A stretch of DNA of 64,000 bases from Apostichopus japonicus (Eukaryota; Echinodermata; Holothuroidea; Aspidochirotida; Stichopodidae): contig NC_092570.1 of the NCBI RefSeq assembly GCF_037975245.1, forward strand, positions 2,313,501 through 2,377,500, written 5' to 3'. The notes under the pieces are model-generated. The model was given only the letters and a program-made list of their open reading frames with translations, did not search any database and had not been told where the DNA came from. Positions 1-64,000 of the stretch are shown here, piece after piece (within the stretch, counting starts at the first letter, position 1; the number at the start of each line of letters is the position of its first letter). The position numbers and the translations under genes were made by a program.

Positions 1-980
1 ACTACTGAGTAAAGAGGTTTGTTAATACTGACGAAAACTTCTGGCCCTCATAGCAAAAAAAAATCTGCATGATCATGATACGGAAAATTGATGGTACCAT
101 GAATGGCCAACTTGTCAGCTATCCAGTGATGGATAGCAAGTTTAGCTATAGTGAGAACTTTTATCTAGACTTAGAGAGACCACATTACTTTAGTGTGTAA
201 GTCAATGGGGCTTTTAATAGGCGTATGCTACCACAGGTGTTGTGAATTCTCCTTACATTCAGTCTGGCCATTGTTTTACTATGTACTTTTTTGTTTGTTT
301 TGCTTTCTGTGAATAGAGGAGCAGGTTTTGGGAATTTAACAAGTCACTTTCAAATGATCTCAGTTTTATTAGCAACATTAATGATCACATTTGCCAGATT
401 TTAAGCTGTAATTGTTATCCTAGACATCCCTAACGAGCCTGGGAGTTCTTAAAATGTTAATTCGTTCCACTAGCATTTAATATCCGGAGGATATGGTAAG
501 AAAACATGGAGAGAAGGAGGAGTTGCTGATTATATTCGGATTGTTTCCCTAAAACAGCGTTTTGTACGTTAAAGAGTCAGTCACCAGATCATAATACTTG
601 CCCAATGGAAAGCCAGTCAAATGTTTCAGGGTACAATCATCAGGTCCTGGCCTAGATAGGTGGAAGAAAAACTCAAACAGATTTGTTTAAACCTCGAAAA
701 AAGAATACGAAATAAATTCCTTTTGAAAGCTCCAGGCTGATAAATACAACACGGATTAGTCTACTACGGTACTATTTGGTGATAGAATGGAAGCACAAAA
801 TTTTCTCTGAAAATATCTTCGTTTTTAAAGCACTTAGTATGATTTGAATGGTAGAGACTTAATAAGGAGGGTGTGCAATCGCCAGAGACATGATTTAAAT
901 ACCATTTGTCATGAAGACTTTACTTTGGTAGAGGAAATGAGGATATTTTTTTCTTGGAGTTTCAACCCTTGAGTTAGTTG
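1..980. other. intergenic, no gene seen
   Basis: No open frame above about 60 codons and no recognisable domain on either strand. The stretch is ordinary AT-rich DNA; I see nothing I can name. Confidence 0.5.
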
Positions 981-984
981 TATC

Positions 985-1215
985 CTAACACATACTAGTT
1001 TATCTGGATTTTCTTTATATCAACCAGATAAAGTTTTATCTGGCCCAGATCTGGATGCAATAACATTTAACCAGATAAAATTTTATATGGGCCATATAAA
1101 ACTTTATTTCATATCAAGTTATATCTGCCCAATTTTTTATCTGGCCAAATATAAATTCCAGATCTGGAGCAGATCTGGCCCAGATTGAAATTCCAGATCT
1201 GGGCCAGATCGTATT
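985..1215. repeat. degenerate ATCTGG / CCAGAT repeat
   Basis: Short words ATCTGG and CCAGAT recur on both strands many times in about 230 bp, including perfect palindromes such as CCAGATCTGG. Spacing is irregular, so this is a degenerate cryptic repeat rather than a clean tandem array. Confidence 0.6.
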
Positions 1216-1255
1216 GAGGATATCAGTGAACTCACTGATAAACTGGAATCCAGAT

Positions 1256-1770
1256 GCTTTGATATAGAAACTAAACTTGATGAGTGACAGAAAGAGAATT
1301 TGGAACTAAACCAAACAAATCACAAACATCTATAGGAAGATCAGCAGTAGACCCAGATATCACTAAATGATATGGAACAGTACTCCAGAAGGAACAATGT
1401 TCGGGAGTTTGGAATAAAAGAAAATATTGGGGGAAATGCCAGTGAAGTCATCCTAAACATGGCAAAAGAAAGATTAGCCAAGAACAGCTACAGCAGAACG
1501 ATATAGATCGTTGCCACCGTGTTGGTAAAATGTATCCTGGTACCAGCCGCCATATCATCGTCAAATTCATACCGTATCAACAAAAACAACTTATACAGAC
1601 TAGACGAAAGTTGAAGTCAACCAGGTATTGTAATTAAGGAGGATAACACCTGGGCATACCACAGTCTTTGAACCAAACCCATAAACCTGCAAAAGCCATC
1701 AACTGCACTGTGGATGATGGACGAGTTACAGCGTTGGTAAAGATGGACGACCAACAAGAAATTTAAAGTA
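1256..1770 (+). pseudogene. degenerate LINE (L1-like) ORF1 fragment
   Basis: From about 1371 the plus strand reads MEQYSRRNNVREFGI, then a segment with EVILNMAKERLA. After a one-base frame change it reads IDRCHRVG, then RHIIVKF and QTRRKLKS. This order (QYSRRNN-R-x-F-G, then D-R-x-H-R-V-G, then R-x-I-I-V-K-F, then RRKLK) is the RNA-binding core of L1-type ORF1 proteins (Transposase_22 family). In-frame stops and the frame change show it is dead. No reverse transcriptase is seen nearby, so it is an isolated 5' fragment of a non-LTR retrotransposon. Confidence 0.75.
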
Positions 1771-2129
1771 ACCATCAACCCTTGTTTCTGATCTCATGAA
1801 TATAAACCAATGGTATTTATTCGGAATATTTGTTATTTCACTTGCCACTCGCAGTTCAGCTTGATTTTGTTTTGTATTGTAAGACAATTTTTTTGTACCA
1901 TCATGGAAATGTTGCTTTAATTATGAGATTTCATCGCATACTAGTTGGGTATCATATTACATATAATATTTCGTATTACTCACAAATGAATTTCCTCTTC
2001 TTGCAGTGACATCGAAAAACGTTTACAATGGGTGATATATTTCCATTTTCAAATATACCGGATGAAGATATGTTTTGTATTGAATTCCGGTTTTCACTTT
2101 GACAGTAACTTGTCCAATTTATAGAGGGA

Positions 2130-2391
2130 AAGTTACAACTTTAACTTTATCATTATTATTGTCATTATTATTATCATTATTATTGTAACAACTTCTCCAA
2201 ATATTATAACCAATATGGAAAGGCAATAACACGGCAAATGATTGTATGTCATGCATGCGATGTAATAACCGATACATGCCTATATGGTATGTACAATAAC
2301 ATGTTGAACGCGCGAAAAAATGTTGATTATATTTTTCACGCAAGTCATTACAGCCCCCCCCCCCCAATCAAATTGGGCTCCTACGCCTATG
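2130..2391 (-). mobile_element. truncated MITE of the CATAGGCGTAGGAG family
   Basis: The right end reads CTCCTACGCCTATG, preceded by AATCAAATTGGG, matching in reverse the left ends of the copies at 37487 and 42765. Inside are the shared words for the GCATGC/ATATAGG region and a (TTATCA)-like simple repeat that the other copies carry near their middle. The other terminal repeat is missing, so this copy is truncated. Confidence 0.6.
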
Positions 2392-2559
2392 TGTGTACTT
2401 ATGCGATGACTTTAATATTAATCTTCTTAACTATTAAAATCATATCGGTACCAGAGTCTTACTAGATGTGGTTTTTTTTCTACAAAAGAACAAAAACAAA
2501 AAACAGCCCAAGGGCACTGTGGTTCCTTGCTTGGGGTATATGACAATACACATAATATT

Positions 2560-4030
2560 ATCAAGCAAGATTGGTCTCAAATAGTCCAAGTAATTGTGGT
2601 CCTACATGTTCCCATAAAGTAACCAACACTATAGCCAACACTTTTGTGATCACAAAATGTGATCAGATTTTTTATCAAAAGGCACTTTTGAGATCTAAAT
2701 ATGGCGTCGAAAATGTAAGAAGTATAAGAGATCTACAAGCGTGTCAACAGATATGATAACATTGGTGACCTCAGATGACATGACCTTTAAGTTTCAAAAT
2801 GTTCCACCACCCCATTCACAACTTGTCCCAAAATATCAACCATGTCACACCTTGGCATTGAGATTTAATTGCATTAAATGTCAAAAAATTAACTTTAAAC
2901 TTGTATACATAACTTCACACACAAAGGTCACCCGGAGGTCAACCAATTGACATTTTTGATCGGTGAGACCTAAATAGAGCATGACTGTAAAAATTCAAAC
3001 ACTTTTTCTTTGCCCATTTTCTACCCCCAAAATACTACTTTTTTAACATTAGCTGACCTTTGGTGACGTTGGATCACATGACCATTAATTTTGAAAATAT
3101 TCCCCTATACCATTTGCAACTTGTCCAAAAAAATCAACCTTGTCACACCTTGGCACTGGGAGTTATTGCATTAAATGTGTGAAAATTAACTTTGACCTCA
3201 TATAACTTCGCACACGAAGGTCACACGGGGGTCAACCCATTGACATTTATGATCAAAAGGTACCTTTAACATCTGAAAATAGCATCGAAACTGTAAAAAT
3301 CCACAAAACACGAAAAGGTCACCAGAGGTCAAATTGAGGTCAGGGGGTCACCCAGATGCGGGTCGACAAATGGATTACATTGAAGCAACTCCCAACCCTA
3401 ACGGACAATTTGTTTTCAAGTTATCGCAAAAATACTAGTTTTTTTATCATTAATTGAACTTTGGTGACCTTGTATCACATGACCGTTATGTTGGAAAATA
3501 TTCCCCTATACCATTTGCAACTACTCCAAAAATATCAAGCTTGTCACACCTTGGAACTGGGAGTTATTGCATTAAATGTCTGAAAATTAACTTTGACCTC
3601 ATATAACTTCACACACGAAGGTCACACGGGGGTCAACCCATCGACATTTATGATCAGAAGGTACCTTTAACATCTGAAAATAGCATCAAAACTGTAAAAA
3701 TCCACAAAACACAAAAAGGTCACCAGAGGTCAAATTGAGGTCAAGGGTCACCCAGATGCAGGTCGACAATTGGATTACATTGAAGCAACTCCCAACCCTA
3801 ACGGACAATTTGTTTTCAAGTTATCGCAAAAATACTAGTTTTTTATCATTAATTGACCTTTGGTGACCTCGGATCACATGACCGTTAAGTTTGAAAATGC
3901 TCCCCTAACCAGTTCACAACTTGTCCCAAAATATCAATCTTGTCGCACATTGGCACTGGGAGTTATTGCAGTTTTAATATTTTCGGTTTTTGGACCATAA
4001 CTGACCTTTGGTGACCTTTGTGGGCACCAG
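2560..4030. repeat. ~400-bp tandem repeat, GGTCA-rich
   Basis: The words GACCTTTGGTGACC then GGATCACATGACC recur near 3055, 3455 and 3855, a period of 400 bp, with two nearly identical full units and a third partial one. A diverged, shortened copy begins near 2763. Each unit carries several GGTCA half-words, for example GGTCACCAGAGGTCA. No protein coding is evident. Confidence 0.8.
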
Positions 4031-4133
4031 AAACAATAGGGCACACCTTCTCCATATGGCGGATCTATAGTCCAAGTTTGGCCTCAATCCAACATTCCCT
4101 TATTGAGATAGAGCGTACCCAAGCAAGTGTCAC

Positions 4134-4560
4134 AGACACACACACACACACACATACACACATACGCGCATTATGGTACTAGTGAGGACTCTGACTCCTT
4201 ACCTGCTTGTGAGGACTCCTACTTAGGTATACACTAGCAACTTTTAACGTCGTTACTGAGCATAATTCCACCATACTCTAACATACCAGCTATAGCAATG
4301 TTTGCATTTTCATTTCTTTGAGCATGTGATATTTCCTATATAACTGAGGACTAGCACACTACAGGTATTTAAAGCCTTCTGAGGACTTGCATGGGGCAAG
4401 TATTTAAAGACTTCCGAGGACTTGGATGAGCCAAGTATTTAAAGTCTTCTGAGGACTCCTTCACAAAGCGTATTTAAAACTACTAAGGACTCATTAACTT
4501 CTATTAAATGAATTCCGAGGACTCGCAAGTATCTCATACGGACTATCATATGTGACAAGG
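4134..4560. repeat. (AC)n microsatellite and GAGGACT-type repeats
   Basis: A short (AC)n run at 4134-4165 is followed by at least eight GAGGACT or close variants (AAGGACT, GAGGACTT). Between 4365 and 4530 they fall about 45-60 bp apart with an intervening AAGTATTTAAAG word. Related AGTCCTC/GAGGAC words occur again at 21470-22000. Confidence 0.6.
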
Positions 4561-5766
4561 AAATGGCTTCAGTGAGATGTTTTTTTCAAAACCGTGCTCG
4601 GACAATTGATTTATTTCTTGTTTATCTAGGGAATTCAACATCAATACCTTTTCAATTCACCACAAGTATGTTGGGTATGGAATGGGTGGTGAGGGAGTCA
4701 GTTCTGGTAAGGTGGGGTGGACATTGAAATTTTGCAATGGGGCATTGAAATATGTTAGAAGCTTTTAGGAAAACATCTCAGATTGTGCTATGAACACTCT
4801 AAAAATTAAAAATACTTCACATAGATGGACAAAGAAAAGATTACACATTTAAAAGTTCTGTCTTTCTTGGATAAGTTTAATGATGCCTGCTGCAGTAACC
4901 AAGAGTAACTTTTACAGATCATGCAGTGAGAGAGAATGTGTTCTAGAAACAATGAGTATTCTGTACTTCATATCATTTATGCAGCTATGAATGATCCTTG
5001 CAGCAATTGGTAAGAGTTGCATCAGACTAGGAGTTGTCAGTCAAGTCTCATACTTAAACAAAGCAGTTAAATCAGAAATCCATGGACATCAAACCTCTCC
5101 TGTTGATTAAAACATAATGAAATAGGGCCATTCTCTGGCATATGAACTGACAGGAAATCAATTCAGTTTTTATCAGAACCCAACTACACAGTTTCTATAT
5201 AGATTAGATTGTTTTTGCTTTAACTATATCTAGAAATAATTTTCAGTAGTTCACTTTCACATGGATCATGTTTTTACTTAGTTCAGTAAAGTTTCGTTTC
5301 CTGAGGAAAAGATTTCTGTTCTAATTCTTCATTAATACTGGATGCTAATTAGCATAATTATGATGTCACACATATGACCAAATTATCACGAAAGTTTTCA
5401 TTAAAAGTAATTAGTGCATCTGACCTAATGTCCATACAGGACATGCAACTTTTCTTGGTAAAGACTGTTCTTCTGCAAAATATCTAGTCAAATACTTATT
5501 CCAACAATTAATTAATAGAATAAGTGGTCACATGTGTGACACTGAAGCCTCACTGGGCTGATGCTAACTGTTTGCACTACGGATGTATTGTAGAACTTCA
5601 TTCATATTGTAAACGTATCAGATCCAATGCTGTCAACTAGCTTTCTAAAACAATGTCCCTGAACTTATTTTTGGTAAATTGGGGGAGTGTTTGTTGTGTA
5701 AACTCCATGGCATACTGTTCTCTACAAGACTACCTTCAACAATATGAGATAAAATGTAGACTTATT
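4561..5766. other. intergenic, no gene seen
   Basis: AT-rich sequence without a supportable exon, RNA gene or mobile element. Confidence 0.5.
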
Positions 5767-5963
5767 ACTAGGTCTACTGACTTCTACAGCATTAAATACA
5801 ATCCCTTCTCTGTCAAAACAATAACTAAAAAACAAGCTTACAGCTTGGTATAAGGGTGTCTAAAAACTAGGTCTACTGACTTCTACAGCATTAAATACAA
5901 TCCCTTCTCTGTCAAAACAATAACTAAAAAACAAGCTTACAGCTTGGTAAGGGTGCCTAAAAA
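5767..5963. repeat. 99-bp direct tandem duplication
   Basis: The segment beginning ACTAGGTCTACTGACTTC at 5767 recurs at 5866. The first about 84 bases are identical and the copies differ only near the AAGGGTG(T/C)CTAAAA ends. The near-identity marks a recent duplication. No conserved protein is evident. Confidence 0.85.
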
Positions 5964-6745
5964 TTTAACCTGGCAACATGCAACATCCACCTGCCATTTT
6001 GCATTGCTCCTGATTGGTACCAAATGTGTAGGCCTAGCTGAGACCCAATCTACACTATACTGTACATTAATCTCTGGTCAACCATGTAAGTAAAGTGTAC
6101 TCGACAGATCTTTTTACTTTTAGTATCAGCATTATTCATCTCAGTCTTAATAAATAGTGTTGAAAAGTCTCTACCATGATTATTAGACTATTGCTCAGAC
6201 AAAACAAAATGGCAATGATACCTGTTGTATAGTGTAACTGTAACTTCACTAAATTTTGCAAGATGTTAGCAGTTTTGGTTAAACATATATAGTAATTGAG
6301 TTACTTAGAAATGTCTTAATTGGTCTCAAGATTGGAGGCTTGTTACATACTTATCATGCAAATCCAATAAAATCCCACCTCCCCCCCCCCCCCGCAAATT
6401 GTTGGAGGGTTTGGTAAAATTAATCCATTTAAAATTTGATTGTCTTTACTAGGCTTTTCATCAAGACATTCCATGTACTCAATGAACAAAAACAGCTAAA
6501 AACAGAAATCTGTGAACACCAAAACTCTTTGTTTAAAACACAAAACAAAATAGCAACAAAAAAAAAAGTTTGAAATAGCAAATACTGTTGTATCTGAAGA
6601 CATGCTGAAGGCAAACTGTCCAGGTAAACGTAGAGGCAAAAACGTTGGCATTATTGTAAGTGGCAAAAGTTCACTCTCTGAGATGATTTTGTCAGGTACA
6701 AAAAGGTTTAAACTTTGTAAAATGGCCACTTCAGCTTACACAATT
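5964..6745. other. intergenic / 3' flank of the SET-recombinase-like gene
   Basis: Contains a C-run near 6380 and otherwise AT-rich DNA. It should include the 3' untranslated region of the minus-strand gene that stops at 6746, but I could not place a convincing poly(A) signal. Confidence 0.4.
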
Positions 6746-6948
6746 TTACTTCTTTTTCTGCTGAATGATGTTGTAAACTTTATACTTTATGCTCTTCCAG
6801 TCTTTGGTTGCAAGAGCTGGATATTTTCGCCTCAATGCTTCGCACTCAGACTTTCTCGGAACCCTTTGAACCCGAATATGTTTTTCAAAGTGTTTTTCAA
6901 TTGTTGCTGTTTGGTTTCTTCTCCATCTGACTCTTTGTTTAGGACTGC
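6746..6948 (-). CDS. C-terminal basic domain exon
   Basis: Acceptor TTTATTTGCAG at 6948; stop TAA at 6746-6748. Encodes [20 protein letters not shown], then [20 protein letters not shown], then [10 protein letters not shown]. The layout (W at the start, a conserved V-P-x-K-x-E-C, then W-K-x-I-K-x-x-V-x-N) is a small helical module I recall at the C terminus of related recombinase-like proteins. It resembles Myb/SANT-type DNA-binding helices, but that is inference. Confidence 0.72.
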
Positions 6949-7119
6949 CTGCAAATAAAAAAAACAATGGTAAAATATAGTCATCACATTCATCAATGTT
7001 AAAGCTGGAGTTCTTTTTTGTTGCTTTTTCAAGTTTTGGGCATTCTAATGCATTATTCAAAATAGCAGACAATGTTGTATAAAATGATTCTATGGCAGCT
7101 GATATACAATGGTATTAAA

Positions 7120-7165
<46 letters not shown>

Positions 7166-7964
7166 TATTCCAATATATTTTCTAAAACTTACTCCTTATT
7201 TGTCAATTATGAGTCATATCTTATTTCTCTGGTTTTGTCTAATAATATATATATATATATATATTTACATAAACAAGAAAGAATCAGGACTGCAAGAAGA
7301 GTGCTCTATGCTATAATAGCAGAGCCTAAACATATAAGTATATGCCTTGGTAAGTACAGCTGTAACTCGGAGTTTCACGCCCTTAGGGTGGCGATCGTCA
7401 GACAACTGAACAAATACTCGCTGCGCGGGTATATTCTATGGGGAACACGAACCTTATTTCTTACGTGCACGGTTCATTGGTTTGAGCCTATTGTGGCGAC
7501 ACTTGGAGATGAATTCAGATCTCTTATTGAGTAAATGCGGGTTTTTAGATAGGAGGATACAGAGCTTCTCATCAATACAAAGGTTACATTGACCGGATCT
7601 ACGCATGCGTGTATTGGAATGCTTAAATACGTTCCACTAAATAACGAAGGGGGCACCCTTACGCTTCAGGTCCCATATATGTTTGGAAAGCTCTGTTTCT
7701 CTCTCGTAACGCTCATGACGTAAGGACTTACTGTGGTTACTGTACCTTTGCTTAAAGGGGCCACTCGATAGCCCTATGTATGATTTGGTGTCATGACCAG
7801 TAGTAACATCGGCCCTATATATGACACTGCTCACCAAGCAAATCCCGTTGAGGGGGCAATTATGTTTTTCTCTACAATTGCATATGAACTGTGCACGTAA
7901 GAAATAAGGTTCGTGTTCCCCACAGAATATACCCGCGCAGCGAGTATTTGTTCATTTGTTCAGT

Positions 7965-8042
<78 letters not shown>

Positions 8043-11000
8043 CCACATTGCTCTACTTAACTGACCTTTCTTTTTAGTTGATGCATGGCTGTCACTCTCT
8101 TCTTCACTTTCGTGAATTTCATTTTGTCCTTCCTTGTCTTCAGTTTCCAAATCTTCTTCATCATATGGTAATTCAGATTCTCCCTCTGATTCATCAGTAT
8201 AGCTTGGATCTAAGCCGAATAATAATTAGAGATTAATTAAGAGCAAGCAATAGTATGATGCTACTCAAAACACTCTACTGTGGACCAGGTACTTTATCAT
8301 TAATTCAATAACATGACATTTTTGACACAGCTGACATAATGCATCAAGAGGGAGATAACAAACTTTATATTGGGATTGTAGAATAGAATCTTCACTCACC
8401 ATCAAGAGGAACCTCAATTTCATCTAACTTCTTGTCTTTGAACTCCCCCACAGCACCCTTCTCCATTAATAGAAGCAGTCGTGCCACTTTAGCCATTTGT
8501 AGAGTATTTTCGGGCAGTCTATAATATTCTCGATGCACACGTATGTCATGCCCTAAGAATCCCGCCAGGACATCTAATTCATGGTCCTTCAAACATAGGA
8601 TCTGGGAAACAGTGGCAATTTGTTTTCTTAATTTTGTTGATGTGAGGTTAGACGGATGCTTTGCACCTGACTTCAGTGCATACTTCCGTATGCAATCAGC
8701 TCCCCTCAATGGTTCCATAGAAGAGAAGTTTGGGCGGGCAAAGAAATAATCATTCGTCTCGCTGACTCCAATGAGGGTTCTCTTAGCAGCCAACAGTTCC
8801 ATCACCTGTACCATTTCCTTTGTGAGAAGGACAGGCACTTTTCTCCCTCGTTTTCCCCTGATCTCAATGCGTTCAAGCTTGTTACACAATGTCTTCTCCC
8901 AAGATGATAGAGAGTCCATTACATCATCATTTCCTTGATCATGACATCTGCGTTCAAAGTCAGCCAGCTTTATTCTTTGCACTTCACCACTTCTGCGTCG
9001 ATTGAAGAGAATTAGCTTGCTCAGAGTTGCTTCAGCTAATGCATACCATGCTGTTACATCATCAGACAAGGCCAACAGCTTCTGTTTCTCTTCTATTACC
9101 TCAGACAATTTAGCGTGTAGTTGTCTGATGTCCTCTGATAGTGGTAGCATGTTTGGCTTGTTCCACTTGCGTTCTTCCAGTGTTGTCCTGGCACCTGTTC
9201 CCACTTTATGAGCCCACTCAATAACTGCCAGCTTTGAAAATTTATCTGCCTGATCCTCTTTAACTGGATCTTCTGATTTGATGCACTCAGCCTTCACAAT
9301 CAAAGCACATGTCTGAAGTGAATGACCCAACTTAAGAGCTAACGATGGTGTCTTATACTTCCCAGTTTGGGGGTCTAATCCTGCCAGGTTTCGAACAGCT
9401 TCTAATACCGTATCAAACTGTTTTGGACTAATACAGTCATATAAGGACTTCACATCAGGTTTTGTTTCCTTGATTTTCAGCAGTAGTCTTGCAAGTTCAC
9501 GCATTTTCTGACTAATGTAACCCACTTGATGTCTTTCATGACCTAGTTTGGCAAACATTCGTTCCCCATACTGAACAATAATGTGATCATGTCTAGCAGC
9601 AAACGATATGCTATCGTAAGTCATAGATGCAAAAACTGTGTCTTTAAAACTCTGTGATACTTCCTGTGAAAATGGTAGGAGCAGAGCAGATGTTGACTGG
9701 TGTCTCTTGTCTTTCATGGTTGACTCAGATGCCATGAAACAATTCTTCTTATGCTTCCATAGGTTATCTCTGGAGAAGTAACCAAAGCAGAGGTTACAGG
9801 GAAGGAACTCATCATGTGACTGGTCAAAAGGTGTCCGTCTTGCAGGAATCAAACAGCCACTGCCAGACTGCCAAACTTCAACATTATGGCTATGGTTCCC
9901 CTTGTTTCTTAACAGGGTTAAGAGTTCTTTACGCTTACATGACCCCTTTATCGTAACTCAAAGCTTCAGCAACTTCTTTTTCCTTCAAATGAACTTGTTC
10001 AAGGTGTCTTGGGAGTTTTGCATAGGTTTTCATACAGTACACACAGTACTGGTGTTTGTCCCATTTCCTTTTCCCTTTGTTGTGTGTTTTCATGACCTTT
10101 ATGCTGGAAGAAGCAGGTGCAACATTTTCCTTTTCACATCTTTTTCCTGGCTTAGACCCCCTGGCATCCTCAGCTTCAACATCACTCTCTGGTGACCAGT
10201 TACCAGCATCGCTGCTACTGTCTTGTTCTATGTGATCATGCGAATTGGAAACAGTAGCGGTGGTTCTCAACACTGCAGAATCCTTTTTGTTTGGTGATTT
10301 GGAGGATTCAGTTGATGTTTCTCCCCAAAGACTACTTCCAAGTCGTCTCTGTTGTGAAGTTGGCATGGGAATGATGTATGAGCAATCACTGTCACTATCT
10401 GAGTATGGCACAAGTGTTGAAAAGATTCCCTGTAAATGGAAGCAAACAACGTGCATGAGAGTTTTTATTAATGATACAATGACATAGTTGAGATCTTAAT
10501 AAAAGTAAGGAGTGGTTCAATAAAGAAAATGTAAACTAATCTACAACCTTTAATAAGTAGCCAATGAAGTAGTCATTTATGTGAATCAAAACAATGAAAC
10601 ACACCAACTAATTTAAAATATAAATTTACTTCATCACTCATATCTTAATGCTGTGATTGATATTATCTAATGAGAGTCAATGGATAACTAACAGGTTGTT
10701 ATGATTAATGACAGTTTCTTCGTCTAAAAATGTTATTGTTATTCACTTTCTACTTGATTGTTAAAATATTATATACCTTTCCTCCCACTGCGATTTCATC
10801 AATGTCACTTTCATCATTTTCACTTTCATCTAAAGGGATAACACCTCCCCCAGAAGTTATGTCACAGCATTTGTCCTGCAATTGAAGAAATATGACATCC
10901 ATAATAACCAGTAATGGCAGTTCACTCAGCCAATCTTACAACATTACCACAAAATGGTCTACGTGCATTTGGGAAACAAAATGCCCTCATTCTTACTTAA

Positions 11001-14000
11001 TGAAGCTCTCTGAGTAAGAACATTTAGTTTAGTTCAATGCCACCTAACAAGATGAGAGTTACTATTTTAAAGACAGAGCTGTGTGTTAACAAAAATCAAA
11101 GGAATTGGTTCTTTTGAGGACCTATCTGACACAACTACCAATGTAAAAGGACACAAATGTACAACAAGCTTCCTTATATTGTTAATGGTGATATAAGGAA
11201 ATCAATAGCCAGAGTGTCTGATTTTTGTACATCAATATGTCATAACAAATGTAACAGACAGTAAAGCAATGTTTCTACTTGCACAATAAACATACTGTAA
11301 GGTCCTCCCATTGATAGTCTTATAGGACTTTATCAAACTACACATTCAAGCTTTGGAGTTTAAATCACTGAACCATAGTGAATATTAATATCTAACACTA
11401 TACAAGCAACACAAGTGGTGTATAACATATTGGAACTCTTGCGCTGTTTACTGAAGATATAATGAGATATGCATCTTTAACATTATTTACTTTCCATAAG
11501 ATCTTTACAATATTACTGAATTACCTCTCCTTCATTTGTGGTTTCATCAATGTCACTTTCACCATCTGCGTTTTCATCAAATAGGGGATCACTTCTTCCA
11601 GAAGTTGAGTCACAGCATTTGTCCTGCAATTGAAGAAATATGACATCTATAATAATCCACAGAATGCCCTCATTCTTACTTAATGAAGCTCTCTGAGTAG
11701 GAACATTTAGTTTAGTTCAATGCCACCTAACAAGATGAGAGTTACTATTTTAAAGACAGAGCTGTGTGTTAACAAAAATCAAAGGAATTGGTTCTTTTGA
11801 GGACCTATCTGACACAACTACCAATGTAAAAGGACACAAATGTACAACAAGCTTCCTTATATTGTTAATGGTGATATAAGGAAATCAATAGCCAGAGTGT
11901 CTGATTTTTGTACATCAATATGTCATAACAAATGCAACAGACAGTAAAGCAATGTTTCTACTTTCACAATAAACATACTATAAGGTCCTCCCATTGATAG
12001 TCTTATAGGAATTTATCAAACTACACATTCAAGCTTTGAGGTTTAAATCACTGAACCATAGTGAATATTAATATCTAACACTACACCAATCAATATTACA
12101 TGAAACAAGCAACACTAGTGGTTTAAAACATATTGGAAATCTTGCACTGTTTAGTGTGAAATATAATGAGATATGCATCTTAAATATTATTCACTTTCCA
12201 TAAGATTGGTACAACATTACTGAATTACCTCTCTTTCATTTGTGGTTTCATCAATGTCACTTTCGTCACCCGCACTTTCATCTAATAGGGGATCACCTCC
12301 TCCAGAAGTTGAGTCACAGCTTCTTTTCTGGAATTGAAAGAATATGACATCCATAATAACCAATAATTGCAGTTAACTTAGCCAATCTGACAAAATAACC
12401 AAAAAATGGTCTACGTGCATTTGGGGAACAAAATGCCTTCATACTTCCTAAATGAGGCTCTCTGAGTAAGAACATTTAGTTTAGTTCAATGCCACCTAAC
12501 AAGATGAAAGTTACTATTTAAAAGACAAAACTGTGTGTTAACAAAAATCAAAGGAATTGGTTCTTTTGAGGACCTATCTGACACAACTACCAATGTAAAA
12601 GGACACAATAAGTACAACAAGCTTCCTTATATTGTTAATGGTGATACAAAGAAATCCATAGCCAGAGTGTCTGATTTTTGTACATCAAAATGTCATAACA
12701 AATGTAACAGACAGTAAAGAAAATGTTACCACATGCACAATATACATAAAGTCCTCCTATTGATAGTCTTATAGGAATTTATCAAACTACACATTCAAGC
12801 TATGAGGTTTAAGTCACTGAACCATAGTGAATTTTAATATCTAACACTACACATATAAAAATTACATGAAACAAGCAATACTTGTTGTTTAATTGGAACT
12901 CTTGTGCTGTTTAATGAAAATATATAATGAGATATGCATCTTTAACATTATTTACTTTCCATAAGATCTTTACAATATTACTGAATTACCTCTCCTTCAT
13001 TTGTGGTTTCATCAATGTCACTTTCATCATCTGCGTTTTCATCTAAGAGGGCATCACCTCCTACAGCAGTTAAGTCACAGCATTTGTCCTGCAATTGAAA
13101 GAATATGACATCCATAATAACCAGTCATGACAGTTTATTCAATCTGAAAACATATATTCAAAATGGTCTACGTGTATTTGAGCCACAAATGCCTTCATAC
13201 TAACTTAATGAAGCTCTCTGAGTGAGAACATTTAGTTTAGTTCAATGCCACCTAACAAGATAAAAGATAATATTTAAAAGACAGAGCTGTGTGTTAACAA
13301 AAATCAAAGGAATTGGTTCTTTTGAGGACCTATCTGACACAACTACCAATGTAAAAGGACACAAATGTACAACAAGCTTCCTTATATTGTTAATGGTGAT
13401 ACAAGGAAATCAATAGCCAGAGTGTCTGATTTTTGTACATCAATATGTCATAACAAATGTAACAGACAGTAAAGCAATGTTTCTACTTGCACAATAAACA
13501 TACTGTAAGGTCCTCCCATTGATAGTCTTATAGGAATTTATCAAACTACACATTCAAGCTTTGAGGTTTAAATCACTGAACCATAGTGAATATTAATATC
13601 TAACACTACACCAATCAATATTACATGAAAAAAGCAACACTAGTGGTTTAAAACATATTGGAAATCTTGCACTGTTTAGTGTGAAATATAATGAGATATG
13701 CATCTTAAATATTATTCACTTTCCATAAGATTGTTACAACATTACTGAATTACCTCTCTTTCATTTGTGGTTTCATCAATGTCACTTTCGTCACCCGCAC
13801 TTTCATCTAATAGGGGATCACTTCCTCCAGAAGTTGAGTCACAGCTTCTTTTCTGAAATTGAAAGAATATGACATCCATTATAACCAAAAATTGCAGTTA
13901 ACTTAGCCAATCTGACAAAATTACCACAAAATGGTCTACGTGCATTTGGGAAACAAAATGCTCTCATTCTTACTTAATGAAGCTCTCTGAGTAAGAACAT

Positions 14001-17000
14001 TTAGATTAGTTCAATGCCACCTAACAAGATGATAGTTTTTATTTTAAAACAGAGCTGTGTGTTAACAAAAATCAAAGTAATCACTTCTTTTGAGGACTTA
14101 TCTGACACAACTACCAATGAAAAAGGACACAAATGTACAACAAGCTTCCTTATATTGTTACTGATGATATAAGGAAATCAATAGCCAGAGTGTCTGATTT
14201 TTGTACATCAATATGTCATAACAAATGTAACAGACAGTAAAGCAATGTTTCTACTTGCACAATAAACATACTGTAAGGTCCTCCCATTGATAGTCTAATA
14301 GGAATTTATCAAACTACACATTCAAGCTTTGAGGTTTAAGTCACTGAACCATAGTGAATATTAATATCTAACACTATACAAATAAAAATTACATGAATCA
14401 AGCAATACTTGTTGTTTAATTGGAACTCTTGTGCTGTTTAATTAAAATATATAATGAGATATGCATCTTTAACATTATTTACTTTCCATAAGATCTTTAC
14501 AACATTACTGAAGTACCTCTCCTTCATTTGTGGTTTCATCAATGTCACTTTCACCATCTGCATTTTCATCTAAGAGAGCATCACCTCCTACAGCAGTTAA
14601 GTCGCAGCATTTGTCCTGCAATTGAAAGAATATGACATCCATAATAACCAATAATGACAGTTTATTCAATCTGAAAACATATATTCAAAATGGTCTACGT
14701 GTATTTGAGCCACAAAATGCCCTCATTCTTACTTAATGAAGCTCTCTGAGTAAGAACATTTAGTTTAGTTCAATGCCACCTAACAAGATAAAAGATAATA
14801 TTTAAAAGACAGAGCTGTGTGTTAACAAAAATCAAAGGAATTGGTTCTTTTGAGGACCTATCTGACACAACTACCAATGTAAAAGGACACAAATGTACAA
14901 CAAGCTTCCTTATATTGTTAATGGTGATATAAGGAAATCAATAGCCAGAGTGCCTGATTTTTGTACATCAATATGTCATAACAAATGTAACAGACAGTAA
15001 AGCAATGTTACTACTTGCACAATAAACATACTGTAAGGTCCTCCCATTGATAGTCTTATAGGAATTTATCAAACTACACATTCAAGCTTTGGAGTTTAAA
15101 TCACTGAACCATAATGAATATTAATATCTAACACTACACGGATAAAAATTACATGAAACAAGCAACACTAGTGGTTTGAACATATTGGAAATCTTGCACT
15201 GTTTAGTGTGAGATATAATGAGATATGCATCTTTAACATTATTTACTTTCCATAGGATCCTTACAATATTACTGAATTACCTCTCCTTCATTTGTGGTTT
15301 CATCAATGTCACTTTCATCATTTGCATTTTCATCTGATAGGGGATCACCTCCTCCAGTAGTTAGGTCACAGCATTTGTCCTGCAATTGAAAGAATATGAC
15401 ATCCATAATAACCAGAAATGACAGTTTAATCAATCTGACATTACCACAACTTGGTCTACGTGTATTTGAGCCACAAAATGCCCTCATTCTTACTAATGAA
15501 GCTCTCTGAGTAGGAACATTTAGTTTAGTTCAATGCCACCTAACAAGATGTGAGTTACTATTTTAAAGACAGAGCTGTGTGTTAACAAAATCAAAGGAAT
15601 TGGTTCTTTTGAGGACCTATCTGACACAACTACTAGTGTAAAAGGACACAAATGTACAACAAGCTTCCTTATATTGTTACTGGTGATATAAGGAAATCAA
15701 TAGCCAGAGTGTCTGATTTTTGTACATCAATATGTCATAACAAATGCAACAGACAGTAAAGCAATGTTTCTACTTGCACAATAAACATACTGTAAGGTCC
15801 TCCCATTGATAGTCTAATAGGAATTTATCAAACTACACATTCAATCCTTGAGGTTTAAGTCACTGAACCATAGTGAATATTAATATCTAACACTATACAA
15901 ATAAAAATTACATGAAACAAGCAATACTTGTTGTTTAATTGGAACTCTTGTGCTGTTTAATGAAAATATATAATGAGATATGCATCTTTAACATTATTTA
16001 CTTTCCATAAGATCTTTACAATATTACTGAATTACCTCTCCTTCATTTGTGGTTTCATCAATGTCACTTACACCATCTGCGTTTTCATCTAAGAGGGCAT
16101 CACCTCCTACAGCAGTTAAGTCACAGCATTTGTCCTGCAATTGAAAGAATATGACATCCATAATAACCAGTCATGACAGTTTATTCAATCTGAAAACATA
16201 TATTCCAAATGGTCTACGTGTATTTGAGCCACAAAATGCCCTCATTCTTATTTAATGAAGCTCTCTGAGTAAGAACATTTAGTTTAGTTCAATGCCACCT
16301 AACAAGATAAAAGATCATATTTAAAAGACAAAACTGTGTGTTAACAAAAATCAAAGGAATTGGTTCTTTTGAGGACCTATCTGACACAACTCCTACTACT
16401 ATTGTTAATGGTGATACAAGGGAATCAATAGCCTGATTTTTGTACATCAACATGTAATAACGAATGTAACAGACAGTAGATAAATTCTACTACTTGCACA
16501 ATAAACATACTGTAAGGTCCTCCCATTGATAATCTTATAGGAATTTATCAAACTTCACATTCAAGCTTTGAGGTTTAAATCACTGAACCATTGTGAATTT
16601 TGATATGCAACACTACACCAATCAATATTACATGAAACAATGAGCTTCCTTAATGAAGCTCCCTGAAGTTATGAGTAAGTTCTATATGCCACCTTATAAC
16701 ATGAAACTGACTACTTTAATGACAGATGTGTCTACAAAATTGTCTGAGGACCTTTCTGACACAGCAATTGTGTAACAATGTTACAAAAATGAAAAGTAAA
16801 CCACCTACGACAAGCTTCTGTGAGCAGCGGTGAGAGCAGACTACATAGCATCTGGACAAACATGATGTTACATTAAACCAGACCCTTAACTACTGCTTAC
16901 AATCTAAATTAAGGCAAGTTTTATAGTGAAAGTGAATCTATTGTAGGTTACAAAACATATGGGAGACTTGGACATGTTGAAAAGCTGTTGATACTTCATG

Positions 17001-20000
17001 TAAGCCAACCTCAAACTGAAGTGAACAGACACTTACTAATCCTATTCACTTCATTTCAGGTGTCTATTGACCTCAGTTTGAGGTTGGCTTACATAAAGTA
17101 CCTCCCTGAAACAATCAAATAATTATAACAGCCTAGTTACTTATTCACAAGTCGTTCTGGTCTCTGTTGTTGTTTAAACTGTGCACCAAGGGTTAAAATA
17201 TCATCATAATAATAATATGCTTGTGCCTGTTTAATATGTAAAATTCATTTCAAGAGAACTGAGAATTATCAGCAGTAATTTATTTTCTAACTTACTTGTC
17301 TCCATTCTGCGTCTGGATTTCCATAGTCATATCGAATCTCAGTCCCCTTTTCAATTTTTTTCTTTGAATATATAAATAAACGGGGAACGCCATGCACCTC
17401 CACCTTCTTGACAAAGGTATTTGCTTGAGTTTCTTTAGCATCATTTATGTATCGTGCTTTTGAGGTTGTGAAGTATGCATCAATGCTTTGGAAAGAAGGA
17501 AATATAAAATGTACAAAGTACAAAGTACAGAATCAGAACCGTCTTTGCTTTGCTAAAACTAGAAAGTAAATACAAATTCAAAGTTAGGTGTTGCAATATG
17601 ATGCATTTACATGACTTAAAAGATAGTCCAGAAGAAAGTTTGCCCTGGACTATCCTTCTAAAGTAGCGACTATAACTGTCATATCACATACAAGCTTTCC
17701 ACGGTTAACTCTTCCATGTCTAAAACAACATCTAATCGAAAGATGATATATCATTCAATATACTCTACTAAACATTCCAAATCTCAAATTAACAACAGGA
17801 GGATGAATGGAGGATTCAAGGTTTAAAGCTAATTATTTAAATAAGATACATTTTTCAAATATCAAATATAATTCCCAACCTTCTGGTACATGCATTTGTT
17901 TATCAAAACAGTAGTGATTCTCCCTGTTTTGGGCTTATTTCTAAAGTTACTCATAAATTGTAAAACAGCCACAATTTTGGAACATAAGTACACCATTGTG
18001 AGACTAGACTATAACTAATGACAACGATGATAGGTTTTCTTGGACCGTTATTGGCAAGTTTGTGCCTATATTCACACATATCATCAGACTTGATGAAACC
18101 AATACAATAATCATGATGCATTATCTGTTGAATGGGGAGGGGGACGACTGTTACTGTACAGAGAGAACACAACATACCACAAAAACTTTCCTTTGTGTTG
18201 AAAGGAAAACAAGTAATCGCTTCTGTTAGGACTTTCAGATTCCAGATGTGCTGCATCATTGTCACTTAGCAGCTTTCCACAGTATTCTAACAGTAATGTG
18301 CCTCCTTCAAAGTCTTTTTTGGCAAACAGACCTTTCCCTGTGTATTAGGAAATAAAGATTTTCCTAGCTGCTTTGTTTTCCACGGTCATCTACGATAGGT
18401 TTCTAGCCAAAACTCTTTCAATGCTAAACAGGATGGTCAACACCTGAGTGATCAATTTTCAGCAGTCATATGAAATGCTTTACCAAGTGAAAAGCTATTA
18501 CCAATATACCAAACTGAATTGTTGACATAAACGTAAATCAATTTACATCAATAATAAACTTTTATCTCCAACTGTGCTGTATGTAACGCACAACTTTCGA
18601 TGACCCCCCCCCCCCCACATCCACAAGTAAGATGTATTAAATAAATCAATGTAAGTGGTTCTTACCTATGTAGGAGTTAATGAATAGTACTTCAAAGTCT
18701 TCATCATGAGTTGTGAATTCAGAAGTATTCTGTGAAGGATGTAAAAGGTAGCATCTTTTATATTCTTTACTACCAGTTGTGGGAAATGTTCTACTAATTC
18801 TACTTCTAGTTCTTACTTCTTGTACTTCTTGTTCTACTTCTTCTAATTCAGCTTGAAATAATCTTAATTCTCAAAGACTTGTTTACCAGTTCAGGTTGTG
18901 CCCAGGAAAGGGATTCAAAACTAGCTTTGGTCAATAAACCTTTTATTGTCATTTTTGTTTGAGTAATTGAAACGTATAAAAATGCATTGTAACGCCCATC
19001 ATCTTGCCAATTTGAGTAAAAAATAAACAGTATTTAGTTAAGGTAAAATTTTAACATCATTAAAACAACATTCTAAACACCCATGTGAAACTGGTGACAT
19101 ATGTGAAATAGTCATTTTTAAAAAGTCTGCCTCAAGCAGTGGCAGTGCTATGGGGGAGGGGATGGCAATTTCCTCCCTCCTCCAATCAGATCTTCTACTT
19201 ATCGAAAAATATAAGGAGCTAGGCTAATGGCAAACTCCGCACATTAGACCCCTTCCCCATATCAGTGTTATATTTTTAGCACTCCCCCATTAAATATATA
19301 GCTTGACCCCCTTGTTGCCCCCCAGAATTGCCATGGCTGGTGCCGTGCCACTGGCCCCAAGAAATAAAAATAACAAAACAAGAGAAGGTAGTTGTGGTTG
19401 TCCAGCAGGTAAGGAGGAAATCAATGAGGAGAGAAGAGGGTATCAGTATGATAATTATTAATTAAATACAATATGGAAAGTTTAATGGTGCATTAAACTT
19501 TTCAACTGCTGAAAATATGTTATAAACATTGGTTATAATTTCCAACACAACTCAAACACTGTCTAAAAATTGCAAGTAAGATGAGTTAGCAAGAAATTTT
19601 TTAATTGAACACATGACATACAGTACATGGGAACTGAAGAAAGTAATTGCATGCACTGCTAGAAACAGATGGCAATATTAGAAAGCAGGGAGGATTCAGC
19701 AGCCTGGGGAGGGAGTTAGGGAGGGGTTCCATTCCCATTGCTTTTCATCGCTTTTTCTTGCAGTACAAAATACAAATTGCAGTCTTATTTTAAGCCAGCT
19801 CTTTGAAAAATGCTATGTAACCCTCTTTCCTGGGATACTACTTGAGATGACAGTGGCAGAGCTCCTTCAATGAAGAAATCACAGGAACCTATAATATGAA
19901 ATCACATGGATTGCAACTTAAGTCATATTGTCTTGGGGAGAGTCATAATTTTTTGGGGGCACCTACAGCAAGGAGGGTCTATTACATGGAGAGGTCACCT

Positions 20001-20751
20001 TCTTCATGAATCATGATTTCTGGAAAACTTTGTCTAAAGCCTCTCTAAACTAGAGCTCCATGTTACTGCTGTGGCCTAGCTTAGGAGTGAACGAGACAGT
20101 CCATGGGGGTCTAACATTATGATAAACACACGAACAGTGCAGAAGGATCTTGCCATGCACATGGTTACTTTTGAATAGGCATGAAACTTGATTACAAGCC
20201 AATATTGACTTACAATATAATATGTCTGCAACATAGACAACCAATTCATTTATATATAACTGCAAAAGAAATCCATTGAATTACTTATGTTTGTTCATGT
20301 TGTGTACAAGCAACATTCTAGAAGTCATTACAAATACTGTACTATAATGTTTCATTACTTGAGCAATGAGCATGCCTGTGCAAGCTATTTGCCTTAGGTC
20401 TGGTCAATATGGTCACCACATCCATATCACATGTATTACTAATCAACTATTTATAAATTTATGTCACACAGGTAGATCTATACAGATATCAATAATAAAT
20501 CTAGTAAGAAATATTCCAAACAATATATTCGGTTGTTAATTGGCATTATGGTAATAATCCTTAAGATTTGTCAATTAATCGTCATCTAAATATTCTGGGA
20601 GCCTCCTGGGGGGAGGGGGGGGCATCTTTGAAAAAATGATCAACAATGAAAATGGTTAAACAGCTCAGGCTAAAGGTTTAACAAAGTTAACATAACTGCA
20701 CTGAAACACAAGTTCCATTTCAATCCTTACCTTGAGCCTCCTTCTCGCCAT
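6746..20751 (-). CDS. SET domain / acidic repeat / zinc finger / tyrosine-recombinase-like fusion protein
   Basis: Proposed coding exons in transcript order: 20751-20731, 18729-18666, 18337-18178, 17485-17296, eight 99-nt exons (16134-16036, 15379-15281, 14615-14517, 13852-13754, 13088-12990, 12327-12229, 11623-11525, 10875-10777), 10429-8400, 8209-8066, 6948-6746. All have AG/GT borders and matching phases, except that 10429-8400 has one surplus base. With that base discounted the product is about 1,200 residues: SET (about 25-145), acidic repeats (146-409), zinc fingers plus recombinase-like domain (about 410-1086), acidic linker, basic C-terminal domain. Likely nuclear. Whether it methylates anything or acts on DNA is unknown. 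Similar zinc-finger/recombinase-like proteins are, to my recollection, common but uncharacterised in fish and marine invertebrates. The link between SET and recombinase parts rests on phase and order, not on transcripts. Confidence 0.7.
7119..7263. repeat. (TA)n microsatellites
   Basis: Two (TA)n runs, about 7119-7161 and 7241-7263, to the left of the Penelope-like fragment. Confidence 0.9.
7394..7966 (-). mobile_element. Penelope-like element 3' fragment (GIY-YIG), with inverted ends
   Basis: The minus strand from about 7880 to 7465 reads [52 protein letters not shown], then after one TAG stop [16 protein letters not shown] and [12 protein letters not shown]. This is the GIY-YIG endonuclease and C-terminal tail of Penelope-like retroelements. 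The stop makes it a pseudogene. The about 70-bp 3' tail (GTAAGAAATAAGGTTCGTGT...) follows the frame at 7470-7399 and also appears inverted at 7893-7966. The element lies among (TA)n microsatellites in the last intron of the SET/recombinase-like gene. Confidence 0.85.
7967..8040. repeat. (TA)n microsatellite, 74 bp
   Basis: An uninterrupted TA run directly abuts the inverted 3' tail of the Penelope-like fragment, as expected if the element inserted into, or generated, a TA tract. Confidence 0.95.
8066..8209 (-). CDS. acidic linker exon
   Basis: Acceptor CGGCTTAG, donor AAAG|GTCAGT. Encodes [14 protein letters not shown] and further Glu/Asp-rich sequence, ending SHASTKKK. Joins in phase to the recombinase-like exon (GAT|G) and the last exon. 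The acidic tract is likely disordered. Confidence 0.72.
8400..10429 (-). CDS. zinc-finger and tyrosine-recombinase-like exon, with a +1 frameshift
   Basis: Starts after a CATTTACAG acceptor. It begins with a Ser/Asp-rich acidic segment, then a KRKW basic patch and a C2H2-like finger ([20 protein letters not shown], about 9995-10050). After the break at 9943-9946 it reads [20 protein letters not shown], a second finger (CNLCFGYF...HKKNC, about 9735-9800) and a helical region. Its C-terminal half resembles tyrosine recombinases: [17 protein letters not shown] and [16 protein letters not shown] match the Arg, H/T-x-x-R and H...Tyr boxes. The box-2 histidine is replaced, so activity is doubtful. 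Crypton transposons are the likely source. The exon ends GATG|GTGAGT. Confidence 0.78.
10777..16134 (-). CDS. eight symmetric 99-nt acidic exons (33 residues each)
   Basis: Each exon is exactly 33 codons in phase 0-0. The shared pattern is CD, a T/S-G-G-rich turn, then D-P/A-L-L-D-E and [10 protein letters not shown], ending near GE before GTAATT-type donors. Six copies start DKCCD (16134, 15379, 14615, 13088, 11623, 10875); two start KRSCD (13852, 12327). The product is a 264-residue acidic, probably disordered segment with one or two cysteines per repeat. Its role is unknown; it could be a flexible spacer or an acidic interaction region. Symmetric exons allow variable inclusion by splicing. 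Confidence 0.8.
10777..16640 (-). repeat. eight-unit tandem array of an exon-plus-intron unit
   Basis: Units of about 704-764 bp repeat head to tail. Exon 3' borders fall at 16036, 15281, 14517, 13754, 12990, 12229, 11525 and 10777. Each unit holds one 99-nt exon with its own acceptor and donor, and an intron sharing long near-identical stretches, for example the region around TGTGTGTTAACAAAAATCAA and the AACAAGCTTCCTTATATTG region. A partial ninth intron lies near 16320-16640 with no exon. The array expands the acidic part of the gene. Confidence 0.9.
16998..17094. repeat. perfect 22-bp inverted repeat, 53-nt spacer
   Basis: ATGTAAGCCAACCTCAAACT(GA) at 16998-17019 has its exact reverse complement at 17073-17094. 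It can fold into a hairpin in the intron after the SET exons. It may be a small foldback transposon remnant; I see no clear target-site duplication. Confidence 0.75.
17296..17485 (-). CDS. SET domain, C-terminal part
   Basis: The exon starts after a CTTTCCAAAG acceptor, completes a Cys codon (CIDAYF) and reads [17 protein letters not shown], then HGVPRLF and [10 protein letters not shown], ending CAA|GTAAGT in phase 0. The layout matches KMT5A (SETD8)-type SET domains: C-x-D-A, R-x-I-N, G-V-P-x-L, then G-x-E-x-x-Y-D-Y-G. The YDYG tyrosine is present, but the usual N-H-S after R-x-I reads N-D-A, so catalytic competence is uncertain. Confidence 0.82.
18178..18729 (-). CDS. SET domain, N-terminal part (exons 2 and 3)
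   Basis: Exon 18729-18666 encodes a short acidic segment ending in NSYI; exon 18337-18178 continues with [20 protein letters not shown]. This is the classic opening of a SET domain: G-x-G-L-F-A, then an acidic-hydrophobic strand ending in E-Y-x-G. It ends in [14 protein letters not shown], equivalent to the strand before the cofactor-binding core. Acceptors follow CTTCACAG and AATACACAG; donors are GTAAGA and GTATGT. SET domains transfer methyl groups from S-adenosylmethionine to lysine. Confidence 0.8.
19137..19353. mobile_element. hAT-like MITE, 217 bp
   Basis: Ends CAGTGGCAGTGC... and ...GTGCCACTG form imperfect terminal inverted repeats. Flanks GCCTCAAG and GCCCCAAG agree at 7 of 8 positions, the length typical of hAT target-site duplications. 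Non-coding; lies in intron 1 of the SET/recombinase-like gene. Confidence 0.6.
20731..20751 (-). CDS. proposed first coding exon, MARRRLK
   Basis: The ATG at 20751 lies in GCCATGGCG, a strong Kozak context. It is followed by six codons and the donor AAG|GTAAGG. The exon appears to begin upstream at a TTTGTAG acceptor near 20774, so a separate 5' untranslated exon is needed. A good candidate donor is GTCG|GTAAGG at 21619, in CpG-richer DNA. The short basic start suits a nuclear protein. The assignment to this gene depends only on position and phase 0. Confidence 0.5.
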
Positions 20752-21459
20752 GGCCACAAGCCAAATGTCTCGCTACAAAGATAGATTAAAATTTAATTGA
20801 TCATGATAACTCTATGTGTAGCCATGTCAACACACAAAATTATGATATCCAATCAAGGCCATGGTATAAAATTTCCAAAATTAAATCATCCACCCATTGG
20901 TAGCTGACATAGGGTAGCAAACATAAGTCCACTATGATTCTTATAATTAATCTAAAGCTCTCCTCAGAGTTAAAGAATAGTATCCAAATTGGCCTGAATT
21001 CGAAATTGCCAATACCACCATCAACAGTAATACAATTGTAGTACAAGTGATATTCATCACAAATTGATAAAACTAAATCAAAAACATCGGGACACTCCAT
21101 GTAGAGATATCCTTGTGCCATTTTATGCTAGTACTGTAGTACAAGTAGGCCTAGGCCTACTGTAGGTTAATTATTGGGCTATTAGGGATAGGCCAACTGC
21201 TACTTTACAGAATGCGTCACATTTAAAAGTTACGTGAGCCGAGCCGAACAATCTTAACTTTTGGCTACACAAGCGAGGACCTAACGTTGTGAAGTCGGAT
21301 TATTACTAGGCGTGGTATATATTAACTAAACTAGGCCTAGGCTAGCATAGGTATATACCTAAACAGTTAGTTTGTGTTACAAAGGCTTAAGATATTATAG
21401 CATTAATAATATCGCTAAACGTTAGGCTACTGTATTGAGGTCTGACCTATCTAACGCTA

Positions 21460-22085
21460 CCTACTACTTTGAGTCCTCACCTGTCACGAAAAACCATATT
21501 CACAATTTCACATACAAAGCCAAGTCAAACTTTTGATTTACCCTAAAACAAAACTATTACCTGACCAAATCTAAGTTGGAAATGAACGAAAGAAATGTAA
21601 AACAGGAATGATCCTTACCGACGTGATTAATTGAGTGACGTTTTCCTTCAAGAATTCAACGTGTGTGCTTACGTACGTAGATTGCGTAGCGTTCCGTCAT
21701 AAACTTACCAATTAGCGAGGACTCGGAGCGCGCGAAAACTTTTTTCACGTAATGTTCAAATTGGGGGCGCTATTAAATTATCGATAGGTGTGTGACTTAC
21801 TGGTCATTGAAACTGTGTGTAGGCAGTAACACAGATTCGTAATTTACGATCCAAACGTGGACTTTGCTAAAACTTCGTCAAGATAACAGGGGGGAAGCTT
21901 TGTTGTGGTTGCACGTATATTCTTCCGAGGACCCGCATTTTAGTCCTCGCTTGTCATTTTGGTCCTCGGTTGACGGGTGTGTTATCAGGTCCAAGTCCTC
22001 GGTCAGCTAGAAATGTAAACGCATACATACACACACACACACGCCAACCTGACTGCATAGGTTCCTTTTGCTAAAGCAAGGAACC
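21460..22085 (-). promoter_or_regulatory. probable promoter region of the SET/recombinase-like gene, with GAGGAC repeats
   Basis: Raised CpG content (for example TCGGAGCGCGCG near 21725) and a candidate 5' exon donor GTCG|GTAAGG at 21619 suggest transcription starts leftward from about 21650-21730. AGTCCTC/GAGGAC words at 21470, 21717 and several times in 21925-22005, plus an (AC)n tract at 22026-22043, resemble the 4.1-4.6 kb repeats. No TATA box is assigned. Confidence 0.35.
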
Positions 22086-23904
22086 AAAAACAAAAAGAAG
22101 AATCAAAACCACTAAGAACTAATTCTGGCAAACTTTAATGCATATTTTACATTTTTTCTCTCTAGCAAGTAATTACATTCCACTAATAACAAGGCATAAC
22201 AAAAGGCAGACAATGCTAAAATGAAAACCAAAGACCCAGTCCAGCAGTTTATCCATGGGATTACGATTTGGGGCATAGGGGCCACAGGGCCATGGCCCTC
22301 CGATAGTTTTGGAGCAATTTTTTCCACAAAGGCTAGATGCTGCCCAGGTGGCACTTTCAATGGTTCCTGCCCCCTCCCTCCCCCTCCCCCAAACCTGTAA
22401 CAGAGGTCCTGCATAGGTCTGTTACTCCATACATCTTTCATACATTGTTGCCCAAAACCTTTCTTACATTATTATCGCCACATCGCACAAAATGTTTAAA
22501 TCACTGTCAGAAGAAAGTAATAAATTTTTGGAAAAAATGAAAACCAAAACAACGACAACTTCCTTTCACTATTAAACTTTGCAAGCTCCATTTACCACAC
22601 TCCGCAAAGTCTGATGAAAAACATGCATGATTTTTTAACCACTTGAACTGCTTCCTGGAATTTGATTCGCGAAGGACATGAGTAAGACAATTCGGTTAAG
22701 TCTTCGGTTAGCCAACCGCCACAACTTCGTAGCATGATAAACCTTTTATATGAAACTCTCAAAGAGTTTCCAAAAGAAATTTCAGAAACAAGAAGAAAAA
22801 AAAAAAAAACCAAGAAGTTTACTTCTTGGAAAGGGGAGCAAGCTCACCAGGATTTGGACCTAGTTTACAGCTGTATTGAGATGTAAATTTGGCTAAGCAA
22901 TCTTTAAACATGATTGGATACAACATCAGTCTAACTAAAAGTTTAGTTAAAGAATAGTAAAATAGTCAAGTATTAATTACCTAATACTGAATTTTTTGTA
23001 TGCATCCTAGAATATTGGCTTATTACTTACATTTTGCAAACCTCTGAAATTTATATCTTACTTCAATAATTCCCAGGTTAATTTTGATGGGTTAAATTAA
23101 AAGAAATTATATATTTTTCGTGAATCTCATGTTCCATTTAATGGTCAAGTAAGATGTCACGAGATTGAAGAAAATTCGTCGCAAAATTAAGCTTTCAAAG
23201 ATTCTCAGGGGTTTTAAATGTTGTAAATTACAGAATATGTCACAAATTATTTGACCTAACATTCCAACCTGATTCATTTAGGCCTAGTCAGTCAGCATTT
23301 TTCAGTCGAATTGATGACAAGTCTCGGACAAAGTTTTGCATAAAGAAACAATGCACTGAGTGAGTACGTAAAAATGGTAATTTTGAAGTTTTTTTCATGT
23401 TTTTTCAACAGGTTATAATAATACATGTAATAGTTTTCAGCCTCTCTGCGAAGGTAGAAATTCTGGACTTATTTATGTATAAGATGTTGTGATGTAAGAA
23501 CTTCAAGAAAGTGAAGAAAAAAAAGCACTTCATAAAGATTTAAGAATCTAGTGCAATCAATGACGAATGATAATTGAATGGATTCAATTCCTGCTACGGG
23601 ATTGGTTAAAAAGAGTTTGGTCAATTCTGTAACCTGATTGAAACCTGTATACATTCTTCCATTAATTACATCGCCATCTAATGGCTATGTCAAAACTAAA
23701 ACCGCCAAAATCACACACACCGACTGTTCTTCTTTGTATAATTAAAAAATCAACAAAGTTTTCCACAATTTCTACAATTTTTAACTTTCTGGTGAGAAAT
23801 TTTCTTTCGTTTCATGTTGGCTTCATCTTGCTTGTCTGTCTCTCTTTTCATCCTTGCACGTACGAGAAATCAGAATTTGGGAGGAAACAAGTAAACCAAG
23901 ATGC
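22086..23904. other. intergenic between two minus-strand genes
   Basis: No supportable exon. Contains a pyrimidine-rich C tract near 22370-22395 and an A-run near 22797. The 3' untranslated region of MED14 should occupy the right part. Confidence 0.45.
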
Positions 23905-26900
23905 TCAGATCTTGAGCTGCAGGTTAGTCATCAGACTTCGAATCGCTGGAAAGAGAGAACAATCCTCTGGAGGAAGAAAGCATAAATAGGTCAAAGGTCA
24001 ATAAAGGTGGAATAAGTCAAAGGTAAAAAAAGGTGGAATAAGTAAAAGGTCAAAAAATAAGGAATAGGTCAAAAATGAGGAATAGGTCAAAGGTCAAGAA
24101 AGGTGGAATAAGTCAAAGGTCAAAAAGGTGGAATAAGTCCAAGGTCAAAAAAGGAGGAATAGGTCAAAGGTCAAGAAAGGAGGAATAGGTCAAAGGTCAA
24201 GAAAGGTGGAATAAGTCAAAGGTCAAAAAGGTGGAATAAGTCCAAGGTCAAAAAAGGAGGAATACGTCAAAGGTCAAGAAAGGAGGAATAGGTCAAAAAG
24301 GTGGAATAAGTCAAAGGTCAAAAACTGAGGAATAGGTTAAAGGTAAAAAAAGTAGGGAATAGTTCAAAGTTAACTAAAAGCTTGTATAACTGCTTCCAAT
24401 CCCATAAAATTAGTGGGTTTTTCTTTGCTCTTGTCCCTTTACTCTGTTCTGTTTGAAACAAATTTCACAAATTGCTTGTTATGTCGGAATGTTTAATAGT
24501 GACACATATCCTATCATCTTATCTTCTACCATTAGTATATGTATGTATGTTTTGTATGTAATTGTTTGTAATTGTGTCTTAAAACAGACAAATAGCTGCT
24601 ATGGTGATACCTCATTTTCAGTTCAATCTTTATGATTTCATGTCAAGTTTTTTAAAATTGCATTTTTTAAAATTTAATTTGATCATATTCATGTGCATGA
24701 ATGAACTGAGGGGTAACCCTACATTTAATTTAAACGATGAAACCCTCAATTTATAATAATAAGAGGAAGCTGTGTCTATTTGACAACCTGTTGAGAATCA
24801 AAGTGTAATTTATTTTTTATTCTCTATCCCATTTTCAATGACAGAAAAAAAAAAAAAAAAATAACCAAAACATGGGTGCCTCAGTTTTGATCATTTGCAA
24901 ACTTATTTTGATTGATACTCCGTCAGTTTGATAAAAATGCCGCCCAAACCGACGTTTAAAGGGAAATTGTGATGTCATCAAGAAGGAAATATGGCAGGAA
25001 ATCTTCCCAGTCACATTAAGTTACATCTTCTTGAAAACGACCCATTTATTATTACCATACTTTCTCTTGGTGGGGGACGGGGAGGGGGGGGGAACCAGAT
25101 GCATAAAATAATCTTACGTTTGTTCATGTTGTATTCATTCCAGTTCTTCAGATGGTTTTCGATGGTGGTGAAGTTTGGGGGTCGCGGTTTCACCAGATTC
25201 ACTGCCGAGGTCAGATTCGCATTTTTGTCGTAGACGATGCCGACTGTCTCAAAGAGGGGTTCCTGCCCTGGAGGAGGCGCTGGATTGATACAGGTCAATT
25301 TAATCTGCCGAATAAAAAAAAGCCAAAAAAAATCAATCAAAAGAAAGAAAGATATGAGTAAAGGTGGTTCCTTTCTTAAAGACTGAATTTCTGGAATTTC
25401 TTTAGATTTTTGTTCACCAGATGCTTACTTTGTATGTTTATAGAGTTGGATAGCACTCAGGGAATTGTCCCAAACCACTGGCTATCAACATTAATTTTTG
25501 AACGTTGCATGTTTTGGTTCAAGTTATGACAATCTGATATGTTAAACCATTTTAAGGAAAGATATGCTATTATCTGTTTGTAATTTAGTCTATCGTCACC
25601 AGGAATATGTTGACATAAGCAAAAAGCAATCAAAGTGCCTTACATGAATGAACAAAAATAACACTCATTTTGTGCAAGGCAAAATCTTCTGTGTTAGAAC
25701 CAATCGACTTTTAATGAAACAATAAAAAGGCGCTTTTGAAGTGTTCCACGATATCGGGGCTTTATAAATACTGATTGATGATGATGGTGGTAAGTATACC
25801 CCCAAAAACCACTGAATTATGTCTAAGACAGGGTTTTCCTAACTTTATCCCCCCACGAACCCCCTGTGGTGGTCAGAGTTTTCCATGAACCCCCAACTTT
25901 TCGAGACACGGTGTGAGTCATTATTATACTATAAAACGCATAACAGTGCTTCGTTAAAGATCAAGTTCATTATCTTCACGACGTACTGTCATGCGTACAC
26001 CAACTTCACCAAAGTCATGCCTGTTTCAAAATTCAGTTATTTATCTCATACTATGGCAACATATGCGTATGGAACTCGAAAAGAGTTTGTCGATAGGTAA
26101 GACTTTTGTACAGGACTAAATTTTATGATATATCAGATTATAGTTCAACAAAAAGTACTCTAGTTTTGACTTTCAGAAACGTCTCACAAACCATCTGGGA
26201 TGGACTCACGCACCCCCTGGGGTGTTCATGCACCCCAGTTAGTGAACCCCTGGTCTAAGATGTGCTACATATTTGAAATACATGTATAAAATAGTTGATT
26301 TTGAACCATAAAATGCTTACAAAGAAGAGAATCTTTTGTTTGATGATGAAGGCTACTGTTCCAGGTGTTGTCATGTAACATGGATGAATAGTTAGACACC
26401 ATTCTAGCTGCCATTTCATATTCTGGTCTGGCCGGAGCTCCTGGCGAAGAATCTTGATAAAGTCCTTCAAGATCGTCGTGGATACCGTCTGGAGCCGAAG
26501 GAACGAGGTCATGGCATTGAGCTTGAATGGAGGGCAAGCCACCTATTGTTTGGGTGGTGGGGGGGGGTGAGAAAAAAGGGTTACGAAAAGCGGGTTAGCT
26601 GCAGGAACATAATCCACGATAGATCAAAGTGTGCGTCATGAATATTCTTAGTTCCCCCAAAAACCATCTCAGAAACCGCAACTGGAATCAGTAGTACCAT
26701 ATAAACAAACAATTTATTATTTTCATTGACTTTTTTTCTTAATATCAAACAAGTTTTGTTGTTCAAATTTTATATTCATGCTTACATATCAGTTTTTAAT
26801 CATTTTCATGTACGGTTAAATTGTCGAAAAAAAAAAATAATAATAATTTAATTGAAACTTATATATTAAATGGCTTCACATTTCAGAACTTGAATGTTAA

Positions 26901-29354
26901 GACATTAAATTTGGAAATAATTCTTCATAACTCTTTTGTGGTGCAAGTTTAGCCCTGACTAAATTTGGACAGACTAATGTGTTAAAAATTTGACTAAAAT
27001 TTTAAATCTGAAAAACGTAAACACAGTTTGGGGCTAGGAAAATACTCAAAACAGTGTTCTACCAATAGAGGGCGCTATCCCAACCCTTTACTGGTGGTAA
27101 CTATCTCTACTTAGCCAAGTCTTTGCTATTTTCTTTGAGCACAGGGCTTTGTCAACTTTCTTTGTTCTTATCAAGTTTGTTTGTATATCGTCCCAGATGT
27201 TCATTTATTAATTAAAATATAGATGTATATCGTCCCAGATGTTCATTTATTAATTAATATAAAGATAACCACAGTTGCTTTATCGTTAAAGCCTACAAAC
27301 ATTTCTGCATAGTGAACTACGCAGGCCTAGAGTGTAATTTAGAAATGGTCTACTTCTGCCAACACCTCTGAGGTACAAAAGATCACAAACCTTAGTTTCA
27401 AAATATTTCTCCAGAATTCTCAGTTCATCTTGAGTCCAGTATTGTTCTTTATCCTCTGAAGGAAAAGAAAGGAAAAAATGAAAATATGAAAGTACACGAT
27501 CAGATAAAAAAAATCAGAAAATCATGTCAGAATTATTTTTGCCGGCAGTGCAACTATTAAGGATGTCCACCTGAAATGAAAACTAATACTTGGAGAAGAA
27601 AAAAAAACCCTAGACAAATCGGAACGTTCGTCTCCAAGAGTTGCAAATCAAGGTTCAAGTTTATTTTCCACTTTCCATATATAAAAACAGTAACAGAGTC
27701 AATGAGTAATTTACTCACATTATGATGAAATAACAATAAACAAAGTACAAAGTATGCTATAATGGAAATGGAGGAGCCAGAAGTAAGTAAAAACTTTTCG
27801 AGTCTGGACCCTTAAAAAAACAAGTACAGAGAGAGTAAAGAGATAAGGAAAAACAGAGAAAAAATAAAGGGGAAGCAAAGAAAGAGATAAACAAATCCAT
27901 ACAAAGAAACAATATAACAACTCAGCTTGGGTGGTTTGTACTATTATTTAAAAGGTAATGCTTGAGTTTTCTTTTATATGAGTTAAGAGTATTTGAGTAT
28001 TTGATATCTTGATCAAGTGAGTTCCAGAAATGTACCCAGTACTTTGTATTTGTGTTTGACTGCGGATAGTTCTAGAATATGGTTGACTTAGAGACTATTT
28101 ATCACAAGTGTTAAAGGTATGATATTCTGAGTTACTACAATAGAAATTATTGTAAGCTTCTGGGAGTGTACCTTTGTGAAATTTATATAAAAATATCCCA
28201 AATATTCCTGGACAAGAAACCCTCCTCTCCCCTGTTCCTTTACTCACCGACAGCTCTGACCGAGAGTTGTAAGTACTGCATTGTCGCAGGGTGCATGGAT
28301 ATCTTGTAATGAAGCGACTCGGAATAGAACTGAATCGATCCCATCTCGGTGGTGGCTGGCACTTGAAGTTGATTGGTTAATGACTGTCATAGAGTGAAAG
28401 GAGTTCGTAATGTGATTCTTACTATTGTTATTGCATTCATTCCCAGCTTTCAAACTTAACTATTAACCTATGGTCTTTTTAGCTGTATACCGATATTGAC
28501 TGTAACTTGGTTCTGTGATTACAAAATTTGCTTGAACTCATCCTCTACAACCAGGGGTGGACACGGAAATTTGATCTCTCGAGCCAAAAGAGAAGGTCTC
28601 CACCCAATCGATGGGCAGCAACACCATGGAATGTACCAATATTGACTCATAACAAAACATGGAATATAACATTATTTGGCAATGAACAGACCAGAAACTC
28701 CGACATGTTGACTGCCCATCTGTTACTTTGTAATAACATATCCTGCCACAAGTCCTACATATAAACCACTTTGCTTCCAAACGTTACCCTTGGTGACCCT
28801 TGTTTTGTGATTCTCTCGGCACTCTGTGACATGTACATTTTATAAGACCTAAAATCACTAATCCTCATCCCTTGATGATTAAACCAAACTGCAAAACTTG
28901 GCTGGATTTGCTTGCAATCGATTTCAGATTGACTGAAAGTTAGTAAACAACAGCACACAAACATTTAATTAACTTGAGAAACGACCCAACGGTGGTACTA
29001 TCAAAATCCAATGGAAAAACGTTGTTTAACGATCATTTTTCGTGTTTTTATTTCTGCTACCTGGCTCGGGACCCACCATTACAGCTTGGCAAACCCCCTT
29101 TGGGGGGTTGTGACCAATTTTTTTTGGGGGGGGGAAGGGTGGACTTACCGCATCCTGATTTTGTAAATGCTTCTGTATCTGTTTCTTCATCAATGCCGCT
29201 CCTAGGAACCTCTCCATCGGGCTGCACATGTTGGTGGACAGGCCCTGAATCATGGATGGGGTGCACAGTTTGTGCAAGGCATCATGGGATAGGAGGGTCG
29301 GCAGTGTCGCAGCGGCGGAGCGGAACGGAAACGTCCGCGAGTGCCTGGGAATTC
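23905..29354 (-). CDS. MED14 exons 32-37 (C-terminal domain)
   Basis: Exons: 29354-29149, 28383-28248, 27455-27391, 26542-26321, 25304-25118, 23945-23905. Residues about 1209-1492. Exon 32 has [18 protein letters not shown] and [20 protein letters not shown]; exon 34 has [17 protein letters not shown]; exon 35 has [18 protein letters not shown] and [12 protein letters not shown]; exon 36 has [19 protein letters not shown] end exon 36 at AAAC|GTAAGA and join it to a short last exon after TCTTTCCAG ([12 protein letters not shown], stop TGA at 23905), which resembles human VRDLMANLTL. That join is the weakest in the model: read-through would give a proline-rich tail ending near 25011. Confidence 0.8.
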
Positions 29355-32300
29355 CTGAGGGCAGAGGAGAACGCTACTTTTAATATAACACTTACACGGT
29401 ACGAATAATAATACCATATTAAATGATTAAAAGATTTTCTATTTTGGGCTAGAACAGGATTTTGAACCTAGTGAGCTCAGAAAGGCAACTGGATTGCATG
29501 GTTTGTGGATTCCATCTACCAGCCTAGCAAAAACGTTTTTTGTATCAAAATGCATAAAACTCAAGGCTCAAAGCTGGATAGCCTAGTTGGTACTGTACAG
29601 GACTTGTTTTCCTGGGGTCCGTAAGTTTTGAATCTTGTTTTAATTAAACACAATTTTATGCGAAGAATTCTGTTTTTGTTTCTCATTTACATTCCAAGTA
29701 CTATTAAATGAGGAATAAGAATAAAAAAAAATGATGGAAAATTTTCATGCAATTAATCCAATAACAGCAAGAAAATAAATGTTGCACATAACATGATGCC
29801 GGTTGGATCCAGATATAACAACAACCAAATGAATAAAGGATTAGTTTTCATTATCACCACAAAGCCCCATGACCAAGTCGACATTCTAAAGAAAACTAGA
29901 TTGCATAATAAAAAACTGAATACTGTGATAAATGAAAATATCTAAAAAAAAATAAAAATTGAAAAAGATGATTAAACACACTTTTAAGCGGAAATTAAAT
30001 TCCAAATAAGAATACCATGAACTTTATAATATGATGGACATGCTCACAGTGCACAGCTTCCCACAAACAAATGACGCAATATGAATAAATGTTTTGTTTA
30101 TTTTATACAAAAAGAGGTCTTAACTACCTTATCGTTAGACAATAAGGAGACACAGTCCCAAAATAGATCGTTATTGATCTATGTGATAAGAAATAATTTT
30201 CATGGACAACTTCCCCAGACAGATCAATAAAGATCTTAATCACAATGATATGAAGTCTGTGATACAAGCTAAAGTCTAAAGACAACAGATGGGTTTGTAT
30301 CCCCCTTTAACAATTTATAAAAGATTGTACCCAGCTTGTATTTTTCCATGCAAAGTGATCCTCGACACAAATGGTAACGAAAGACTACTTTTGGTTCTGC
30401 TATTTCAAAGATTAAAAAAGAAAAAATTATACCAGAAAGATATTTATAACAATAGTTTATAAGCCTGGCTTGTGGGTCAGAGTTTACTTCCATTTTTGGA
30501 AGCAAACATTTATTTGTGATGACACACCAAAAATCCTGTTTTCATAATTTGTTATTAATACAAAGAAGAAAAAAAACATAAAAAAGGAACAATCATAACA
30601 GTTTTTTTTTATCCAGAGACATCCTCTATCAAACAAGTCATGTTAATACTTGTAGTGTTAAATTAAAATTAATTTCCATAATTAATAGAGTATACAATGA
30701 TAAATATATGTATATAGCTGATTACATATGCTTAAAAAAATCCAAAGGGATAGAATAACCATTTTTAATAATGACAGCACAATATCGGCATTTATGTTAT
30801 TTAGGTGGGTAGATAATTATATAAAAAATGAATGTCGCCCTCACCGCAGCATTTGCAAGGAACTTTAATTAATAATGACATCAAAAAGAATATAAAACCA
30901 TGGATTGTGGATGTAATATCGATGCAGCCTCACGATGTTGGTTTGATTTTTCCTTCCTTTCTTATTAAGAAAACCAAAGAAACCGTTAGGTCAGTTCTTA
31001 AGACCCAAACACAGACTACGAATTTATTAGTCAAGAAATCCTCTCCTCCCCACCGCATTGAAGGAACAACAGAATTGACCATGGAAATAATGACAAGATG
31101 AGCCACTTTGGTGCGGCAGCCTACACAAGGCGACCCTGTTACCTGTGGTTTGAGGGACACTACCAGCTCCCGGTGACGGCTGGGTCATACCCCCAGCACT
31201 CCCGGGAGACTGCACCAATCTCTGAATGGGTGATGGGCCCTGGAAAGAAGGACTTGGTGGCCAGTTTCTTTGGCCTGGTGATGGAACTGGGTAACCCACG
31301 GTTCCTGGGTATGGGGAACCTGCGGAGGAGGCCACATCTCCTCCCACATCTGAAATGGAGAAAGCAATACCAATCCACATCTGTCAAACCTTTTGTCCAT
31401 GGAAGGAGAACTACCAGGGTTCCATATCACAATCAGCCCACTTCACCCCCCTCCCCTTCCCCCTCTGGTTGTCCGCTTTGCAGATAGCTGCTGACCAAAG
31501 TTTAATTTGCATAAACAGGGATATAACTTTGAAAATTTGCAAAAATAGCAGTAAAACACGTTTGTTGGCTCATCTTCATGTTATTTCCAAATCTCTGTCA
31601 TCTCTCCTTTTGAAATGATATGATCAGGGCTGTTGAATATTCATGTAAGCATGGGCGATGATTAATATTCATCATTGCATCAAGCTTCTACACAGCAAGA
31701 CATCATGTTTTCCTGTTTCCCATAGTTGGCTCATCTCTCAAATCATTTCCAAATGTCTGTCATCTCTCCTTATTGTCATAACATAATCAGGATGATGAAT
31801 ATTTATATTAGCATAATTAAGAATGAATATTCATACTTGCATCAAGCTTCAACATGGTGACATTTATACACCTTCTTGAATATGCAAGCAATATACAATA
31901 TTTGTTGTCTAGTGGTTAGAATTGAGTAGATAAGGCACTCCAATTTTCTGTGAGAGCACTGCAGGCTCAGACATAAATAGCAATGAGAAAGATGAAGAAG
32001 TTAAGAGAATAGTGTTAGTTTTGATTTTTAGTTAATGCAAAGGTTAGTTATGGAAATAGTATGATTAATGTTAGTTATGGAAATAGTATGATTAATGTTA
32101 GTTTTGAAAATGGTATGATTAATGAAGAGACAAGCAGTGTAGAATATATAAGCAAATGTATTTGTAAGGTATCTTGAGTAAAAGAGTTTACCATGATAAT
32201 GACATAATAATGAATAAATAAAAAACCAGTGCCTCTAACTTCGTTCTCATTACCTCTTGCCATACATACTCCAAAACATAGTAAATGTCCAAGGTGAATC

Positions 32301-35300
32301 CCCTCCCTCCCCCACCCCTCCCTAAAGACCATTCCCTACAATCTTTATAAAACAAACAGCCTCTCCCAAACACAGTCCTGACCAATTTACACTCCTATTC
32401 CAATTGTCTCAAACTGCTTTTCTCATATTCTCCCCTTGCCTCATCACCTCCCTCCCCTCCGCCTCCCCCTCCCCCATCCAAATACGCTCTACCAAACACA
32501 TACTTCTGCCGTAATTCCAAAGAACTCTCTCCCAAAACACAGTTCTGACCAAGGGGCAGGGATGTGGTAGGGACTCTAGGGAGAAGGCTGGAGGGCTAAA
32601 GACTATAAGGGCCAAACATTAGAGCTACATGCTGCTCTCTTAGAACATTCGGGATGAGGAAGGAAGAAGGATGGTGGGCTAGAGACTATAAAGGGGGAAC
32701 TTTAGTAATCCATGCGGCTCTCTTAGAATGTGGGGAAATGATCATAAATAAATATTACGGGGGAATATGGAGAGGACAGTGACGGTACTTACCTTCCAGT
32801 CATTTGGATCCCTGTAAGGTGGGGGGGGGGGGAGAGGGGGTGGTTAGGATTACTTACTTGGGGGACTGATAAACTGCCCTGGAGATGAAAGCTGAATGTT
32901 TGGAGGTGGAGTGTGAATGAAAGAGGAGCTCGGTGATGGTACGTGATGGGGTGAACCAGTTGCCAGTGCTTAGAGAGAGAGAGAGATACATCATGGGGTG
33001 AGCTTAGTTTCGATGAGAAATAAAAAAACAAAGTCCCAGGCACATTCTGTAACTGCAAATCTGATAGGCTCTCAAATGAGAAGCAATTTAAAAAAAAAAA
33101 TCTAAGCACACTCTACACAGAAGTAGAATGAGCTTCAATTCTTGAAAAAGAGTTCTTAAGAGTTTTCCTAACAAACTGAAAGAGAATCATCTTTTGAATT
33201 CAAATTTTCGGAATCTTGAATTTGGTCATTTAAATTAAAGGTGTAACTTATTTACTATTCATGGTGTCTCTAGTAGCATGTTGGGTCCAATTATGACTAA
33301 CTTACGACTTTGAAGTGGCACAATTTTTATTTCCCTTATTTTCACATATCTAGCTTATCCAAAGGTAGATCTGCACGAGTAGACAAGGTAGACCTGCCCG
33401 TAGATCTATATTTGAAATATGTTGACAAAAATGTGAAGAATCTCCAGGCCACTCTCCCTAGCAGTATCTTTGCAAATAATGGAGCTGTACCAGTAAATAT
33501 TATGGTACTGTCTACCGAATAAGATTGGACTGTGGGAAGTTACTTGAATGAGCTTAAATGAGTTCAGTATTATACTGGAACATTGTTTCAATATAAATAT
33601 AACAAGAACAATAAGAAAGTTGTAGAGAAAGAATTTTTTCTGGGACATGCTGTTTTTTTCCACCTTTACATTAGACACAAAGGAGTAAACATGCTAACTG
33701 ATATAAGTAAGCTAACACAAAAGAAGTTACTTGATAGCAAGGATTTCTTCAAGTTGCAAAGTTACATCATCGTTTTGACATCATTTTTGCGAAAAACACG
33801 TCAAGAGACCTACTTTGGCCTACTTCCCATTGCCACGGTAAAAAGATTCCACAACATTTTCAGAAAGTGAATTTGTGATTTAACTGATAGTAATGATGAG
33901 GTATGATGACTGATTGCATTACATTAAAATGTTAGATGATTTGTATAAACTTATAAAAAAAATATATACTTCCATATAAAAATTACAAATATTAGGTAAT
34001 TAATGTTAGTCCAGTGGAAAAGGGTTTCTTCTGAGTTTTGATTGACTGAATTGATATTAAAACACTTTTTCAATAGTCTCCGATTCTAATAATTATGTTG
34101 CTGGTGGGCCGCAATGCATTACAGTAATGATTACCTTATGAATATGTCAATATATGCAAATTGTATAGAATTGTTGACCTTTGACTGATTTCCCAGAACA
34201 GGATAAAAAACCCTTACATGACTAATTATCATATATGCAAATTAGACTAGGCTAGGCTAAACATGTCTGATTTGATAGTGTGGTAGGCCTTGGCAAAGTC
34301 TTAAAAGCCTGGTCTTTTAAGCAAAAGACTTTCTCACAACTTTTCAGCATCTGTTGCCACATATATACATCAAGAAGCTTCTTCAACAGCAGACTGAAAA
34401 AGAAGTTGATCCTGCTAGAATGAAAATATCAGGCCCTTACAGTTTTATACAATTATTATTTAAACATTTCTAAAGCGCACATATATATGTAAAAACATAA
34501 GCTATGGCGCTGTACAAACTTAAAAAAAAAAAGAGTAAAGGTATAAACTTACAATACAATAACAATACAAACATCTCTCATTACATATAATCATTCTGTT
34601 AAGTTGTTTGTTCCTATTATTGAACAGAACAGTTTCTGTTAAAGCTTGTTTGATAACGAGAGTATAATTATTACAGTTACCAAGGTAACCAGATGCTTAA
34701 AGCTCACCTGGTGAAGGAGCTCCCCCTCTCATGACCCCTGAAGGAGATGGAATGATGTTTGGAGGTGAAGCCAGAGGGTAAGCACTCGCCCCTGGGGACA
34801 TGCTGTACTGCTGGAATGAAAGTATGGTTGGAACAGTGTGGATTGATTCAAAATGAACAAAAAGTAATCGATATTAAAAGGCATATGCAAATTTCTTTTT
34901 CAGGCTGAACAGTAAACAATTTTTTACTTTGAAGTGATGAAAGTCAATTTTATTTGAGAGTGTAAAACTTTTCATCTATTGAGATTGGTCTTTTAATTTT
35001 AAGTTTTGCTAATTTTTGTCATCACCAAATGAAATTAGAGCTAATTAACAGAATAGAGAACAAAATAGAAAATATTTGTTATTTTCCAAAAACAAAACAA
35101 AACAATAGAAAGTGAAGCCTAAAAATTTTTTTAATTAACAATTTTATGACAACTTAACTTAATTTAAAGCTCAATGAATAAAAAATAAAAAAATAAAAAA
35201 AATATATGCATTTCAATTTTTGCAAAATGAAACAAAATTGAAAATTTGAAAACTTACAACTACCATATAAAAATCAAGACACTTCCAATGGTGCAAAAAA

Positions 35301-38300
35301 AGGCAAATACAAGTTTCAACTTACAGGTTGAGAGAGAACCGAAGTATGGGGAGAAGAAGGGGTGGCTGGGTTACTGCTAGGGTGAGCAAACCCCCCTGTT
35401 GCACCTTGGGTACCCATTTTCTGGTTGAACATCGGTGACGCAGCTGCAGGGTGTTGCTGTGGTGGTCCAGCCATGAATGGATCTGTCTGGGGAGGGAGCG
35501 TGTCCATGGGAGAGGTGGGATTATCTTCCTCAGCGATGGCGTGCCTCCTGTTACTGGCAGTGTCATCCACATGGAGATCCAAAAATGCCTGATAAAGGAG
35601 GGAGGGGGGGGGCGGTGGGAGAGAAAAAAAAACAACAATCGACTCACAAAAGAAGCTCTAGATAACTAATATCGAATTTGGATTATTGCATGATGCATTG
35701 TGGGTAGATATCAAGTACGATCGGGCAGCATAGGATAACGAAGAATGACACCCAATTGTTTTTGTTTAACATAACACATTATATCAAGAGGGAAGGAGCT
35801 TTCAAGAGACATTCTTTCTTTTATATTATATTTTTGGGGGGGAATTCTATAAAATACATATTTTCATATAGAGGATTAACTATTTCCGTCTATCGTTTGA
35901 TCCCAGAAGAAAAAGAGGAAAAAGATGGAAAAAGGTAACATTCTGTGCCTTTTAAAACAAGGAAATTAAATACTGACCTTTAGACCTGGTATAGAGATGT
36001 AACCATCTATATTAGTCCTGATGTTGAAATGACTATAAGCACCGTCTAAGCAGAGGATGAAAACAACACAAAAGCAGATTTTAAACTGACGCAGAGTACA
36101 TACAAAATACTTAAAGATGAACGACAAAATAGCAAAAACTTGAGAAAGTGTCTTTTTTTTTGGAAAGCATACTTTGTGCATTATAGCCTTTAGGGTCCAT
36201 AATGCAAAATAAAGTACATTTATAAAAATAAGATTTCTTGGACACTGCACTTAATTGAAGTATAGTTCTCATTTATTCAATACTGAAAGCGAATAACATT
36301 TTACTATCCATCAATAATTATTCAATATCTCATCTCCCTCCCTCTCTCCCTCCCTCCCCCTCCCCCAACTTCATTTTCCCATCCCATCTTGGTTGCTTCA
36401 TTGGTCCTTTTATTCTAATTCTGAACTGGAAATACCTTTTATGATAACAACATTCCTTTCACAGCATTTTCAGAAACCATGCAAACATGTCAAAGAAACA
36501 ACAAAAACTGACAATAAGTTTTGCTACCCTGTTCACTGAATATCGTTCTCCTCTCCTCTCCTAGCCGCCCCCCCCTTCCCTTACCCATCTTCACGATTCC
36601 GTAATCCTTTCACATCGAATTACAACGTACCTTTAATGGTGATTGCATTTTTGCCTTTACAGTGTATCTCCAGATAGTACGCGGTGCCGTACATGAGACG
36701 GAAGTGAGAGCTCGACTGAGGCAGAAGGACAAAGGAGAAAGCTGGAGATAACATCTGAAAAGGAGAGAGAGGGAAAAGTTCATAAAAATTAGGTAAAAAA
36801 GCACAAAAATGAAAAAATTGCTTCCTATGCTATGAAAATGTTCCAATTGCACATGAATTTATCGATGCGGTTTTTATGAGTTTCTACATCGGGAGGGGGC
36901 TCAATCTGCTCCACCCATCAAGGGGCTTACTTTAACTCCAAGGTTTTGACGATATCCTTTATCGTCCCAAGGTTCCTTTTTTGTCCCCCACCCCCCTCCA
37001 CCTTTTTTTAAAATTTCCTTTTATGATTTTTGTCTTCTCTGCTTGTTGCACATATTATAGGCTATGAAAGAGTGGAACCAGGTAGCAGTCCACACCCAGT
37101 TGGGACAATTTTTTCTATACCGTAGTGTTACGTCCTGCTTCAGAGCACTCGTATTGTCAGTACGAGCAGTATGAATATCATGTTTCTATCATATCAAGGT
37201 TAGGAACTGTTTGTACTGACAATACCAGTGCTTTGAGAGCATGATATTGGAGTACAGTTTAGAGAGTTAGTAGCATTAGGAAATTGTCCCAACTGGCTGA
37301 AGTCCATCACTGCTTTATGCATATTCATTTTCTACTCATTACATCATATATGGTGCATATTTATATATTTCCAAAGACTGTCATTTGATTCATGAACATT
37401 GCTTTTTGTCACAGTCGGGGGGGGGGGGCCCTGATGGTGTGACTGCTTTTTGCCTTGTATAAACAAAAGAAGAGATACGTCGCTACCATAGGCGTAGGAG
37501 CCCAATTTGATTGTGGGGGGGCGTAACAACTTGCCCAAAAAATATAACCAAAACATGTAAATGTACATATCATATAGGCATGCATGGGTTATTACATCCC
37601 ATCATCCGCAGGATGCTAATGTAAACAACAATATGTCTTATATAGATGGAGAAAAAGCATGGAGGTCCAATTCTGTCAAAACTCTCTTTTTACATTAGTA
37701 ATGGTGAATTAGACGGGCAAGCTTAGAACTTTATTTTAATTACCAAGGAGAATTTTTATTAAAATATTGATTTCCTTTTGCTACATCATTGCAATTTAAT
37801 TTTCTTTCAGTAGGTGCCCGAATAATTCTCAGCATATTGCCAGAATTTTCACCAAATATTTGGTCCGGGGGCTGCAGCCCCCCCCCCCTGCCTCCTACGC
37901 CTATGGTCGCAGATACTCACCCCATTGGTGCTGGATTTTACGATGGACATTATCGGCAGCTTACAAATCGCTTGCAATGGACTCTGGGTGTAACATAGAA
38001 CCTGTAAATAATGATAACCAAAAAAAGCAAATTTTTTTTAAAGGCAACTTATATCTCATAAATAGCACACAACCATTGCAAGTCATAGAATACAAACTTC
38101 TGAGGTTTTTACAATGCCTTTATGACACACAGTTAAATCTTGAAAAGTTGCAGCTACAAATGAGATGTTGGACTTGACTACTTCCTTCTGGCTAAATAAT
38201 GTCTGCTGCAGTTCTGATGTAAGAGGAATGAAAAAGAAATTTCAGGTCACTTAGGTGTTCTATTTTATGCAAAGGTGCTGTTGGTTTTCTCTGGTGGCAC

Positions 38301-41300
38301 CTATGGAGACAAGCTCTAACTTAGGCCTGGGTAGCTCAGGACTTCTGAGATGACCAAGCAATACAAAATTCTGTCCTCTTGCAAACTTCACAAATGTTGG
38401 CATATTTTTTATGAAATCGGTGATTGCAACTGATTCACAAGATGGCTTACCTTTAAGAGAACTGGCAGCGCTTTGTGTACATTAAGCTCCTGCTGCATAC
38501 AGTGTCTTAACAAGCTGTGGCAGTTTGTGGCCGTCTTTGGTCCGATAACTCCGAACATCAGCTTAAACTCTTTGTTCTTAAAATCCCACTTGACGGTAAC
38601 CTGGGAATAATTAGAATAATTATATAATAATTATAACGATGATGATGATGATGACGGCTATGGAATTACATGTATGTAAAAAAGTAACAAACTCAATCAA
38701 GTTTAAATGGAATTGGATTCAATCCATGCATGTATGTTTATTAAGGGTTCACTTTGTGAAAATATTTTAAGGAGGTAATCTTTGGTATTTGTGCAAATGT
38801 AAATAAATTTATTTTGCAAGGCTTGATCTGTTTGGTTAAAATTAGTAGTAACTGGTGGCTAATAAAAACAACATGTTCATGATCACGTAAAAATTCCTTG
38901 AAGTTTGGCAGAGTTGTAACAAGGATAACAAATACCAATATAGGGGAAAGTAATATTAGAGTGCACTTGTAGTGTGCATGCAGGTAAGCAAATATCAAAG
39001 AATTTCCATTACATACCACATGAGTTTTATCCTTGTTATATGCAATTGTTATTCTCTGATAGTTGTACGATACAATATCCACCATTATGCTGTATGGTAG
39101 GCTGTGTTCTGCGTAAGAGAAGAGAAAAAAAAATTACAGAGTACGAGTGAAACATACGCCAGTGATGAGTGGTATATGTATGAAATCACAAATTATTCCA
39201 CTATGTGCTTATCAAAATCACATGAAAAAGACGTTATTCAGAATTTTATTCCTCCGCAATGGAACAAAGCTATGGAATCAAGATGGGAAAGTTGGACCAA
39301 TGTGTCAATTTCTACATGCTCTGTGGTGGTATAAAATCTTTGAAATTTTAGACATTGTTATCCCTTTTAAGTGAATTAGCAATTGAAGGGCTGGAATGGA
39401 AGAATATAAGCAAAGTAGAGCAGAGGAGTTTTGGGAGGTGACTCCCTGGTTACATGGTATGCAAGGTACAGTTAACTGACTTCTGACTGGTACCCCAAGC
39501 AAAGGACATGGTTATACAGGAATCACCACCAACTATTAGAGCTTTAATACAGCTTAGGGAATAGAGTAAAGGACTCGTAATCCTGTGGTCACTGTTTCGA
39601 AGCCTGTTCTGGCCTAAACTTATTTTGCTCTTTCCCAGTGATGAGCCTTGGGTAAAAAAAAAAATCACGGAACTTTGCAAAAATTGCGGTATAGGCTCCA
39701 GTTTGCGTATGATACAGTGTGTTAGGATAATAGTATTTGTCCCCGAGGTAGAAATGAAATCACAGATATTCTGCGAATTAGCGGAAAAAGCTCATGCCTG
39801 TACATACCCTGTAGCCAACTAGACCTGGATGTGGGAGCAAGGGTCAGGTAGGGTAGAGCACACGGTAATCCCAGGACGAGTTCGTAGAGGTTGGCGATAG
39901 ATTCCCAGTCTTGAAAGAATTGATCCAAGACAGAATGGGCTGGATTCATTTCATAATGCAGATAGACATGCTGCAACGGCCCTAGAAAAAAAAATATATT
40001 TTGGGTGAATATTGGATCAAATTTGTGAGAAAATAAAAATGTTATAGGTTAAAGCACATATTTAAGGGATTTGATTATAGAAAAACAAGACAATTGGGCT
40101 GGACCAAGGGGAGATGGTAACATCATCAGGCTTAATGTTAAAGAAGCAATCCAGACAATTTTTTTATCTCAAATGGTAGAAAAATGCAAACGCTGTTGAC
40201 TTTCTTCTCGTTTTTTCAAAACTAAACTTTTCCTCCATCTCAGACATTTACTAGACAAAACTCAACTTTAGAGTCTATTAAGAAAACATCATGTTAGCTT
40301 CATAACTTACCTTGTTCCTTTGGAACAGAACTTACTACTGGACACTTGCAGAAAATCAGCTGAAATAAATAAAATTGAGAAAACAGGCTATTTTCGTTTG
40401 AACAATTTGAACAACACAATTATGTCTTAATACAAGGCCATGTCAAATCCTGCTCAAAATGAACACCAAAGGTACTTATGTTGCTTCTTAATGGCATTTG
40501 TTGATTTTAACATATATTTGTCACATTGAAACTCACTACTGACCTAAACGGCAGCAGTTCCACTACAACATAGGCTCACCTCAACTTTCCAGAGTCCCTG
40601 GGATTTCCGCTGCATGAGCCTGAAGGAGCAGCTGAGGAGGGCCGCAGCGAGGGCGTCGTTGGTCTCTTTGCTGACCGACTGACAGTTCGGGACTCGAATC
40701 AGCTTCAGGACCAAACCGGTGCAGTTGGAGTCCGTCTGGATGCCTTGATGGGGAATTCCTTTCTTCCTCAGCTGAGATATTTCAAAGAGGGAAAAAAAAT
40801 GGAAAGTAAGATTGATAATGAAGGTTTAGGTTTGAACAAAATGGGCAGCTTTGGTCCTTTAATACTAACACTGTATTTCATAATCATTACTCATTACATT
40901 CCTTTTAAACATTGTGCCTTTTTCTTTTCTCAAAGTTGTCACAATTAGAAGCCCTTGAATAGCTGTTATCCTACACCAGAGATAAAATAGTTTAAAAGCA
41001 TATGATGACCCTTAAATTTACCTCCTCGGTGAGTTTGATGAAGGGAATTCTTCCGTCGCAGAGTGCTATGATGTGAGCAAGATCTTTCTCACACCTTACG
41101 CTGGGAGTACTTCTCCGTCTCTTATGCTGGTAATCAGCATCCTGGAGCTATGTAGAAATAAAATATAAAATAAAAAAAATGAAATATAACATACAAACAT
41201 AATACAAACAGACAAATACAATATATAAAGTATTACATACAAATAAAATACAAAATAAAATATATATAAGGACTAATACAATATAAAATATGACATAGAA

Positions 41301-44300
41301 ATTAACTAAAAAATAAAACCCAAAAGTACAAATATAATATAAAATATAACACACAAAAAGTATACAGAAAGGACAACGAAAATACAAAATAAAATACAAA
41401 CCAAACACAAAAAATAAACTGCAGAATAGAGATACATAAGAAAAGTTTCTTAGACTTGTGGTTGACTGATGTTTATGGTTCACACCATAATTTAGGTGTC
41501 AAACTTGTGACACTTTGTGACGTTGTTATGAAACTTGTGACTGAATAAATCATTTCCCTATTATTTTACAGTATCTGTTCATGTGAGAAGTAGTTACAAC
41601 ATGTCAGAAAACTTAAAATATTGATGTGGGATTTTGTTAGGTTGCAAGGGTTTCAGCCATTTTGGTTACAGCTGTGGAGGGTTACAACATGGCAACATCA
41701 GTGTGTAACATCATTCTGAGAGAACGGGGGTGGGGGGTGGGGGGGGGGGGTGAGAGCAGGAAGGGAGTAAAATATACAAATACTCAAAGCTAAGGAAGTC
41801 TTAAATTCTGGATACAACTCACAGATCTTTTCCCATGTGATTCTGCCATGTAATCTGCAAAAGAGAAAGGTAGGGAAAACGTTTCTTATTTTATCAAAAC
41901 AATTTATCAAAATTCATGCAGCCTTTATCAGCGTAATAAAGGGCAGTTCTGGGTGAGTTCTGGGTGCAGTTCTGGGTGAATGACTTTTCCACTCTCACTA
42001 CTCGGTGTATTACAAAACGATATAAAATGCCCATCACTTGATAGTAATAGAATACAGTAATAGAATGCCCTCTTCAGGCTGTGCCACAACCACACAACCA
42101 CCTAAGAAACCATAGACATTCTCCAAACAGCTTTGAAACCCAAGTGAATCAATATTTCCAAGAATCTTGAGGAAATGCTTAAAAACAATTTGTTGCAATT
42201 TTTTAGAACTAATTAAAAAAAAAATAATAACTAGCATATATTCATCATAGGAATACAAGCCCAGCTCTCTGGGTAACAACCCCACCAGAGGTCACTGGTT
42301 CAAATCCCCATTCTAGCATACATTTCTTTCCTCCTTTCCACGGTCTAAAATTTCACAGTCAAAGTTTTCCATTATCCATTATAATATTAATAATAATAAT
42401 AATCATAAATAAATAAATAAATATTAAGATCAACTATGATACCTTCGGTTGGCGTCCCTGGTCCGTAAATAGCTGAAAAGCTGTCAATCTGGACCAGACT
42501 CAGGGGTGTAAAAAAGACCCTGGATGTGTCTTGGTATTGTTGAATGGGGGGTAGTCCCTCCGCCGGTTGAGGCAAGTTGGAAATTTCAAAGCTGTGAGCG
42601 GGTCTGACTCTCAGCAGGTGGTATCTGACAGTCACTTTGGTGACGTCTTCGCTCCTCGGCGGTGAAAATTCTACGACCTAGTGTGAGAGGGTAAAAGAAA
42701 TATCAAACTTTGAGCTTTTTGGCCCTATCTCTGACAATCTCTGACATCTGGAGGTTGCTGATTTGGCGTAGGAGCCCAGTTGGATTTGGTGGGGTTGTAA
42801 CGACTTGCCCGAAAAATATAACCAAATTTTTTCGCGCAATCTACATATCATATAGGCATGCATCAGTTATTGCATCGCATGCCAATTACATACAATCATA
42901 TGCCGTGTTATTATGGATCCATATCGGATATCATTTTTCGGGAAGTTGTTACAATAATAATGATAATAATGATATAAGTTTAACCATTGAAAACAACAAA
43001 TTTATTTTTCTTTCAGTAGGTGCCTGAAAATTTCTCCTCATATTGCCCAAATTTTTACAAAAATATTTGCTTGGTGGGGCTGCAGCCCCCCCAGCCTCCT
43101 ACGCCTATGGCGGAGGGGAACGGTGGACCGGTCACTGAGGGAAGACGGATAATAAAAAGGTAACCAAGTGCTCTAGATGTGTCAGAGCCAGAGTGTAGTT
43201 GTTGTGTGGAGACAGGAAAGTGAAAAGTAAAAGTATGTAAATTAACTAAGTCACCACTAGCCCAGTATAAAAACAACAAATTCATGACAATAATTCCATA
43301 CAAAATATTTCTGGGAAACATTGTTATTGTAAACAAATCATTCTGCTTGTTAGGACCAATTTTTTGATTGCCACCAAGGGATAGGAGTAATTAGAAGTTT
43401 CTTACATACATTTGACAAGGGGGGGGGGGGAGGAGTAGGAATGGGAGGGGTAAAGACTTTCAATCTTTTGTAAAGACAATGCTCTAGTTTTCAACTTAAT
43501 ACAAGATGTGAGTCATTCCAGAAGGTGTCGAGATGCACGTTTTTAGGGCATACCACGTAGTAAGAACTGTGTTTCTTCAGATAAACATAGAGGCGGGTCG
43601 GTGATAATTTTGAGAGCGGATGTTCCGGTTGCAGTGGGATGAGTGGGATGGAGTCCGAACAAGAGACTGGCATCGTCTGGATACTGGTTTTACACTTCTC
43701 TACGCAATGAGTCAACCTGGTCATAATAAAGAAAAAGATAAGGCGCGAAAATGGGTTCAGCTTTTCAGCACTCCGCACACTGATTTTCAATCTTACTTTA
43801 ACAAATTTTACCAAATATATACAATTTTGACATAGCAGTTTTGTTCATAAACAACACCTCTTTTCTCTGTCGTATTGTTAATGACGACAGTAGAATTTAC
43901 TGTCTGCTTTTAACATGAAATCTGGGCTCAATCTGAACATGTGTTTTGTAGAAAAAAAAATTAAAGAAAAACCAACAGCAAGTACAGAAATGAACATTAT
44001 TAATTACACCACAAAAATTTTAAAAAAGGGATGGGGGTGGGGGGGGGGAGGAAAAGGGAAACAAAATCCAATGTGTAATATCAATAATTGCTACAAATGC
44101 TTAAATGCTTACCTAATTTTTGTCAAAAGATTTGGTAACTTGCTGAGGTCAGATGTCAAAGATATATCAATGTCATCTATCATGGCATCATCTGTGATCA
44201 AAAGGAAAAAAAAACTGCTTAAAGGAGAAAGAATTTAATATATAAAAGACAATAATTATGAGGAAAAACAAAATAAAAAAGGTAAAGAAAAGGCAAATAC

Positions 44301-47300
44301 TTGAGAGAAAACAGACAAAAAAAAGCTGAATAATATTTGTTATGAAGAATGACTAAAGTGTATGGATTGGTCAAAACTTGAAGCTGATCTGTACCACAAC
44401 TTTCCCACCTCAAGGATGTTCCCTCAAACTCCCCCTCTTGAAACAACATTTCTGGCCTTGCATTTCCCCATTTTCAGACTGCTAAAAATACAGATATAAT
44501 TTCAATATTCCTCAATACTTGATCACCCTTCTTCGCAACTGCATTTTGTCAATGAAATCCCCTTCCCCCTCCCCCTTCCTCCCTTTAACATCCTTAAAAA
44601 TCAAACATCCTGGTGTTCCATCTAAAGAGAGATTTCATACCACAATGAGCCACACTTGGTTCCAGCATTCCAGTCTGTAGGTCTATGGATACCCTGATGT
44701 CATCATCTGCATCCTCACTGGAAGCTGTAAGGGGTATGTACAGAAGAGGCGGTGTGCCACCGACAGTCGCTGAAGAGAAAAGTAAAGGAAATCTTACAAA
44801 CATCTGGGTGTGTTTTCTTGGTAATGGTGGGTGTGTATTTGTTTATATCTTACTTTAGTTCCTTCTTTGGTTATGGTGGGTGTGAATTTGTTTATATCTT
44901 ACTTTAGTTCCTTCTTTGGTAATGGTGGGTGTGTATTTCTTTACTTCTTACTCTAGTTCTTTCTTGGTAATGTTGGGTGTGTATTTCATTACTTCTTACT
45001 CTAGTTCTTTCTTGGTAATGTTGGGTGTGTATTTCATTACTTCTTACTTTAGTACTTTCTTGGTAATGGTGGGTGTTTAGTGGTGCTTTAAATATTAAAT
45101 TAATAATACTTCCTTGTTATGATGCTCATTGAAGTCATAATATAATTGACATTAAAACAGAAATCATTGGAAGACATAGAGAGGTCCACCTCAAAGCAGT
45201 ATCACAAAATCAAACATTTGACAAGGTGTCTGCCCCCGGATTTGACTCATAAACCATGAATATCTTCCAAACACAACTGAACATTTATTAGCATTTTGAG
45301 GGGTTGATCAACACAAGCTTTCTCTGTCATATAAGAAACAGACCGTAGTTGGATTGTTTCTTCTACTCCTAGCTGATTAGGGAAGTGATGGTGGTGGGTG
45401 AGTGGGAAGGGGTGGGTGGGTGGGGAGATGGATCTTTCAGCACATGTATCTCTATCACCTAACCTAAAGATGAAAACTGGGTTTATATCTTTTGTTTGTG
45501 TGGCAGGCAGGAGGAGGGAGGGAGGGAGGGGGAAATGGGGAAGAATGATGGTTCATCACATACACCTCTACTGGGTGTTGGAGAGGGGGTAAGTATCTCT
45601 ATCACATATGATAAAGATATTGATTGAGTTTGTTCTTCCTTTAAAACCTTTTCAAATTCATACCATCAACATGGATCTTCTCCAGTTTTTGCTTCAGTGA
45701 TCCGAGTTTTGTCCTCGACCTGACCAGGATGGTTTCTACTAGCAACCTTTCAATAGACAGCCTCTCACACTGTTGATGGAAAGATAAAATATTGTACTGA
45801 CCCCATATTAATCAATGAATTGTTACAATAAAAGTATTTCTGTTATTGAGAGAATCTGACAATGTAGTGCAATAATACAAACAGACAGCACCATTACACG
45901 TAAACTGTTTGAACAACACATAAGAGAAAAAAATGCCACAGAAACTGACCAACTCTGTATCATAATTGGATCGGATGGGAGTTAGCACTCAAATAAAGTG
46001 TTCATAGCAAAAACGGAAAAGTAAAGAAAAAACCTACAGTAAATGTTAATGCTAACATTGTCATAATAACGTTATAATATAATTTATAATAACATCAACT
46101 ATCTATGGAAACTACCCACACAACCCCACTCCCCCCTCCCCTCCAAACAACAAACTTTCAAAAATGCATTCCCATGAACAAAAGAACGTATTTCCTCCTT
46201 GAATATTTTGCAACAAGAAGAGAACATCTCCTGTATGTATTTGGAAGAGACACTAAGGACAGGTAGGCAGCATTGTTTCTATGACAACCACATGTATGTG
46301 AGCAAATGAATGAGACGGAAATGAAAGCCAAACGAAAACTACATTCTGGAACTTACAAAGTAATTGTGCTTAAGATTTACTGAATATGTATAATTATAAA
46401 CTGAATATTCAAAGCTTAGGGAAAACAAACACACAGTTGGTACAATTGTTTCTATACTGTAGTGTTATGTCCCGCTTCAGAGCACTCGTATTGTCAGTAC
46501 AAGCAGTATGAATATCAAATGTTTCTATCAGATCAAGGTTAGGAACTGTTTGTACTGTCAATACCAGTGCTTTGAGAGCATGATATTGGAGGACAGTTTA
46601 GAGAGGTATTAGCATTAGGAAACTGTCCCAACTGGCTGATTGTACTTACAATTCACTGAATATGTATAATTACAAACTGAATATTCAAAGCTTAGGGAAA
46701 TCAAATGAGGACAAGCATTGTAACCTCTGACCTTTATGGAGGTGGAACAGATCCTGCCGGCATTCTCTGCATCCAGGGTAGGGTTATGGATTATCTGAAG
46801 GGGTTTAGCAGCATCACTGTTGTCTATGCAGACCACCACCTTGTAATGTTCTTGTTTCTTGGTGCTGTTCAGGTTTTGAGCTCTGAAAAATGAGACAACC
46901 GAAATGTAATATGTTAATGAAAAAATACAACATGAGCGACGTACCGATGCTTTTATGCTGAAACAACATACTTGCGAAAAGGAAACTAATTTTTCCACCG
47001 TTAGGTAAACAACAATTATGGTTTGCGTCTGAAAGCTATGTTCCTCTCACTTTCACTCCTAAACATACAATATCTAACAAAATGCAACAAATGTTTTACA
47101 AACTGAAACATTGAAGAATGCTACAAATTCTCTCTAAATTTCACAAATTTCATCGCTGCTTTACTGTGGACTGAATGATGTTTGATATTTTATCGATTAA
47201 AATGTATTCCATCATCAAATTTATGGAAAAGGATACCAGTTTTGGGTTACGAATTTGTGAAGTTTTATGAAATAACAAATAAACAGTGTGGACACATACT

Positions 47301-50300
47301 GTAATACCTCAACCAAACTTTTCCAAAGTGTTTTTTACACATATTTTGCAAAATCTTGGTCATTGTGGATATAGATGATGTTACCAATTGATCCTCTCAT
47401 CAGACTAGTGTGAATTTGTTTATTTGCTATTCTTGAATTTAACTCTAATGTTTTAAACAATTTACCACGATAAAAATGAAGAAAAAAGAATATTCCAACT
47501 CATCGACACATTCTCTGAAACATGAAAGGATTAAACTACATCAAATTTCCACATTGATGAACCTTTAAATTGAATCTTTTTTTCCTGTGAAGTTGTACTT
47601 TCTCACCTCCAATACGCCAGCGTTAATGATTGTCCGGGGATGTACTTCTCCACGGTGACATGTTCACCCCATCTCTCACGAACAAGTCTCTGTGCCTAGG
47701 GACGTGACAAGAGGGAAAATTATCTCTTACTCTCAAACGTTTTACTCAAGGGGAAATGTCAAGCTTTCAAAGTGCCAAAAAAAAAAAAAATTACCTTTTT
47801 TCATAAACTGAAGGAAGGTCATATTTAAGCAGAATATTAAATATTAAATTAAATTCTCATGCTTGTCTAAATATTGTATTCTAGGACACTATACTTATTC
47901 ATCTATCGACAGTGTTCCCGATGAGTAACCAAGGAAAAGCTCAGAAATTATGTAAATTTTAAACAGTCTCATTGAAGTTATGTTTCTTGAACCTGGATTA
48001 TACTTCAGAATAAATGTTGACAAAAATGTAAGTTGCAAAATTTGGGTGGATTTAAATGAAAACATTTCCATTACTCCCTAAGTACTTTGCAAAGAATATG
48101 TGAAATATTATGCAGGTCACCTGGGTGTCAATGTTATAATAATACCGAACAAAGGGAAAAGTAAGTTTCAGCAAAAGTCAGGAGGAAACTCAAGACGCAA
48201 GAAAATCATTATTGATAAATAATATCACAGTGCAACAGTGATTTTAAACACTCTGAAAAGCGACAAACCGCGATACGGGTTTCAACGTCTAACGCGACAT
48301 TAACACAACCAACTCTCAAACGCCTTTACTATATAAATATTATATTTTTAATTAATTTAATTATTATATATTATAAAAGAAATGCCATGTTTACCTGTGA
48401 GTGTAGAACTTCCAACTGCAAGGACTGACAAAATGTGTCTGACAAAAAAAACAGTGTTAAAGAAAAAGAAACAAAACAGACAGAAGTAAAGAATGAGGCA
48501 TAACAATTTGAAAGGGAAACATTTTTCTTACACAAGCAGAAAAACAATAGGGTAGATGTAACAATCAGCATTGAACACTATGTTTCAATGTACTTTTCCA
48601 TAAGATTTTCAAATCTTTTGTGAATTTTTAAATGGCCACACAAAAATTGATAATAAAGTACCAGAGTAAAAATACTGTAATTTTTCAGCTGCAAGTTTCT
48701 TTAAAAAATTCACTTCTTTCTATCATTCGAATACAGCAGTGTAAACTTCTGTGATTCATGAAGCTTAACTCAAATGCCTGATTGCTGCATTAAAGAATCA
48801 AGTAATTAGTAACATTCCATAATGGCACATATCAACTTTCTTTAATTTTTCCCCTACATTTTGCAAGTTTCTATGACTTGAATACAGATTATGATCCTGT
48901 TGTTTACTGTGTGTTATTGTGTATTATGTATTATTGTGTATTATGATCCTTTTGTTTGTATTATGATGTACTGTGTATTATTGTGTATTATGATCCTGTT
49001 ATTTGCTGTGTTATTGTGTTATTATGTATTATTGTGTATTATGATCCTGTTGTTTGCTGTGTGTTATTGTGTATTATTGTGTATTACAATCCTGTTGTTT
49101 GTTGTGTGTTATTGTGTATGCTTCTATGCATGTGATTCATACAGATGACTGACACCCTTATTCCTGATCTAAAGAATCACTCCGTAGTTAACTTCATACT
49201 TCATCTTCTCTGTATTATAATCAATATGTAGAACATTAAGGCACTGCACTGTGTCAAAAGTAGTCCCCTGCAGGGGCTGCAGCATACTGCAGCCAGGCTG
49301 CGTAATACATTATCTTGTATGCCCTGACGTTTCACACAACAGGTACTGCAGTCTGGCTGAGATACTCTCTACTGTTTGATATTCATTCAGCCTTGCTGCA
49401 GGGGATTATTGCAGCTTTTCTCTCTGATACAGTTCAGTCAGCTTTGCTGCAGGGGACTATTGCAGCTGCTGCAGCTTTTCTCTCTGATACAGTGTCGAAA
49501 AGGATACGAAGACAGGTGTACATATCCCAGAGAGGTTTGCCATCGTCGAACAGTCTAGACTGGACCAACTGGTGAATGTAGGTCACCTGAGAACAACAAA
49601 GCAAAACAATGAGCATTTCAATGCATTTAAAAACATAAAAATTAAAAAATGAGGAAATTACATTTGACTAAGTTACATGGAAATACCAGGTTGGATTAAT
49701 GTCATCATGGGCATGGACAGGTAATGAATGCATGGCCACGCAAAAAAATATGATTGATAAGAGAATTTGTCATCAATTCTGAAACAATAAAAATTATGTT
49801 TCACATGCTACATGATTGTAAACTGTCAGTAAATTGTAAGTAACCATGGTTACAGATATTATTAGACAGTGCCAAGAATATTCCTTAATCTCCTGAAGTG
49901 GACATTCTGAGACACTGTACTGTAAATAAGAATCAGAACGAGAAAATAATTCTTGTTTTCAAACTTACTTGCATTGGATGTACAAGAGATTTTCCCTCTA
50001 AAAAGCGAAAAATGATAGAAACGGATAAATCTACTAGAAGCTAAATTTAAAGTAAATTATGAAGAAAGTAAAAAAAAAACATTTCCATGATTATTGATTA
50101 TAACATTATTATTGCTTACAATTATTAGTTAGTTGGTGAACAACACAAATATAAAACTGTGCTAAACCCACATCATTGTTCCTTTATTTATTGATATGCA
50201 CCCACCTCCTTCATCTGGGTTTTAGTTCTAGTTATTTAATATTGAATGGTTTAAACCCACCTCCTTAATCTGGGTTTTAGTTCTAGTTATTTAATATTGA

Positions 50301-53300
50301 CTGGTATAAACCCACCTCCTTAATCTGGGTTTTGGTTCGGGTTATTTAATAATAACTGGCATAAACCTACCTCCTTCATCTGGGTTTTGGTGCTAGTTAC
50401 TTAATATTAACTGACATAAACCCACCTCCTTTGTGTGGGTTTTGTCTCTAGTAATTTAATATTAACTAACATAAACCCACCTCCTTCGTGTGGGCATTGT
50501 CTCTATTAATTTCATCTCAAATGACATAAACCCACCTCCTTTGTGTGGGTTTTGTCTCTAGTATTGTGATATTGATATGTAAACACCCACCTCCAGTGTC
50601 AGGGTCTTGTACCAGTATTTTAATATTCAGTAGTCTCCATGGTATCGCAGGGTTATCTTCCATTAATGTCAAAGTGGCCTATGATGAGATAAGAGGAAAC
50701 AAAAATATAAAGGGGAAGGTTGTAATTCCCCTTACCTCTAACCATCCAAAGATTTGGCAGGATACAGTTAAATTGCTAAACACAGTATTGATGAACTTTA
50801 TATTGCCTTAAAAGATTAATATGAAATTATTATACATAATTATGCAACATATATCTATTCCAAAAACAAAGGAAATAACAGAAACAAAGTTATGAACAAT
50901 TAGTTTACAACATACCTCAAACTCTTGTGGTATATGAAATTTCACTCTTCCTTCCTCTGAAAAAAAAAATTGGCAGGTTAAATGAGAACTATTTGGCTGC
51001 AAGATATTCAGTCAATACTTGATCAGATCAGTAAACTCTTGATTATAAAATGATGATTTTCTGTTAATAACAGTGAATTTTAGTTTTATTGTGAATCTTT
51101 AATTTTGCTCGACTTTTTGAAGGGCTAGGAAGTTATTTGGTAACTATGATTTGTGATATACACAGAAAGCCATTGTCATAGGATTCATCTTAATAAATTA
51201 ACATCTCAGATTACCTTCTCAGATAACAAATAACCTTATATGATAAAATAAAAAAATAGTAATAATGATTTTGCATTGAATACATTGGAAACTTAGTCAA
51301 ACTGCCATTTCTGTACATCAGATTAATTATAGTCAGAGTTTGAGAATTGTGATAACTGCAACAAATTTTTACTTAAATGTAAGTAATTTTTAATTTTGTG
51401 TATAAATTTGTTCCAAACTACATACCTTAACTTCATAATATGATGGAATAGGGGTTAACTGAAAATTTGATCAAGCTGTCCCAGGACAAATTTGTGAGGA
51501 TTTTATTTTCTTGTTGTCACTCGGACAACAAGATCTTACTTCTTGAATTTACAAACAGAAAATTGGTTGTCCCAAACAATGCAGCATGTCAACAAAGAAT
51601 GACCAATACGTACATTGTAAGAGAGATGCTTAGGTTTGGTGAATAGAACCAGAACACCAGCTTCGGGCCAGTAATTCTCCCCACGTGGTCGACCATGGGC
51701 TGACGACTATGTCTTGTTGTATTTCAGTATCTCCACAGTGACAGGGGGTGGTACCAATCAAACATTTTACCCATTATGTACCTGAATTGAAAACATCAAC
51801 AATCAACAACCGACCCCTAAAGCTGAATTTGGTCGTTCGACCAGAAATTTGATCGTCTCTGACAATTGGACTACTGTTAAACATTGTCCTGTTTGCCTCC
51901 TGTGTATTTTGCAACTTACTTATTGACAAGTTTGAGAGTTGGGATGGGAGTTGACTTGTGACAAGTCTATGTTGAATAATCTGATCGAGCCTCCCCAGGA
52001 CGGACGCCTTCTCCTGAGGTGTGATGGGATCCGGTGGGATGATCTTCTCCTTGATGCAAGTTGGCAACCTCTTATACTGTCCCAGAGTCAAAACATCCAC
52101 AGCATGAGGGAGACAAAAGTTTGGCAGGCTAGAAGGAAAAGTAGAATGACAATGGGAATGAAAAGGATTTTATTCCTGTCACGAGGCATCTCATATTGGT
52201 TAAAAGAGAAAAAACTTAAAAAGACTTAAAGCATCTGGTTACGTCTTGCAAAATGGCATCTCATGCCACCGAAATATTTTTCAGAAGCTTGCGGTCACGA
52301 TGACGTAAATAAAAATACCACAACAATGTTACACTTCCTTGAATCTTTGAAACAACCATATATCAACTTTTATTGAAAATGCGCAGTATGGAATATTTGT
52401 ATTTTCTCGTCTGCCACTCAAAAATTCCTTATAACCTAATTGGGAGATATTTAATAGCTGAAAGCGAAGACAAAACATCAAAGGAGAAGAGGAAAAGGAA
52501 GTTGAGGTCTAAGGGAGGGGGAAGAGAAGGCCCAGTGGGAAGAACAGAGAGGGTGAGGAGGGGAAAGGGAAGAGGAGTGGGAGGGGAAGAAAAGGGGGTG
52601 GGAGGAGAAGAAGAGAGAAAGGGATGAGAATGAGCATTAAACATACCGTGCATTGACAAGGTTCTCCCTGGACATTCTTGAGAGCATATCAGCTGTGTCC
52701 ACAAACAGATGTGACTGATGATCCAGAAATGCCGAGATATCCTAGAAATCGATCAAATAAATGTTTTGATTCGATTTGATTTTTTCTATTTTAGATTTAT
52801 TTGCACATTTATTCAAGACGAGAAAAAGAATGTAGAAAAATATGTTACATATTGGAACAAAAACAGAGTGTAGGGATGACACAGGAAGATCTGATAAGCA
52901 GACTTATTTCCACTGTGGTTCATATAAACATGAAAATACTACAGTAACAATACAACCAAATACATTATAAAACATAAAACATCTTAAAGTACACAAAATA
53001 TAGAGCTCTCATCTACTTTCAAGTTAGTAATAACGTATTTTTTAATTGCTAATTAAATGATATTTAAGATGAATAGACTATGAAACTTGAAAATACATAT
53101 GAACATTAAGCAAAGGTACACAATTCTTCTTGGCCAAGCAAACAATTGTTCTAGGAATGTGCAACATTGTCATTCTTGGTTTCATGTTGCAGAACATAAT
53201 TTAACATTTCCAACTGATCAAATGGCACTGCTAATCTGTAGAGATAATACTCTATTGTTTAATATTAATTCAGCCCTGCTGCAGAGGATTGTGCAGCTGC

Positions 53301-54975
53301 TGCAGCTTTTCTTCTTGAAGCGATGTCATATTTGACCAAGCCATGTAGCAATCATACAGCAATTATACAGAAAGTTTTGTCTTTTTTTTTTCTCCATCCA
53401 CAAACCTTTGCCAGTTTTGCCAAGTTTCATTACTTTCTGGCACAACTTTTGTGTATTTAACAAAAGTCTGATTTCAAGTTCCTTACTTCTTGAACATTCA
53501 AGTCTGGAACCACCAGACTGCAGCAAATTTATCACAGAAATGGAATTTTAGGGCAAAGGCGAAGCAATGCGTATGATGCTTCCACACATACAGACAATCT
53601 GAAGAATACTTACCGAACATTTATCAACCTTAGCAGCACTGCCAGCCCACTTCACCAGAGCCAAGAATCGGATGAACGACTGCCTAGTGGAGTGAGCAAA
53701 TTTTACAATCTCCTCTTTCCTGCCAGAGAACAAATATTATACATGTTTCCCCATTTAAAAAGATGTATGACCTTTTTATCATGATGGTCTTTTATGTTTC
53801 AAATATTGCCAATTCATTTTAAATTCATTTAAATATAAAAAAATAATAAAAAAACAGTGGTCACCATTGGGTGAATGACTTTTTCTTTTCAGATGATCCA
53901 TAGTGTGTTCCAGATATAACTTCAAAATTGATTATATTCAATATGGCAAATAAAGAGATTCACTAAGCAATTCTGAACAGGAAAGTTTACAGTAAACACT
54001 CAACATATAACAGTGTTTGATATAGTATAGAGCAAACTAAAACCCTTTGGTAAATTAAAACTGATATTAACAAGGAATGACATTTTCTATTTCTTGAAAT
54101 GATATTTATTTTTGTGTACATCTCCATTCTTGAAATAAATACCTACCTTTCAATATCCATCTTCCTTGGTAATCTGCAAAGAGAAAAACATTCAACATGA
54201 TAGATAATAGAAAGTAATATGTGTTTGCCCAAAAAGATCATACTAATTGCCTAACAGTACTGTACGTATACGACAGAAATTTGTATTGGTAAATATATAG
54301 AAATGGAGAGAAACTCTTTGCTATAGGGTTGTTTTCAGCTTGAGTGTTATCTGGCAAATTCAAGTTAAAAAAAAAAAAAAAAAGCCATAGACTGAATTTA
54401 TGCAAGATTCAAAGTTGAGCTGAAACAGCAAATAGAATAACATTGCAAAATATTTAATGATTACCATACCTTTCACAGGATGAGTTTAGGCAGAGGGTTT
54501 TATTTTAATTGTCAATAAGAGAAATATAATATGTAGCAACTGAGAAACTAATAATAGTTTATGAACTAAATTTGATAGTTCAGCCACCTCCACAGATGAA
54601 ACCGTTAAACATGAGATGAGGTCATTTAATACTAAACCTACTACTGAAATGTAACTTTTATTTACAATGGTTACTTGTTTATCATTGACTGCATCAAGCC
54701 AACTATATTAAATTAATAAACAAAGATATGGTGTTTTTCTTCAAAGTACATATAAACAAATTAAATGAGTTGAGGTTATTTCCAACAAAGACTTACAATT
54801 CGGCTAACACTGTCAATTCATGGTACGTCTTCTGAATCAGGAAATCCAGCAGCAGGGACAAAGAGATACTACCACCACCTTGCGGGGGTGGGATACCAAG
54901 TTGCACCCCTTGCTGTCCTGCCGCTGTCAGAGGGGTTGGTGCCATCGATGACTGGGGGGTCACAATTGGAGCCAT
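23905..54975 (-). CDS. Mediator complex subunit 14 (MED14), complete coding region
   Basis: MED14 is the central scaffold of Mediator, joining head, middle and tail modules to pass signals from activators to RNA polymerase II in the nucleus. I followed 37 coding exons in transcript order, with AG/GT borders and compatible phases throughout. They total 4,479 nt, an exact multiple of three (1,492 residues; human about 1,454). Landmarks shared with human MED14 include [74 protein letters not shown] and [16 protein letters not shown]-type motifs LSLLL, LPVLL and LPTLL are present. The ATG at 54975 (MAPIV) is chosen because it matches the human MAP start and nothing in frame upstream is ATG. Exon coordinates are in the four block entries. 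Confidence 0.95.
23988..24370. repeat. minisatellite of GGTCAAAGGTCA-type units
   Basis: About 12-14 degenerate units of 20-35 bp such as (A)GGTCAAAGGTCAAGAAAGG and TGGAATAAGTCAAAGGTCA. Perfect AGGTCAAAGGTCA occurs at 23988, 24084, 24161 and 24187, with several one-mismatch versions. Lies in the last proposed intron of MED14. Confidence 0.9.
25829..26252. mobile_element. hAT-like MITE, 424 bp, with 8-bp target duplication
   Basis: The left end CAGGGTTTTCCTAAC and right end GTTAGTGAACCCCTG form imperfect terminal inverted repeats of the hAT CAGGG type. The element is flanked on both sides by the identical octamer GTCTAAGA (25821-25828 and 26253-26260). Non-coding; sits in the MED14 intron about 60 bp downstream of the exon 35 donor. 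Confidence 0.88.
27182..27266. repeat. about 43-bp direct duplication
   Basis: TGTATATCGTCCCAGATGTT followed by CATTTATTAATTAA occurs twice back to back in a MED14 intron, near-identical. Confidence 0.85.
31143..35588 (-). CDS. MED14 exons 28-31 (Ser/Pro-rich disordered linker)
   Basis: Exons: 35588-35325, 34810-34708, 32968-32858, 31349-31143. Residues about 980-1208. Starts [20 protein letters not shown] then EDNPTSPM, aligned to human NEDDNPPSPI. It continues with many S-P and P-P pairs ([44 protein letters not shown]). This is the known low-complexity linker before the C-terminal domain. The many SP pairs are candidate proline-directed phosphorylation sites. Confidence 0.88.
31563..31860. 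repeat. two-copy ~161-bp tandem repeat
   Basis: TTGGCTCATCT...CAAATxTCTGTCATCTCTCC...GAATATT...GCATCAAGCTTC occurs at about 31564 and 31725. It is diverged and lies in the intron between MED14 exons 30 and 31. No exon signals. Confidence 0.7.
32036..32125. repeat. 27-bp tandem repeat, three copies
   Basis: GTTAGTTATGGAAATAGTAT followed by GATTAAT is repeated three times; the third copy has TTTTGAAAATGG. Confidence 0.8.
32560..32745. repeat. two-copy ~85-bp repeat
   Basis: GGGCTAAAGACTATAA...GCTCTCTTAGAAC and GGGCTAGAGACTATAA...GCTCTCTTAGAAT lie about 85 bp apart. Imperfect and intronic. Confidence 0.6.
35978..45769 (-). CDS. MED14 exons 13-27 (middle region)
   Basis: Exons: 45769-45664, 44769-44641, 44191-44113, 43716-43554, 42677-42443, 41854-41823, 41147-41022, 40771-40580, 40359-40311, 39981-39808, 39108-39017, 38600-38451, 38001-37921, 36754-36631, 36045-35978. 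Residues about 380-979. Includes [12 protein letters not shown], the short 32-nt exon [11 protein letters not shown], a basic patch QHKRRRSTP that may be a nuclear localisation signal, [31 protein letters not shown], and DGAYSHFNI...ISIPGLK, which matches human DGAYSLFD...PAPGLK. The middle is more diverged than the N terminus, especially exons 14-17. Confidence 0.92.
37097..37295. mobile_element. foldback MITE, CAGTTGGGACAATTT family, copy 1
   Basis: Perfect 15-bp terminal inverted repeats CAGTTGGGACAATTT and AAATTGTCCCAACTG. Internally, AGCACTCGTATTGTCAGTAC pairs with GTACTGACAATACCAGTGCT with one mismatch, so the element can fold on itself. Length 199 bp. It lies in a MED14 intron, and a second copy is at 46434. 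Confidence 0.85.
37487..37905 (+). mobile_element. MITE, CATAGGCGTAGGAG family, copy in MED14 intron 25
   Basis: Begins CATAGGCGTAGGAG and ends CTCCTACGCCTATG, a perfect 14-bp terminal inverted repeat. Just inside the right end is a GGGGCTGCAGCCCCCC tract. The word GTCGC lies near both ends but is not exactly adjacent, so no target duplication is assigned. The right end is 15 bp from the donor of MED14 exon 25. Confidence 0.82.
41156..41415. repeat. AT-rich low-complexity tract (AAAATATAAC-like)
   Basis: Degenerate repeats of AAAATA(T/C)AA words over about 260 bp in a MED14 intron. The minus-strand open frame here is a by-product of the low complexity. Confidence 0.7.
42765..43109 (+). mobile_element. 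MITE, CATAGGCGTAGGAG family, MED14 intron 16
   Basis: Left end GGCGTAGGAGCCCAGTTGG and right end CAGCCTCCTACGCCTATG, same orientation and interior as the copy at 37487, including the ATATCATATAGGCATGCAT region. The outer bases of the left repeat have decayed. The interior carries a TTTTTCTTTCAG word resembling a 3' splice site. Confidence 0.75.
44818..45080. repeat. ~48-bp minisatellite, about 5.4 copies
   Basis: Units begin TTGGTAATGGTGGGTGTG and continue TATTTxxTTAxxTCTTACTxTAGTxCTTTC. They lie in the intron before MED14 exon 14. Confidence 0.88.
46363..46701. mobile_element. foldback MITE copy 2 (46434-46634) within a ~62-bp direct repeat
   Basis: The 201-bp element begins CAGTTGGTACAATTG and ends AACTGTCCCAACTG, with the same interior as 37097-37295. 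On its left, 46363-46424, and right, 46640-46701, lie imperfect direct copies of a segment containing ACTGAATATGTATAATTA and CAAAGCTTAGGGAAA. Located in a MED14 intron, ending about 30 bp from exon 12. Confidence 0.8.
46732..54975 (-). CDS. MED14 exons 1-12 (N-terminal domain)
   Basis: Exons: 54975-54797, 54173-54147, 53719-53614, 52741-52647, 52128-51920, 50956-50916, 50678-50591, 49997-49969, 49586-49508, 48439-48396, 47695-47607, 46882-46732. They encode residues 1 to about 379. Exon 1 has a Pro/Gly/Gln leader, then [16 protein letters not shown]. Exons 3-5 carry [31 protein letters not shown] and [16 protein letters not shown]. Exon 7 carries [17 protein letters not shown], aligned to the human DDPDVPWRLLKLEILVED segment. 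Exon 8 has only 29 nt (GKSLVHPMQ). Exon 9 ends in phase 1 at the donor CTTC|GTATCC, and exon 10 completes CLHTFCQSLQ. Confidence 0.92.
48890..49125. repeat. minisatellite (GATCCTGTTGTTTGCTGTGT type)
   Basis: Units of about 44-53 bp with GATCCT and GTGTTATTGTGTATTA words repeat about five times in a MED14 intron. Plus-strand open frames here are repeat artefacts. Confidence 0.8.
49260..49500. repeat. CTGCAG-rich ~58-bp tandem repeat next to MED14 exon 9
   Basis: GCTGCAGGGGA(T/C)TATTGCAG followed by CTTTTCTCTCTGATACAGT occurs twice, with a partial third near 49265. The array ends about 10 bp from the donor of exon 9 (49508). A related single copy lies at 53270-53320. Confidence 0.75.
50196..50640 (-). 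repeat. 55-bp tandem array derived from MED14 exon 7 end and donor
   Basis: CCCACCTCC recurs at 50201, 50256, 50311, 50366 (CCTAC), 50421, 50476, 50531 and 50586: exactly 55 bp apart, eight times. On the minus strand each is GGAGGTGGGT. The 50586 copy is the true donor GGAG|GTGGGT of exon 7, and the adjoining bases also resemble the exon 7 end. The other seven are intronic. Confidence 0.9.
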
Positions 54976-55080
54976 TTTAATACCACTAAGAATCACCACT
55001 TACAGTAGCCACAAAGTGCCAAACAAAATAGTGATGGCCACAGCACCAAACAAATAATTTTTCTTAATCAACCTGCATTC
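54976..55080 (-). other. MED14 5' untranslated part of exon 1 (proposed)
   Basis: A TATTTTTCAG acceptor precedes 55080, so exon 1 may begin there after an upstream non-coding exon. The leader then contains a tiny upstream frame (ATGCAGGTTGATTAA) before the MAPIV start. No transcript evidence is available. Confidence 0.4.
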
Positions 55081-57461
55081 CTGAAAAATAAGAAAAAATA
55101 AAAGAATATATCAAAGAAAAGACGGAAAACCCAATAACTTGGTTCAATCTCAAACCCAGTCCCCTTAAAATTGACACTATGGTCATGACAATTATGTCAA
55201 TTGAGCGCCTCAGCCTTGGAAATTTTAACTCAAAATGAAAGGTTTTTGTCGTTTGCAATGACAAAACATGTTGAATATATTATTAGAATTTTTAAGAACA
55301 GAACTGGAGGAATGATACCCTGTGCAATGTTATACATAATGGATTTAGTTATTAAATCAATTTCTGTTTTTCCACATTTATAAAATATGATCTGGATTAT
55401 CCAGGTTCTACAATAATATCACAAAACTATTTCATTCTCCAAAACACACTGGGACTTTGGTGGTAATTTACAAAAAGGAAATCACAGAGATTTATCTGAG
55501 GTTTAAACTTGGTAAAAATACAGTACAGTAACACCTTGGAGGCGGATGATACCATGATTTGGCAATTCTATGATAAACAATGTTCCGTTAATGGTTCTAT
55601 CAATAACATTGACAATCTCGTGAAATGAAGAACCTTCAGTCAACAGGACCAACAGTTAGGCCCAGCATGCCATTAAGCAATCTCTTTTGTTCTGTAAAAA
55701 GAATTAATATTTGCTTTCCAATTCGTTTAGTAAAGGCGATAAAAGCTTCGAATAACTTATACTCGCTGGGACCGGCTGGTACTCCGGGAAATTCAGCGTA
55801 ACGTTAAGTTATCATACCCTACAGTACGATAAAAGCTAGGCTACATATTATTAACCAATACTCTGCAGTCTACACATAGCCGACCCTAGGCTACTACTAG
55901 TATCAGTTACCGACGTTAGGTTTTAACAATTTAACAAACAACCATATCAATTATCACACCAACATTCAATAAATATGAACAAATCCGAAGAAATACCTAT
56001 TACCAGCTTGGTACATAGATTATCCGTCTCGTTCTCTTTTAGTTTTACATTCAGGTTAGGTTTGGACCGGCAGTTCCTACAGCTGGACTCTGCTGCATGC
56101 AGTGTACGAACGTATCGGTCGTCTGTACATATAACACTTTGTCACGGAAATAATATTAAGCAGTACCAGCTCTTGAGACAACTCGGCTACTACAGTATTT
56201 CTTAGAAAATAGCTCCTGTAAACTGAAGGAGTCCTGGGTATGGGAAGGACAGGTGGTCCTCGAAGGCGTGTTCGGAGCCACTTCTAACACGAACTGTCAA
56301 TTAAGCCCACTTCTGAATACAAATTACATGGATAAGGGGGAGAATGATCGGTCATACAATCGGCAGTGCCTGAGGTCCCAGCTAGATACATAGGTACCCA
56401 CTAGCCTCCTAATCAAATATTTAGCGGGCCTATGTTTGTGTATTATTGCTGCCATGTTGTACGTGGATCATGTCCGTGCCAAGATTCAGAATTATATATT
56501 GAATTGAACTATATCTTTACTGGCTTTGTGACGTTTGGACAGGTGTTGAGGACTCCTTCACCACCCTGCCAATGATTTATTCTTGGCTGTGCCACTTGTG
56601 GAAGGGGTGCAACATCGTTTTCCCCCGAGGCCCAGATCACCGTCAGTTTGCCTTAGCCCACAGTATTTGAATCAGATCCAAGATTTGAAAAAGGAGGGGC
56701 TGATATGACCGTCGATCCCTGTGGTCGTTGAAGCTGGATCCCATGCAGTGGGTCAGCTGGGCTCCTCTCCCATTAAATTATTGAAATTTTAGAAAATTTC
56801 AGGTTGTGGAAATAAATCCTCTTAATTTATTGTGTGGGGTTGAGAAGGGTCATCATGTAGGCCTATACACCCTTTCCCACACATACACACAAACACATAC
56901 CCCTCTGGAACCGTCCCCGATATTGGAACAAAACCTGTAATGCAAGTATACTAAATATGATATTGTTCTAGGGCCTAGAATCTAGGCCCACGGGAACTAC
57001 CCCCTGACATCGGCTGTATACGCCGGTCATACCATCCTTCAAATGTAACTATTTTCTCACATAAAATATTCTCTTTTCTTGGCATTTCGAACTGGGGACA
57101 TTATTCTATGGTATCACTGCGAACAAAAGTTTAACTATGTTTACTCCGGTGTGATCGGACGAGTTGATCATTCAACGAATTTCTTGTATATCAGTGTGTA
57201 AATGGCGAGATGTCTTAATAACACCATTTACCATCACATTGGACAAATTACCTAGACCGTGACCATTATTCAAGTATGCAGTAGTCTATACACTCTAAGT
57301 ATATTCCGCCTACGCTTACGTACGTTATCATCAGCAGTGCACTGGAACTAGAAGAAAAGTGAAAACACTCTTGTTTGATCGTCAAAAGCTGCAAGAAGAA
57401 GATCTGGTATCTCTGGATTTTACTTGACCACAACAAGAAAACTTCCTACCCGTGTGTGAAG
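55081..57461. promoter_or_regulatory. divergent intergenic region, MED14 (left) and tetraspanin (right)
   Basis: About 2.4 kb separates two genes transcribed away from each other. CpG-containing stretches near 55740-56270 and 57290-57330 are the likeliest start regions. A candidate first-exon donor for MED14 is GTCG|GTAACTG near 55905. No clear TATA box. The rest shows no gene; short open frames here lack support. Confidence 0.4.
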
Positions 57462-57539
57462 ATGGCGAAAAGCATGCAAACTACGGCCGCAATGGCATTC
57501 GTGAAACTTCTTCTGACCATTTTCAATTTGATATTTTGG
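57462..57539 (+). CDS. tetraspanin, first coding exon (partial gene)
   Basis: ATG at 57462 (AAGATGGCG) opens MAKSMQTTAAMAFVKLLLTI then FNLIFW, ending TTTGG|GTAAAA in phase 0. Tetraspanins are four-pass membrane proteins that organise membrane microdomains. Their first exon typically encodes a short cytoplasmic tail with Lys before TM1 and ends at F-N-x-I-F-W, as here. The segment aligns without gaps to the TSPAN6/7 start (M-x-T, K, LL, FW), but 26 residues cannot fix the subfamily. No TM1-completing exon (A-G-x-x-x-x-x-G-I-W) was found in the remaining 6.4 kb, so the gene continues outside the window. Confidence 0.75.
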
Positions 57540-60500
57540 GTAAAATTTCTCTTCTATCTATCTATCACTCAAGCACAACGCCAGTGCAACTCACATCATA
57601 TTCAATCCATAAGCTGTGTTGGAATAGTGTTCATCTCATGCAATAAGCATATGCCCGTAGCTTTTGCCAACTTATTTTATAATACACCTGTTTTGTATGA
57701 TGTGCCTGAGATACTGAATGCTGAATTAGGCCTTGGCCTAGGTTTTAGCCCATTGTTACTATTATGCTAATTACTTGGTGGACCATAAGCTGAATTTTTA
57801 CCTTCTGTATTAAGTTTTGTGCAGATTTTGCTGTCCAGTTTTTGCATTTCATTCAATTTGCAAACTTTGGCCTAAACTTCTGTTGTTCTACGTAGTCTGG
57901 GGACATGATATTGACCAGCGTGTGATGAAATCAAGGGGTAGTGAAACTTGCACTGTATGTTTAAAGGGAAGGATGGGATTTTAAACTTGGCTTCTCAGTG
58001 TTTTTGTGGTTTTTATAATTGAAGGATGATGTTTAAAATAAATGCCCAAGTGTAGAAAACCCCACCCAAAACTAAGCATTATGTCCAAGATAAAATCCAT
58101 TGCAATAAGCTTGATGGTAACTTAGCGGCTGGGTAAATTTTGCAAAGATTTTAACTATGCGAATAACAGGCTGTACAATTATTGAAAGATCTGAGTTGCC
58201 TTCATGTTAAAATTTGCACCAAACCCACATTAGAGTTCTCCACCCACTCCCTACCCCTGTTGGACCATTTCAGCCAATGACTCTGTTCTAAAGATTCTCT
58301 TTTAGCTGCACTAGTTGAGCTAAATATTGTATTTTCATGGCAATGCAACTGTCTGTCTGTCTGTCTGTCAACAATGGCAGCTGAGGTGGGAGGGACGGTA
58401 GTGGGGGGGGGGGGGGAAGAGCAAAGTAAACAAGCCTAGAATTTTATGTTCTGTTTGTTTGTTGGGTCAGTATCATTATTTAAGAAGGCTTTCATTTGAA
58501 TGCTTCGGGTGGTTTTAGATACATAGGATAGGCCTCTAAGTTTAAGTAATATGTGTAAGTAGACCATGTAACTTTCTGGTAACAAGGTAAGTTAAATTTG
58601 GCTTGTTAAGTTTGTGTTGTAAAGTCCCTCCATTACTGATTTATTGAAGTGCGATAATTTTGCAAATGTAACTCAGCAAAATGCTTTTAAACATTTCTAC
58701 AATCACATTAACATTTTCACAGGTACAGGGTTAGTTCAGTGGATCCCCCCCCCCCTTTTACCTAGAGAGAGCTGCCTAAGCTGTTGCAATAACAACAAAA
58801 CAGTGCATGTGATTGTGTTTTATAAGCAGGTTTAGATATCAGTAATAAATTTTTAGAGATGTGCAACCCTGCAGTACTTACAGATATCAGTATATATATT
58901 AGCAAATGTTCATAGTCTGCGGACTGTACACACAGAGTAACATTAGGCTATATACAGTATATACAGCATACATTTTGGATTTAAGCACCATGTAAAATAA
59001 ATCAGCCAAATGAAAGTTAGCAACCGAGTGACCAAAAGCAACTTTTTGGATTTATTTTTTTGTTTGATTTACATGCCAATCAGTGAACATTGTGTTCTGA
59101 GGTCAACCACCTATCACGGCCATGCCTCTGGACATCGATATTAGCCAATTGACAGTACCCTTTCTCCTCCTTGTTGTAGCATTCAATAGAAAAATTATCA
59201 AGTAGGGAACACTCACAAAAACTTTGAATTGTTTGGATTTATCAAGGACAAAGTATGGATTTCAAAAGTGGCCAACCTTTTACTGTATGTCATCATGTCA
59301 TGTGACATGTTTCTTTATATTTATCAGTGCTATCATATTTAGGGCCCCCGCTTTCTCTTCTTGTGTTAAAGTCATCGTACTGTACCTCTACTTGTACTTA
59401 ACAGATCATTAATCATCGAAAGTACATTTAATGTTAGGACCGTACATCTGCATTTTGCAATCTGACAGTTATTTGCAAATCAGTACGACAAGTTTACTCT
59501 ATGCACTGTTGCTGGTACTCCACATTGCAGTCGTCCACATTCGTCGGTGAATAATAATTATATTATCGCAGACGGTACTTAAGAATAAGTAGTTTGCACA
59601 CAATGAATGTAATAGCTAAACCAATAACAAAGAAGCATCACTTGTACACAGATAACCATTTATTTGTATTTTATACTTTAACATTATAGGTTGCAATACT
59701 GCTACAAAATACCATAAGGTGAGGGCTCCTCTGGAAAGCAGTGCTTCTGCACTGAGCAGGACTACCCTCATTAAAGATGACAATAATAAAAAAAATGTTG
59801 GTCATAATTTCAGCATACAGTAAAACCTCGTTTATAAATCCGAACCGGTTGAGACTGTGGTACATACGGTTTCAACCAAAACTGCACATAGTACACATAT
59901 TGTACATCATGTGTACAGTGTAAGGATCATAGAAACATCGACTTAGATACAAGTGTGTCAGTACCATAGAATGTTGTATACTCGAACACACACACTCATA
60001 CACACACATACATACACTGTGATCTACCTTCGATGCCTACCCGCTATGTATCAGACTCAAAGTCAAATTGTGAAGAATAATGCCATCTGGATGATGACAC
60101 ATTAATAAGGTGAGGAAACTCTTCTGCACTGCACATGTTTGGGCTGGATGCTGGTGCGGATGATGCCTGCGTTTTAAGATAATGAACAAGACGAAAGAAT
60201 GTGCCTCGAAGGTATCGACTGTCTAGTTTAAATCTGAGTTAAGCTTAGTCTGTAGTTCTGAGGTGTTGTTTATATCTCCTGGAACTGTTAGCGTGTTTTG
60301 CCGATATTGTTCTGATCAAGAACGTTATTAACCCCCCTAAGATGTCACAAATGGAACCAGAAATACCCTTTATAAGCAACAGATTTGTGAAAATATTTGA
60401 ATATCAGCAGTTCTAATGAAGAGAGGTTGAGTTTTCATATTTGGTTTGTTCTTTTCTGACAAAAATAATTTTTTGTATATGAAAATGGATAACATGTTGC

Positions 60501-63500
60501 TTGGCCTTTAAATGAAAGTGGTTAGAATTGTTTTGTAATCTTGCAGAGCTGAGTGGCTGAAATTATCGTTTTTCATGTTCAGTACAAGGAAATTGCAAAA
60601 AAAACCACCAGACATACATGTCTGGCAATTGCTGTACATAAAGCTTATTGCTAAATGTTTCTATTTGAAACTAAGAAAGTAATAATCATCACCTTACATT
60701 TGTTTGTTTGTTATCCTTATACCTATTAATTGTTTTCATTTGATATCTTATAACATTGTTTGACCTTTACAGGATGTTCTCCAAGGGTGATTCACCGATC
60801 AACCTTTTTTGTCATTTAAGCATTTTTGTATGTTTCTTGTACTGAGTGTTTCAGCACAGTGCACCATACGTGATATACTGTACATCACAATGAAAATTTC
60901 CTACATGCACAGTACCTACGGAGTCCAACCCTGCATTTTCTTCATTTTGCAAAGTTATAGTATTTTCAGATATAGCATAGGAATAGAGAGTAATAAAGAA
61001 AGCATCTGTCTGTAAAAAGACATCAAGTTACTGGCATGCCCGATCCATACTGTAGCTCTCCTTGAGAAATCTGGGATTAAAATGAATGGTTCAGTAGTTG
61101 TTAGTATTTAGTTTTATATAATACCATTTGACTGATTTGGCCATGCTTAACTATCATCAGTATTAGCCTAAAAATGGTCACTCATGATCCAAATGCAGAA
61201 AGCATTTACTGTATTACCACCCTCGATGTAATTTTCCTCACTGAACTGTTTTGATTGTTTAATTTAATGCTTCTCATTTTGTGGGAGTAATTTGGAGATG
61301 TAGAACCCCCTCCCCAAACTGCTCCAGGAGAGCAGTTTTGAATTCTTTTTAGCAATTTTAGCATGCCAAAATTTGTGGATAATACTGAGGACCTGTAAAT
61401 GCTCAAGCGTTTGAAAAATATTGTCTCCTCGGGATAACTTGCTATCAAACTTCCACCTGCGGTACTATGTAGCAATCACTACACGACCATGATACTGAAT
61501 AATCCAGCAGTACTGTGTATAGAATTCAGTGCCTGTTACTGCAATACGTAGGTTCTGTAACTGTGTGCTATCTAAACTATTTCTTACTGGTACTTGAAAC
61601 GTAATTTGGTGTTTTTCTGTTCACTTTTAATAACAGAACAGTTGGTGAGGTCGTGGCAGGTCTGCTGGATCTATTGTTTTAGATCCTTACAAAGCCTTTC
61701 AAGTTCTGTTAATTGAGATAAGTTTGGGTGTTCAGCCAGGCGATTCACCTCTTAAAACCCACATTTGCCCTTATTAAAATTATACTTTTGCAACCTAGTT
61801 CAAGCAGTGATTGGCATATGGTGGGGGGGGGGGTAGGGGATGGGAATCAAAGTTACTCATATGACTCATTGTCCAAGGGTATTCCAGTTAAAGGGTCATC
61901 AGTATTTTGGCCAAAAGCTCCCAAATTTTAGCAAGGCTTAGAAATTGCTAAAAGTTTTGCAAAAGTACTTTCCTTGAGACCTTTGACCCTCCAAAATATT
62001 CCCAGCCATTGACGGTTATTTTTAATAGATAATTAAATGTCTCGGTGTGGATAATGACCCAGTAAAATGCTTGTAGAAATTTTGGCACGCCGCCATTATC
62101 TGAATACAATTCTAGTACATTTTTGGGGGAAATATTGATATCCATATACTGTATTTTCTTGTATTTTACTCAGTACTGCCAAGCTTACCTACACATTGAT
62201 AGGCTGGGTATAAAGAGATAGCTTGCACAGTATTTCTTGTGTTGGCTGAATGTATAGTTTAACTGGTAGGCTTCCTTTTGTAATGTTTATCTTCATCAAC
62301 TTGGAAAACTCAGTTTAATATCCTTACGGATCTCTTGAAAAATATGACTACATTCAGATGGGGTGGAAGTATGTAAAGGAATGGTTTAAACACGTTGTCA
62401 TAATAAAGCTATTTCGAAAAAGAAAAAAAATTCTGAATGACTGTTAGACTTTTCAAAATGACTTTCTGTCTCATTAGAAATGTTAATCCTTAAATTAACG
62501 GGAAATTTACGGCAGTTCTACAATGTTAATTAGTAATTTCTGACATACGCTATAGGGTACAGTAGATGGCAAGTTGCAAATTATGGGGCTCCAAGGAAGG
62601 CCAAATACAATATTTATTGGTAAATTGACAAATACAAGTGAGATTTTCCTTCCCCAAAGATTACTTTGAGAACTAAAAATAGAACTCATTTAGTAAAATT
62701 TGACTATTTCACTAGGAAATCATGCGTCATCTTTCATCATGTGAAAGATTTCAAGCAACGGTGTAACGTTGCCATATAGTCACTTCACTATTCATACAGT
62801 TACCATGGAGCCTGTAAGTCCACACATTGGAAAATATCAAAGTCAAGGTGGTTTCTGGTTTATAGAGAAATGACTGAAATAATCATTAGTTAACTTAATT
62901 GATGAATGCACTGGCCATCATCTTCTGACATAGCTCAGTCAATGTGTACAGTTTCTAATGTATTTTACCTTGAAAATTTCAAAGTGATCACACAAAGAGG
63001 CCAAAACCTTTCTTTGCTCTTTTGTTTGTAATATCCCAGCCATGTCTCCATTCTTCATTTACCTTCTTTATCTTTGGGGTGTTTGGGGGGGGGGGGGGTT
63101 GTGTTTGGTAGATGAATCAGTTTTTTTAAAACTCATTTCTGCTCTTTCTGATTTTGAGTCTTCAAATTGCTTTCATGGAAGAGATCAAAAGCAAAGGCAA
63201 GATGCCCCCAGAGCTGATTTGAGATGATAAAATTTTGGTCGTCTGAAGCTCTGTGATTGGTCGATCACATTTTTTATACGTGAACATTCCCAAACGTTTT
63301 GAGATGTTCCAGTATGCTGAGATTATTTCGGAGTACCGTAGACAAAGATTTTAACAGCTCGCTCAATAACTTGATTGTCACTTGAACCCTCTAGCCACGT
63401 ACGATTTGAATGTCAAGGGTTATATTCATTCTTTCAATCGTGCCAAGTAAGGGACATTTATTAGTCGATCGGTTTTGTAACGATTCCACAATAAACGAGA

Positions 63501-64000
63501 CACACATTCCCCTATGCAGAACTGTTGCCGTACGAAGAACAAACGACATGTAATGAGCGCTCCGCTCACCAGCGCTCATAAATGTGTTAGAACTAGAGAT
63601 GGGTTTTTCTCTCTCTCTCCTTTTTTTGCTTTTTTCTTTTGTCAGCTGTAAAATATGGATTAGAAAATGTCACCGAGACTTTCAATGTAGAGAAAGTTTA
63701 ATTTGGGGTGGAAAGCAGCACATGATCGTGCGACAGATGGTGGTTACCATGGCAACGTGGTAATGAGAAGGATTTTGACGGGTCTTAGCAGTAAGCAATA
63801 TTATAATTAGAGATTTGGACAATTTTACTCCGCTCGATAGATCGCGAATGCTCTGGTGTATTGCCAGAGAGAACTTACAGCTTATTGGACTGTTAAGCTT
63901 AAAATCATGACGATCTGCAGGATTTAAATTCTTGGCTTGCAGACAAGGCCAAAAAAAAAACCTGTTAAGATTATTTAACGATAAAATGTTATGAAACGAT
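57540..64000 (+). other. probable first intron of the tetraspanin gene
   Basis: No convincing exon on either strand. Contains a G-run near 58410, short (CA)-rich words near 59990 and a lone CAGTAAAACCTCGTTTATAA word at 59818 resembling the end of pogo/Tc1-type transposons. An RFX-type palindrome lies at 63743. Confidence 0.45.
63743..63756. promoter_or_regulatory. palindromic X-box (RFX-type site)
   Basis: GTTACCATGGCAAC fits the X-box consensus GTNRCC-N(0-3)-RGYAAC and is nearly self-complementary. RFX factors bind such sites, often in promoters of cilium genes. A weaker half-like copy, GTTACCATGGAGCC, is near 62801. No adjacent gene start is visible, so function is unproven. Confidence 0.45.

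Follow-up and report, generated by a model that had tools for sequence, protein, structure and literature searches.

Arrays of an end motif in an intron of a SET-recombinase mobile element of Apostichopus japonicus, with a repeated coding exon as their probable passenger

We find that eight repeated, predicted coding exons in a 64-kb window of Apostichopus japonicus DNA, the whole stretch analysed here, belong to a multi-copy mobile element that is bordered by GT runs of a dispersed repeat and differs in exon number from copy to copy, and that the array units of three subfamilies, built from different repeats, carry the motif that crowds the element ends. Our preferred explanation, held with moderate confidence, is that an intronic motif cassette has been amplified within a mobile element that joins a SET domain to a tyrosine recombinase (YR), the symmetric exon being a tolerated passenger. 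Coordinates are positions in the window (position 1 is its first letter); the gene and every feature given below lie on the minus strand.

A sequence-only reading of the window had described eight 99-nt exons of phase 0-0 with splice sites that looked functional, and our analysis recovers the same predicted array, the exons being open and having AG/GT borders, with start-to-start distances of 704-764 bp as that reading had given them. In gene order, the exons lie at 16036..16134, 15281..15379, 14517..14615, 13754..13852, 12990..13088, 12229..12327, 11525..11623 and 10777..10875. Each is preceded by an acceptor of the form CAATTnCAG and followed directly by GTA, and phase 0 also holds at the junctions of the array with both neighbouring exons. 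Frame 0 is the sole frame open in all eight exons (frame 1 is also open in one), and this openness is beyond chance, because merely 8 of 3342 combinations of a 99-nt intron window and a frame are likewise open and free of indels when all seven units are compared. The exon is acidic, with 13 D/E among 33 residues in the one unit counted. Each of the seven array introns of the window copy (10876..16035) contains two GAGGAC/GTCCTC sites. An assembly artefact is an unlikely source of the array, since the genome analysed fits a published HiFi assembly of the species, given as 671.60 Mb in 34 scaffolds and 23 chromosomes in the portion of its report consulted (PMC10344927), and since the identical eight-unit order is present at three loci.

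A search of the genome (671,581,487 bp, 35 contigs) with the array-exon peptide gives five clusters on five contigs, and we label the copies by contig as C1, C7, C10 (the window copy), C16 and C17; none of the 37 places listed by this search contains a stop. Homology at the five loci, at ~94-99% identity and with common borders, delimits an element of ~17.9 kb (4139..22019), the borders being uncertain by ~30 bp inside GT runs. Identity of the window copy is ~99% with C1 and C7, and ~94-98% with C16 and C17 in their longer pieces; in C7 the 5' border is only weakly GT-like. The 5' junction (22020..22090), a GT run plus ~50 bp of dispersed repeat, is common to C10, C16 and C17. When the two flanks are joined by hand, the resulting query spans the junction without interruption, for example at C18:12106041-12106213 (query 1-165 of 166), in a search with 57 matches listed and 40 of 3422 candidates scored; such uninterrupted targets are other copies of the flanking repeat and not an allelic empty site. 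The locus is a mobile element inserted into a GT run of an abundant repeat, because copies at five different sites have common borders and because the flanking repeat is found uninterrupted. The sequence-only reading had missed this setting of the array. By eye, elements of the L014, L016 and L017 types have the same target in their 3' flanks.

A host gene that duplicated an exon in tandem, with no mobile element involved, would account for the multi-exon structure and the cellular-type SET domain, but five loci sharing borders in GT runs, at least 85 related YR places in the genome and uninterrupted target repeats leave this reading very little probability, and we reject it on the copies and their common borders.

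The gene runs from a SET domain in two exons through the eight array exons to an exon with zinc-finger-like motifs and the recombinase, an acidic exon and a last exon. Near the 5' end, a 93-aa frame (20840..21121) is open in all five copies and has no Pfam match at an E-value of 0.1. A probable exon ahead of the SET core (18666..18870) has its 3' boundary set by a donor at 18666, found in four of five copies with the pattern used, and a provisional 5' boundary. The first half of the SET domain (18178..18337; Pfam SET, E = 2.7e-05) is delimited by splice sites, and the second half (17296..17485; Pfam SET, E = 1.5e-07) ends in phase 0 at a donor identical in five of five copies. The large exon at 8400..10429 carries the zinc-finger-like motifs and the recombinase domain; the acidic exon that follows the recombinase (8066..8209) has splice sites identical or nearly so in all five copies; and the last coding exon, with the stop codon (6746..6948), gives no match in a Pfam search. 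Only three stop-to-stop frames of at least 150 aa occur in the window, two of them from the YR gene. A frameshift lies near 9,950 in the window copy and is absent from C1, C16 and C17 in a comparison made without C7, which did not match the pattern used. The sequence-only reading had not seen this frameshift. C7 and C17 each have a stop inside the YR.

The best 14 PDB matches to the SET domain are all KMT5A/SETD8 (best E = 1.1e-14), and the domain resembles that of KMT5A. Its catalytic activity in the window's subfamily is doubtful, because the window reads YIND where KMT5A has INHS and so lacks the N-H motif, which we take to be the SET active-site motif; by eye, L014 and L015 have ND at this place and L016, L017 and L018 have NH. 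In each of the six subfamilies read, the YR has a SET domain upstream, in five of them recognised by eye only. For the recombinase, residues R319, K366, R441, H467 and Y476, which we presume to belong to the YR boxes, do not vary in any of the 20 aligned relatives taken from the 85 places, and T438 occupies the site of the usual His of HxxR. Phage_integrase (PF00589) is matched by 4 of the 20 relatives (best E = 5.3e-05), a sequence match to a YR family; the window protein alone has no Phage_integrase match in Pfam. No solved YR structure among the PDB recombinases matches by sequence, and a single-sequence structure model of the YR (mean pLDDT 37.4) is too poor for use. Among four copies of equal length, C17 being omitted because of its length, pN/pS in the YR is 0.12, with few changes. 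Searches beyond the genome gave 44 pattern matches in viral contigs, none of them confirmed as relatives, and no match in the phage records searched.

The number of array exons differs among copies: eight in C10, C1 and C7, ten in C16 and three in C17. A strict pattern recovers 36 of these exons in the five copies (two of the three in C17), 35 measuring exactly 99 nt; the remaining one, of 100 nt, is in C7. The order of units is common to C10, C1 and C7, and therefore the array moved along with the element; the first spacing in C7 is 5452 bp instead of 755. A second subfamily (L014 type), with a YR 55% identical to that of the window's subfamily, has amplified a different symmetric exon, of 108 nt and phase 0-0, in units of ~1.07 kb. 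Its loci have eight exons in C8, seven in C9, eight in C3 and one each in C2, C1 and C7, and on contigs with several loci 8, 7, 4 and 3 (C16) and 4 and 2 (C17). This exon is found at 55 places, two of which are pieces of one broken exon, and 53 of the places are without a stop; with 7 D/E and 5 K/R among 36 residues it is not markedly acidic. A third subfamily (L016 type, YR 45% identical) has amplified a 200-bp unit, whose 29-nt core has 16, 17, 22, 30 and 2 exact copies at five loci (87 in total) and 0 in the control. No exon of at least 54 nt keeps its signals in every unit of this third array, and nine segment-and-frame combinations of 27-51 nt remain as possible short exons. In L015 to L018, too, the part of the protein that corresponds to the array contains repeated coding sequence (L017 by eye).

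What the three arrays have in common is a motif of the element ends. In the window copy, seven GAGGAC/GTCCTC sites cluster at the 5' end (21280..22005; 7 in the first kb against 0.21 expected, reached in 0 of 500 shuffles) and seven at the 3' end (4184..4527; 7 in the last kb against 0.30 expected, 0 of 500 shuffles). The second subfamily has 2 GAGGAC sites at the 5' end, a weak enrichment (15 of 500 shuffles), and 4 at the 3' end (0 of 500). When arrays are left out and the 6-mers of the end regions are ranked by enrichment, GAGGAC comes first in the window's subfamily (13 against 0.42 expected) and in the second (6 against 0.37), and GGGGAC in the third (11 against 0.58, at the 3' end only). 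Each array repeats the end 6-mer of its own subfamily, 2, 2 and 1 times per unit, respectively, and the other of the two variants is found 0 times in each subfamily's unit; in the remaining interior the end 6-mer occurs 2 times in 10.05 kb, once in 8.8 kb and 0 times in 9.4 kb. Of the 31 array introns in the five copies, every one has at least two sites, and extra DNA raises the number to four in one of them. A prediction for the third subfamily, fixed before its sequence was seen, was borne out in its core, as GTCCCC is clustered there; the exact predicted form, AGAGTCCC, has one copy at the 3' end of the third element.

Within the arrays, C10 and C16 together retain the motif in all of 16 units, a result that 141 of 660 windows equal; in the second and third arrays retention is not unusual, being matched by 434 of 919 and 90 of 194 windows. 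Elsewhere in the family, GGGGAC clusters flank the gene of L017 on either side, and GAGGAC clusters lie downstream of the YR in L015 (4 sites, a count that two other 6-mers equal) and in L018 (9 sites, at an end located without certainty). All three of these types lack a tandem intron array, and none contains the motif between SET and YR; an array is therefore not required.

Satellite-like growth, in which unequal exchange or slippage in a tolerant intron produced the arrays, element copying spread them, and motif and exon have no function, would fit the wide variation of unit number among copies and the tandem repeats that occur at the 3' ends as well. We regard this neutral account as improbable, given that three arrays of different units each have their own end motif, that the motif variant matches the subfamily, and that the per-unit site count of two is reached in only 2 of 500 shuffles for the window's subfamily and 3 of 500 for the second.

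The frame of the array exon is kept and its sequence largely is not. Comparison of the exon copies, the selection test that the sequence-only reading had suggested, gives no sign of protein constraint, with pN/pS at 0.99 over 20 distinct sequences of 35 and at 0.90 within the window. Over seven units the divergence is 0.113 in the exon, a level that 71 of 557 intron windows also attain, versus 0.074 in the intron; with all eight exons it is 0.141 versus 0.070, and in C16 it is 0.097 versus 0.070. The last third of the exon is almost invariant (divergence 0.014). These values bear on a second alternative, selection on the protein, under which the array would form a modular stretch between SET and recombinase, adjustable by splicing, and the number of exons would tune the protein. 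The near-invariant last third agrees with such selection, as do the 35 of 36 exons that retain 99 nt and frame, the amplification in the second subfamily of another symmetric exon that is free of stops at 53 of 55 places, and the repeated coding sequence at the corresponding part of the protein in L015-L018; a pN/pS near one, an exon more divergent than its intron in the comparison just qualified, two amplified exons that seem unrelated and of which just one is acidic, and a third array with no exon of at least 54 nt do not. We judge selection on the protein unlikely, and it keeps some weight because frames are kept and symmetric exons have been amplified in two subfamilies. The proposal of a modular acidic segment, made from the window alone, stands insofar as the unit is symmetric and acidic and its number changes without damage to the frame (8, 8, 8, 10 and 3). 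The further claim, that modulation of an acidic segment is what the array is for, finds no support, as the second exon is not markedly acidic, the pN/pS values give no sign of constraint, the third array has no exon of at least 54 nt, and what unites the three arrays is the terminal motif. Symmetry of the exon is expected as a survival filter, since both flanking introns are of phase 0.

Under the motif-cassette explanation, a DNA-binding protein encoded by the element would bind the end-type motif, and duplications in tandem within the intron would be kept, or caused, since they multiply the motif site. The duplicated sites may regulate the element, or the duplications may arise through recombination at the sites. 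The 99-nt exon would ride along, only symmetric exons surviving between introns of phase 0, and every added copy would lengthen the linker between SET and recombinase. A broader proposal, which we offer tentatively, is that the family keeps arrays of its own end motif in the intron between SET and YR and enlarges them through tandem duplication, with new coding repeats as a by-product, and that the array either acts as a sensor of recombinase dosage or grows through the action of the recombinase. Dosage sensing could take the form of titration, or of a switch between a SET-only and a full-length protein.

Parts of this arrangement have counterparts in known systems. SETMAR is a SET-transposase fusion, a domesticated single gene with a mariner transposase; it likewise joins SET to a mobility enzyme, and the present case is a multi-copy element with a YR. 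Animal genes of the Dscam type have phase-matched exons duplicated in tandem together with an intron; unlike these, the present exons are carried by a mobile element and differ in number among copies in one genome. The transposase of piggyBat is of the DDE type, while the present element has a YR, and no intronic motif array is known to us from the piggyBat gene. The portion consulted of a piggyBat report describes repeated subterminal sequences adjoining the transposon ends and proposed to restrain activity (PMC11707139), and repeated recognition-type sequences beside the ends are a trait that the present element shares. Crypton YR DNA transposons, as described in the main text of Kojima and Jurka 2011 (PMC3212892), also occur in animals and have the YR as sole recognised mobility enzyme; unlike the Cryptons of that description, the present element is ~18 kb long and has a spliced gene, a KMT5A-like SET domain, subterminal motif clusters and internal arrays, and the words 'methyltransferase' and 'microsatellite' are absent from that main text. 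We found no published report of a YR transposon joined with a KMT5A-like SET domain in the literature searched, though one may still exist.

If the motif-cassette explanation is right, multiplication of an element's own motif would be a concrete cause tied to the birth of repeated coding exons, a tie observed in two subfamilies that amplified different exons and in a third whose array has no sizeable exon. The family joins a chromatin-modifier domain to an animal recombinase, and its arrays may offer a testable model for the self-regulation of such elements.

The 3' end of the window's element carries a short tandem repeat (window 4361-4457), and we find that such repeats also lie at the 3' ends of related SET-recombinase elements of the L016 and L017 types; across the three kinds of element their sizes are 35 bp, about 55 bp and 24 bp. 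The GAGGAC/GGGGAC motif that crowds the element ends is present in these repeats too, as if it drew tandem duplication at any location. A short way outside the element's 3' end is a 401-bp tandem repeat (window 3029-3970), which adjoins the abundant dispersed repeat that is the element's target.

Near the 5' end of the element, a 93-aa frame on the minus strand (window 20840-21121) is open in all five copies and possibly encodes a second protein of the element; a Pfam search at E 0.1 returned no match to it. Two element exons are separated by an insert with inverted arms and TA runs on its flanks (window about 7123-7970), one frame of which bears what we take to be a resemblance to the GIY-YIG motif, with no match in a Pfam search of that frame.

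Loci related to the element's tyrosine recombinase number at least 85 in the assembly, and 26 of the 85 listed reside on a single 37.2-Mb contig, C17, that makes up about 5.5% of the assembly. These 26, many of them broken, fall mostly within 12-25 Mb, and this recombinase-rich part of the contig is perhaps a heterochromatic or sex-linked region.
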